The notes under the pieces: generated by a model
The model's database searches: none
The model's input: only the letters and a program-made list of their open reading frames with translations
What the model was told of the DNA's origin: nothing
Origin: a virus
Strand: one strand, 5' to 3'
Length of the DNA stretch: 39,525 nt
Virus record (IMG/VR): IMGVR_UViG_3300042260_000408
Span: 1-39,525 of that record
Part shown: positions 1-39,525 of the stretch, piece after piece
Numbering within the stretch: the first letter of the stretch is position 1
Layout: each line of letters starts with the position of its first letter
Made by a program: the position numbers and the translations under genes

Positions 1-126
1 TGCAATGTTGCGTTCAAGATGGCCACGAATACCACAGTCCTGTTTGGCTTCTACCAATTCATTCTCGTAGTATTCAATGAAGTCGGGTATATTACCCAAG
101 TCTTGAACTATGCGATTATACCACAT
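1..126 (-). CDS. uvsY: UvsY-like recombination mediator, N-terminal part (gene runs off the window)
   Basis: Only the first 42 codons are inside the window; the frame is open to base 1. It begins MWYNRIVQDLGNIPDFIEYY and continues with an acidic helical stretch containing AKQDCGIRGHLERN. This resembles the start of cyanophage UvsY proteins as I remember them (a 'fiYfe.el..a..el.irG.le' pattern). UvsY is the T4-type mediator that loads UvsX recombinase on single-stranded DNA coated with gp32. The ATG overlaps the stop of the upstream 76-aa gene by one base (TAATG), so translation is probably coupled, and uvsX lies one gene upstream, which supports the name. With only a fragment visible, the identification depends on context as much as sequence. 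Confidence 0.55.
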   Translation of the reverse strand, partial: MWYNRIVQDLGNIPDFIEYYENELVEAKQDCGIRGHLERNIA

Positions 127-356
127 TATTCTTCGTAGTCAGAATCTTCAAAATCATCTTCATAGCCGCCAGCATACTCTTCAAGGCTGCGTTTGGTGTA
201 TTGATCAACGCCACCAAATTCTTTTAGTTCATTATCATTTAAGTAATCAACTAAAATACTCATGATAGTATCGCTGGCTTCTTGGCGGTCTTTTTGTGGG
301 ATATACTGTTTAAGGGTGCTGTAGACTTCACCCAATACATCAACTTCGATGGTCAT
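126..356 (-). CDS. Small acidic conserved hypothetical between uvsX and uvsY (76 aa)
   Basis: A 76-aa protein with no recognised domain. It starts MTIEVDVLGEVYSTLKQYIP and ends in a strongly acidic tail rich in Asp, Glu and Tyr (EDDFEDSDYEE). Its ATG overlaps the uvsX stop as TAATG, and its own stop overlaps the uvsY start in the same way, so uvsX, this gene and uvsY form a translationally coupled unit. I recall similar small acidic proteins at the same spot in marine T4-like phages, but no function is known to me. The acidic tail could act in protein contacts, as the acidic tail of gp32 does; that is inference only. Confidence 0.8.
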   Translation of the reverse strand: MTIEVDVLGEVYSTLKQYIPQKDRQEASDTIMSILVDYLNDNELKEFGGVDQYTKRSLEEYAGGYEDDFEDSDYEE

Positions 357-1420
357 TATTCTTCCTCGGTTACAGCCGCGGGTTCTGAATTTTGTTTATG
401 TGGATGTTTGGTATAGTCTTCCATGACGCTGTCCAAACAACCGGCCTCGTTTCGTTCCCATTCTTTGCGGAACATTTTTAATTCAGTACCGTTTGCTAGT
501 TGGTATTTAAGCCTATTGCCATCTTTTGCTAATAATCCCTTGCCTTCAAACATGTCTACCAGTCCGCTGTAGGGATTCATGCCAGTTTCATAGGGAATCT
601 TTACTTGTACACCTTCAAAAGGTTTAGCGTATCTAGTTTTCATAATCTTGCATCCTGCACGAATACCTTTTACTTCGGAGATTTTGTTGCCATCTTCGTC
701 TTCTTTAAGTTTCATTTTCTTCATAGCGACAACAATGCTGGATGCGTAGATAAAACCTTGTCCGCCTGAAATTTTATCATCAGGATCAAACATGTCTTGA
801 CTTGCGTAGGTGTGGTTTGTGGCTACCAAGCCGATGTTTAGATCACCAAACATGTTTACACAATTACGAACAAGTGCTGTAAGTGCTTTAGGCTTACGGC
901 CCATATCGCCTTTTAAATCACCAGCTTCAAACTGGTTAACATCAGTAGGAGTCAACAACATACCTAAACTGTCAAGTACAAACAAAACTTTGGGTCTATC
1001 ATCTGCAGGCAGTGTTTTATATTCTTTTACAAACTCGGTGACCATTTTGGCTACATCGTCGATCATAGCCATATTAACTTTCAGCAGTTTGCTTTCACTG
1101 GTGTCCACACCCAGTGCGTGTAGCCAAGATTCATCTAGTGCGTTTTCACTGTCGATTAAGACAACATAAATGCCTTGTTGTTGTGCGTGACGCACCAAGT
1201 TGCCAGAACAGATAAAGCTTTTACCTGCGCCTGATTCACCTGCAAATACAGTGACTTTACCCAGTGGTACACCTCGATCAAATGCGCCACTGATCAAATA
1301 GTTTAAGGCATAATTGCCTGTACTGATCCAAGTATCTGGATCACGGAATCCTAAACTGATTCCATCAATACTTTTTGTAATTGTTTTACGAAATTTGCTG
1401 ACATCGAAGGGTTTTGCCAT
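356..1420 (-). CDS. uvsX: UvsX RecA-like recombinase (354 aa)
   Basis: T4-type RecA homologue that forms filaments on single-stranded DNA and drives strand exchange in recombination-dependent replication and repair. The Walker A loop is GESGAGKS at residues 61-68 and the Walker B strand is VLFVLDSLGML at about 145-155. A segment with ATNHTY near residue 200, then SGGQGF near 220, matches the DNA-binding loop region of RecA/UvsX proteins. Length is close to the T4 protein (about 390 aa). The start is an ATG preceded by AGGAAC on the minus strand. It lies downstream of gene 32 and upstream of uvsY, partners that act together on single-stranded DNA. A hairpin separates it from gene 32. Confidence 0.95.
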   Translation of the reverse strand: MAKPFDVSKFRKTITKSIDGISLGFRDPDTWISTGNYALNYLISGAFDRGVPLGKVTVFAGESGAGKSFICSGNLVRHAQQQGIYVVLIDSENALDESWLHALGVDTSESKLLKVNMAMIDDVAKMVTEFVKEYKTLPADDRPKVLFVLDSLGMLLTPTDVNQFEAGDLKGDMGRKPKALTALVRNCVNMFGDLNIGLVATNHTYASQDMFDPDDKISGGQGFIYASSIVVAMKKMKLKEDEDGNKISEVKGIRAGCKIMKTRYAKPFEGVQVKIPYETGMNPYSGLVDMFEGKGLLAKDGNRLKYQLANGTELKMFRKEWERNEAGCLDSVMEDYTKHPHKQNSEPAAVTEEE

Positions 1421-1461
1421 GATAGTTCCTATTTTATTGATTATTTTATTTTAAGAGTAAA

Positions 1462-1482
1462 GTAGGGGACCGTCTCCCCTAC
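1462..1482 (-). terminator. Hairpin between gene 32 and uvsX (possible attenuator or processing site)
   Basis: GTAGGGGA and TCCCCTAC form a perfect 8-bp stem around a 5-base loop in the 84-bp gap between the gp32 stop and the uvsX start. On the minus (coding) strand the stem is followed by TTTACTCTT rather than a clean run of T, so a full terminator is doubtful. It could partly reduce read-through into uvsX, as gp32 is needed in much larger amounts, or stabilise the gene 32 mRNA 3' end. Confidence 0.6.
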
Positions 1483-1504
1483 ATGACACAAGCAGCAATA
1501 ACTA

Positions 1505-2497
1505 TTATTGCTTTTGACGGTTTCTGATTTGAGCTAGGATGTCCATGGCATTTTTACTGCCAGTGGCCTGTGGTTTGGCTACAGGAGCTTCGTCTTCTGC
1601 ATCATCGCCACTCCAAGGAGGAGTTTCATCTTCAACTACGGTGAGTTTAGGAGCAGCGGCTGCTGGGCGGGCTGCAGCAGCATCAGCAGCAGATTCTTTA
1701 GCAGGAGCGGACATGCCTGCGGGCTTGTAGTAAGCACCCCAGCGTTCCATATCAAATGGTTCGCCATCAACACTGGCTTCGAACATTTCTTTAATGATCT
1801 TAAGTTCTGTGTCGTTGGGTTTCTTGGGCAAAAAGTCAGCCAAATTGTATAGACCATACTTTTCGATTGCCGCAAGTTCATCTGCGTTCAGCGCAGATTC
1901 TTTACGAGCCCAAGTACTGGTACTGTAGTCTGCATAACCACCTTTACTGGTTTTCTTAATGTTGAAATCAAGACCAGCTTCGTAGTCTGTGGGCATGTTT
2001 TCCAGTTCTGGGTCCATGAGCGCATTTTTAACTAAGTTAAAAATCTGTGGGCTGATGATAAATCTGCGAATAGGATTTTCTGGGGACTTGTCATCAGTCA
2101 AAGGATTGTCGCGAATAAATCCTTGAAACAAATAAGACTTTTTCTTCCAATACTTACGGCCCATGTCTTCAAGACTTTTGTCTTTGAACCAAGTACGCAC
2201 TTCAGCTAGTACTGGACAAGCTTCGCCCCACATTTCTACACAGGGAACCTGTACAAAAGTTGGTTTGCTGTCGGGTTGACCTTTAACGCCTGCGAAAGGC
2301 AATTTGATCATCAGTCTTTCAATCCAGAAAAAACTGTTTTTACTGTCTGCGTCTGGGAGGAATCTAACACGAGCGGTAGTTCCTTCTGCGATGTTCCAAT
2401 GGGCGTAAATGCCATTGTCTCCGCCGGATTGGTTTGAACCTGGACGGTTCTCTTGAGCTTGTAATTTTGCTCGAATTTCAGCTAATGATGTGGCCAT
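1505..2497 (-). CDS. 32: gp32 single-stranded DNA-binding protein (330 aa)
   Basis: Replication, recombination and repair SSB of T4-like phages. The chosen start gives MATSLAEIRAKLQAQENRP and is preceded at the right distance by AAGGAGAAC; an upstream in-frame ATG at 2569 lies at the promoter -10 region and is rejected. The OB-fold core has the expected ERLMIKLPF and VPCVEMWGEACPVL stretches. The C-terminal part from about residue 265 is Ala/Pro/acidic rich (DETPPWSGDDAEDEAP), the usual acidic tail that contacts other replication proteins, followed by a basic end (AMDILAQIRNRQKQ). The expected zinc ligands are less clear than in T4: a Cys-x6-Cys pair is visible near residue 90. The gene has its own sigma70-like promoter and precedes uvsX. 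Confidence 0.92.
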   Translation of the reverse strand: MATSLAEIRAKLQAQENRPGSNQSGGDNGIYAHWNIAEGTTARVRFLPDADSKNSFFWIERLMIKLPFAGVKGQPDSKPTFVQVPCVEMWGEACPVLAEVRTWFKDKSLEDMGRKYWKKKSYLFQGFIRDNPLTDDKSPENPIRRFIISPQIFNLVKNALMDPELENMPTDYEAGLDFNIKKTSKGGYADYSTSTWARKESALNADELAAIEKYGLYNLADFLPKKPNDTELKIIKEMFEASVDGEPFDMERWGAYYKPAGMSAPAKESAADAAAARPAAAAPKLTVVEDETPPWSGDDAEDEAPVAKPQATGSKNAMDILAQIRNRQKQ

Positions 2498-2559
2498 AAT
2501 AGTTCTCCTTAAAAAATGCCATGATGTTTGTGCTTGGATATACGCCTGCACCTTGCAAG

Positions 2560-2587
2560 TGTATAACACGTGTATTTAGTCTGTCAA
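2560..2587 (-). promoter_or_regulatory. Sigma70-type promoter for gene 32, overlapping a late-box-like CTAAATA
   Basis: On the minus strand TTGACA (2582-2587) and TATACA (2560-2565) are separated by 16 bp. Between them lies CTAAATA, similar to the T4 late-promoter core, and the palindrome ACACGTGT. The predicted mRNA has a leader of about 55-60 nt before the gp32 ATG, ending in AAGGAGAAC. In T4 the gene 32 leader is the target of autoregulation by gp32; whether this leader folds similarly was not established. Confidence 0.7.
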
Positions 2588-2663
2588 GACAAAAAGTGAA
2601 AATTTTGTTGAGCACAGGCATAGTTTAACTGTGCTTTTGATCTCAGTCAAATTATTTGATAAA

Positions 2664-4364
2664 TTAACTCACAGCCGGATTCAAATTAATTTGTAAGGGT
2701 TTCATTGGCTCTTGTTCAATTGGTTTAGCAGGCTTACCATCAGGTTCACCAAAATCAGATTTTGGTGTTTGTAGTTCCGGTGCAGGTTCTGCAGGAGGCA
2801 AGTTTTTGATTTTTTGTTCAACATCTGTGGCCAATTTTTGTTGTATGAATTGGTTATAGATATTTTTGTGTGTTTCGCTGGTTGGGTCAACTAGGTAGCC
2901 GTCTTTGGCAAAATAAAATTTATTTGGGTTGTTGCGATCTTGATAGACCTGCATTTGAACCTGCTGTTGTTCACTTACTTTCTTTTTTTTTACTCCGGCC
3001 AAATTCATGATAGTGTCTAAGTCTTCATGAACTGCTGAACTCATTCTACTTAAATCTCTATCAAATGTGCTGGAGCCATAAGTGTTGTCTTTGGGGTCTT
3101 GAACTTTTAATTCTGGTAACCCAATGCCTTTGCTGAGTAAAACATTTTCGGCTCTGTCTACTTCTTCTTTGCTGTCAAAATAGTAAACACCGTCAACAAA
3201 TCTATATTCAAAACTCCACTGAGTTAAAATTTCATCTATTTTTTCATCAACAGTTTCGGCTTCATTATAATCTGGATGTTGTGTGGTATAGGGTTCGGGG
3301 TTTGATACTTTACTAAAAGGACTGTCATTTTCCTTTAAGGTGTTGGCCCATAATTCAAATTCTTCGCCAACTTGTTCACTTCTTGTTTTATAAGCTTTGT
3401 GTACCAAAGGCAGTGCGTCCATTAAGTTTTCGTCGAATACTCTTTTAGTGAAACGCTCTTTAAGTGCTTCAATGTCAAATTCGTCTTCAGTCAATGATTC
3501 GGGTTGCCACAGCGCACGATATTGTTCATAACCTCGTTGTCCGCGAATAGTAAACAAATCTCTATGCAGCTTACCATAATGATCAATAGCAGATTCTACC
3601 ATTACTTGTGTTTCTACATCTTCAAAAGTTCTGCCGCGCATATTTCTTGCAAAATGTTTCAGTGTTTCCATTTCGCTGATAATTTGTTTGATGTGTTGAC
3701 CAAAATCATCATGTACCGAGCCACCGTTCATAACATGTCTTGCATAAGCTCTTGCGCCGTTAACTGTGGTGCCTTGAGGCAGTCTATGTCTCTCGCCTAA
3801 GGAATTCTCGATGTAGATTGCGTCAATGTTTCGGCTTCTTGCACCGGGCTTAGTTTCGTCCACAATGGGTTTACTGTGTCTGGCAATAATTTTTACATCT
3901 TTAAGCTTTTGATAACTGCTGCGGCTAGTACCATACATTTTGCCTTCGCTAAGTCGTAAATCTACTTCACTGCTGTCTACTACTTCGGCGTCTCTATTTG
4001 CATGTTTTAGATCTCGGAGATTTAATCCGCTTTTAGCAATATCACGAACATCAAATCTTTTGAATCTAGTCTGCATGGCAAAGAATTTTAATTGGCGCAG
4101 AAAATGATACCAAGACTTCTTTTCATCGTCGCTCATGTCTTGATCAATATCTTTGTCGTAGTAAACTTTAAAACTTTCGCCGTCGATAATGCTGATAGTA
4201 ATGTTGCCATAGTTTTGACCGTTTTTAACATAGTCAAAATTAAAGAAACGAGCTTTAGTGGGATCTAATGTTGTTTTGGCATTTTCGTCGCCTATGCTGA
4301 TATCGCTGAATCTACTGCGAATTTCATCAAATGTTGCTTCTGCGCGATGTTCAATATTGTTCAT
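2664..4364 (-). CDS. Conserved orphan protein of aquatic T4-like phages (566 aa)
   Basis: I do not recognise a named family. The N-terminus (MNNIEHRAEATFDEIRSRFS) is followed by a mixed alpha/beta region with FFNFDYV and NYGNITISIID. Then come MYGTSRSSYQKL and IIARHSKP near residues 145-165, RSRNIDAIYIENSLGERHRLP near 178-197, and a helical segment to about residue 300. The last 80 residues are Pro/Glu/Lys rich and probably disordered. I recall similar proteins in uncultured marine myophage genomes, always without function. There are no membrane segments, signal peptide or nucleotide-binding motif. It sits between terL and gene 32 and starts 7 bp after a late-promoter box with no Shine-Dalgarno, so it may be a late, perhaps virion, protein. 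Confidence 0.75.
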   Translation of the reverse strand: MNNIEHRAEATFDEIRSRFSDISIGDENAKTTLDPTKARFFNFDYVKNGQNYGNITISIIDGESFKVYYDKDIDQDMSDDEKKSWYHFLRQLKFFAMQTRFKRFDVRDIAKSGLNLRDLKHANRDAEVVDSSEVDLRLSEGKMYGTSRSSYQKLKDVKIIARHSKPIVDETKPGARSRNIDAIYIENSLGERHRLPQGTTVNGARAYARHVMNGGSVHDDFGQHIKQIISEMETLKHFARNMRGRTFEDVETQVMVESAIDHYGKLHRDLFTIRGQRGYEQYRALWQPESLTEDEFDIEALKERFTKRVFDENLMDALPLVHKAYKTRSEQVGEEFELWANTLKENDSPFSKVSNPEPYTTQHPDYNEAETVDEKIDEILTQWSFEYRFVDGVYYFDSKEEVDRAENVLLSKGIGLPELKVQDPKDNTYGSSTFDRDLSRMSSAVHEDLDTIMNLAGVKKKKVSEQQQVQMQVYQDRNNPNKFYFAKDGYLVDPTSETHKNIYNQFIQQKLATDVEQKIKNLPPAEPAPELQTPKSDFGEPDGKPAKPIEQEPMKPLQINLNPAVS

Positions 4365-4371
4365 AATAATA

Positions 4372-4379
4372 TATTTATT
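4372..4379 (-). promoter_or_regulatory. T4-type late promoter box (AATAAATA), 7 bp before ATG
   Basis: AATAAATA on the minus strand matches seven of eight bases of the T4 late consensus TATAAATA. It overlaps the terL stop codon and lies 7 bp upstream of the ATG of the 566-aa gene, with no Shine-Dalgarno between. If used, the mRNA would start at or within a few bases of the ATG. Confidence 0.55.
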
Positions 4380-5943
4380 AACTTAGCATTATAAAAGGCA
4401 TAGGCACTACCAGTTCGCTGTCATCTTTTAACTTTTCATCTACATTAGGATCGAAATCTCTAATTACGCCAGCCATGCGTACAGCTAACAACATACTCAT
4501 TACAAGATCATCTGTTTCGCCCAATTTAGCTGCAAAGCTGCTGCCAGATGCTACAAATACTTTGAGTTCGCTGACCAGTGCTTTACTAGCGATGTGCAGT
4601 TTGCGTGTTTCTATTAGGTTTTTCATCTTACTACAAGCACTGATTTTGGTTTTATGGGTTGTGTTAAAACCTTTTCTATATCTGCGTGTAGCGCCGGGCC
4701 TACCAGGTTCACTTAAAAATATACCCTTAATATTTTCTTCGCCGTATTCTTCTATGGCAATCAGTGCAGCTTCGCCCAGTGTATTATTTTCTACACTGTA
4801 GTATATGTCAGTTTCATTACCAATTTCTTCCGAAATGTATTTGACAACTTCAGCTAGAATTTTTACCTGCTGTTGTACTGGTGTTTTATTGTGTTGCCAT
4901 TCACCTATCTGCATCATGCTAGGCATTTCTAGTATTTGAATGGCTGCGGGATCTCCGCCTGTGCCCAAACTGGGATCTAATGCCACACAATAGATATTAT
5001 TTTTACTGGGTTTTTTATACCAACGAACTTGTCCTTGTTTTAGCAAAGGATCTATGCCAGCCATTTCAGTTAAAAATATGGGATTGATTAGTGTTTCATC
5101 ATGTATAATAAATTCGCATTCCATTTCTCTGCGGAATCGTTCTTCGCCTAATTGACTACGCATACTAGCAGCCCAAGCGTCATCCCTGTCAGGATGTTCC
5201 TGCCACTTACTACGATAAGCTCTAAATCCGTTTACACCAATTTCAGTTTCGTTACCATACTCGTCTTGTGTTTTGTTAGCTTGACGCCATATCTGTGCAA
5301 ACTGATCTTCGTCGCTGTTGGGTGTACTGGTTATAATACATTTACCGCCAGTGGCTAATGTTGGGCTGATAGAAGTCCAAAACTCAGAAGCAATAGTAGG
5401 TCTTACGAATGCGAACTCGTCACAGTACAGCAGTGATATACTCATACCACGACCAGTGTTTTCTGTTGTGGTAGCACTGACAATTCTTGATCCATTATCA
5501 AAGTCAATGCTGCCTTTATTATAACTGACAACGCCTGCACGAATAAAATCAGGCACACTTTCATAAGCGTATCTAATTCTCTGCATGATTTCCTGGCTAC
5601 CAGTGTATTTGTGAGCCGCAACCAATATAGTGCTGTCAGGAACAAACATAGCATACCAAAGCAAGTAGCCAGCAGCAGTGGTGCTTTTGCCAGTCTGTCT
5701 GGGCATGAGACTGATACTGTATCTAAAACTATGGTAAGTATGAACTAGCCTTCTTTGGTAATCATACGGGTCATACTTCATCCTACCTCTTGTGGGATGC
5801 TGTATGTAAAAATAGTTTTCCAAAAAATACTCAGGACCAGTTTCGGGATCACTGCACAGCATGATCTCTTTTATTTGGTTAGCGGTATAACTTTCAACCT
5901 GATTTGGTTTTTTTACTAATACCGTTTCGAGCGTTTTAGCCAT
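4378..5943 (-). CDS. 17: gp17 large terminase subunit, packaging ATPase and nuclease (521 aa)
   Basis: Motor that pumps phage DNA into the prohead and cuts it at headful. N-terminal ATPase: Walker A MPRQTGKST at about residues 80-88, Walker B ISLLYCDE at 169-176 with the catalytic Glu, and a coupling segment ITSTPN near 204-209. C-terminal RNase H-like nuclease: first acidic residue in VALDPSLGTGGDP (D323), second in SVENN (E385), third in GETDDLVMS (D478 or D479). Length is slightly below T4 gp17 (610 aa). The small subunit gp16 is encoded separately at 13350-13841. The ATG is preceded by a long AT-rich leader from the palindromic late promoter at 5969-5982. Confidence 0.96.
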   Translation of the reverse strand: MAKTLETVLVKKPNQVESYTANQIKEIMLCSDPETGPEYFLENYFYIQHPTRGRMKYDPYDYQRRLVHTYHSFRYSISLMPRQTGKSTTAAGYLLWYAMFVPDSTILVAAHKYTGSQEIMQRIRYAYESVPDFIRAGVVSYNKGSIDFDNGSRIVSATTTENTGRGMSISLLYCDEFAFVRPTIASEFWTSISPTLATGGKCIITSTPNSDEDQFAQIWRQANKTQDEYGNETEIGVNGFRAYRSKWQEHPDRDDAWAASMRSQLGEERFRREMECEFIIHDETLINPIFLTEMAGIDPLLKQGQVRWYKKPSKNNIYCVALDPSLGTGGDPAAIQILEMPSMMQIGEWQHNKTPVQQQVKILAEVVKYISEEIGNETDIYYSVENNTLGEAALIAIEEYGEENIKGIFLSEPGRPGATRRYRKGFNTTHKTKISACSKMKNLIETRKLHIASKALVSELKVFVASGSSFAAKLGETDDLVMSMLLAVRMAGVIRDFDPNVDEKLKDDSELVVPMPFIMLS

Positions 5944-5968
5944 TGTTCAAAATATAATAAGATACTAT

Positions 5969-5982
5969 AATAAATATTTATT
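5969..5982. promoter_or_regulatory. Palindromic bidirectional late promoter between terL and HNH gene
   Basis: The 14-bp sequence AATAAATATTTATT is a perfect palindrome, so it presents the late box AATAAATA on both strands (5969-5976 on plus, 5975-5982 on minus). It lies in the 63-bp gap between divergent genes: terL leftward and the HNH endonuclease rightward. A plus-strand TATAAT also overlaps it. Confidence 0.6.
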
Positions 5983-6006
5983 GCAACAACCAAGTGAGAG
6001 TTCAAA

Positions 6007-6546
6007 TTGTCAGATGTGCTGCTGTTAAACAGCGACTTTAATCCAATCAGCATTCTTCCCTTAAGTGTAATAAGTTGGCAACATGCCGTTAAATTATATT
6101 TTTTGGATAGAATTCAAATTCTTGAAGAATACGACGACTGGGAAATTCACAGTGAATACTTGACTATGAAAGTTCCTGCTGTCTGTGTGACCAAAGATTA
6201 CTTTAAATTCAAAAAGGCTGCAAAATTCAGTCGCAGTAATTTGTTTTTGCGCGATCTATATCAGTGTCAGTACTGCGGTGATACTTTTGATCACAAAGAA
6301 CTGACATTAGATCATGTCAAGCCACGCAGCCGGGGCGGTAAAACAAACTGGGAAAATAGTGTAACAGCTTGCCGTAGTTGCAATTTTCGAAAAGGTACCC
6401 ATGACTGGAAACCTTTGCGGGAGCCATACAAACCAGATCATTTTCAACTAATTAATAAATGGCGGCAAAGGCCTATACAGGTCAAACATGCAAGTTGGTA
6501 TGTGTATTTGGGCTTAGAGATTCCAGATAAAAAACAAAATCTTTAA
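6007..6546 (+). CDS. HNH endonuclease (179 aa)
   Basis: Free-standing HNH nuclease. Zinc-binding Cys pairs at C87/C90 (CQYC) and C122/C125 (CRSC) frame the HNH core: LTLDHVKPRSRGG with D102-H103, and NSVTAC with N117. The N-terminal half (LLLNSDFNPISILPLSVISW) and the C-terminal HASWYVYLGLE are typical of a widespread phage and cyanobacterial HNH family. The start is TTG at 6007 (GTG at 6016 is possible); no good Shine-Dalgarno is visible. It is the only plus-strand gene in the first 21 kb and sits between terL and the head-protein cluster, opposite a GIY-YIG gene with which its 3' end overlaps by 65 bp. A homing role, or help in packaging-related cutting as for other HNH proteins next to terminases, is possible. 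Confidence 0.9.
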   Translation: MSDVLLLNSDFNPISILPLSVISWQHAVKLYFLDRIQILEEYDDWEIHSEYLTMKVPAVCVTKDYFKFKKAAKFSRSNLFLRDLYQCQYCGDTFDHKELTLDHVKPRSRGGKTNWENSVTACRSCNFRKGTHDWKPLREPYKPDHFQLINKWRQRPIQVKHASWYVYLGLEIPDKKQNL

Positions 6547-7138
6547 ACTTTCCGTTTTTGATTTTCAAATCAGGATACTTATAAGCAAGATAATATATAT
6601 TTCTTTGCTTGTATCCTGATATTTTTTCATACTCCCCTACACTATCATAATATGATATTTTACCTAGCGGATTAATAACTTTTAATCTGTATTTTATATT
6701 CCATGGTTTTTGACCTTGCTTGAATGATGCAGAATGCTTTATTTTTTTCCCTTTTTTTGATTCTTTCATTTTTTCTATTGCTTCTGGTGAATTTATTTTT
6801 CCTTTGTTACTAGAAGATATTTTCTTTTTTGTTTCATCTGAATGCCGCATACCGCTTGTGCCCCTGTCACCGCCATCAGTTAAATTACGCAATATTCCTG
6901 TACCTATATCTTTTCTACCGTACCATTTAATAAGTCTGCGTTCTAGAGCACAAGCTCCTACATTGGTCAAATTGCATTCTATGAAAACTATTCGTTTTTT
7001 ATCTATAGGAACTTTTACATTGTGAGCCGAAGCAAAGGCACGAGAAGAATGTCCTTTACCTATGTAATATGGTGTTGAATCTGATTTTCTTAAATAGGCA
7101 TATACATAATACCTATTTGTGTCATCTATAAATAACAT
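6482..7138 (-). CDS. GIY-YIG homing-type endonuclease with NUMOD3-like motif (218 aa)
   Basis: GIY-YIG fold signature at the N-terminus: YYVYAYLR (10-17) followed by YYIGKG (24-29), then ALERRLIKWYGR with a candidate catalytic Glu. A NUMOD3-like DNA-binding motif follows (HSDETKKKISSSNKGK, repeated in weaker form as SPEAIEKMKESKKGKK). The C-terminal part is Lys/Tyr rich and may contain a second DNA-reading domain. The protein is a likely selfish mobile element of the T4 Seg type. Its 3' end overlaps the convergent HNH gene. It has its own late box (7201-7208), a leader with a two-part hairpin, and a GGGAG Shine-Dalgarno. Codon use is more AT-rich than the flanking genes, consistent with independent acquisition. 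Confidence 0.88.
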   Translation of the reverse strand: MLFIDDTNRYYVYAYLRKSDSTPYYIGKGHSSRAFASAHNVKVPIDKKRIVFIECNLTNVGACALERRLIKWYGRKDIGTGILRNLTDGGDRGTSGMRHSDETKKKISSSNKGKINSPEAIEKMKESKKGKKIKHSASFKQGQKPWNIKYRLKVINPLGKISYYDSVGEYEKISGYKQRNIYYLAYKYPDLKIKNGKFKDFVFYLESLSPNTHTNLHV

Positions 7139-7164
7139 TGCTGATGCTCCCTTAAAGCGTTAGA

Positions 7165-7195
7165 GTAGTTGGGATTGTCCAGATCCGCGAACTAC
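7165..7195 (-). promoter_or_regulatory. Two-tier hairpin in the leader of the GIY-YIG gene
   Basis: On the minus strand GTAGTT pairs with AACTAC and, inside it, GGAT pairs with ATCC, leaving a 7-base loop. The hairpin begins about where a transcript from the late box at 7201-7208 would start and ends about 15 nt before the GGGAG ribosome binding site. It would form a 5'-terminal mRNA hairpin. Confidence 0.5.
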
Positions 7196-7200
7196 ACTTA

Positions 7201-7208
7201 TATTTATT
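7201..7208 (-). promoter_or_regulatory. Late promoter box (AATAAATA) for GIY-YIG gene
   Basis: AATAAATA on the minus strand, overlapping the stop codon of the 69-aa gene and lying 62 bp before the GIY-YIG ATG. The mobile gene therefore appears to carry its own late transcription start. Confidence 0.55.
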
Positions 7209-7416
7209 AAATTGGTTTTTCTTTTGTAAGATATGGCCTCGAGAACCACAAGCGGAACCAATCTTCGGTGCCTGGTTTTATTTTATGCTTACGCATAAGT
7301 TTGGCTTTTTCAGTACCTGTGTAACTGATATTTTCAGTTTGGCCGGGTTTGTATTCTTGCCACTGTGGTCTATTGCCAATGCCTGCTAAGACTTTAAGTT
7401 CTTGTACAGCGTCCAT
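7207..7416 (-). CDS. Small hypothetical protein (69 aa)
   Basis: Starts MDAVQELKVLAGIGNRPQWQ and is basic in its second half (KAKLMRKHKIKPGTEDWFRLWF). No known family is recognised. The KHKIKPGTEDWFRLWFSRPYLT segment is conserved-looking and may be a small structured domain. Its ATG overlaps the stop of the 127-aa gene by one base, so it is the last member of the coupled 203-977-652-127-69-aa gene series. I recall similar short proteins near the packaging genes of marine T4-like phages, without function. Confidence 0.72.
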   Translation of the reverse strand: MDAVQELKVLAGIGNRPQWQEYKPGQTENISYTGTEKAKLMRKHKIKPGTEDWFRLWFSRPYLTKEKPI

Positions 7417-7799
7417 TATACACCATACTTGTTTCGTTTTTTGGGTGCCACTGGACTTTTTTTGTAAGTGCTAGGCACTTCCATGCTGCGATTGTCGCCG
7501 TGATTTAAATCTATGTGTTTACTGCCCATTACTTCATAAGCTTGTTTTAGCATTTGGGCTTCAATATCAGTCATTGGGGCAGCAATGTTATAACGGCCGG
7601 CCCAACTTTCTGCATCCAGTGTATCTGGCAAAGGATCTACTCCATTGCTTGAAGCTGTGGCCATCATGATACGATATAATTCGTAGAATCTATCTCTGCC
7701 TTCTACATCTTGAAACTTGTGCAGACCTCGACTAGCGTACTCATGTCTCTTACGCATAGGCCCAATTTTTTGTTCTGCTAGTATTTCGTTGATCTTCAT
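7416..7799 (-). CDS. Conserved hypothetical with capsid-targeting-like N-terminus (127 aa)
   Basis: The start at 7799 gives MKINEILAEQKIGPMRKRHE; a longer open frame to 7928 overlaps the conserved end of the previous gene and is rejected. The first nine residues resemble the T4 capsid-targeting peptide (MKTYQEFIAE), with LAE matching the Leu/Ile-x-Glu prohead-protease rule. The body (ASRGLHKFQDVEGRDRFYELYRIMMA, residues about 21-46, then DAESWAGRYNIAAPMTD) is of a type I recall from marine myophages. The ATG lies one base after the stop of the 652-aa gene. It may be a head-interior protein; no enzyme motif is visible. Confidence 0.75.
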   Translation of the reverse strand: MKINEILAEQKIGPMRKRHEYASRGLHKFQDVEGRDRFYELYRIMMATASSNGVDPLPDTLDAESWAGRYNIAAPMTDIEAQMLKQAYEVMGSKHIDLNHGDNRSMEVPSTYKKSPVAPKKRNKYGV

Positions 7800-7800
7800 A

Positions 7801-9759
7801 TTACCAAGCCCTGCAGCTCCAATAACGAGCTTTCCAACGGGGACCAGGATTGGCACAGTTGTGTCTTGCTCTAAAACTCTTACGGCGTTTTGGATTAGAC
7901 TTTTTGATACGCATGTTTTTGTCACCAAAATTTACTTTGACAACATTGCCTTTTGGTCCGCGAACATATACTTTAGATTTTTTCACATCTCCTGCCATTG
8001 GCTTGCCAAGAGGCACTTCACGGCCTTGATACTTGGCTTCGCTGATGTCAACATTGACATTTTGCCAAAATTCTTTTATCCAATCTTCGTTGCCGTACTT
8101 GTCAAGGAATTGTGCTAGTTCCATGCGTTCTGCATCAGTATGCATCTGTTCTTTCATACGGCCTTCCGCCACAACTTTGTTATTTTGATCTCGAATCCAT
8201 TGATCTCGTGCTTGTTGATCAGCAAAACCTTTGGTGTCGCGTGTGCCACTATGCTGTGCCCAAAAGCGACCGCGTTCATAACCAGCCTTACGCCATTGCC
8301 CTGGGTTTTCGCGTTTGATATGGGTGCCATTGCCTTCCGATACGCCTTGCTGATTAAAAGCAGATATTTCTGCCTTGATGCGGTTTAAAGTCTTTGGAGA
8401 TAACTCTATAACCATAGAACGGAAGTCACCTTCGTACTGGTCCCAGAATTGGGCTAACAATGGACAACTACTATATAATTCTTCCATAGCATCGTCGCCC
8501 TGGCGGTTAATCTGTCTAAGCATTCCTAAGATTTCGTGGCCGACAGTTTGCGAGCCTTCCGCCACACCTTGCTGACCCTGCTCTAAATTCTTTATCTCCC
8601 TGGCAGACCAACCTTGATCCTTGAGATGTTGTTTGGCATTGATGTAAGCCAATGGTTCGTTTCTTCTTTTATTTTGTTGGATAACTCGTATGGCCAGTTT
8701 TGTCAACGGGTCTAACTCGTCGTAGGAGCCTTCCGCCACACCTTGTCTTTTATTTCTAATCTCTAGACCAAGTTCGTAACCTTCGTTCCAGTAATATGCT
8801 TCTCTGTTAATGTCTGGGTCACCGTAGGGGTTATTTCTTGGTTTTCCTGCTATTCCTGCCTGTTGCCCTTGGCTATGTATTTCATACATTGGGTTACTGG
8901 GATGATGTTCTTCTGCCACACCTTGTGCAGGTGTAGTACCAGCAATTTTGGCCATGCTGATAACATTTTTATCAGCTTGTTTTTGAATAATGCTTTGTGC
9001 TTTGGCCATGGCCTTTGGACTGGCTCGCATGATAATAGCTGGCTTAGTAAAACTGTCGTCGGTTTCGTTGGCTTTTATTTTGCCAAGAGCTTGCTTAGTA
9101 GCTAGCCTCTGACCTACCGCCTGCGCCCGGTCAAACCCTTTTTGCTGTAAAGCGCCTGTGGGATCATCTTTAGGATTAGCAGCCTTGTACAGTGCCTTTT
9201 CAGCACTATGCCTTTTCATTGCAGCATCAACGGCAGGAGTATACTGATCGAAATCTTTGCCGCCTACTGCAGGTGCGTAAACTTCTGATACACCTTTAGC
9301 ATCTTTAATTCTTTGCTGCAAATTAGAAATTTTTGCTTTTATCTCTTTGTTTCTAGTCCATACTCGGTGATCATCACTGTATTCATAATCAGGATCGTAT
9401 TCAGATTGTAACTGAGCCAAATACTTTTCTAGTGTGGGCAAATTCTCTCGATCTTTAGCTAACTGTTCGGCTCTTTCCTTATCACGGATCTCAGCTTGGG
9501 CGGCCCATCGCTCGCGCTCTTTGGCTTCTGCTTTGGCTCTTACATCAGCAATTAAATTTGTCCAATAATCGTTGTCAGTGGCTTCTAACAATGCACCGCT
9601 TGTGCCTAACAGTGCTAGTGCTTTGTCGTCGGCTTCAATAACAATGCCATCATCCATGAACCCAACAACACGGCTTTCGATTACCATGTTGCCTAGTTCA
9701 ATATCAAAATTGTCGCCTAGTTTTATAGATTCATCAACAATGACTTGGTTAATTTTCAT
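7801..9759 (-). CDS. Modular protein with QGVAEG joints and conserved Arg-rich C-terminal domain (652 aa)
   Basis: The N-terminal domain (MKINQVIVDESIKLGDNFDI, small beta fold, residues 1-60) is followed by a Lys/Glu/Arg coiled-coil-like region to about residue 155. Then a chain of short modules is separated by GVSEV (about 155), QGVAEE (279), QGVAEG (339), QGVAEG (397), QGVSEG (471) and VVAEG (528). The 281-338 module has QAGIAGKPRNNPY...YYWNEGYELGLE, similar to ribosome modulation factor. The C-terminal 60 residues (KVYVRGPKGNVVKVNFGD, then NPKRRKSFRARHNC and ARYWSC) form a basic Cys-containing module that I recall from many marine phage proteins. The first four bases overlap the previous gene as ATGA. 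The VAE/G joints resemble prohead-protease sites, so a packaged polyprotein is the favoured idea. Confidence 0.75.
   Translation of the reverse strand: MKINQVIVDESIKLGDNFDIELGNMVIESRVVGFMDDGIVIEADDKALALLGTSGALLEATDNDYWTNLIADVRAKAEAKERERWAAQAEIRDKERAEQLAKDRENLPTLEKYLAQLQSEYDPDYEYSDDHRVWTRNKEIKAKISNLQQRIKDAKGVSEVYAPAVGGKDFDQYTPAVDAAMKRHSAEKALYKAANPKDDPTGALQQKGFDRAQAVGQRLATKQALGKIKANETDDSFTKPAIIMRASPKAMAKAQSIIQKQADKNVISMAKIAGTTPAQGVAEEHHPSNPMYEIHSQGQQAGIAGKPRNNPYGDPDINREAYYWNEGYELGLEIRNKRQGVAEGSYDELDPLTKLAIRVIQQNKRRNEPLAYINAKQHLKDQGWSAREIKNLEQGQQGVAEGSQTVGHEILGMLRQINRQGDDAMEELYSSCPLLAQFWDQYEGDFRSMVIELSPKTLNRIKAEISAFNQQGVSEGNGTHIKRENPGQWRKAGYERGRFWAQHSGTRDTKGFADQQARDQWIRDQNNKVVAEGRMKEQMHTDAERMELAQFLDKYGNEDWIKEFWQNVNVDISEAKYQGREVPLGKPMAGDVKKSKVYVRGPKGNVVKVNFGDKNMRIKKSNPKRRKSFRARHNCANPGPRWKARYWSCRAW
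8162..9300 (-). repeat. Dispersed QGVAEG-coding repeat, six copies in the 652-aa gene
   Basis: The minus-strand consensus is CAAGGTGTGGCGGAAGGCTC. Exact 20-bp copies lie at 8552-8571 and 8726-8745. Diverged copies lie at 8162-8180 (VVAEG), 8333-8351 (QGVSEG), 8908-8926 (QGVAEE) and 9281-9299 (GVSEV). All are in the same reading phase and strand. Spacing is 57-74 codons except for the first interval of about 124 codons. Confidence 0.85.
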
Positions 9760-12689
9760 TTTCTTACCTTAATGCTTTCGTAATCACGGGCTGCAGTTTC
9801 ACGCATGGCTATTGGGTTGTCACCAAACTGATAACCATGTTTGTGCATTTTCTTTTCTTGACCGGCGACATCACCGTTACCGCCTTTTAACTGAATATCT
9901 GTGCCATACACTTGTTCGTCGGGTGTTGTACTGGCATGATATCTAGGATCTTTTTCTTCTTCAAGATCTTCTTCAGCATCATCAACAACTACTTCAACAG
10001 GTTGATAAACAGCTTCAGGTTCGCCGTTACCTAAGCCTGCCAGTTTCAATAACTGTGCAAGTTTTACAGCATCTTCGCCGTCGACACTTACAGTCATGCT
10101 TTGATGGCCATCGCTGTCTGCATTCATGCTGATGTTCATATGTCCCTCGTCTTGGCTGGGCATTGAACTGTCACAGCCACATTCTGTCATGGTATAACCA
10201 CATTCTGTGCAGGTTTCGTGACCTTCGTCTAGTTCCTCATCGGGAGGTACTGATGCTGGTGAAAAAGGATCTCTTTTGCCAGGCTCTTTAGGGGCCATTG
10301 CGCCAAACTCTTTGGCCTGTTCAGCTGATTTTGCAAAAGCAGGAGGAGGTATTACTATTAAATTTTCGTCAATTTCGTCTGTGTGAAATTCTTGGCCGAA
10401 TGTTGTAAACTTGTCTTTGCCGGCTTTTTCAGCAGCTGCGTCTTGCTGCTGAATGTATTCACCTTTGCTAACTTCGTCTACTTTTTCTTCGTTGCCACGC
10501 AGCATTGCAAAATCTTCAGCGTCTAGCTTACCATTATGGTTTTTGTCTAGCTTCTTCTGGCCGCCTTTTAGTGCTTCTTCCATACCAGCAAGGCGCATCA
10601 TTTCTTCTAGTTCATAGTCGCCTTCGTCAACTGGCTTAGCCCATCCTGAACTTGGATCTGCACTGCCTGCCCATCTACCTACACTTGCTGCACTTGCGTC
10701 TTTTTTAGGATTATTGGTTCTAGCCCATCCTGAACTTGGATCTGCACTGCCTGCCCATCTGCCAAGGCTTGCTGCATCAGCGTCAGCTTCATCTACAGGT
10801 ACTGGCAGTGGTACACCTTTTTCTCCAGGCTTAGGAGCGTCTGCTGTCCATACGCCATTCTTAATTGTACCCATTGCTGGTGCAGGTTGAGCTGCAGGTG
10901 CTGTTTTAGCGGATGCGCCTTTATCTAGTCCTTTGATAAATTTTCCTAGCGGATCTGCATCTTCAAGCATTTGTTCATACTTTTGCATATACTGTTCAAA
11001 AGCAGACTTCTTAGGACGACCACGACCACGCTTGACTGCTGTGACATTTTCTGTGTCATCGGTTTCACCAGTCTTGGGATTGTACTTACGGCTGTATACT
11101 GTTCCGCCTGTGGTAGGATCTGTTTTCTTGTTAAACTTGCCAGTGCCTTTTTCTTCACGACTCTTAGCACTAACAGCTTTCATCATATCTTCCCAGCCTT
11201 CAGTGATCTGTTGACTAGTCATACCACTGTTAGCAAGAACTCTAAGTGCAGCTACTGCTTCTTCAACTTTGCCTGCTTTGTGTGCTTTCCAAGCCGTGGC
11301 ATAAGCAATGCCTTTTTCTTTGTCTGACAATTTACCGTCTTTGGCATAGCCTTTTTTAATATGTTTTACCATACGCTCTGCTTTGGCTCCTGGGGGTGCT
11401 ACTTCCGCCACACCTTGCTCTTTATTTTGTGAGTCTGCATATTTTTGGTTTAACCTAGCACAAACTTCGTCTGCGTCTTCGGTATCATAAAAAACAGTAC
11501 CGCTGTTTAATTTTCTACCTGGGCCTACAACATAATATCCATCTTCACCGCCTTTTACTTGATATGGACCCGATTCAGAGCCTTCCGCCACACCTTGTTT
11601 TGGTTCGAATACAGTAGGATAACCTGTTTTGCGATCGTAAACTCCAACTGTTTCGCCTTGACTGTTTTTAGCAATCACGCTGTCAACTGCTCCGCCACCT
11701 TCTTTGCGATTCCAAAATTTCACATCACTACCGTGATCTTTGCGAACTTGATTAGCCCATTTTCTTACGCTAACACCTGCGGAGCCTTCCGCCACACCTT
11801 GCTGACCATATAAATTCTCAAGTTCTTGTCCCACTAATGTCATTGCATCAACTGCACTTAGACCGTAGAACTTGTCCATATCGGCTAAGATTACAACTGT
11901 ATCTTCAACTTCGCCCATGCCGTAGTTGTCAAACCATTCTGGATGATGACGGTCAATCAAACGCAGTACTTTGCTTACGCTTGCTGGGGTTACACCTTCC
12001 GCCACACCTTGCTCTTTGACTGGTCTAACTTCGTGATATCTTGGATCTGCTTTAGTGTAACTATCCGCTTTCTTATCACTGCCTCTACCATAGTGTGTAG
12101 GCCCAATTTGTTTATTGGTTTTAGTATGGAACTTGGCGTGGCCTTGTTTGTAAGTATCCGAGCCTTCCGCCACACCTTGCTCAGGCAGCACAGGAGCTCG
12201 ATGTTTACCTAATCGGCTACGAATATGGTCTTTTTTATCTTGAGTAGGAATCAGTTGCTGTACGGCACGTGGTCTATCACCTGGCTTCCAGTCTTTAGGT
12301 GTAGTAATGTCATAACCGCGTCCTGGTTGCAGGCCAAATGTTTCAGTGTCACTTTGTGCTAGTTTTGATCCAATACGAGATGGGGATCTTTCCGCCACAC
12401 CTTGCTCGCCTAGCTTTTTGCCTTGGGCGGCAGCTTGCTGGAATTTTTTCTTTCCGTATTTTTCACGGCCAATTGCTGCTGCAACTGCTTCGGGATTGTC
12501 GGCGCTGCCACCTTTTTTAATTGCGGCAACAGTTTTCTTAAAGCCCATATATTTTTCATTTAGTTGGCCTTCCACAGTTTTGATATTTTCTGCCAGTTGA
12601 CTTTTGGCTTTTGGCTGTTGAACAGGTTGTTGGTCCTTTTGTTCAACTGCTGCTAGTTTGTTAAGGATGTCGTATAAATTATTGCTCAT
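9756..12689 (-). CDS. Large modular protein with QGVAEG joints, AT-hook, EF-hand and Cys cluster (977 aa)
   Basis: After an N-terminal helical segment (MSNNLYDILNKLAAVEQ; SQLAE near residue 33) there are six joints QGVAE(G/R/V) near residues 97, 171, 227, 298, 366 and 426, spaced 56-74 residues. Modules include VSKVLRLIDRHHPEWFDNYG, VSVRKWANQVRKDHG and YQVKGGEDGYYVVGPGRK. The second half has MVKHIKKGYAKDG, an ITE/GW site, an AT-hook-like KRGRGRPKK (about 552-560) and a tandem repeat GRWAGSADPSSGWA. It also has an EF-hand/dockerin-like DKNHNGKLDAED (about 713-724) and a CTECGYTMTECGC cluster (about 826-838). The end is acidic. Shine-Dalgarno AGGAAC precedes the ATG. I favour a head-packaged polyprotein; a scaffold or structural role is the alternative. 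Confidence 0.75.
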   Translation of the reverse strand: MSNNLYDILNKLAAVEQKDQQPVQQPKAKSQLAENIKTVEGQLNEKYMGFKKTVAAIKKGGSADNPEAVAAAIGREKYGKKKFQQAAAQGKKLGEQGVAERSPSRIGSKLAQSDTETFGLQPGRGYDITTPKDWKPGDRPRAVQQLIPTQDKKDHIRSRLGKHRAPVLPEQGVAEGSDTYKQGHAKFHTKTNKQIGPTHYGRGSDKKADSYTKADPRYHEVRPVKEQGVAEGVTPASVSKVLRLIDRHHPEWFDNYGMGEVEDTVVILADMDKFYGLSAVDAMTLVGQELENLYGQQGVAEGSAGVSVRKWANQVRKDHGSDVKFWNRKEGGGAVDSVIAKNSQGETVGVYDRKTGYPTVFEPKQGVAEGSESGPYQVKGGEDGYYVVGPGRKLNSGTVFYDTEDADEVCARLNQKYADSQNKEQGVAEVAPPGAKAERMVKHIKKGYAKDGKLSDKEKGIAYATAWKAHKAGKVEEAVAALRVLANSGMTSQQITEGWEDMMKAVSAKSREEKGTGKFNKKTDPTTGGTVYSRKYNPKTGETDDTENVTAVKRGRGRPKKSAFEQYMQKYEQMLEDADPLGKFIKGLDKGASAKTAPAAQPAPAMGTIKNGVWTADAPKPGEKGVPLPVPVDEADADAASLGRWAGSADPSSGWARTNNPKKDASAASVGRWAGSADPSSGWAKPVDEGDYELEEMMRLAGMEEALKGGQKKLDKNHNGKLDAEDFAMLRGNEEKVDEVSKGEYIQQQDAAAEKAGKDKFTTFGQEFHTDEIDENLIVIPPPAFAKSAEQAKEFGAMAPKEPGKRDPFSPASVPPDEELDEGHETCTECGYTMTECGCDSSMPSQDEGHMNISMNADSDGHQSMTVSVDGEDAVKLAQLLKLAGLGNGEPEAVYQPVEVVVDDAEEDLEEEKDPRYHASTTPDEQVYGTDIQLKGGNGDVAGQEKKMHKHGYQFGDNPIAMRETAARDYESIKVRK
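10637..10760 (-). repeat. Tandem 40-bp direct repeat (RWAGSADPSSGWA)
   Basis: Bases 10637-10676 and 10721-10760 are identical over 40 bp, offset by 84 bp (28 codons). They encode RWAGSADPSSGWA twice in the 977-aa protein. The segment between the copies encodes a Lys/Asn linker (RTNNPKKDASAAS). The exact identity points to a recent in-frame duplication. Confidence 0.9.
11402..12407 (-). repeat. Dispersed QGVAEG-coding repeat, six copies in the 977-aa gene
   Basis: Exact 20-bp copies of CAAGGTGTGGCGGAAGGCTC (minus strand) lie at 11578-11597, 11782-11801 and 12160-12179. A copy with a 17-bp exact core lies at 11995-12011. Shorter exact cores lie at 11402-11417 (followed by GTA, giving VAEV) and 12390-12404 (VAER). 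All are in the same phase and encode QGVAE. Confidence 0.88.
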
Positions 12690-12700
12690 GATTGTTCCTA

Positions 12701-13312
12701 TTATTTCTTCACTGGCGAAGGGATTTTATTTTGCTTGCTGCCTACAGGGTCAACTTTGCCTTGAGGTAAGCTGTTTGTTGTGCCTTGGCTTTGGAAATTT
12801 TTATCTTTTTCTTTGCCACCAGCAGCTTCAGGATAATGATATTTGCGAGTTTCTTCAAGCTCTTTCATTATACTGGGTATTCTTGCATCGCCTACTAAGT
12901 CTGCAGCAGGTGCAGCAGTGGTCATTTCTGGTTCATTAAGCACAGTGCCGCCATCGGGGTTGCTCATTTCTTTGCCATCCATGATAGCTTCAAATGGACT
13001 GTCTGTGGGTGTTACACGGATATTTGATGCAGGACAGCAACCACATTCTGCAATAGCATCACGCACTAGGTCGTCATTGGCTGGATAGCAGATACTGACA
13101 TCAATGATATTAACTTCTGTAGGGCCCATGTTGGGAAACAGTGGGCTTTCGTGAATGGGTAAACGCTTGGGTTTGCTGATGCTTTCAACTTTATACTGTT
13201 CCAAAGATTGTTTTACTTTGGCTTCAATGTCGCTGGTCATTTCACAGGCCATGCGAATTCTAAAGTTGTAAGTCTTTTGGCTTTCTGTTAGGTAGGCTTT
13301 AAATGACTTCAT
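12701..13312 (-). CDS. Probable internal head protein with capsid-targeting-like peptide (203 aa)
   Basis: The N-terminus MKSFKAYLTESQK resembles the T4 capsid-targeting sequence MKTYQEFIAE of internal proteins IPI-IPIII, cleaved after Glu by the prohead protease; here LTE/S fits the Leu/Ile-x-Glu rule. Residues about 15-105 form a ferredoxin-like alpha/beta domain (YNFRIRMACEMTSDIEAKVK, later NIIDVSICYPAND and ECGCCPASNIRVTP). The C-terminal half is low complexity (Pro, Ala, Lys, Gln) and probably disordered. I recall similar proteins in marine T4-like phages, without function. It is preceded by a late box 20 bp upstream and a TAGGAATTCCC Shine-Dalgarno region, and starts the head-interior gene series. 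Confidence 0.75.
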   Translation of the reverse strand: MKSFKAYLTESQKTYNFRIRMACEMTSDIEAKVKQSLEQYKVESISKPKRLPIHESPLFPNMGPTEVNIIDVSICYPANDDLVRDAIAECGCCPASNIRVTPTDSPFEAIMDGKEMSNPDGGTVLNEPEMTTAAPAADLVGDARIPSIMKELEETRKYHYPEAAGGKEKDKNFQSQGTTNSLPQGKVDPVGSKQNKIPSPVKK

Positions 13313-13332
13313 TGGGAATTCCTATTATAAGA

Positions 13333-13340
13333 TATTTATT
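13333..13340 (-). promoter_or_regulatory. Late promoter box (AATAAATA)
   Basis: AATAAATA on the minus strand in the 37-bp gap after gp16, 20 bp before the ATG of the 203-aa gene with AGGAA between. This is ordinary late-promoter spacing with room for a leader and ribosome binding site. Confidence 0.6.
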
Positions 13341-13349
13341 CAAAAACAG

Positions 13350-13841
13350 TTATTTTTTCTGTTGCTTAAGTATTTCTGCCAGCAAACTGTTACGATCTAT
13401 CACAGTTCCTTCGCCTTCTACAGCGTTGGGCAATGCTGTACCACTGTCTTTGCTTTGCTGATCTAAGCGCATTTTTTTAAGTTGTAGGTCGACCATGCGT
13501 AGTTTTTTGTCTAGTTTTGCTTGTTTAGCTGAGATAGCGTGTCCCAGTAACACACCTGCAGTTTGAAATACTGTGCCGCTGAATCTAGCTTCCATGGCCA
13601 TGCCTAGATCCATTAGGTCTTCAAACTTGTCTTTGGCCAATTGCGCTAGTTCATCCATTTCGGCATCGCTGGCATCTAATCCACGCACGCCTGGCAGTGC
13701 AGCATCAATTTTATCTATGGCTGAATCTATTTCTGCAAAAGTACTTTGATGTTCTGCTATCTGTTGCTGTGCTTGTTCAACGGTAACAGTTTCAGGTAAA
13801 TTTTCGGGTAAATCAAACAATTCGCTGAGTTTTTTGGTCAT
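13350..13841 (-). CDS. 16: gp16 small terminase subunit (163 aa)
   Basis: DNA-recognition subunit of the packaging machine, working with gp17. The sequence matches the cyanophage-type gp16 as I remember it: N-terminal MTKKLSELFDLPENLPE, a Gln-rich linker, the helical pair DKIDAALPGVRGLDASDAEM and ELAQLAKDKFEDLMDLGM, then a coiled-coil region (HAISAKQAKLDKKLRMVDLQ) and a C-terminal tail ending LLAEILKQQKK. Length matches T4 gp16 (164 aa). It is separated from gp17 by 7.4 kb, unlike T4 where 16 and 17 are adjacent. The ATG follows a late box by only 4 bp, with no Shine-Dalgarno. Confidence 0.85.
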   Translation of the reverse strand: MTKKLSELFDLPENLPETVTVEQAQQQIAEHQSTFAEIDSAIDKIDAALPGVRGLDASDAEMDELAQLAKDKFEDLMDLGMAMEARFSGTVFQTAGVLLGHAISAKQAKLDKKLRMVDLQLKKMRLDQQSKDSGTALPNAVEGEGTVIDRNSLLAEILKQQKK

Positions 13842-13845
13842 ACCA

Positions 13846-13853
13846 TATTTATG
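13846..13853 (-). promoter_or_regulatory. Late promoter box (CATAAATA), 4 bp before gp16 ATG
   Basis: CATAAATA on the minus strand overlaps the gp4 stop codon and lies 4 bp before the gp16 ATG. A GGAG lies about 20 bases upstream of the ATG, too far to serve as its ribosome binding site. Confidence 0.45.
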
Positions 13854-14283
13854 GTTTGGCTCCGTGGAAAATTTGATTTTCGTTTATGACTCTGAACTTA
13901 AGTCCGTTTTGTTCACAAAATGCAGCTGCTGCTTGCCACTTGCAGTGATTCAGTGCCACAGCTGCTCGATCCCTTGCGCTTTTGGCTGCTTCCATGGTTG
14001 TTTCTTTACTGGGTTTTATTTCAATGACTTCGCCATGACGATTGCCACTTTTATCCACATAGATTATTAAAAAATCTGGCACATAGATAGTTTTTTTACG
14101 AGTAAAGGGATTTAAATAGTTTACATGTATGGCTTCGCTGGCCCATTGCAGTATGGCAGGATTTTCGTCGCAGAAGGTCATAAACTTGTGTTCCCAACTG
14201 CTGCGGTAAGTGGGTTGTTTTTTCCCTATGTATTTTTCGGGATTTTTAATTGTAAACTTACCCTGACTGAATTTGCTGGCCAT
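13849..14283 (-). CDS. 4: gp4 head completion protein, nuclease-fold (144 aa)
   Basis: T4 gp4 family head-completion protein, needed to finish filled heads before tail joining. The sequence follows T4 gp4 in outline: YRSSWEHKFMTFCDENPAIL (Glu31), VPDFLIIYVD (Asp70) and EVIEIKPSKET (Glu88 and Lys90). This E...D...ExK pattern is that of PD-(D/E)XK or TnsA-type nucleases. Then WQAAAAFCEQNGLKFRVINE matches the family C-terminus. Length is close to T4 gp4 (150 aa). It starts immediately after the stop of the 125-aa gene (TAAATG). A role in trimming DNA ends at the portal has been proposed for the family. Confidence 0.88.
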   Translation of the reverse strand: MASKFSQGKFTIKNPEKYIGKKQPTYRSSWEHKFMTFCDENPAILQWASEAIHVNYLNPFTRKKTIYVPDFLIIYVDKSGNRHGEVIEIKPSKETTMEAAKSARDRAAVALNHCKWQAAAAFCEQNGLKFRVINENQIFHGAKP

Positions 14284-14661
14284 TTACCAAAGCACTGTTC
14301 TGCTTACTCGTTGATTAGCAGCAGCTGTGTTAACTGTGCCTAACAAACTAGTGCTGACTCTACTACTGTTTAGATACAGTGCTAAAAGATTATTAAGATC
14401 GCCCATGGGCATTTTCATAAATTGATCTAATACATTCATGGGGTCTTCATTGTTTAGCTGTGCTGTGTTGATTACTGTCTGTGCTAGTAATTCAGCACTG
14501 TCTCTGTCGCCGGTAACTTGTTGAAACCAGCTTAAGATTGCATCGTTAGTACCTATACTAACTGTGTAGTCAGGTATAAAATAATTACTAAAAAATTTAT
14601 TTGTGGGATTGATTCCAGAACTAGGTAAATTACTGGGTTTAGTTGGATCGTATTGTGGCAT
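14284..14661 (-). CDS. Conserved hypothetical virion-region protein (125 aa)
   Basis: Starts MPQYDPTKPSNLPSSGINPT. The middle is helical (NDAILSWFQQVTGDRDSAELLAQ, residues about 39-61) and contains EDPMNVLDQFMKMP and LLALYLNSSRVSTSLLG. I recall proteins of this pattern ('daI..yF...tgd.dsA..La..v', '.n..R..TSlLG') at this position in cyanophages and pelagiphages, annotated hypothetical. It lies between gp4 and the 805-aa tail protein and is probably a structural or neck component; no enzymatic motif is visible. Confidence 0.75.
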   Translation of the reverse strand: MPQYDPTKPSNLPSSGINPTNKFFSNYFIPDYTVSIGTNDAILSWFQQVTGDRDSAELLAQTVINTAQLNNEDPMNVLDQFMKMPMGDLNNLLALYLNSSRVSTSLLGTVNTAAANQRVSRTVLW

Positions 14662-14674
14662 TTAATTGCTTCTT

Positions 14675-17092
14675 TTAATAGTTGTAAGTCCAGTCACCGC
14701 TGGCAATAGGATCATTTGCATAAGCTTCATATAAGCCTGTTTCTGCTTCGATAGCTGATGCATTCCAATCGTCTGGGGTAATATTAACTGGGGCAGTTCC
14801 GCTGTCAGTCCCGAATGCAGTATTAATATATTCCCCTGAACCACTTAATATTGGATTTCCAGCGCCATCTGTCCATACTGTTGCAGGATAAGCACCAATT
14901 TGCGGATTACCTGCAGAACCATCAGCCGCAGATTTACTACCGCCTAATAAGTTGCTTAACCAATTACCAGCACCGTCAGCAGGAGCAGATGTTTGAGTAT
15001 ATGTTCCATTGGAATCTCTAAAATACTGACTGCCATTTTTATAAGTGAAGTATCCTGTGCCATCGCTTTCTATAACTGCATTTACAACATTTTTGTTAGG
15101 GCTATCTTTGCTAAATCCTCCTGACCCAAAAATGTCGCTGAAAGTATTTTTTATAGTTCCGCTGACACCGTCAAACACCTGTGTAACTCCACCAGCAACA
15201 CCATTAAGAACTGGTTGCAGTGCATTGTTAACTAGTCTGCCTGTGACTAACCCAACAGCACCACTTACACCTGCGGCCACTGATTGTCCTAATACGCTTT
15301 GTCCTAAAAATCCTTTGGTCAGACCAGAATAAACAGTTTGTGCAGTGTAACCACCTGCTACCAATCCACCGGCACCACTTAAAGTATTAACAATTTGAGC
15401 TGAGGTACCGCCGATTGTGTAAGTTACACCAGTTTGTGGATCAGTGTAATATTTTACACCTGCAGGATTTAAATTTTGTCCTTGCTGAACCAATGCGCTG
15501 CTGTTTTGTGGAATTGCTACAGGTTCTGGATTTCCTGTGTAATTTGTACCAGGCACTAATTTTTGCTGTACACCATTTTCGTCAATGGTTACCTGTGTGC
15601 CGTCTCTGTATGTGTAGACCGTCATTACTTGTCCGTTGCTGTCGGTTACTCTTTGTTTAGATTCTTGATTAGTTTCTAAATTGCCTGGAATATAAGTGCC
15701 GGTAGTGGTACTTAAAACCTGTCGGCTGCTTATAGGATTACCATCTTCATCAAGAGTCAACGATGTTTGTTGATTTGTTACAGGTTGACCATACTGGTTA
15801 ACTAAAATATTATTGCCTTGATTTGTAGTAACTTGAAAAAGTTTTACATTGCCTTGTTGCAGACTATTAGTAATCACTCCGTTTACATAATTATTTGCAA
15901 TATTTGTTCCAATGGATATTACACCAGCTTGCAAAGTGCCGCCAATAGGAGTACCTGCAACGGTTACGCCATTGCTTTGCGGTAAAGCACTGTAGGGGTT
16001 AGACAATACATTTGATTGGCTATAAACTAATCCGCTGCCCAAGCTGGCAGTTGGCACTGTTATGCTGTTTCCTAATGCAGCGTTGACTGCTTGGTTAATA
16101 GCTGTAATACCTATGCGAGTTAAACTTTGTCTTGCAAGATTTGTAAAATTAACATTCTTTAAATTTTTAGCAAGGTTGTAAGCATTTAACAGTGCATTAA
16201 AAATATTAGCCCCGGAACCTTGGCCGTCGGGTCTGGCTAGATCTTTTGTTCCGTTTGATAATGCACCTATTAGGCCATTATCATCATAAATGTTTGTTGT
16301 ACTAGTACTAATAGGACTTTGTACATTGTCATAATGTATGGTAGCAAACCCATTTACATCAATTGGATTTACATATCCTGTTTTGTATTTGACAGTTTCA
16401 AACATCACTGTCATTTGATTTTCCATAATACCAGTACCTTGTTCGCTGTTATGTTCACCATGACGCCAATCATTGATATATGGATTAATTAATTCGTATT
16501 CTGTGAATCTTTTATTGTGTAAACTGAAAATTTGTATGCTGGTTAAAAAAGGAACAACACTGGCATTTCTTGGAGTAAACCCCCAACTGTCAGTAAGTCT
16601 GGGCTGATATTTGTGTGGAGTAGAATAGTAAGCTTTAGTATAGTCGCTGTCTCTGTAGTAATAGGTATAGTAGTCATTCCAAAATTTGGTCACAACATCT
16701 GCTGCATCGTCGTGGAATGTAATTGTAATAGGGTCGTAGGTAATGCCTGTTTGTATTATATTTTTTCTATTGTAAGCATTTTTAGTCTGTGTTGCAATTC
16801 TAAAATTTGGTAGTCCTACTCTTTTGGCCAATAACCCTACTTCATATTGTTCTAGTGTTGTTTGACTGCTGATTTGGCTAGTAAAAATTTGCTGGCTAAA
16901 CAGTGCAGTTACCTGTGATAATAAATCATTACCTAAATTATTGTTAATGTTTATAACAACATAATATAAAAAACTTTGCTTAGGCGCTAATCTAAAGTTG
17001 TCAGCCAAAAATAACTTTGTGGCATGCTGATAAGGATGCGTGTAAGTACCAGGAGTTAAAGGCTTAAGATCTGCGTTGTACAAAGTGGCCAT
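14675..17092 (-). CDS. Large tail-associated structural protein with tube-like N-terminal domain (805 aa)
   Basis: Residues about 1-260 form a conserved domain starting MATLYNADLKPLTPGTYTHP and including RIATQTKNAYNRKNIIQTG, ITFHDDAADVVTKFWNDYY and ENQMTVMFETVKY. The pattern (two-layer beta fold with DD...FWNDYY) recalls tail-tube and baseplate-cap folds, which fits its position next to gp19. The remainder is long and repetitive: Asn/Gly/Val-rich, with SVLGQSVAAGVSGAVGLVTG as a hydrophobic Gly/Ala helix near residue 600, and small YTYRDGTQVTIDENG / YFTYKNGSQYFRDSNG beta-hairpin repeats. I recall large proteins of this kind after gp19 in pelagiphages. The exact role (tube cap, tape-like or fiber) is unresolved. 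It starts 5 bp after a late box and lacks a Shine-Dalgarno. Confidence 0.75.
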   Translation of the reverse strand: MATLYNADLKPLTPGTYTHPYQHATKLFLADNFRLAPKQSFLYYVVININNNLGNDLLSQVTALFSQQIFTSQISSQTTLEQYEVGLLAKRVGLPNFRIATQTKNAYNRKNIIQTGITYDPITITFHDDAADVVTKFWNDYYTYYYRDSDYTKAYYSTPHKYQPRLTDSWGFTPRNASVVPFLTSIQIFSLHNKRFTEYELINPYINDWRHGEHNSEQGTGIMENQMTVMFETVKYKTGYVNPIDVNGFATIHYDNVQSPISTSTTNIYDDNGLIGALSNGTKDLARPDGQGSGANIFNALLNAYNLAKNLKNVNFTNLARQSLTRIGITAINQAVNAALGNSITVPTASLGSGLVYSQSNVLSNPYSALPQSNGVTVAGTPIGGTLQAGVISIGTNIANNYVNGVITNSLQQGNVKLFQVTTNQGNNILVNQYGQPVTNQQTSLTLDEDGNPISSRQVLSTTTGTYIPGNLETNQESKQRVTDSNGQVMTVYTYRDGTQVTIDENGVQQKLVPGTNYTGNPEPVAIPQNSSALVQQGQNLNPAGVKYYTDPQTGVTYTIGGTSAQIVNTLSGAGGLVAGGYTAQTVYSGLTKGFLGQSVLGQSVAAGVSGAVGLVTGRLVNNALQPVLNGVAGGVTQVFDGVSGTIKNTFSDIFGSGGFSKDSPNKNVVNAVIESDGTGYFTYKNGSQYFRDSNGTYTQTSAPADGAGNWLSNLLGGSKSAADGSAGNPQIGAYPATVWTDGAGNPILSGSGEYINTAFGTDSGTAPVNITPDDWNASAIEAETGLYEAYANDPIASGDWTYNY

Positions 17093-17097
17093 GTTAA

Positions 17098-17105
17098 TAT
17101 TTATT
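17098..17105 (-). promoter_or_regulatory. Late promoter box (AATAAATA), 5 bp before ATG of the 805-aa gene
   Basis: AATAAATA on the minus strand directly after the gp19 terminator and 5 bp before the ATG. No Shine-Dalgarno lies between the terminator and the ATG. Confidence 0.5.
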
Positions 17106-17110
17106 CCACA

Positions 17111-17136
17111 AAAAACCCACTCGAAAGTGGGTTTTT
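17111..17136 (-). terminator. Rho-independent terminator after gp19
   Basis: AAAAACCCACT and AGTGGGTTTTT form an 11-bp stem around a 4-base loop. On the minus strand the GC stem is followed by six T. It lies 23 bp after the gp19 stop. Its symmetry would let it work in both directions, but all flanking genes are leftward. Confidence 0.92.
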
Positions 17137-17158
17137 GCTAATGATATTTGAAATATAA

Positions 17159-17773
17159 TTAACCAGTAATAACAGTGCCTGTGCCGCGTGGTACAGAAGT
17201 ACCAACCCCACCTCCTGTGGTTTGCAGTGCGTTGTCCATGCGGATTGTCATGGCAATTGTCATTGGCTCATTGTTGCTATAGTTAGCTTCACCGTAGTTA
17301 ACATCACTTAAGAAACAGCCATATAGTTCCCATGTTTCTAGTACTATGGGTTCAATTGTACCGTTTCCGCCATCTAGCATTTCAAGTCTTGCAGTAAACT
17401 TATAGTCAATACCAGCACTTGAGCTAGCTTGCTCCATGAAGTCATATTGTTTCTGCAACTGTTCGCCAACTAGTCTACTTACATTGCCGCCTGCATCATC
17501 ACGCAGCACTACCTGCGCAGGTTGCCAAGTTGGGCGGCCTGCAATATAAGCCATACTGTTGTAAACTGGTATTGTGATTGGTTCCATGCTTACTTGCGGG
17601 CGGGCAAAACTTACAATTTGTTTTGTTAGTTCTGTAGTAGGTGTACTGACACCAAAGTTATCAAAACTAGCTCTAAAACGAAACTGTAGTTTTGGCATCA
17701 ACAGGCCTTGTGTGGAAGCACTTTGGTTTCCACTCAAGGGCACTGTGAATTTTGTTAATGATGAAACTGCCAT
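17159..17773 (-). CDS. 19: gp19 tail tube protein (204 aa)
   Basis: Structural subunit of the inner tail tube around which gp18 sheath assembles. T4 gp19 family features: LMPKLQFRFRASFDNFG (residues about 24-40), SFARPQVSMEPITIPVYNS, YIAGRPTWQPAQVVLRDDAG and WELYGCFLSDVNYGEANYSN. Length is somewhat above T4 gp19 (163 aa). It lies just downstream of gp18, separated by one base, with the Shine-Dalgarno AGGAGC inside the end of gene 18, and is followed by a strong terminator, as expected for an abundantly made protein. Confidence 0.95.
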   Translation of the reverse strand: MAVSSLTKFTVPLSGNQSASTQGLLMPKLQFRFRASFDNFGVSTPTTELTKQIVSFARPQVSMEPITIPVYNSMAYIAGRPTWQPAQVVLRDDAGGNVSRLVGEQLQKQYDFMEQASSSAGIDYKFTARLEMLDGGNGTIEPIVLETWELYGCFLSDVNYGEANYSNNEPMTIAMTIRMDNALQTTGGGVGTSVPRGTGTVITG

Positions 17774-17774
17774 T

Positions 17775-20700
17775 TTAATTTGCTCCTGTTCCTACTGGTT
17801 CAGCTGGTGCAACATTGTTACTGTTTAACTGTCCTGCTGCTACCAATCTAATTGGGATGTAGATAAATTCAACATCCTTAGTTGGTTGTACTGCAATGTC
17901 TACCCACAACTCATTTCTGTTAATACGATCTGGTGTGTTATTAGATGAATCGCAAACTACCAAATAATCTGCTACACCGCGTTTAGCAACTAAATCGTTC
18001 ATTAAACTGTTACATACTGCGGTCATGCTATTTCTTGTAATAGTGTCATTTGGTTCAAACAAGAATGGTCTGCTTAATACATTCAATTGTTTTCTAACAT
18101 AGTTAATCAACCTTGCTACATTAATTCTATCAAGCGCACTTGGCAGTGTTGCAAGAGTTTTCTGACCGTATACAACTAGTCCTACTCCGGGCAAGCTGGT
18201 AATTGGGTTAATTGCATTTGTGTACAGTATGTCACGCAGGCCTTGATTAATACCAACTGTTACAAATGCTCCTGTTGATGCATTAACATAACCAATGGAA
18301 TTTAAATTGTCAATAAGCCCTCTGCGTGTACCAGCTGGTGCTATCCAAGGATAACTTGCATTGTCACTGTTTAAAATACTGCGTAGTACTGCATGACTTG
18401 GGGGTACAACTACTGTGGCGCCTGATAAGTCAGTTGTTTGTCCACTTGGGTAATATAAACCAACATAAGGATCGCTGGTATTCAAACCATCTTCGCCTGT
18501 TGCACTGGCATCAGCACTGTTAGTTGCCCACGCTTGCACTGCTGTACCAGTAGCAGGTAGTCTAAATGGTGTATCACCAATAATAAATGCGGTGTCATCG
18601 CGGTCATTGTTTAAAGCTACCATGTTAGGGATCAGTTCTGGGTAGCCTGGACATGCAATCAAGTTAAATTGATTACTGTCTTCACGCAACACTGTACTGC
18701 TGTCAATGGCACTCTTTAACGCTGCAACTACTACACCGCGTTGAGCTTTGCGTCCAAAGTTTGGAAGATTCTGTGTATCAAATCCACTGGCACTTAACCA
18801 AGTAGCTGTTTCACTGGGGATAGTTTCTCCAGGATAAGCTGCTTGAGTGAAGTAGCTGCTCTTGTATTGCTTTACATTATATCCACTGGCTCTTGTGTTA
18901 AACAACAATATACCTTTTGGATATAATAAAGGATCTGGAGCATCTAGGTCAACATAATTGCTAACAGCCAAAGTAGCAATAGAGGGAATAGTTCCTGTTG
19001 CTACATCAGTTGTGCCATCTGTGTCCCAACGAGCATCAGCAAAAATAATACCATTTTGTCCTGTGCTGTCTGTAAGGTCAATTGCTACCCATTGGTTAAT
19101 ACCACTGACATTTTGCCATCTATACAGTGCTGGATAATTTTCTAAATCTCCTGTATCTAACCATAGATCGCCATAAACCAATGCTGTACCGTCATCTTGT
19201 GTAGTAGGTTCACTGGCACTAATAATAGGACCTGTACTGTTAGTATTAGCAAGGTTGTATCCTCTAATGTCTACAGTAGATGTACTTTGGTAGCCCAGCC
19301 AAGCTGTGCCATTGCTGTACATGATATCAACACGACTTGGTGTGTTGTAGTACCAGTAAGTATTATTAGCTGGTGCTACATAAGGTTGTGTTGAAGTAAA
19401 ATAATAATCGTCTGTGCTTAACGGAGCCCAATTTGTACACTCTGCTATGCTTGAATTTACATCGCTGGTGTAAATGTTTGTTCCACTTAACAAACCTACA
19501 TCTGCCAATGGGGTTCCAGTTACATCTTGAAGTCCAATATCGCCGCCCTGGCTATGAGTAATACTAACATTGCCGCTTGTTGTGATATTTGCTGTTACAT
19601 AAGGAATGTCGGCAGCCACAATAGCTGCAACCAATCCAGCTGGTGTTTCTGTTGAACCAATATTTACTGTAAAAGTGGTTAAGTTTGCCAAAGACAAATT
19701 GCTTCTTGTAATGACATAAAATTGATCACCTGTACTGGGATTAGAAGGAGTAGCAGTTGAGCCAACTGCTGTCATAGCTCCAGAATTTTTTCTATACCAC
19801 AATTTAGTACCTAAAACAGGTGTGGTATTTGCTGCGCTAGAATAAGCTAGATAATCAACATACACAGTATCCACTGGAATATTAATACCGCCACCAGTTG
19901 GATCTAACCCGTATGAAGCATTTGACAAAGTGTCGTAAGAGTTAACGGTCTTTGGGTCCCAAGTCAATGTACTGCTGCTGTATTGACTTACACTTAAGTT
20001 TAACCCTGCACCCAATGCGCTGGATTTGTTCCACACACTACCACTTGGTCTACCTTCGTTGGCTCTTAAATTGCCAGTCCAAGTTGGGTTAGAATTATAA
20101 GGACCTACTGTTACTGCTGCGCCTTTGTATGTGCCTGATTCCAATCCGATAGAAGAAAGTACAGTTGTATTGCCACCCAGTGTAGCAGTTCCATTACCCT
20201 GGCTTGTACTTGTAATGGCAATAGCCAACAGTCCAGAACTTGTAATCCAACTGTATACATTGCTGCTGTCTGCGGCATTGATATTAGCAGATACTTGTGC
20301 CAATGTTTGACCAAGGCCAACAACAACACTGGAATTAGAATTAATTGTAATATTACCTGCGGCTGCTGTAAAAGTACTGCTGGTTACTGTGCTGTAAATT
20401 GCTGCTGTATTTTGTTGCCAACCTACATTACCAACTTGGTTCCATTTGTTTGTGCGGTCTTTTCTAAAAATAGGCTGTTTTGGATCGTATACATTTACAG
20501 CATAACTGCCAACAGCACCAATGTTTGTAGTTGGTACTGTGTTGCTGGCTGTAAGATATGTTGTGTCACTTACTACCAATACTGTTTGATTAGTAAATGT
20601 GCTGGTGACAGCATCCCACTCATAAACACCCCAAGCACTGTTACTTGTATCTAACCAAAATGTACCATTGTTAGGGTTCTTAAGTGGTCTTGTTGTTGTA

Positions 20701-21062
20701 CCTGTTAGGGCTGCTAAATCAACATCTGCTCGTTGTACATACATGTTATTGCTAACACCCAATGCACTGTAAGCAGCCAGTAGACCGTATTCATTGAGCT
20801 CATCACCATTTAACGGTGCACCAGCAGCAGTAGTGCTAAACAATGGTGTTCCAAATGTTGTAACCAATTCACGCTGGCTGGTAATATTGTAAATTTCACC
20901 TGCATTTTCAGCAAGTGTACCTGCAGCATAAGCAGTGCCGCCTGGGGCTACTTTGTCTTGTGCTGTGGCTAGTAAAATATATGCTGTACTTCCTGTGGTA
21001 GCTGGAGTATAGTTGCTTTGATCAACTACTGTTACCTGTACGCCTGGACTCACTAAGGCCAT
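17775..21062 (-). CDS. 18: gp18 tail sheath protein, enlarged (1095 aa)
   Basis: Contractile sheath subunit. The N-terminus MALVSPGVQVTVVDQSNYTPA is the standard gp18 start. The C-terminal 350 residues are typical (ARWDTDG, GYNVKQYKSSYF, FNLIACPGYPELIPNM, VGLYYPSGQ, INPITSLPGVGLVVYGQKTL and RINVARLINYVRKQLN). It is much longer than T4 gp18 (659 aa). About residues 100-600 hold extra surface domains: several FWLDTSN...GVYEW / LWLDTGD...ALYRW hairpins and two longer Thr/Val/Asn-rich domains (ITINSNSSVVVGLGQTLAQV and FTVNIGSTETPAGLVAAIV). The ATG overlaps the stop of the upstream GIY-YIG gene by one base, so the homing gene was inserted exactly at its 5' boundary. Confidence 0.95.
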   Translation of the reverse strand: MALVSPGVQVTVVDQSNYTPATTGSTAYILLATAQDKVAPGGTAYAAGTLAENAGEIYNITSQRELVTTFGTPLFSTTAAGAPLNGDELNEYGLLAAYSALGVSNNMYVQRADVDLAALTGTTTRPLKNPNNGTFWLDTSNSAWGVYEWDAVTSTFTNQTVLVVSDTTYLTASNTVPTTNIGAVGSYAVNVYDPKQPIFRKDRTNKWNQVGNVGWQQNTAAIYSTVTSSTFTAAAGNITINSNSSVVVGLGQTLAQVSANINAADSSNVYSWITSSGLLAIAITSTSQGNGTATLGGNTTVLSSIGLESGTYKGAAVTVGPYNSNPTWTGNLRANEGRPSGSVWNKSSALGAGLNLSVSQYSSSTLTWDPKTVNSYDTLSNASYGLDPTGGGINIPVDTVYVDYLAYSSAANTTPVLGTKLWYRKNSGAMTAVGSTATPSNPSTGDQFYVITRSNLSLANLTTFTVNIGSTETPAGLVAAIVAADIPYVTANITTSGNVSITHSQGGDIGLQDVTGTPLADVGLLSGTNIYTSDVNSSIAECTNWAPLSTDDYYFTSTQPYVAPANNTYWYYNTPSRVDIMYSNGTAWLGYQSTSTVDIRGYNLANTNSTGPIISASEPTTQDDGTALVYGDLWLDTGDLENYPALYRWQNVSGINQWVAIDLTDSTGQNGIIFADARWDTDGTTDVATGTIPSIATLAVSNYVDLDAPDPLLYPKGILLFNTRASGYNVKQYKSSYFTQAAYPGETIPSETATWLSASGFDTQNLPNFGRKAQRGVVVAALKSAIDSSTVLREDSNQFNLIACPGYPELIPNMVALNNDRDDTAFIIGDTPFRLPATGTAVQAWATNSADASATGEDGLNTSDPYVGLYYPSGQTTDLSGATVVVPPSHAVLRSILNSDNASYPWIAPAGTRRGLIDNLNSIGYVNASTGAFVTVGINQGLRDILYTNAINPITSLPGVGLVVYGQKTLATLPSALDRINVARLINYVRKQLNVLSRPFLFEPNDTITRNSMTAVCNSLMNDLVAKRGVADYLVVCDSSNNTPDRINRNELWVDIAVQPTKDVEFIYIPIRLVAAGQLNSNNVAPAEPVGTGAN

Positions 21063-21679
21063 TATTTTTCTCCTAATAATCTGTATAATTTAGATTTTGA
21101 AATGTTTAACATATTACAGCATTCTTTACGGGTAGCATAGCTAATTCCGTTAACTGTCACTGGTTTGGCACTCCCGTTGGAGCTACCAGAATGCCCGTAT
21201 TTTCTATTTCTTTCTTCTTTCGACATATTTTGATAATTTAGCATTGCAGTTTTTTTAATTTTAGAAATCACGCTATCGGTAGGCTTATAAGATTTTTTAG
21301 AGATTCGAATAGCTTCTTTGTGCTGTTCAGTCTTGCTGACGCCTGCTAATACGCGAGACATAGCTATACCAATTTTTTGATTAACAGCTTCACCTAAATT
21401 ACCGCCTTGTCCACCAAAAGCAATGTTATAGCACAATGGATTTGATAGGAGTTCTTGGGTTAAAAGTTCCTTCTCTTTGCTATTCATTTGTGCTCTGGAT
21501 TCAAATGTATACAACACTTCTTTTTTAAATGCGTCGGGTCCGTGTTTTTTAATCGCGGATTTAATCGCAATACCACTGCCCATATACCCATCATTTACAT
21601 TTGTAGTTTCGTGTTTACCAATGTAAAATTTTTGGTTAATTTGGTTAGTGATTTTATAAATTAAAAAACATTTTTTCAT
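21062..21679 (-). CDS. GIY-YIG homing-type endonuclease abutting gene 18 (205 aa)
   Basis: GIY-YIG signature LIYKITN (6-12) and FYIGKH (18-23), with IKKHGPDAFKKEVLYTFES and the YNIAFGGQGGN loop typical of Seg-like enzymes. The C-terminal PVTVNGISYATRKECCNMLN followed by ISKSKLYRLL is a NUMOD1-like helix-turn-helix DNA-reading domain. It is very basic. Its stop overlaps the gp18 ATG (TAATG), so it couples to an essential gene. It is preceded by a late box 6 bp before its ATG, with no Shine-Dalgarno. It is unlike the GIY-YIG protein at 6482-7138 outside the catalytic signature, so the two were probably gained separately. Confidence 0.88.
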   Translation of the reverse strand: MKKCFLIYKITNQINQKFYIGKHETTNVNDGYMGSGIAIKSAIKKHGPDAFKKEVLYTFESRAQMNSKEKELLTQELLSNPLCYNIAFGGQGGNLGEAVNQKIGIAMSRVLAGVSKTEQHKEAIRISKKSYKPTDSVISKIKKTAMLNYQNMSKEERNRKYGHSGSSNGSAKPVTVNGISYATRKECCNMLNISKSKLYRLLGEK

Positions 21680-21685
21680 ATCAAA

Positions 21686-21693
21686 TATTTATC
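21686..21693 (-). promoter_or_regulatory. Late promoter box (GATAAATA), 6 bp before ATG
   Basis: GATAAATA on the minus strand, 6 bp upstream of the GIY-YIG ATG. This is the distance at which a T4 late transcript would begin at the ATG itself. Confidence 0.5.
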
Positions 21694-21751
21694 GAACTTA
21701 AGGAAAAACAGTGAATTGTTTGCCCTTATTAAGGTTTTGTTTTATTTTACT

Positions 21752-21759
21752 AATAAATA
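21752..21759 (+). promoter_or_regulatory. Late promoter box (AATAAATA), 5 bp before ATG of the zinc protein
   Basis: AATAAATA on the plus strand, 5 bp before the ATG at 21765. No Shine-Dalgarno lies between. Together with the minus-strand box at 21686 it makes this 85-bp gap a divergent late-promoter region. Confidence 0.5.
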
Positions 21760-21764
21760 TCTGT

Positions 21765-22109
21765 ATGAGACCAGTCTGTTCTACTTGTCAACAGAGACCT
21801 GTAGCCATCAACAAGTATTTAGGCCAAAAAGTTTACTACAGAAAATTCTGCGATACTTGTTGTAGATCTAATGCAAAGAAAAAACCTGTACCTACCTGGT
21901 TTAAAGCAGGCTACAGAAAAAAATCTACATGTGAGCGATGTGGATTCAAGGCCAAGTTTTTAGACAAACAAATGGCTGTATATCATGTAGATGGAAATTT
22001 AAAAAATACTTCTACAATTAATTTAAAAACAGTGTGTTTGAACTGTAGAGTAGAAATAGCACAAAGCAAGTTGCCGTGGCGCGAAAGTCCGCTTATACCA
22101 GACTTTTAA
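21765..22109 (+). CDS. Small zinc-finger / HNH-like protein (114 aa)
   Basis: The start at 21765 gives MRPVCSTCQQRPVAINKY; an 18-codon upstream extension crosses the late box and is hydrophobic, so it is rejected. Four Cys pairs are visible: C5/C8 (CSTC), C29/C32 (CDTC), CERC near residue 54 and CLNC near 93. VYHVDGNLKNTSTINLKTVC looks like an HNH-type core (H-V-D-G-N...L..vC..C). I recall this family in many T4-like cyanophages as a hypothetical or HNH-like protein near the neck and tail genes. It may be a nuclease or a zinc-binding regulator. Its 3' end overlaps convergent gene 1 by 17 bp. Confidence 0.8.
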   Translation: MRPVCSTCQQRPVAINKYLGQKVYYRKFCDTCCRSNAKKKPVPTWFKAGYRKKSTCERCGFKAKFLDKQMAVYHVDGNLKNTSTINLKTVCLNCRVEIAQSKLPWRESPLIPDF

Positions 22110-22689
22110 GTTCTTTATACAGGTCTTCGATTGACCCATTATTATCAATAGTAATGTCAAAGTCTGTTGCGGCCCAACTGTACTCGCTGGCATGAATATT
22201 TGGGTACAATCTTTTCATTTCTTTAGGTGCTATTCTAGCCAATTGAAACCAGTCTGGATCGGGGCCACGGGCAATTCTAATTACTCTGCCCCCAGCACGG
22301 CGAATACTGTCAATTTCATTAGGAAATCTACAGTCTGTAATAACTGTATTATCTTTGGTTTGTCTCAGTTTGTTTTCTAGGCTAGCGATCCAAATATCGT
22401 CATGAAAACTTTTACGGCAAACTTCAGTGCCCCATAATTGCAGCACTAATCTGGGGGTTAGATCTGGCATGTTCAAGCGTTCGCTCCACCATGGATCTAT
22501 TTGTTCGCGCCATTCACGAGCGCCTTTAGTACGGCCTTCCAGCCAGTCCCTGTTCCATCCAAACACTGCTGCAACAGCATCTTTCAGTGTGTTGGCAAAA
22601 CTTTCTCGTTGAAAGCCGTGAAAGTTACAAAGATAATCTGCAGCAGTGTCTTTGCCGCTGCCAATTAGTCCACAAAATCCAATAATCAT
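22093..22689 (-). CDS. 1: gp1 deoxynucleoside monophosphate kinase (198 aa)
   Basis: Phosphorylates dNMPs to dNDPs for phage DNA synthesis. P-loop GLIGSGKDT at residues 7-15. Further family features are FHGFQRESFANTLKDAVAAV (about 24-43), DPWWSERL, RLVLQLWGTEVCR and VITDCRFPNEIDSIRRAGG (the substrate/Walker-B-like segment). HASEYSW and FDITIDNNGSIEDLY follow near the end, as in cyanophage and T4 dNMP kinases. Length is shorter than T4 gp1 (241 aa) but usual for marine homologues. A consensus sigma70 promoter places the predicted start of transcription at its ATG, so it can be expressed early despite lying among late tail genes. Confidence 0.9.
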   Translation of the reverse strand: MIIGFCGLIGSGKDTAADYLCNFHGFQRESFANTLKDAVAAVFGWNRDWLEGRTKGAREWREQIDPWWSERLNMPDLTPRLVLQLWGTEVCRKSFHDDIWIASLENKLRQTKDNTVITDCRFPNEIDSIRRAGGRVIRIARGPDPDWFQLARIAPKEMKRLYPNIHASEYSWAATDFDITIDNNGSIEDLYKELKSLV

Positions 22690-22695
22690 CTAGTA

Positions 22696-22724
22696 ATTAT
22701 ATATTAACCCGTGACCCATGTCAA
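22696..22724 (-). promoter_or_regulatory. Consensus sigma70 promoter for gene 1, leaderless spacing
   Basis: Minus-strand TTGACA (22719-22724), a 17-bp spacer and TATAAT (22696-22701): a perfect consensus with ideal spacing. The -35 lies inside the last codons of gene 13. Only six bases (TACTAG) separate the -10 from the gp1 ATG, so the expected +1 is the A of ATG. Confidence 0.8.
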
Positions 22725-23882
22725 CGGGGTCGATCCATCAACATACCGTTTTAGATCTTCTTCTAGCTGTGCCATTTCGGCCTGTGCTTCTTGTAGCAAA
22801 GCAGCACCGTTCAATGTTGTACCGCCTTGTGGGCCGGCTAATTGGCTGAATTTACCGCGAGCCTGTCCCAAAATGCTTTTGGCAAAGGCTAGAGCATATT
22901 CCTGCAACCAGGGATAAACTTGTGGATCACTTAACAACATGCTGTCGGGTTTGTAGTTATAGACCCAAAGCAACACTGGTTCTAATTCATTTTCATCATA
23001 GTAGGGATTGGGAATCCAAAACTCGCTTTTTGTTAAATTGGTACCAGTAACTGCGTTTGCAGCTAAAGTTTGATTACTGGTAACTGTAATGACTGTGGCG
23101 TTGGCACTTACGCTAGCAACTCTATATTGGCTGTCATATCCTCTTACAGGACAATGTTGTAGATAAATGCTGTCACCCACTGCTAAATTGCTTTGGTAAC
23201 TGGTAGTAGAAACAGGCAGTGTAATAGTGATAGTAGAATTAGCTGTCAAGGCACTGGAAGTAATTGCAGTTGGCTTAATTACTGTACCGCCATCGTAAGG
23301 GATTTTTCTCACAAGTGTGAGTTTTTTAGTTACTCTGTTCCAAGTAAAGTTGATGTAGCCGCCAAACATCATCATGGCCAATTCTTGGTAAGCAGTAAAC
23401 AGCTCATAATTGGCCAGTCCGCCAACACGACCTGCTACCAGCATGTATGTGTTTAAATAACCAGAAGCAAAAGGTTCAAATTGACTGGCTGTAGTGCCGC
23501 TGGTGCTGCCAATTCCTCGTCTAAATATTTGTCGAACTTCTTGAATGTTATTGGGTAAAATGTATTCCTGTACATTGGGTATTAGATCCAATACAATGTA
23601 ACTTTCTTCGGTGCTGTTCTGTGCTTTTTGGCGATACTTAGTCAGTGCTTGTTTAATAGCAAGATCATAGTGTTCTTTGTCTAGTTCAACATCTACAATT
23701 TGATCGCCCAAACGCAAACGGATATAGTCAATCATATCGTTGCGTAATTGGTTAAGTGTTTGAATCTGCTCGTTGGCAGCGATGGCGCTGGCTTGACTGA
23801 TAAAGCCGGGACCGCCTAAATTCTGTGTTCTTACACTAAAGTCTGATTTTAAATCTGGTACAACTACTGTATTGTCTGCCAT
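22704..23882 (-). CDS. 13: gp13 neck protein (392 aa)
   Basis: Neck (head-tail connector) protein of T4-like phages, assembling with gp14 on the portal. Family features: MIDYIRLRLGDQIVDVELDK (about 49-68), ALTKYRQKAQNSTEESYIVL, YILPNNIQEVRQIFRRGIG, LWVYNYKPDSMLLSDPQVYP and LGQARGKFSQLAGPQGGTTL near the C-terminus. An extra Thr/Ser/Val-rich beta domain of about 80 residues (roughly 210-290, ITITLPVSTTSYQSNLAVGD and VASVSANATVITVTSNQ) is inserted before the C-terminal helices, making it longer than T4 gp13 (309 aa). Its ribosome binding site AGGA, 8 nt before the ATG, is buried in a hairpin (23889-23920). Confidence 0.85.
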   Translation of the reverse strand: MADNTVVVPDLKSDFSVRTQNLGGPGFISQASAIAANEQIQTLNQLRNDMIDYIRLRLGDQIVDVELDKEHYDLAIKQALTKYRQKAQNSTEESYIVLDLIPNVQEYILPNNIQEVRQIFRRGIGSTSGTTASQFEPFASGYLNTYMLVAGRVGGLANYELFTAYQELAMMMFGGYINFTWNRVTKKLTLVRKIPYDGGTVIKPTAITSSALTANSTITITLPVSTTSYQSNLAVGDSIYLQHCPVRGYDSQYRVASVSANATVITVTSNQTLAANAVTGTNLTKSEFWIPNPYYDENELEPVLLWVYNYKPDSMLLSDPQVYPWLQEYALAFAKSILGQARGKFSQLAGPQGGTTLNGAALLQEAQAEMAQLEEDLKRYVDGSTPLTWVTG

Positions 23883-23888
23883 AGAAAA

Positions 23889-23920
23889 GGTCCTGTTAGC
23901 CTTATTTAGCTATCAGGACC
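23889..23920 (-). promoter_or_regulatory. RBS-sequestering hairpin with a late promoter box in its loop, before gene 13
   Basis: On the minus strand GGTCCTG pairs with CAGGACC (7 bp) and, inside an A-A mismatch, TAGC pairs with GCTA. The loop is TAAATAAG. The 3' arm contains AGGA, the only Shine-Dalgarno for gp13. CTAAATA, a late-promoter-like box, spans the inner stem and loop. A transcript starting from that box would lack the 5' arm and leave AGGA free. Read-through RNA would have it paired. TTTTCT follows the stem, so partial termination is also possible. Confidence 0.72.
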
Positions 23921-23926
23921 CAGACT

Positions 23927-25078
23927 TTATTGAGTTTTTAACAGCAGGATGTCTGCATTGATTCTGCCGTTGAGTTTGGTATCAGTGGCACGAATTTCTT
24001 CAAGAAACTTTCGCAACTGCACTTTGCCGGCTTTGGCAAACTCTTTTAACTGCTCTGCGGGTTTACGCAGGGTTTTGCAAATACTTTTGTCTACATCAAA
24101 GTTTGTAATTGAAGTGCCTTTGATATTAAGAGTTTGATAAGCAGCTGCAACATACTTGCCCAACTTGCGGCTTTTACTGTTATAGACCCAAAGTTCTTGT
24201 GCGCCGATGATTTCCGCAGGATTAATGCTGACAATTTTAAGCTCTTTGTTTTCTTTTGCATACTTGAGCTTGGCCACAATTTTCTCTTTAGATGGCGCTT
24301 TCTTAACCCTTGCTTTTTTAACTGCTTTTTTAACTGTCTTGTACTGTTCCACAGCATCCAAAAGTTGATCAATCCAAGCAATGCGCCTTTTAAATTCAGC
24401 AGCTTTATAGTGACTGTAAGCTTCTTTCAATTGGTCGTCTTGTTTGCTTTGCGCCATTTCCAGTTCAGCTTTTCTACGGGCATAAAGGTCAATGTACTTG
24501 TTGAGCTGACTCTGTACAACATTGTTGGCAGTAAACCAATCATAGGCCTTAAACGACTCTTGATCATCGTACTTGCCTTCTAGTTCGCCAATGAGTTCAC
24601 TGGTCTTTTCAGCAAGCCTGTCTTGAATAGTAGGTTTATAGACTTCCGCAGTGCCCACAGCTTCCGGGGCCACAGGTTCGGGTTCTGCTGTTTTAATAGC
24701 GTCCAAAATACACTGATCCAAGAATTCAATGTGCCGGGGTCGCAGTGGCATGCCTGCACGATGTGCCATGATCAAACTACAGGCCGTCATTGGAATGCTG
24801 CGGTCACTGGCTCGCTCAAAAGCACGAACTTCGGTTTTATCAAACTCGCTAGTGGATTTCATCCACTCAACCACATACTTTTTGGTATCTTTTTGGTTGT
24901 AGTAATAATTGTAGTAGTAAAAGCTTTTACGCAAAAAATTATCGAACTTGTCTTCAGGCCACTCCCTGGCTTCTTCGGGCCATTGGGGCTCAGTGCCTGT
25001 GTACTTTTCATCCATAAAGTGCCCGCCGCGGGGCTTGCTTACTTTAGTTTTAATTTTTACACCAGCTACTGTTGCCAT
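23927..25078 (-). CDS. Conserved protein of marine T4-like phages, basic helical (383 aa)
   Basis: Starts MATVAGVKIKTKVSKPRGGH after AAGGA. Features: EPQWPEEAREWPEDKFDNFL (about 30-49), a YYYNYYYNQKD run, MAHRAGMPLRPRHIEFLDQC, a long Lys/Glu coiled coil (about 160-270, including VKKAVKKARVKKAPSKEKI) and a compact C-terminal domain with ELWVYNSKSRKLGKYVA, ITNFDVDKSICKTLRKPAEQ and ATDTKLNGRI. I recall the same protein in cyanophages and pelagiphages as hypothetical. It is driven by a consensus sigma70 promoter, so it is probably made early, which argues against a purely structural role even though it lies among neck genes. No catalytic motif is recognised. Confidence 0.8.
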   Translation of the reverse strand: MATVAGVKIKTKVSKPRGGHFMDEKYTGTEPQWPEEAREWPEDKFDNFLRKSFYYYNYYYNQKDTKKYVVEWMKSTSEFDKTEVRAFERASDRSIPMTACSLIMAHRAGMPLRPRHIEFLDQCILDAIKTAEPEPVAPEAVGTAEVYKPTIQDRLAEKTSELIGELEGKYDDQESFKAYDWFTANNVVQSQLNKYIDLYARRKAELEMAQSKQDDQLKEAYSHYKAAEFKRRIAWIDQLLDAVEQYKTVKKAVKKARVKKAPSKEKIVAKLKYAKENKELKIVSINPAEIIGAQELWVYNSKSRKLGKYVAAAYQTLNIKGTSITNFDVDKSICKTLRKPAEQLKEFAKAGKVQLRKFLEEIRATDTKLNGRINADILLLKTQ

Positions 25079-25108
25079 AGCAAATCCTTAAGTTTGTACA
25101 GAAATGTA

Positions 25109-25137
25109 ATTATACAGTATTTTGGCTTTTTTGTCAA
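25109..25137 (-). promoter_or_regulatory. Consensus sigma70 promoter for the 383-aa gene
   Basis: Minus-strand TTGACA (25132-25137), a 17-bp spacer and TATAAT (25109-25114). A leader of about 24 nt ends in AAGGATTTGCT before the ATG at 25078. The -35 abuts the stop codon of the 82-aa gene. Confidence 0.9.
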
Positions 25138-25386
25138 TTATGATAATAGCCTGCTGTAGACCAGCCATTGATCAAAAGTGTTAACAGCTTCCTCAAACTT
25201 TTGATGCAGTTCTCGCAGTTTAGCAGTTTCGATTTTTCTGCGTCTGCATTCAACCATTTCATTTGTTATGTCAAAATGGATGTTTTCACAACTTCTATAC
25301 AGTTTGGTTAGATCCGCACGATGCTGATAGTCGGGTGTGGCTTTAATTTCACGGGCCATTCTATCAAAAATTTGTTGAACTTGCAT
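25138..25386 (-). CDS. Small helical hypothetical, early gene (82 aa)
   Basis: MQVQQIFDRMAREIKATPDY followed by charged helices (ECRRRKIETAKLRELHQKFE). No family is recognised. It lies alone between two consensus sigma70 promoters, one ending 6 bp before its ATG and one immediately after its stop. Early expression and small size suggest a host-takeover or regulatory function, but nothing in the sequence fixes one. An internal ATG at codon 10 is possible but has no Shine-Dalgarno. Confidence 0.7.
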   Translation of the reverse strand: MQVQQIFDRMAREIKATPDYQHRADLTKLYRSCENIHFDITNEMVECRRRKIETAKLRELHQKFEEAVNTFDQWLVYSRLLS

Positions 25387-25392
25387 ACTAGT

Positions 25393-25421
25393 ATTATATG
25401 GACTTTGGTATTTACTGTCAA
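25393..25421 (-). promoter_or_regulatory. Consensus sigma70 promoter for the 82-aa gene, leaderless spacing
   Basis: Minus-strand TTGACA (25416-25421), a 17-bp spacer and TATAAT (25393-25398). Six bases (ACTAGT) separate the -10 from the ATG at 25386, so +1 is expected at the A of ATG. The promoter is back to back with the plus-strand late box at 25428-25435. Confidence 0.82.
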
Positions 25422-25427
25422 AACTTC

Positions 25428-25435
25428 AATAAATA
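25428..25435 (+). promoter_or_regulatory. Late promoter box (AATAAATA) for gene 14
   Basis: AATAAATA on the plus strand, 20 bp before the gp14 ATG, with AGGACCC as Shine-Dalgarno between. This is ordinary late-gene spacing. Confidence 0.65.
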
Positions 25436-25455
25436 CTAGATATTCAGGACCCAGC

Positions 25456-26835
25456 ATGCCAAGATTATCGATGTGGCGCGACAACCACACTAATGATTAC
25501 AAATTTTTTGATAAGCGAATCAGTGAAGAATTCACGGTTGGCGGCACTGGCATTTTACTACACAAATACTTGGGTCCACAGGCCAACGGTGCTGCCAACG
25601 CTTATACACTAACAGCCAATGTCACTGCTAACACAAGAACATTGACATTTTCCAATGTAACAGTACTAGAAGTTGGACAAACTGTACAGGGCATTAATAT
25701 TGCTGCAAATACTACAATTACAGCCATTAATACCGCAGCAAATACTGCTGCCATCAGCAGTAATGTAACTGCCAGTATCAGCAGTGGTACTCCCATTAAT
25801 GTCTATTGGAAAGACGCTACAGTTCCTAACTACACCAATCAAAGTGTTTTAAACATTCAAGACCTGCTGTTTTTAGAAAACAGAGATAGAAAGTATGACA
25901 CCAGCGTTTATGTCATGCGCGGTATCTACACAGTCAGTGACAACGATTGGGATCTTACACAGTTTGGCCTAATGTTAAGCACAGACACTATTGTAGTAAC
26001 ATTTCATTTAAATGACACTGTGGCCATGATAGGTCGCAAACTAATGAGCGGTGATGTAATTGAACTTCAGCACAAGAAAGATTATTATCCACTAAATGCA
26101 GACTTGCCGGCAGCACTAAAACGATTTTATGTTATTCAAGATGTGACTTTTGCTGCCGAAGGCTTTAGCCAAACCTGGTGGCCACATTTAATCAGAATTA
26201 AAGCCAAACCTTTAGTTAACGCACAAGAATACAAAGACATATTGAATAACATAGCGGCCAGCGAAAATACAGAAACTCCAATCGGAGAAGTCATGACTAA
26301 CCTTGCTAAACTAGGCGAAATCAATGATGCTATTTTAGCACAAGCACAGATAGATGTGCCATTAAGCGGTACTAACATAGATCCCTTGTATAACTTGCCG
26401 TTGATTCCCGATGGTAGTCCTGGTGATCCTACTGGTCAATATGCCAACAGTACAGAATTGTATGTTGACAGCACTGTGGACTATGGTACTCAGCCCACTA
26501 CGCCCAACAGCAATATTCCTGCTTACCTAGGCGGTGACGGTATTGCACCCGACGGTTGGCCTGTTACAGCATCAACATCCTATCCAACTAACCCCAATAT
26601 TGGTGATTATTGTCTTAGAACCGACTATGTGCCAAATAGACTGTTTAGATTCGATGGTGCAAGATGGGTCAAAATTGAAGACAAGAATCGCACTAACACT
26701 ACTCCAGGATCTACCAATACTACACAACATGGTTTATTCTATAACAATACCTCGACCTTTACCGACACCGAAGGACAGACTCAGCCAACTCGTCAAAGTC
26801 TCAGTAAGGCGCTTACACCCAAGGCAGACAATTAA
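25456..26835 (+). CDS. 14: gp14 neck protein (459 aa)
   Basis: The start at 25456 gives MPRLSMWRDNHTNDYKFFDK; the longer open frame to 25321 crosses the promoter region and is rejected. The family core SEEFTVGGTGILLHKYLGP, QSVLNIQDLLFLENRDRKYD and LPAALKRFYVIQDVTFAAEG matches the cyanophage gp14-type neck protein as I remember it, with TWWPHLIRIKAKPLVNAQEY following. An Asn/Thr/Ala-rich insertion (about residues 46-120) with repeated TANVTANTRTLTF / VTASISSGT interrupts the conserved N-terminus. The C-terminal 110 residues add a GDYCLRTDYVPNRLFRFDG-type module. It is much longer than T4 gp14 (256 aa). The stop overlaps the gp15 ATG by one base. Confidence 0.78.
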   Translation: MPRLSMWRDNHTNDYKFFDKRISEEFTVGGTGILLHKYLGPQANGAANAYTLTANVTANTRTLTFSNVTVLEVGQTVQGINIAANTTITAINTAANTAAISSNVTASISSGTPINVYWKDATVPNYTNQSVLNIQDLLFLENRDRKYDTSVYVMRGIYTVSDNDWDLTQFGLMLSTDTIVVTFHLNDTVAMIGRKLMSGDVIELQHKKDYYPLNADLPAALKRFYVIQDVTFAAEGFSQTWWPHLIRIKAKPLVNAQEYKDILNNIAASENTETPIGEVMTNLAKLGEINDAILAQAQIDVPLSGTNIDPLYNLPLIPDGSPGDPTGQYANSTELYVDSTVDYGTQPTTPNSNIPAYLGGDGIAPDGWPVTASTSYPTNPNIGDYCLRTDYVPNRLFRFDGARWVKIEDKNRTNTTPGSTNTTQHGLFYNNTSTFTDTEGQTQPTRQSLSKALTPKADN

Positions 26836-28655
26836 TGGCATATCAGCAATTTTTTTACGACCAACAGATACGCAGATATATTATTCAGTTTATTAGGATA
26901 CTGAGTAATCTGCAAGTTGAATTTGGCAAAGACCGCAACGGTGTAACAGCACTGCAGCGTGTACCAGTAATCTATGGTGACAGCAGTCGTCAAGTATCAT
27001 ACATTATTCAACAGGGCAGTGAAAACTATATGCAAAGTACTCCCTGCATGGCTGTGTACATCGGTGGGTTAGACTACGACCGAGCAAGGGTACAAAATCC
27101 AACTTATGTTGATAAACTTAACCTGCGTGAGCGTTATTATGACACAGCCACAGGTGAATACGCTACTGTGCAGGGCGACACTTACACTGTAGAACGATTA
27201 ATGCCTGTGCCCTACAAGCTGACATTAAAAGTAGAAATTTGGACCAGTAACACTGAACAAAAACTACAGATTCTAGAACAACTGTGTACGCTGTTTAATC
27301 CCGCACTGGAAATTCAAAGCACTGACAATTACATTGACTGGACTAGTATTTCATATGTTTTATTAACTGGTGTAAACTGGAGCAGTAAAAGTATTCCTAC
27401 AGGTACAGAAACACCACAGATTGAAACAGCTACTTTGACATTTGAATTGCCAATCTTTATCAGTGCTCCTGCACTGGTCAAGAAGCTGGGAGTTATTCAA
27501 AAGATCATTGCTAACTTATATGATGCCAATGGCAACATTAACACAGCAATCTACGACGATGCTAACTTGATGAGCCGACAGTATTTTACTGTTTTGAACT
27601 ATGGTATTATTCTATTAGAAAACGAAATAAGATTAGTAAAATATAACGAACATGCTGTAGAAGAATTTGGTCAGCAAATAGTAGGCAATCTCATCAGTAA
27701 TATTACCGCAGGCAATACCACTGTAAATTTAGACATTAATACCAGTAGTATTTTACCTGGCATGAAAGTAAGTGGTTTAGCTATCACTGGCTTAGGTAAT
27801 ATCACTGCCAACACCAGCAGCACAATTGTAAACGGCGTGGGCACTAATTTCTTACAAACAGTAGAACCTGGCGATATCTTATTGTATCTAAATAATACAC
27901 TAGGTGTAGTCGATGCTGTTATCAGTAATACACAATTAACTTTATCCGAAAACAGCGTAAGCAATGTCACTGCCAATGCTTACAGTTATTTGACCTATAA
28001 CAATTATGGCAATACCGTTGTTGTTAGTACCAAGGGCAATACTGTAACTGTCAGCAACTTGGTCTATGCCAATGTAGGTGACCGAATTGTGTTTACTGCG
28101 GTAGACTACAAATACGGCACCAATGAGCCATGGCGTGATATTGTTAATATCTACGGCAATTTAGTAAATGGCAGCAGTCAAATCAGTGTAGAGCTAGACA
28201 GTGGATTAGAAGTTGTAGGCACGGTGGCCTACAATCCCAATGACGACACGGTACTGCTTTGGAACCCAGATGTTGATACTATACCAACCAATACAGTTGC
28301 ACCCATTAATGCTATAATTGATCCTTTAAGCAGTAGACCAAATAGAGATTTACAGTATTTGGCTAATGGAACAAGATACCTGCTGGTAAATGACTATAGC
28401 AGTACAGCTACTGGGGCCAATGCCAGCGTTTATAATTGGTTAGGCGTGGACAACACACCTCTTGTGGCGCTGGCCAATGATATTATACAATACAACGGCA
28501 GTCACTGGACTGTGGCTTTTCAAAGCAACACCGCTATTCCAACTCAGTATGTGACAAACATGACTACTAACACTCAATACAAATGGGATGGCACACAGTG
28601 GACTAAAAGCTATGAAGGTTATTATCCTGCAGGAAAATGGCACCTAATAATTTAA
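26835..28655 (+). CDS. 15: gp15 tail completion / sheath terminator protein (606 aa)
   Basis: Caps the tail and joins it to the neck. Residues 1-215 follow the cyanophage gp15 family: MAYQQFFYDQQIRRYIIQFI, VEFGKDRNGVTALQRVPVIY, YTVERLMPVPYKLTLKVEIW, TSNTEQKLQILEQLCTLFNP and ALEIQSTDNYIDWTS. The rest (about residues 275-606) is unusual for gp15 (T4: 272 aa) and consists of Asn/Thr/Val-rich beta modules: ITAGNTTVNLDINTSSILPG, IVNGVGTNFLQTVEPGDILL and others, ending with QYKWDGTQWTKSYEGYYPAG. These are probably surface-exposed decorations at the head-tail joint. It is coupled to gp14 (TAATG) and overlaps the Nudix gene. Confidence 0.85.
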   Translation: MAYQQFFYDQQIRRYIIQFIRILSNLQVEFGKDRNGVTALQRVPVIYGDSSRQVSYIIQQGSENYMQSTPCMAVYIGGLDYDRARVQNPTYVDKLNLRERYYDTATGEYATVQGDTYTVERLMPVPYKLTLKVEIWTSNTEQKLQILEQLCTLFNPALEIQSTDNYIDWTSISYVLLTGVNWSSKSIPTGTETPQIETATLTFELPIFISAPALVKKLGVIQKIIANLYDANGNINTAIYDDANLMSRQYFTVLNYGIILLENEIRLVKYNEHAVEEFGQQIVGNLISNITAGNTTVNLDINTSSILPGMKVSGLAITGLGNITANTSSTIVNGVGTNFLQTVEPGDILLYLNNTLGVVDAVISNTQLTLSENSVSNVTANAYSYLTYNNYGNTVVVSTKGNTVTVSNLVYANVGDRIVFTAVDYKYGTNEPWRDIVNIYGNLVNGSSQISVELDSGLEVVGTVAYNPNDDTVLLWNPDVDTIPTNTVAPINAIIDPLSSRPNRDLQYLANGTRYLLVNDYSSTATGANASVYNWLGVDNTPLVALANDIIQYNGSHWTVAFQSNTAIPTQYVTNMTTNTQYKWDGTQWTKSYEGYYPAGKWHLII

Positions 28656-29068
28656 ATCAAAGTTGCGGTAGTTTGATCTACTGCACCAGCACACACAGAT
28701 ATCTTTTTTTATTGCGTAACAACGGCAAGTTTCCAGACTCATGGGGATTAGTTGGCGGCAAAATAGAAGCAGGAGAATCAATACTGGAAGGTTTGATGCG
28801 TGAAATCCGCGAAGAACTCGGTGGCGAAATTCGTGACGCTAAAATTATTCCCATCGAACAGTATACCAGTGACAACAAGCGATTCACTTATCACACTTTT
28901 TTGATTAAAGTTGACACTGAGTTTATACCTGATCTCAACGATGAACACAAAGGCTACTGTTGGGTTCCATTAGAAGCTTATCCAAAACCTTTGCACCCAG
29001 GCGTATTTAGAAGCATTCGTGCTGAAAAAACACGAATGAAAATTAAAACGCACGAACAGTTAAATTAA
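28637..29068 (+). CDS. Nudix hydrolase (143 aa)
   Basis: Complete Nudix box: G41-x5-E47-x7-R55-E56-I-x-E59-E60-x-G62 (segment GGKIEAGESILEGLMREIRE). It hydrolyses nucleoside diphosphates linked to another group; possible substrates are dNTP pool products, NAD-like cofactors or RNA 5' ends, as for T4 NudE. The N-terminal SCGSLIYCTSTHRYLFLLRN and C-terminal CWVPLEAYPKPLHPGVFRSI complete the fold. The ATG lies 19 bp inside the end of gp15, so it is translationally coupled to a late structural gene. It has 4 bp of overlap with the convergent fiber gene at its 3' end. Confidence 0.93.
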   Translation: MAPNNLNQSCGSLIYCTSTHRYLFLLRNNGKFPDSWGLVGGKIEAGESILEGLMREIREELGGEIRDAKIIPIEQYTSDNKRFTYHTFLIKVDTEFIPDLNDEHKGYCWVPLEAYPKPLHPGVFRSIRAEKTRMKIKTHEQLN

Positions 29069-29628
29069 AATTTGCCTACTAGGACTTCTATTTTAGCAGG
29101 TGCGGGATCTGTCTTATCAGCAACAGCTTTTCCTACAACACTACCATAAGGAGGAGCTGAATTTTCAGTCCAAGCTTGGGCGTGTCCTTTTACACTGCTG
29201 GACACCATAATATCGCCTTTTTGGCAAACGCCTGTAACCCAAGTTGGTACTCGACCCAATAGTGCCACAGGAGGATGATATTCGTTTGTCAAATGTGGCA
29301 TTCTATGCGGACTATTCATTACACAGTAAGGATCTGTGGATACTACACCCATTACTCGTTGATCTGCAACACTATTGGTCGCTGTTATTTCGTTTACTCC
29401 GCCAAAACTTACAACAGTACCTGTATCATATACTTCGTCGGCATGATATCTTTCTGCAATGTCAGCGTACTTGGCTTGTTTAGCATTGGTTTCAAATCCG
29501 CCGACTGTAGATCCGTCATGAACTCTAATAGAGTCGGCTTCTGTATCAATTGATATTTCACCCAGCGCACCGGTAAAAGCATTGTTTTGTGCTGTTGTTC
29601 CTCTGCGCCATTGTACTTGTACTGCCAT
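29065..29628 (-). CDS. Tail fiber-type virion protein (187 aa)
   Basis: The N-terminal VQWRRGTTAQNNAFTGALGE and ISIDTEADSIRVHDGST is the hyaline-type repeat found at the start of many phage fiber and tropism proteins. It is followed by ETNAKQAKYADIAERYHADE and YDTGTVVSFGGVNEITATNS, then ADQRVMGVVSTDPYCVMN. This second region resembles the C-terminal chaperone- or peptidase-like segment of cyanophage fiber proteins. Shine-Dalgarno GGAGAT and a late box precede the ATG. It is the first gene of the leftward fiber block next to the plus-strand neck genes. Confidence 0.8.
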   Translation of the reverse strand: MAVQVQWRRGTTAQNNAFTGALGEISIDTEADSIRVHDGSTVGGFETNAKQAKYADIAERYHADEVYDTGTVVSFGGVNEITATNSVADQRVMGVVSTDPYCVMNSPHRMPHLTNEYHPPVALLGRVPTWVTGVCQKGDIMVSSSVKGHAQAWTENSAPPYGSVVGKAVADKTDPAPAKIEVLVGKF

Positions 29629-29643
29629 TTTTTATCTCCAAAT

Positions 29644-29651
29644 TATTTATC
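29644..29651 (-). promoter_or_regulatory. Late promoter box (GATAAATA)
   Basis: GATAAATA on the minus strand, 15 bp before the ATG of the 187-aa fiber-type gene, with GGAGAT between. It overlaps the stop codon of the cupin gene. Confidence 0.55.
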
Positions 29652-29928
29652 AAATACTATTTGAAAAAACATTTACAAAAACAGTGTTATCTTCCAACGA
29701 CTCGATTTCGTGCCATTCACCTGCAATAAGGTTGACTGGTTGAGTATCTTTTGTCATTACCAGTTCTCGGTTTTCCTTGCGAACAATGCACTTGCCAGCA
29801 TGGCACATGATGAGGTGTGAGTACGCATGGTCGTGACGAGGTAATCCATCACCAGCATTGGCGTGATACACATTCAATGTCGTCCCGTTTTGAGTGACAG
29901 AGAAATGAGGAAGAATTTGTTTGATCAC
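29650..29928 (-). CDS. Cupin-domain protein A (92 aa)
   Basis: Single small beta-barrel cupin. Candidate metal ligands H32, H34 and H38 (RHDHAYSH) and H73 (EWHEIESLEDNTV) have the family spacing. Its sequence resembles the second cupin at 38160-38522: both have HxHxxxH followed about 40 residues later by HE(I/L)E(S/A)LEDNTV. The substrate is unknown; small cupins beside phage fiber genes may bind sugars or act in fiber maturation (inference). The ATG overlaps the stop of the 99-aa gene (ATGA). Base composition is richer in GC than the neighbouring fiber genes. Confidence 0.85.
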   Translation of the reverse strand: MIKQILPHFSVTQNGTTLNVYHANAGDGLPRHDHAYSHLIMCHAGKCIVRKENRELVMTKDTQPVNLIAGEWHEIESLEDNTVFVNVFSNSI

Positions 29929-30224
29929 AGCGTCTGCGATCCTATAACTGTAGGCTGATCTGGTGCTGGTTCAGTTGGCTCTGGCGTTGGAAGCGGATCG
30001 AGTGTTCCAGTCGCCCCAACTTGTGGTACAACAACCGCAAGCTGTTGCTCTTCCCAATAACGCACAGGTTCATACATCCTAACAATGTCTTCCACTGTTT
30101 CGCCCTCATAAGGCAAACGTGCGCCGATGTGCATGGTCTGATGACCGTTAGCTGTGTAGATGATCTCCATGCAACGTGCAGTTTGATCAACAGCAATGAT
30201 TTCATATGAATATGTAATGCTCAT
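29925..30224 (-). CDS. Small protein between Gly-rich adhesin and cupin (99 aa)
   Basis: The start at 30224 (MSITYSYEIIAVDQTARCME) follows GGGAG; the 12-codon longer form is rejected. The N-terminal 60 residues form a compact beta/alpha domain (EIIYTANGHQTMHIGARLPY, then ETVEDIVRMYEPVRYWEEQQ). The C-terminus is Pro-rich (PLPTPEPTEPAPDQPT) and probably disordered. I recall similar small proteins in tail-fiber regions of other phages and prophages; a fiber assembly factor is possible. The ATG overlaps the stop of the Gly-rich gene (ATGA). Confidence 0.75.
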   Translation of the reverse strand: MSITYSYEIIAVDQTARCMEIIYTANGHQTMHIGARLPYEGETVEDIVRMYEPVRYWEEQQLAVVVPQVGATGTLDPLPTPEPTEPAPDQPTVIGSQTL

Positions 30225-31024
30225 GTAATGCTCCCAAGTCTTGTTCCTGTTACTAACCATGTGATGTTCGAATTGCCACTAACAGCGCCGCCAGCAGAAC
30301 CACCTGCCCCACCAGAGCCAAGACTACCCGCGCCGGTTGCCGAACCACCAGAGGAACCCGATGAACCAAGGCCGCTACCTGAACCGCCTGCGCCAGCATC
30401 GGTATACGAAACAGCAGCGCCGCCACTTCCAGCAGAGGTAAGCGTTCCACTGCTGCCCTGATTACCAGCAGCGTATCCGCTGCCACCGGGCCATGCGTAA
30501 CCGCCAGATCCATTGGCTCTTCCGCCGCCACCGCCACCGCCTGTCCACCTGAAGGAACACCCGTATTCGCCCACGGCATATCTTCCGCCACCACCGCCAC
30601 CACCACCACCTCCACCACCGATTGTGCCGTTGTTAGTGATCGTGATTGCAGAAGATACAGACAAAGCAAGGCCACCTGCACCACCTGCGCCGCCGTTCTG
30701 GGCAGTCGGACTAGTCCCAAGACCACCACTTCCTCCAGCGCCTCCTTGACCAACAATCAATCCGTTATTGGTCAGCGTTACACCACCGGGAAACGAACCG
30801 CTAACTGTCAGAGCTGGAGTGCTTGTTGAAGTAGAGTAGATGTACACACCGGAATCGATAACCATAGTTAGTGGAGATACTCCATTCCACCCTGCTGCGG
30901 TAGCTAGTGTGGCAAGATTAGCGTCGGCTTGATTAGTAGATACCACAAAAGAAAAAGAAGTTTCTGGACCAGCTGCTAATCCAGAAACAAATGATGCAAA
31001 GAACGCTGACAATGAACCCGACAC
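30221..31024 (-). CDS. Glycine-rich tail-tip adhesin A (267 aa)
   Basis: GTG start preceded by GGGAG. The N-terminal 75 residues form an attachment-like domain (FSFVVSTNQADANLATLATA). Glycine-rich stretches follow from about residue 90 (GGAGGSGG, GGGGGGGGGGGG), separated by short Ser/Thr/Ala runs, then an end ITWLVTGTRLGSIT. Gly-rich blocks that fold as polyglycine-II helix bundles are known in the receptor-binding adhesin gp38 of T-even phages such as T6/S16, and the GTRLG ending is one I recall from phage adhesins. It is a likely host-recognition tip. Base composition is GC-rich, partly because of Gly codons. Confidence 0.82.
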   Translation of the reverse strand: MSGSLSAFFASFVSGLAAGPETSFSFVVSTNQADANLATLATAAGWNGVSPLTMVIDSGVYIYSTSTSTPALTVSGSFPGGVTLTNNGLIVGQGGAGGSGGLGTSPTAQNGGAGGAGGLALSVSSAITITNNGTIGGGGGGGGGGGGRYAVGEYGCSFRWTGGGGGGGRANGSGGYAWPGGSGYAAGNQGSSGTLTSAGSGGAAVSYTDAGAGGSGSGLGSSGSSGGSATGAGSLGSGGAGGSAGGAVSGNSNITWLVTGTRLGSIT

Positions 31025-31025
31025 T

Positions 31026-31730
31026 TTAACTTACGCTCCCGCCGATAAAACAAATAGAATTCGAAATAAAAAATACAGTTGCTAGTCCACGAGTTGCCAG
31101 TGTTAATGAAGTTCTAACAGTGTTATTACCGGTTATATAAGTAGTGGGTGCAGAACAAGTAATTGTGACATTTCCAGTAGTATTATTAGCTATTGAAACC
31201 ACATCTCCTTCAGAAAATGTTGTAGTTGGAATAGTAATAGATCCTCCAGTACTAACTTGTACATATTTGCCCACATCACCTACAGCTAATGTGTAAGACG
31301 AAGTTTTTGTACCGACAGGTGGAATATTTCGAAAACCAACTTTATAATTACTTGACGATGTATCCCAGAAATCAATAATGTTGCTGGCAGCAACAGCTGC
31401 GCCGTTTTGTACAGAACCATTATCATAACTGTCGTCAACTGATTCGGTAACCAAACCTAATACATTTCCAAAATCTGCGGTATTGGCAGTAAATCCAAAA
31501 TCTTGATCTTGGACCCAAAAACTAGTACCATAAACCGCAGGACTGCCATTGCCCCAAAATATGCCTGTACCAGTAATTGTATAATTATTTGCACTGATAT
31601 TACCAGTAGCAGTAATATTGCCAGCAACACCCTGCACTCTAGCCCAAGATTGAGTAGAACTGGCATAGGTATAAGTAATGCCGTTTACTGTTACTTGTTG
31701 ACCATTTGTTGGGCTTGTTGGAAATGCCAT
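31026..31730 (-). CDS. Tail fiber protein with shared N-terminal domain, copy A (234 aa)
   Basis: The N-terminus MAFPTSPTNGQQVTVNGITY...YASSTQSWARV is shared with the proteins at 33773-34744 and 36757-38109 and is likely the attachment domain to a common tail or baseplate site. The next 40 residues are a short repetitive Asn/Thr shaft (ITATGNISANNYTITGTGIF). The rest is a distinct beta-rich domain ending GGSITIPTTTFSEGDVVSIA...GLATVFFISNSICFIGG, typical of phage fiber C-termini. Shine-Dalgarno AGGAAC and a late box upstream. The Gly-rich adhesin follows after one base, so it may sit at this fiber's tip. Confidence 0.82.
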   Translation of the reverse strand: MAFPTSPTNGQQVTVNGITYTYASSTQSWARVQGVAGNITATGNISANNYTITGTGIFWGNGSPAVYGTSFWVQDQDFGFTANTADFGNVLGLVTESVDDSYDNGSVQNGAAVAASNIIDFWDTSSSNYKVGFRNIPPVGTKTSSYTLAVGDVGKYVQVSTGGSITIPTTTFSEGDVVSIANNTTGNVTITCSAPTTYITGNNTVRTSLTLATRGLATVFFISNSICFIGGSVS

Positions 31731-31761
31731 TTATTGTTCCTTTTGGATTCACCTAATATTT

Positions 31762-31769
31762 TATTTATG
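31762..31769 (-). promoter_or_regulatory. Late promoter box (CATAAATA)
   Basis: CATAAATA on the minus strand overlapping the stop of the 88-aa gene, 31 bp before the ATG of the 234-aa fiber gene with AGGAAC between. Confidence 0.5.
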
Positions 31770-32031
31770 GTGGAGTCATACTAGGGATTTCAGGTTGAGC
31801 ATTAGCATACCGTATATTCGCTTGTGTTACCACAGTGTCAACATCAGCAGGGATTACTGTAATATTTGGATCCAGTGTCATTCGCCTTACTTCTGCTTGA
31901 TAAATTTCCTGTTTAGCAGCAAATATCCTAGCTTCAAAAAAGTTTTTTGCGTATTCTTCAGGATCTGCTGCAAAATATCTCATGACTTTTTCGTCCAAGT
32001 CTGTTAAATTAATTGTAATTGTCATTGCCAT
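31765..32031 (-). CDS. Small hypothetical protein in the fiber block (88 aa)
   Basis: MAMTITINLTDLDEKVMRYF followed by an amphipathic helix (DPEEYAKNFFEARIFAAKQE) and a Pro-rich end. Shine-Dalgarno AAGGAAA. I recall short proteins of this pattern (Thr-Ile-rich start, 'DP.e...N....R...a..Ei') near fiber genes in several marine phages. It could be a fiber assembly helper; no function is established. Confidence 0.75.
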   Translation of the reverse strand: MAMTITINLTDLDEKVMRYFAADPEEYAKNFFEARIFAAKQEIYQAEVRRMTLDPNITVIPADVDTVVTQANIRYANAQPEIPSMTPP

Positions 32032-32041
32032 AGTGTTTTCC

Positions 32042-32608
32042 TTATCCTATTAAAAATCCAGCAAAGAAACATTCTGTTCCATACCATTGTTGTGTCGCTG
32101 CACTACTGTAGTGATACAGTTCAACATAGTCACCTGCTGTTAAGTAAAAAATATCGTTTATCTGTGTGTCTCCAGCGTAGGTGCTACTGTAATAAGTTCT
32201 TAGTCTCAATCTATAGTCGGTGGTATAAGAAGCCTTTCGCGTAGTTTCACTGCCATTTACTCTAAATATAGGATGTATGTAACTGTCAGAACTAGTTGCA
32301 GTATTCTTATATACATAAGCACTGTGAGTAAACCAATAAGTTCCAGTTACTGGGGCAGTAAATCTTCCATTTCCAGTATTAAAATGACTGCCATTATTTA
32401 CTGCTGTGTAGTCCATGGCAAGAATATTCCAAGCGCCCCCAGAATAATTTATCCATGCGGCACTGTTTTTTTGTGCATAAAAATAAGGTTTTGAGTTAAA
32501 TTTTGGAAAGTTTGCCGCTGTAAAGCTTAGGCCGGTTATGCCATTGGTGCTTATAGCCACTGCATTGGCATTGGCTGTAATGTTAGCACCCATTATGTCT
32601 ATTGCCAT
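32042..32608 (-). CDS. C1q-like trimeric fiber-head protein A (188 aa)
   Basis: The C-terminal 130 residues have the C1q/TNF-like jelly-roll pattern: GRFTAPVTGTYWFTHSAYVY, IHPIFRVNG, YRLRLRTYYSS, FYLTAGDYVELYHYSS and FFAGFLIG. C1q domains usually trimerise and bind ligands at the end of a stalk. The N-terminal 45 residues (MAIDIMGANITANANAVAIS) are a short Asn/Ala-rich shaft. It is the first of three neighbouring genes of the same design but diverged sequence. Shine-Dalgarno AGGAAA. Confidence 0.85.
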   Translation of the reverse strand: MAIDIMGANITANANAVAISTNGITGLSFTAANFPKFNSKPYFYAQKNSAAWINYSGGAWNILAMDYTAVNNGSHFNTGNGRFTAPVTGTYWFTHSAYVYKNTATSSDSYIHPIFRVNGSETTRKASYTTDYRLRLRTYYSSTYAGDTQINDIFYLTAGDYVELYHYSSAATQQWYGTECFFAGFLIG

Positions 32609-32609
32609 A

Positions 32610-33197
32610 TTAATTTCCTAGATAAGCTCCAGACCATGCACTGTAATTGGCATAACCTTGCATACCACCACCAACACCTGTATACCAATTTACATAATCA
32701 CCCGCTGTTAAATATTTAAGCTCACAAAAATCAGAATCGCCGCCGTAACTGCCGTATAAACCATACTGTCTTATTCTATAAGGGGGACCGCCGGGCTGTC
32801 TGGTACTAGCTCCGCCATTTACTGTAAAAAATGGATGGTAATAGTAACCATAGCTACTATCGGGATAGTAATGATATATATGTGCTTTGAAAAGATAAAG
32901 TCCAGTCCAAGGTGCAGTAAATCTATATGTGCTGGTATTGTAGCATCCGCCCACATTCATATAACCGCTGCCGGAAGTATAAGCAGCTGGAACATTATAT
33001 CCACCGGTAGACATTGAAATCCATCCTCCTGTACCCCAACCCACATTAAACAGCGGTAATAGTGTAGCGTTTGCACTGGTCTGTGGTTTCATAACGCAGC
33101 CAGCATTGTCTTGGTAATAAACTTTATTACTGCTGGCATCGGTGACTGTCAATGTTGTGCCGCCGGTTATAGTCATGTCATTTATAATTATTGGCAT
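32610..33197 (-). CDS. C1q-like trimeric fiber-head protein B (195 aa)
   Basis: Same layout as its neighbours: MPIIINDMTITGGTTLTVTD as a short shaft, then the C1q-like segment TYRFTAPWTGLYLFKAHIYH, YHPFFTVNGGASTRQ, YRIRQYGLYGS, LKYLTAGDYVNWYTG and SGAYLGN. The loops differ strongly from copy A and are rich in Tyr and Gly, as expected for a ligand-binding face under selection. The start lies three bases after the stop of copy C; GGGATAA acts as Shine-Dalgarno. Confidence 0.85.
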   Translation of the reverse strand: MPIIINDMTITGGTTLTVTDASSNKVYYQDNAGCVMKPQTSANATLLPLFNVGWGTGGWISMSTGGYNVPAAYTSGSGYMNVGGCYNTSTYRFTAPWTGLYLFKAHIYHYYPDSSYGYYYHPFFTVNGGASTRQPGGPPYRIRQYGLYGSYGGDSDFCELKYLTAGDYVNWYTGVGGGMQGYANYSAWSGAYLGN

Positions 33198-33200
33198 AAT

Positions 33201-33770
33201 TTATCCCACATAAGCACCCATGAATATACTGTAGTTTGGATAATGATAGCTAGTACCACCATCGTACCAGTAGGCTTCAACATAATCACCAGCAGTTAAA
33301 TACAAAACTTCTTCAACTTGGCAATCTTGCTGATAATTGGCTACAAAACCATGCCCTCTTATTCTATAAGTAAATTCTAATCTACCTGCACCGGTGCTTG
33401 CTCCGTTTACCCAAAAACCAGGATGAGTGTAGCTGTTGGTATACATGTAAGTTGAAAAAATAAACATATAAGGCCCAGTGACTGGGGCAGTAAATCTAGT
33501 ATTGGCAGTGCTGTAATGACTGCCGCGGTTGTAAACAGTATCTACACAATAGTTATTAATTTTTCGCCAGCCACTGCCAGGATTTACCCAAGAAGCACTG
33601 CCAATAGCACCTGATATAAATGCTGGCACATTGCTATTCAAATAGTATCCAAAATTCTGGCCGCCGTAACTACTGACTCCTTGCTCAAATACATTATTAC
33701 CACTAGTGTCTTTGATTCTAAAATATCCGCTTTGTGCTTCTATGCTAGCATTACCCACAAACAAAGGCAT
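33201..33770 (-). CDS. C1q-like trimeric fiber-head protein C (189 aa)
   Basis: N-terminal shaft MPLFVGNASIEAQSGYFRIK; C1q-like core TRFTAPVTGPYMFIFSTYMY, THPGFWVNGAS, YRIRGHGFVANYQQ, VLYLTAGDYVEAYWYDGG and FMGAYVG. It shares the framework residues of copies A and B, with different loops. Shine-Dalgarno AAGGAGTG lies in the end of the upstream fiber gene (33773-34744), so that fiber and the C1q-like heads are translated together. Confidence 0.85.
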   Translation of the reverse strand: MPLFVGNASIEAQSGYFRIKDTSGNNVFEQGVSSYGGQNFGYYLNSNVPAFISGAIGSASWVNPGSGWRKINNYCVDTVYNRGSHYSTANTRFTAPVTGPYMFIFSTYMYTNSYTHPGFWVNGASTGAGRLEFTYRIRGHGFVANYQQDCQVEEVLYLTAGDYVEAYWYDGGTSYHYPNYSIFMGAYVG

Positions 33771-33772
33771 GG

Positions 33773-34744
33773 TTATTCACTCCTTGCTTTTGGTGGTGCT
33801 ATAGTTGGATCGACTTCTTGCAACACAAATTTATATACTTTGTTTTTTTTATTATTATATAAAAACAAGTCGTCTTCACCTTCAACAATAGTCCAGCTGC
33901 CAAATTGGTTGCTGAGATCCAAGTCGCTGGTATATACATTTAGCCAACGATTTGTTGTGGAACCTAAATTATAAGTAGCGTTTGCACTTGGTATTATATT
34001 GCTTGATATTGCCAATAAGTTTACTGAGGTTACCCCAGTTAATTGACTGCCGTTACCAATAAAATAATTTCCAGTTACATTGCCACTGGTATCAATTTCA
34101 GCTAGGTTAGTACTTCCAGATCGAAAATATAAGACGGTACTAGATTCAAACACTGACCAGTTTGTCCCAATTGGAATTCTAGCAGATGAATCTCGCTGCA
34201 CATACTGACTATTACCTGTTCCAGTGCCGTAAGCAGATAAAGTAAGAAAGTTTGAACTATAGGCTTGTATATCAGTACCAATTTCCAACCCAAGGTTAGT
34301 TCTTGCATCTGCAGCAGTTGTTGCACCTGTGCCACCGTCAGTAACAGCAAGCACACTAATATTTGCTTGCGAGTCACCGATTGACGGACTAGTTATGTCA
34401 ATCCAATAATAACTGGTGCCATCAAATTGGTACTCAAACAATGCATCTGTAGATGTGTTATACCATTGATCACCCGACACATTACCTGAAGTAGGAGGTG
34501 CTGTGTTGGCAGTATAAGTGATACCACCACCGCCTGAACTATAAGCAGTGCCGTTGCTGTAAAATATTCCGGTGCCTGATATTATGTAGTTGTTGGCTGT
34601 GACATTGCCAGAAAATGTACCATAATCAGCTGAAACATTAGATAAAGTGTTACGACGCCAACTTCTAGTCGCGCTGGCATAGGTATAAGTAATACCGTTT
34701 AGCGTAATTTGTTGACCGTTTGTTGGACTTATTGGAAATGACAT
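33773..34744 (-). CDS. Tail fiber protein with shared N-terminal domain, copy B (323 aa)
   Basis: The N-terminus MSFPISPTNGQQITLNGITY...YASATRSWRRN matches the other two fibers. Then ANTAPPTSGNVSGDQWYNTS...LFEYQFDGTSYYWIDI, a beta module also found in the 450-aa fiber. TDGGTGATTAADARTNLGLE is a common phage-fiber motif. A shaft follows and an end domain GSTTNRWLNVYTSDLDLSNQ and WTIVEGEDDLFLYNNKKNKV, the 'N.vyaSdf.' ending known from many fibers. Shine-Dalgarno GGAGATATAG. It is followed by three C1q-like genes that may form exchangeable tips. Confidence 0.85.
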   Translation of the reverse strand: MSFPISPTNGQQITLNGITYTYASATRSWRRNTLSNVSADYGTFSGNVTANNYIISGTGIFYSNGTAYSSGGGGITYTANTAPPTSGNVSGDQWYNTSTDALFEYQFDGTSYYWIDITSPSIGDSQANISVLAVTDGGTGATTAADARTNLGLEIGTDIQAYSSNFLTLSAYGTGTGNSQYVQRDSSARIPIGTNWSVFESSTVLYFRSGSTNLAEIDTSGNVTGNYFIGNGSQLTGVTSVNLLAISSNIIPSANATYNLGSTTNRWLNVYTSDLDLSNQFGSWTIVEGEDDLFLYNNKKNKVYKFVLQEVDPTIAPPKARSE

Positions 34745-34764
34745 CTATATCTCCGTGTATGTAC

Positions 34765-35118
34765 TTATGCTGGATTGTCTACCCAAGACTGTGTATTTTC
34801 ATTCCAAAAATACCGGGCACCGTCTTCTGGCATAGGTATAGGAGGTTGCCAAAGGCATGAAGTTTCGTCTAAGGTCCAACTGGGATAGGGTTTAGCAGGT
34901 ATAAATGCATCTCTTTGTACATCATAAGTGTATCCAACACCTGCATAATTCTTTCTTAAAGGTGTACCACCATGTGCATGAATTCCACCACGGGTGTTGT
35001 AGCTAGTTTGTATCCACGATGACGGATCACCAAAAGCACCTGTGTTAATGGTTTCTTGATCTATTACTAATACTCTAACTACAATGTTGTTTTCATCTAT
35101 TTGTGCAAAATGTGACAT
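34765..35118 (-). CDS. Fiber-region conserved protein, MSHFAQ family (117 aa)
   Basis: MSHFAQIDENNIVVRVLVID, WIQTSYNTRGGIHAHGG, RKNYAGVGYTYDVQRDAFIP, PSWTLDETSCLWQPPIPMPE and YFWNENTQSWV. This is a compact protein family that I recall from very many aquatic phages, placed near fiber genes, without defined function. The protein at 38524-38910 is a second member with the same pattern. Its short beta hairpins (W...W) suggest a virion or fiber-associated role. Confidence 0.85.
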   Translation of the reverse strand: MSHFAQIDENNIVVRVLVIDQETINTGAFGDPSSWIQTSYNTRGGIHAHGGTPLRKNYAGVGYTYDVQRDAFIPAKPYPSWTLDETSCLWQPPIPMPEDGARYFWNENTQSWVDNPA

Positions 35119-35131
35119 ATATCTTTATTTG

Positions 35132-36409
35132 TTAAAATGTTATAGATCCTGAACTAGTATAGGTATAAACGTTATACCCACTGTCAGTGGTTAATGTTGG
35201 AGAACCAGTAGTCGCAGATGCTGTATATATCGTTCTTATTATTACTACCCCTGAACCGCCAGTACCACCTTTACTAGAAGTAATACTGCCACCACCACCA
35301 CCACCACCAGAATTAACACTACCATTTGCAGCTATCGCGCCTGATCCAACAGCACCGTTGCCCCCACCGCCGAGCCCCCCAGTGCCTGCAGCTGGGCTTG
35401 TTCCTCTTGAGTCGGCGCCGCCGCCGCCCCCACCAGCATAATATGTCAGAGTTCCAGTAATCGATAATTGAATACCGTTGCCCCCGTTACCACCTTTGTT
35501 TAATTGACCTTGTTGACCTGCAGCGCTGGCGCCACCTCCTCCACCACCGCCAGTATTATTTCCAGTACTTCCTGTGCCACCACCACCAGCGTTGCCTTGG
35601 CCAGATGTTGCTGATCCACCTGCATTAGTTGCCGCGCGGCCGCCAGCGCCACCTCCTGATCCACCGGTGTTACCAGCCAAAGTAAGTTGTCCTGCTTTGC
35701 CCCCACCGGTGGCTGTAATATTAGAGAAAGTGCTGTCGTTACCATTTGCATTGTTGTTTGTGTCTGCTGTTCCGCCAGCGCCACCTCCACCTACAGTTAC
35801 AGTATAAGTAGTATTTGCAGCAAGAGTTAAATTGCCTGTTAGTAGGCCGCCTGCGCCGCCGCCGCCAGCAATAGCAGACCCACCACCACCACCTCCGGCT
35901 ACAACAAGATAATTGACTGTAGGTGTAGCATCTAATAATAAACCTGCAGAATAATTACCAAATTTTGAAGTATTTGGATTAAAATAATTAAATGGATATG
36001 TGCCGCTTTGAGTTATAAATGAACCTCTGGAATTTAAATTAACCCTTAATTCTGTAGAACTGTAATAAACATTAGGATAGTTATTTGCTCCTATATAAAC
36101 ATTACCATTTGCTTCGAACCCGGTGCCCGTAACAGTAAAATAACTTGTTGGTAATATGTTACCACTCGATGGAACATAACTACTGTCTGTCACAGTGACA
36201 GCAGTTATTGTCGCTCCACCACCTGTAGGAGTAACAGCAGAATTACTGCTAGTTTCTCCAGGAACTACAACTCCTAAAGTGATTGTAGTTGCAGAACTAA
36301 TAGCACCACCAGCAACACTAAAACCGTTACCACTGAAAACAGTAACAGCTTGACCAGATCTTGAAGTGGCAGCACCTGCTCTGCGTGTTGTAATTGATCT
36401 ATTTGCCAT
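35132..36409 (-). CDS. Glycine-rich tail fiber/adhesin protein B (425 aa)
   Basis: N-terminal basic start (MANRSITTRRAGAATSRSGQ), an Ig-like beta region (YFTVTGTGFEANGNVYIGAN, STELRVNLNSRGSFITQSG), then from about residue 165 the Gly-rich domain opened by VNYLVVAGGGGGGSAIAGGG and closed by GGSGVVIIRTIYTASATTGS plus YNVYTYTSSGSITF. The 'ylvvagGGgGG...GgsGvviir' frame defines a common phage Gly-rich adhesin domain. Internal blocks NNTGGGGGGG, YYAGGGGGGADSRG and NSGGGGGGGSI repeat. The same closing frame is present in the protein at 38912-39525. Confidence 0.85.
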   Translation of the reverse strand: MANRSITTRRAGAATSRSGQAVTVFSGNGFSVAGGAISSATTITLGVVVPGETSSNSAVTPTGGGATITAVTVTDSSYVPSSGNILPTSYFTVTGTGFEANGNVYIGANNYPNVYYSSTELRVNLNSRGSFITQSGTYPFNYFNPNTSKFGNYSAGLLLDATPTVNYLVVAGGGGGGSAIAGGGGAGGLLTGNLTLAANTTYTVTVGGGGAGGTADTNNNANGNDSTFSNITATGGGKAGQLTLAGNTGGSGGGAGGRAATNAGGSATSGQGNAGGGGTGSTGNNTGGGGGGGASAAGQQGQLNKGGNGGNGIQLSITGTLTYYAGGGGGGADSRGTSPAAGTGGLGGGGNGAVGSGAIAANGSVNSGGGGGGGSITSSKGGTGGSGVVIIRTIYTASATTGSPTLTTDSGYNVYTYTSSGSITF

Positions 36410-36411
36410 TT

Positions 36412-36741
36412 TTAAGTAATTTCACTTCCAAATACATTAATAGCTACATTAGCTGAACCACAATTAGCACTTATAACATCGGTGTTACCTAATGTCATAC
36501 CCAGTGTCAGTGTCATAGTATCATTACCCGGCAAAGGTGTTTGATAGTTTATATAATTTTTATTTGCTACTGCTGCATTCGCTACTTTTACTGCCAAACT
36601 AAATGTAGTAGCCACATTGCTCAAATTACAAACAGCAACAGTGCTAACTACCGTTTGTGTGGCTGAGGGCACTGTATAAACTGTAGTTTCAACATTAGCT
36701 GAAGGATTTAATTGACCTAAAATTCTATAAGTTGTTGCCAT
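36412..36741 (-). CDS. Small beta-rich virion-type protein (109 aa)
   Basis: MATTYRILGQLNPSANVETT, VYTVPSATQTVVSTVAVCNL, TTFSLAVKVANAAVANKNYI and a GSEIT end. This is an immunoglobulin-like single-domain protein that I recall from many phages as a structural or fiber-associated component. Shine-Dalgarno GAGAGAAT. It lies between a Gly-rich adhesin and the 450-aa fiber. Confidence 0.82.
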   Translation of the reverse strand: MATTYRILGQLNPSANVETTVYTVPSATQTVVSTVAVCNLSNVATTFSLAVKVANAAVANKNYINYQTPLPGNDTMTLTLGMTLGNTDVISANCGSANVAINVFGSEIT

Positions 36742-36756
36742 TTTTTATTCTCTCAA

Positions 36757-38109
36757 TTATGCACCCATTAATAAAAACGGATCCAATGAAGTGGTTGTGG
36801 TGCCGGTTGTTGTGCCATTTGCAGCCACTATAGGACCTGTAATATCAAACCAATATGAAGTTACACCATCAGTTTGATATTCATACAGTACATCATTTGA
36901 TGTATCATACCATTGGTCACCATTTACATTACCTGAAGTTGGGGGTATTGTATTAGCGGTATATGTATTGAACGCTGTGCCACCGCCACCACCGCCACCA
37001 GTACTGTAAGCAGTGCCATTGCTCCAAAATACTCCACTGCCGGATATAATATAACTGCTGGCAGTAATGTTGGTTGTAATTGTAGCATTGGCATTTACTG
37101 TTAGTCCTGCTGCTGTGACATTAGAGTTGGCATTGACTGTAGTTGTTACTACACCTGAACTAAATGTACCTGTTGTACCTGATACCGCACCATTCGACAC
37201 TAAACTGTTAACTGTTGCTGTGCTGTTAGCATTTAATGTGCCAGTGTTTAATGCTGATGTAGTGGTACTGGTGGTAAATGTACCTGTAGTGCCTGTTACA
37301 GCGCCATTACTGGTTAATGCATTAACAGTAGCTGTGCCTGTTGCAGTAATTGTACCTGTGGCCAAAACACCTGTAGAACTTACCGTGAATACACCAGTAT
37401 TTCCAGCAAATAAAACCTGAGAACCGTTTTGAGCTGCACTGCCTCTGATATATCTTGTAAAGCTGTCCCAACCAGTGCCCAAATAATTAATACCAAATCT
37501 TGCTACTTCCTCGCCTGTGCCATTAACACTGCTGCCGTTCTGTGATGTTAGTTGGAAGTTTTGGTCTGAACCATGTGTAAAGTTTGCAGTAATAGCATTG
37601 GCTGTAGTACTGCTGACATTAATTGTAGTAAAAGTGGCTGCTGTGCCTGACACAGCGCCGTTTGAAGCTAAACTTGCAACAGTAACAGCACCATTAGCAT
37701 TGATTGCGCCTACTGCCAAATTACTGGCAGTTATTTTGGTGGCAAATACACCTGTGTCACCAATAACTGCAGCACCAGTATTACCAATTGTGGCAGCATT
37801 TAATGTTTGAATAGCAACTGTTGACGGTAAACTTAAAACCACATTACCCGTAGTAGGACTAGCTGTAATTTGATCAGTTGTACCCGATACACTAGTAACT
37901 CCACCGCCTGCGCTATAAGCAGTGCCGTTGCTGTAAAAAATACCTGTGCCAGTAATTATAAAATTATTTGCGCTAACGTTGCCAGCAATAGTAAGATTCC
38001 CAACTGTGCCCGGCACTATGGTCCAAGACTGATTAGCACTGGCATAAGTGTATAAAATGCCGTTTACTATCGCTTGTTGACCATTTGTTGGGCTTGTTGG
38101 AAATGCCAT
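36757..38109 (-). CDS. Tail fiber protein with shared N-terminal domain, copy C (450 aa)
   Basis: The N-terminus MAFPTSPTNGQQAIVNGILY...YASANQSWTIVPG is the third copy of the shared domain; its first 37 bp are identical to those of the 234-aa fiber. A long shaft follows, built from repeats of about 26-30 residues (VNALTSNGAVTGTTGTFTTS, VNSLVSNGAVSGTTGTFSSG, VASLASNGAVSGTAATFTTI), probably a triple-stranded beta shaft. The C-terminal module TIPPTSGNVNGDQWYDTSND...YEYQTDGVTSYWFDI is shared with the 323-aa fiber. Shine-Dalgarno AAGGAGC and a perfect TATAAATA late box are upstream. Confidence 0.88.
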   Translation of the reverse strand: MAFPTSPTNGQQAIVNGILYTYASANQSWTIVPGTVGNLTIAGNVSANNFIITGTGIFYSNGTAYSAGGGVTSVSGTTDQITASPTTGNVVLSLPSTVAIQTLNAATIGNTGAAVIGDTGVFATKITASNLAVGAINANGAVTVASLASNGAVSGTAATFTTINVSSTTANAITANFTHGSDQNFQLTSQNGSSVNGTGEEVARFGINYLGTGWDSFTRYIRGSAAQNGSQVLFAGNTGVFTVSSTGVLATGTITATGTATVNALTSNGAVTGTTGTFTTSTTTSALNTGTLNANSTATVNSLVSNGAVSGTTGTFSSGVVTTTVNANSNVTAAGLTVNANATITTNITASSYIISGSGVFWSNGTAYSTGGGGGGGTAFNTYTANTIPPTSGNVNGDQWYDTSNDVLYEYQTDGVTSYWFDITGPIVAANGTTTGTTTTSLDPFLLMGA

Positions 38110-38125
38110 CTATTGCTCCTTGTTT

Positions 38126-38133
38126 TATTTATA
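38126..38133 (-). promoter_or_regulatory. Perfect T4 late promoter box (TATAAATA)
   Basis: TATAAATA on the minus strand, identical to the T4 late consensus, 16 bp before the ATG of the 450-aa fiber with AAGGAGC between. It is the best late box seen in the window. Confidence 0.75.
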
Positions 38134-38159
38134 GCTTAATTTTAACCTTGCTAGTCATA

Positions 38160-38522
38160 TCAATCAACTGTTAACGATTTTGCTAACTCCGGAACGCCAT
38201 CACAGTAAACAGGAAGCGAGGCTGGATCGATGATGTCCTCTACTCTGTCCCCGTCACGAAGCGCATGAATACATTGAGCTACTGTGTTGTCCTCAAGAGC
38301 TTCCAATTCATGCACAACGCCAGCCTTGATGAAGATGTGGTGTGGGGCTTTGAAGTCGGTGCTTGTGCCAAGAGCATGAAGTCTTAGTGATCCAGCAGAC
38401 AATAAAGTCACATGGTCAAAGCAATGGGCATGGCCCTGCTCAATGTCTCCGGCCTTAATGAATGTCATCTGCTTGATGAACACATTTGATACGCAAGAGA
38501 TTGCTGAAATTGGTGCTGGCAT
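38160..38522 (-). CDS. Cupin-domain protein B (120 aa)
   Basis: Cupin with candidate metal ligands H31, H33 and H37 (GHAHCFDH) and H71 (VVHELEALEDNTV), the same spacing as cupin A (29650-29928). It has an N-terminal strand (SCVSNVFIKQMTFIKAGD) and a C-terminal extension of about 35 residues (DGDRVEDIIDPASLPVYCDG) absent from cupin A. Shine-Dalgarno GGAGAAT. It stands last in a Gly-rich adhesin - small protein - cupin series, as cupin A does. Hand count of bases 38221-38280 gives 52% GC, against 32% at 36421-36480, so it may have come from another phage lineage. Confidence 0.85.
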   Translation of the reverse strand: MPAPISAISCVSNVFIKQMTFIKAGDIEQGHAHCFDHVTLLSAGSLRLHALGTSTDFKAPHHIFIKAGVVHELEALEDNTVAQCIHALRDGDRVEDIIDPASLPVYCDGVPELAKSLTVD

Positions 38523-38523
38523 T

Positions 38524-38910
38524 TTATTCTCCGATAACTGTTACAGGAACCTTGACTGAAACCCATTGGTGAGTGTCTTGATCCCACGTATATAAACCAC
38601 CATCGTTTGGTCTTGGAACAGGCGGCACATACTTCAGATCGTCAACCGAAAACACCCAATCGTCATACGGTTTGGGAGGAAAGAAAGCGTCATATTCTTC
38701 CGAATAGATGTACCCAATTCCCGCATACCGCTTGCGAAAGCCTCCGTTGTAGGAGGTCTGCTTCCACGAGCGGCCCGGCAAAAACGTTTGAATGTAGGCA
38801 ATACCAACAGGCTCGCTTTCAGGAAACGGTAAATCACCGCAGTCCGAGTTGTTCACCACGATGACCTGAGTCACCACATTTGATTCGTTGAGTTGAGCAA
38901 AATGTGCCAT
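38524..38910 (-). CDS. Fiber-region conserved protein, MSHFAQ family, second copy (128 aa)
   Basis: MAHFAQLNESNVVTQVIVVN, SWKQTSYNGGFRKRYAGIGY, EYDAFFPPKPYDDWVFSVDD, VPPVPRPNDGGLYTWDQDTH and QWVSV. It follows the 117-aa protein at 34765-35118 motif by motif but is clearly diverged and uses more GC-rich codons. A specific insertion (NNSDCGDLPFPESEPVGIAY) replaces the DQETINTGAFGD segment. The start follows a short spacer after the Gly-rich gene and has no strong Shine-Dalgarno, suggesting coupling. Confidence 0.85.
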   Translation of the reverse strand: MAHFAQLNESNVVTQVIVVNNSDCGDLPFPESEPVGIAYIQTFLPGRSWKQTSYNGGFRKRYAGIGYIYSEEYDAFFPPKPYDDWVFSVDDLKYVPPVPRPNDGGLYTWDQDTHQWVSVKVPVTVIGE

Positions 38911-38911
38911 A

Positions 38912-39525
38912 TTAAGTTACCGTAAAAGTTCCAGAACCAGTGAATGTATGGTAGGTGTACCCACCAGAGCTTGTGACTGTGCCGCCAGTTGCTTTCTGGG
39001 AGCCAAGGTAGCGAATGATCACAACGCCAGAGCCACCGTTCCCGCCTGACTGACCAGTCCACCCACCACCTCCACCCCCACCACCCCTGTTAGTAGTTCC
39101 TGCGCTTCCATTTGAATATCCAAAACCACCACTACCCCCGCCGCCAGAACCACCCCCACCAGCACCACCGGAACCAGCTCCGTTTACAAAAGCACCGCCT
39201 CCACCACCACCAGCGTAAGCAACCCCATTAGACCAAGTTGAGCCAGAGCCACCAGATCCACCATACGCATATCCTGCTCCAACCGATTTATTGCCGCCAC
39301 CAGCTCCTGCGCCGCCACCACCCCCACCGCCGTGAAAGTTATATTTCGACCCAAAATAATTTCCACCGCTACCTCCGCTGTTCCCGCCTGTTGTTCCAGA
39401 AGCTCCAGACATGGTGACAGTGCCACCACCACCACCACCAGACCCACCAGAAGCCGCAGAGTATCCGGGATACCCACCCCCACCAGCACCGCCACCAGTA
39501 GAGGTAAGCCCGTTAAAAGTTGAAT
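38912..39525 (-). CDS. Glycine-rich adhesin C (5' end beyond the window)
   Basis: The minus-strand frame is open to the window edge: the visible N-terminal part reads STFNGLTSTGGGAGGGGYPG and leads through GSGGGGGTVT into an internal Met at 39412, so that Met is not taken as the start. About 204 codons are visible. The Gly-rich blocks end with GGWTGQSGGNGGSGVVIIRY...GGYTYHTFTGSGTFTVT, the same closing frame as adhesin B at 35132-36409. Codons are more GC-rich than in the AT-rich fibers. It is probably a receptor-binding fiber tip; the attachment domain lies outside the window. Confidence 0.82.
   Translation of the reverse strand, partial: STFNGLTSTGGGAGGGGYPGYSAASGGSGGGGGGTVTMSGASGTTGGNSGGSGGNYFGSKYNFHGGGGGGGAGAGGGNKSVGAGYAYGGSGGSGSTWSNGVAYAGGGGGGAFVNGAGSGGAGGGGSGGGGSGGFGYSNGSAGTTNRGGGGGGGGWTGQSGGNGGSGVVIIRYLGSQKATGGTVTSSGGYTYHTFTGSGTFTVT

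Follow-up and report, generated by a model that had tools for sequence, protein, structure and literature searches.

The small, variable internal proteins of T4-like phage heads, such as IPI, IPII, IPIII, and Alt of T4, have short M[K/R]xxx[F/I/L][I/L/V]xE-like starts and a hydrophobic-x-Glu site (PMC9026906). The T4 prohead protease gp21 cleaves after L/I-x-E and cuts gp22, gp67, and gp68 each into several fragments (PMC9026906, PMC5694885), gp245 of SPN3US cleaves after A-x-E (PMC9026906, PMC10052503, PMC5694885), and head proteins of phiKZ and SPN3US are cut at (S/A/G)-x-E or A-x-E (PMC5694885, PMC10052503). A different class, the polyvalent proteins (Iyer et al. 2017, PMC5512222), carries many domains on one polypeptide that is predicted to be packaged and injected.

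We analyzed, at the sequence level, two adjacent genes of a T4-like virus and their relatives, which encode arrays of small cassettes. The arrays resemble the T4 internal head proteins in their short starts, their hydrophobic-x-Glu sites, and their small, variable predicted products, but T4 encodes one protein per gene, whereas each array ORF strings together many unrelated small proteins that are separated by predicted sites and have a common DNA word at the joints. Like T4 gp22, gp67, and gp68 and the phiKZ and SPN3US head proteins, the arrays are predicted to receive several prohead-protease cuts per chain, always after Glu. However, the pieces of those proteins are scaffold or propeptides that mostly leave the head, whereas the array pieces look like separate exchangeable domains. 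With polyvalent proteins the arrays have in common several distinct domains per polypeptide, an overlapping repertoire (ParB-like domains), and domain mosaicism (PMC5512222). The domains of polyvalent proteins are large, and some of these proteins contain embedded peptidases (PMC5512222); the arrays instead have small cassettes, a conserved DNA word, and predicted sites at which the phage's own prohead protease would cut. The arrays are best read as a variant of the T4 internal-protein/capsid-targeting (CTS)/gp21 system. Repoila and colleagues reportedly described in 1994 a variable internal-protein locus of T-even phages, in which short common DNA for the head-targeting leader is said to help neighboring genes to exchange. 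There the exchange is between genes, whereas in the arrays it would be of cassettes inside one ORF. A search of open-licence papers for QGVAEG returned nothing, and we found no description of such arrays there.

The window, by which we mean the whole 39.5-kb stretch of DNA analyzed, is a T4-like phage fragment from a virus record. By family search, its T4-type genes encode a UvsX-like recombinase, a gp32-like SSB, a large terminase, a tail tube, a sheath, and a head-closure protein. The closest isolate by terminase is the Pseudomonas jumbo phage PA5oct (~54% identity), and the identity to the terminase of Sinorhizobium phage Phosso is 53%. The tail sheath is unusually long (1095 aa; 17775-21062, minus strand), and next to a tail tube of normal size (204 aa) there is a second tail-tube-like protein, also long (805 aa; 14675-17092, minus strand). 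The minus strand also carries two genes of homing-endonuclease type (NUMOD3-containing; phrog_314), at 6482-7138 and 21062-21679, one of them near the cassette genes. We confirmed both cassette ORFs called in the first-pass annotation, and they and their neighbors are arranged as follows:

7416-7799, minus strand: 127-aa neighbor gene with the CTS-like start MKINEILAE/Q
7801-9759, minus strand: 652-aa cassette protein, with the CTS-like start MKINQVIVDE, an N-terminal domain, cassettes, and a conserved C-terminal module
9756-12689, minus strand: 977-aa cassette protein, with conserved N- and C-terminal parts (to about residue 95 and 430-977, respectively) on either side of five cassettes (residues 101-429)
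12701-13312, minus strand: 203-aa neighbor gene with the CTS-like start MKSFKAYLTE/S and a weak match to the virion structural family phrog_14802

A search for isolate homologues of the 127-aa neighbor found none; a relative sits downstream in locus L251.

The same annotation had described twelve (Q)GVAEG-type joints between modules unrelated in sequence. We counted 12 joints of the GV[AS]E type, or 13 when an ISE/A toward the C terminus of the 652-aa protein is included, and the modules between them were indeed unrelated, apart from a few families that recur elsewhere. The joint pattern is real and far above chance. Measured between the Glu residues that end the joints, the spacings are 75, 56, 70, 68, and 60 residues in the 977-aa protein and 124, 60, 58, 74, 57, and 42 in the 652-aa protein. 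All of the following lie on the minus strand, in the order of each protein:

12387-12404, minus strand: 977-aa joint 1, QGVAER, predicted cut after E100
12162-12179, minus strand: 977-aa joint 2, QGVAEG, predicted cut after E175
11994-12011, minus strand: 977-aa joint 3, QGVAEG, predicted cut after E231
11784-11801, minus strand: 977-aa joint 4, QGVAEG, predicted cut after E301
11580-11597, minus strand: 977-aa joint 5, QGVAEG, predicted cut after E369
11400-11417, minus strand: 977-aa joint 6, QGVAEV, predicted cut after E429, ahead of the conserved VAPPGAKAERMVKHIKKGYAKDGK module
9730-9759, minus strand: 652-aa N terminus MKINQVIVDE/S, capsid-targeting-like, a kind of start enriched in cassette genes
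9280-9297, minus strand: 652-aa joint KGVSEV, predicted cut after E159; pLDDT drops to about 35 just behind it
8908-8925, minus strand: 652-aa joint QGVAEE, predicted cut after E283
8728-8745, minus strand: 652-aa joint QGVAEG, predicted cut after E343
8554-8571, minus strand: 652-aa joint QGVAEG, predicted cut after E401
8332-8349, minus strand: 652-aa joint QGVSEG, predicted cut after E475
8161-8178, minus strand: 652-aa joint KVVAEG, predicted cut after E532; a homologous module is found elsewhere behind LTE, LDE, VSE, and VAE
8035-8049, minus strand: 652-aa joint DISE/A, predicted cut after E574, which matches the T4 rule L/I-x-E
7804-8037, minus strand: 652-aa C-terminal module AKYQGREVPLGKPM... 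(residues 575-652), with a family match (phrog_7595) and homologues

The joints of both proteins also have a DNA word of ~20 nt in common, with a consensus of about AGCAAGGTGTGGCGGAAGGC. Six exact copies of CAAGGTGTGGCGGAAGG occur in the window versus 0 in 100 shuffles, and the joint 18-mer with up to 3 mismatches occurs 11 times versus 0.01 expected; every copy is on the coding strand inside the 652-aa and 977-aa genes. Among 44 GVAE joints from loci fetched independently with other queries, 64% had the GGTGTGGCGGAA spelling versus 0.5% expected from the codon use of the same ORFs. The Ala codon was GCG at 77-88% of joints versus 7% elsewhere in these ORFs. The consensus persisted across ORFs of 33-66% G+C and was weaker below 38% G+C, where 31% of 16 non-query joints were exact. 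On the spelling and G+C figures we rejected codon bias and base composition as the cause of the DNA identity. In the fetched viral loci, all 286 of 286 distinct occurrences of the joint 12-mer fell within a long ORF and in the frame that reads GVAE, and none was in another frame or between genes. The first-pass annotation, whose proposal of cleavage joints is supported, had missed both this word and the in-frame gain and loss of cassettes. Our best idea for the synonymous conservation is that the word may aid cassette exchange.

The exact joint 17-mer matched at least 120 stretches of viral contigs; at least 33 viral loci had two or more copies, and no fewer than 80 had ORFs in which joint-like motifs occurred twice or more. 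Cellular genomes and synonymous-codon spellings served as controls. The 17-mer gave 70 single, unrelated matches in bacterial and archaeal genomes totaling 257 Gb, which is the chance level, and a second GVAE-like motif lay beside 1 of the 70. When QGVAEG was spelled in two other ways with commoner synonymous codons, viral matches numbered 39 and 49 versus the at least 120 above; of the 39 and 49, 2 and 16, respectively, resembled arrays. Given the cellular result, we rejected chance as the origin of the viral matches. We identified no isolate that carries the exact DNA word.

Homologues of the 977-aa protein in more than 20 viral contigs have its N- and C-terminal parts in common and other modules between them. 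Orthologues of the 652-aa protein lie just downstream of the 977-aa homologue, and their length depends on the number of cassettes, from 196 aa (L236) through 227 and 351 aa (L246, L254, and L242) up to 652 aa. In the 196-aa orthologue, the N-terminal domain is followed by LTE/AKYQGR..., and in L251 it runs straight into LLE/AEYQGR. Between relatives with flanks at least 80% identical, we counted 32 distinct cassette insertion/deletion events, 30 of them in frame; the right edge fell at [VLIM]-x-E in 31 of the 32 events and the left edge in 25, versus 23% at random. A comparison of L040 with L208 showed one joint copy at the empty site and two at the filled site, around about 300 extra codons. 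One cassette in L106 is duplicated in tandem (199 of 201 nt identical), and the window cassette behind E401 (residues 402-469, or 402-475 when taken up to the next joint) is 100% identical in L317 with different neighbors. An assembly artifact is unlikely: the usual assembly k-mers probably exceed a repeat of ~20 nt, in-frame events also occur at nonidentical joints, and isolate phages have multi-module versions. The cultured marine T4-like phages Melnitz (Methylophilales; MZ577097.1) and HTVC008M (Pelagibacter; KC465899.1) encode multi-module proteins of 597-650 aa whose N-terminal domain, nucleotidyltransferase-like, follows a short leader and which adjoin or include the YQG module.

If the joints are prohead-protease sites, a module found behind a different joint should keep a hydrophobic-x-Glu, and this prediction was borne out. 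We collected 130 boundaries at which a module known from behind a GVAE joint is preceded by some other sequence: [VLIM]-x-E was exactly at the boundary in 53% versus mostly 1-4% (range, 0-10%) at shifted positions. Among the 77 of these with Glu, P3 was V in 36, L in 14, M in 13, and I in 6; P2 and P4 varied, and P1' was mostly G, S, A, D, or E. Counting against cleavage, P1 Glu was absent from about 40% of the 130 boundaries in the alignment used, and V at P3 is a relaxation of the published gp21 specificity, which has L/I there. The C-terminal module AKYQGRxVxLxKP had Glu at P1 in 25 of 26 distinct homologues, with L (12), M (7), V (4), or I (2) at P3 in 25 of 26 and Ala at P1' in 24 of 26. 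The sole exception was Pelagibacter phage Kolga, whose gene has its Met start exactly at P1; in phage C48C1, a small gene of its own encodes the module and has a CTS-like start, MKKFKQYIDEGCCEACKSLDEELELTE/AEYQGKK. Predicted sites were also depleted inside modules. In 211 module interiors, [VLIM]-x-E-[GAS] occurred 15 times versus 41 for the mirrored motif, compared with 1,506 versus 1,117 in the other proteins of the same loci (P = 7e-6 for the contrast), or 1.05 versus 3.77 motifs per 1,000 residues. The relaxed gp21 rule proposed in the earlier annotation thus gains support from a conserved hydrophobic P3 and P1 Glu, from drifting P2 and P4, and from the interior depletion, and the sequence evidence speaks well for the prediction that the phage's own prohead protease cleaves at the joints.

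Head targeting had been proposed as well, from capsid-targeting-like starts, and the window starts MKINQVIVDE/S, MKINEILAE/Q, and MKSFKAYLTE/S fit the pattern; the start of the 977-aa protein (MSNNLYDILNKLAAVE) fits it less well. CTS-like starts were present in 36 of 110 cassette genes (33%) versus 167 of 1,483 others (11%; P = 1e-8), with MRAQEFITE/G, MKFKDLVE/S, and MRFNEIISE/A as examples. The window fragment of 39.5 kb contains no gp21, and some large records, e.g., G002 (343 kb), had no PF03420 match. Among the tested large related records carrying arrays or homologues, gp21 (PF03420) was found in 7 and gp23 (PF07068) in 6, and the MCP N termini in large array records contain the candidate cut sites LAE/N, LAE/S, LLE/N, and LKE/N. 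The L047 record (343 kb) has arrays and a T4-type terminase match without PF03420 or PF07068, so that its head genes are divergent or the record is incomplete. In PA5oct, EST35_0140, annotated as "structural protein, ESI-MS/MS," has a homologue of the ParB-like module, with the alignment starting right after ISE. We infer packaging because of the CTS-like starts and this homologue; together with gp21 and gp23 in related records, they lend support to the idea of head-packed polyproteins put forward in the first-pass annotation. By analogy with the T4 internal proteins, the products would be ejected into the host.

The cassettes are mostly without a functional match. Matches in related arrays included GNAT acetyltransferases, ParB-like domains, a cytidylyltransferase, a cytidine deaminase, GH19, LysM, the SutA RNA-polymerase-binding domain, and Tat signals. 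No peptidase family was among the Pfam matches of 57 + 8 arrays and the window proteins. The RR-x-F-L-K/R Tat motifs in cassette proteins were within 10 residues behind a joint in 5 of 5 cases, which fits an N terminus made by cleavage and later host export. Cassettes that start with a Tat-like signal directly behind a joint were seen in L103, L058, L197, L205, and L210, and cassettes with a Sec-signal-like start, GWKDxxxGxAMxLxxLG..A, in L126, L094, and L089. Modeled with AlphaFold2 from 31 sequences (mean pLDDT, 67), the 652-aa protein consisted of confident separate pieces, with residues 403-474 at a pLDDT of about 90-97. Most joints were in low-confidence stretches, with the exception of E532, inside a predicted helix. 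A fold search with this low-confidence model gave no significant match.

The two genes probably encode head-packaged cargo polyproteins of exchangeable cassettes in which each joint would serve as a cut site for the protease and also as an anchor of homology. Their products would be precursor polyproteins of the phage head interior that enter the prohead core through CTS-like or core-binding N-terminal parts. At every joint, a T4 gp21-type prohead protease would cut after the Glu of [V/L/I/M]-x-E. The small proteins so released, about 40-75 residues long or longer where they come from the conserved ends, would remain in the capsid and then enter the host along with the DNA. The ~20-nt joint would let T4-like recombination add, drop, duplicate, or swap cassettes in frame, so that each cassette would bring its own protease site. 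Among the window genes searched, the UvsX-like recombinase was the only recombinase match.

Cleavage could also serve another end. The arrays could be scaffold or core proteins like T4 gp22, gp67, and gp68, cut to make room for DNA, with the modules as spacers and the pieces mostly discarded. The cutting of T4 core proteins into several fragments by gp21 (PMC9026906) is a precedent, and the C-terminal part of the 977-aa family is E-rich and of low complexity, with many predicted sites. Spacers, however, would need neither the enzyme, binding, and export signatures borne by related cassettes nor the depletion of sites inside modules, and we consider a scaffold role unlikely.

The joints might instead be flexible linkers that stay uncut, within one "polyvalent" virion protein of several domains among which recombination makes exchanges; polyvalent phage proteins, with 2-15 domains, have been described as a class (PMC5512222), and the joints lie for the most part in linkers modeled at low confidence. 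Linkers alone would not hold P1 Glu and a P3 of V/L/I/M while P2 and P4 drift, and they leave unexplained the motif depletion, the Kolga gene start exactly at the cut, and the Tat signals directly behind joints, all of which make this reading quite improbable. The extreme synonymous conservation of the joint word, and the copies of it that flank insert ends, would suit something akin to the Rickettsia palindromic elements, chiefly a DNA repeat, mobile or selfish, that has inserted in frame and whose peptide is incidental. Such an origin is very improbable when every distinct occurrence in the fetched loci is in one frame inside long ORFs and the boundary rule also holds at joints without the DNA word.

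If the cargo reading is correct, tailed phages would have a polyprotein strategy for injected proteins, in which one gene could deliver into a bacterium many different small proteins as separately released effectors, and cassettes could be swapped between viruses with frame and processing intact. It would then be possible to read many small phage proteins of no known function as cargo for injection whose ends are predicted exactly, and to test host-takeover functions one cassette at a time. It is possible, and we propose it tentatively, that a joint with two selected functions, protease site and exchange DNA, makes an open-ended cargo-swapping system through which many T4-like viruses trade small injected effectors, some of them exported after injection via the host Tat or Sec pathway. 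A 20-nt coding joint conserved as DNA over viruses of 33% to 66% G+C raises the question of how cassettes move.

Within the 652-aa gene, the cassette at 8730-8910 (residues 284-343) is weakly RMF-like (PF04957; E = 1.5e-4, below the curated cutoff), which we treat as a lead only, and residues 476-532 may be a diverged second RMF-like module.
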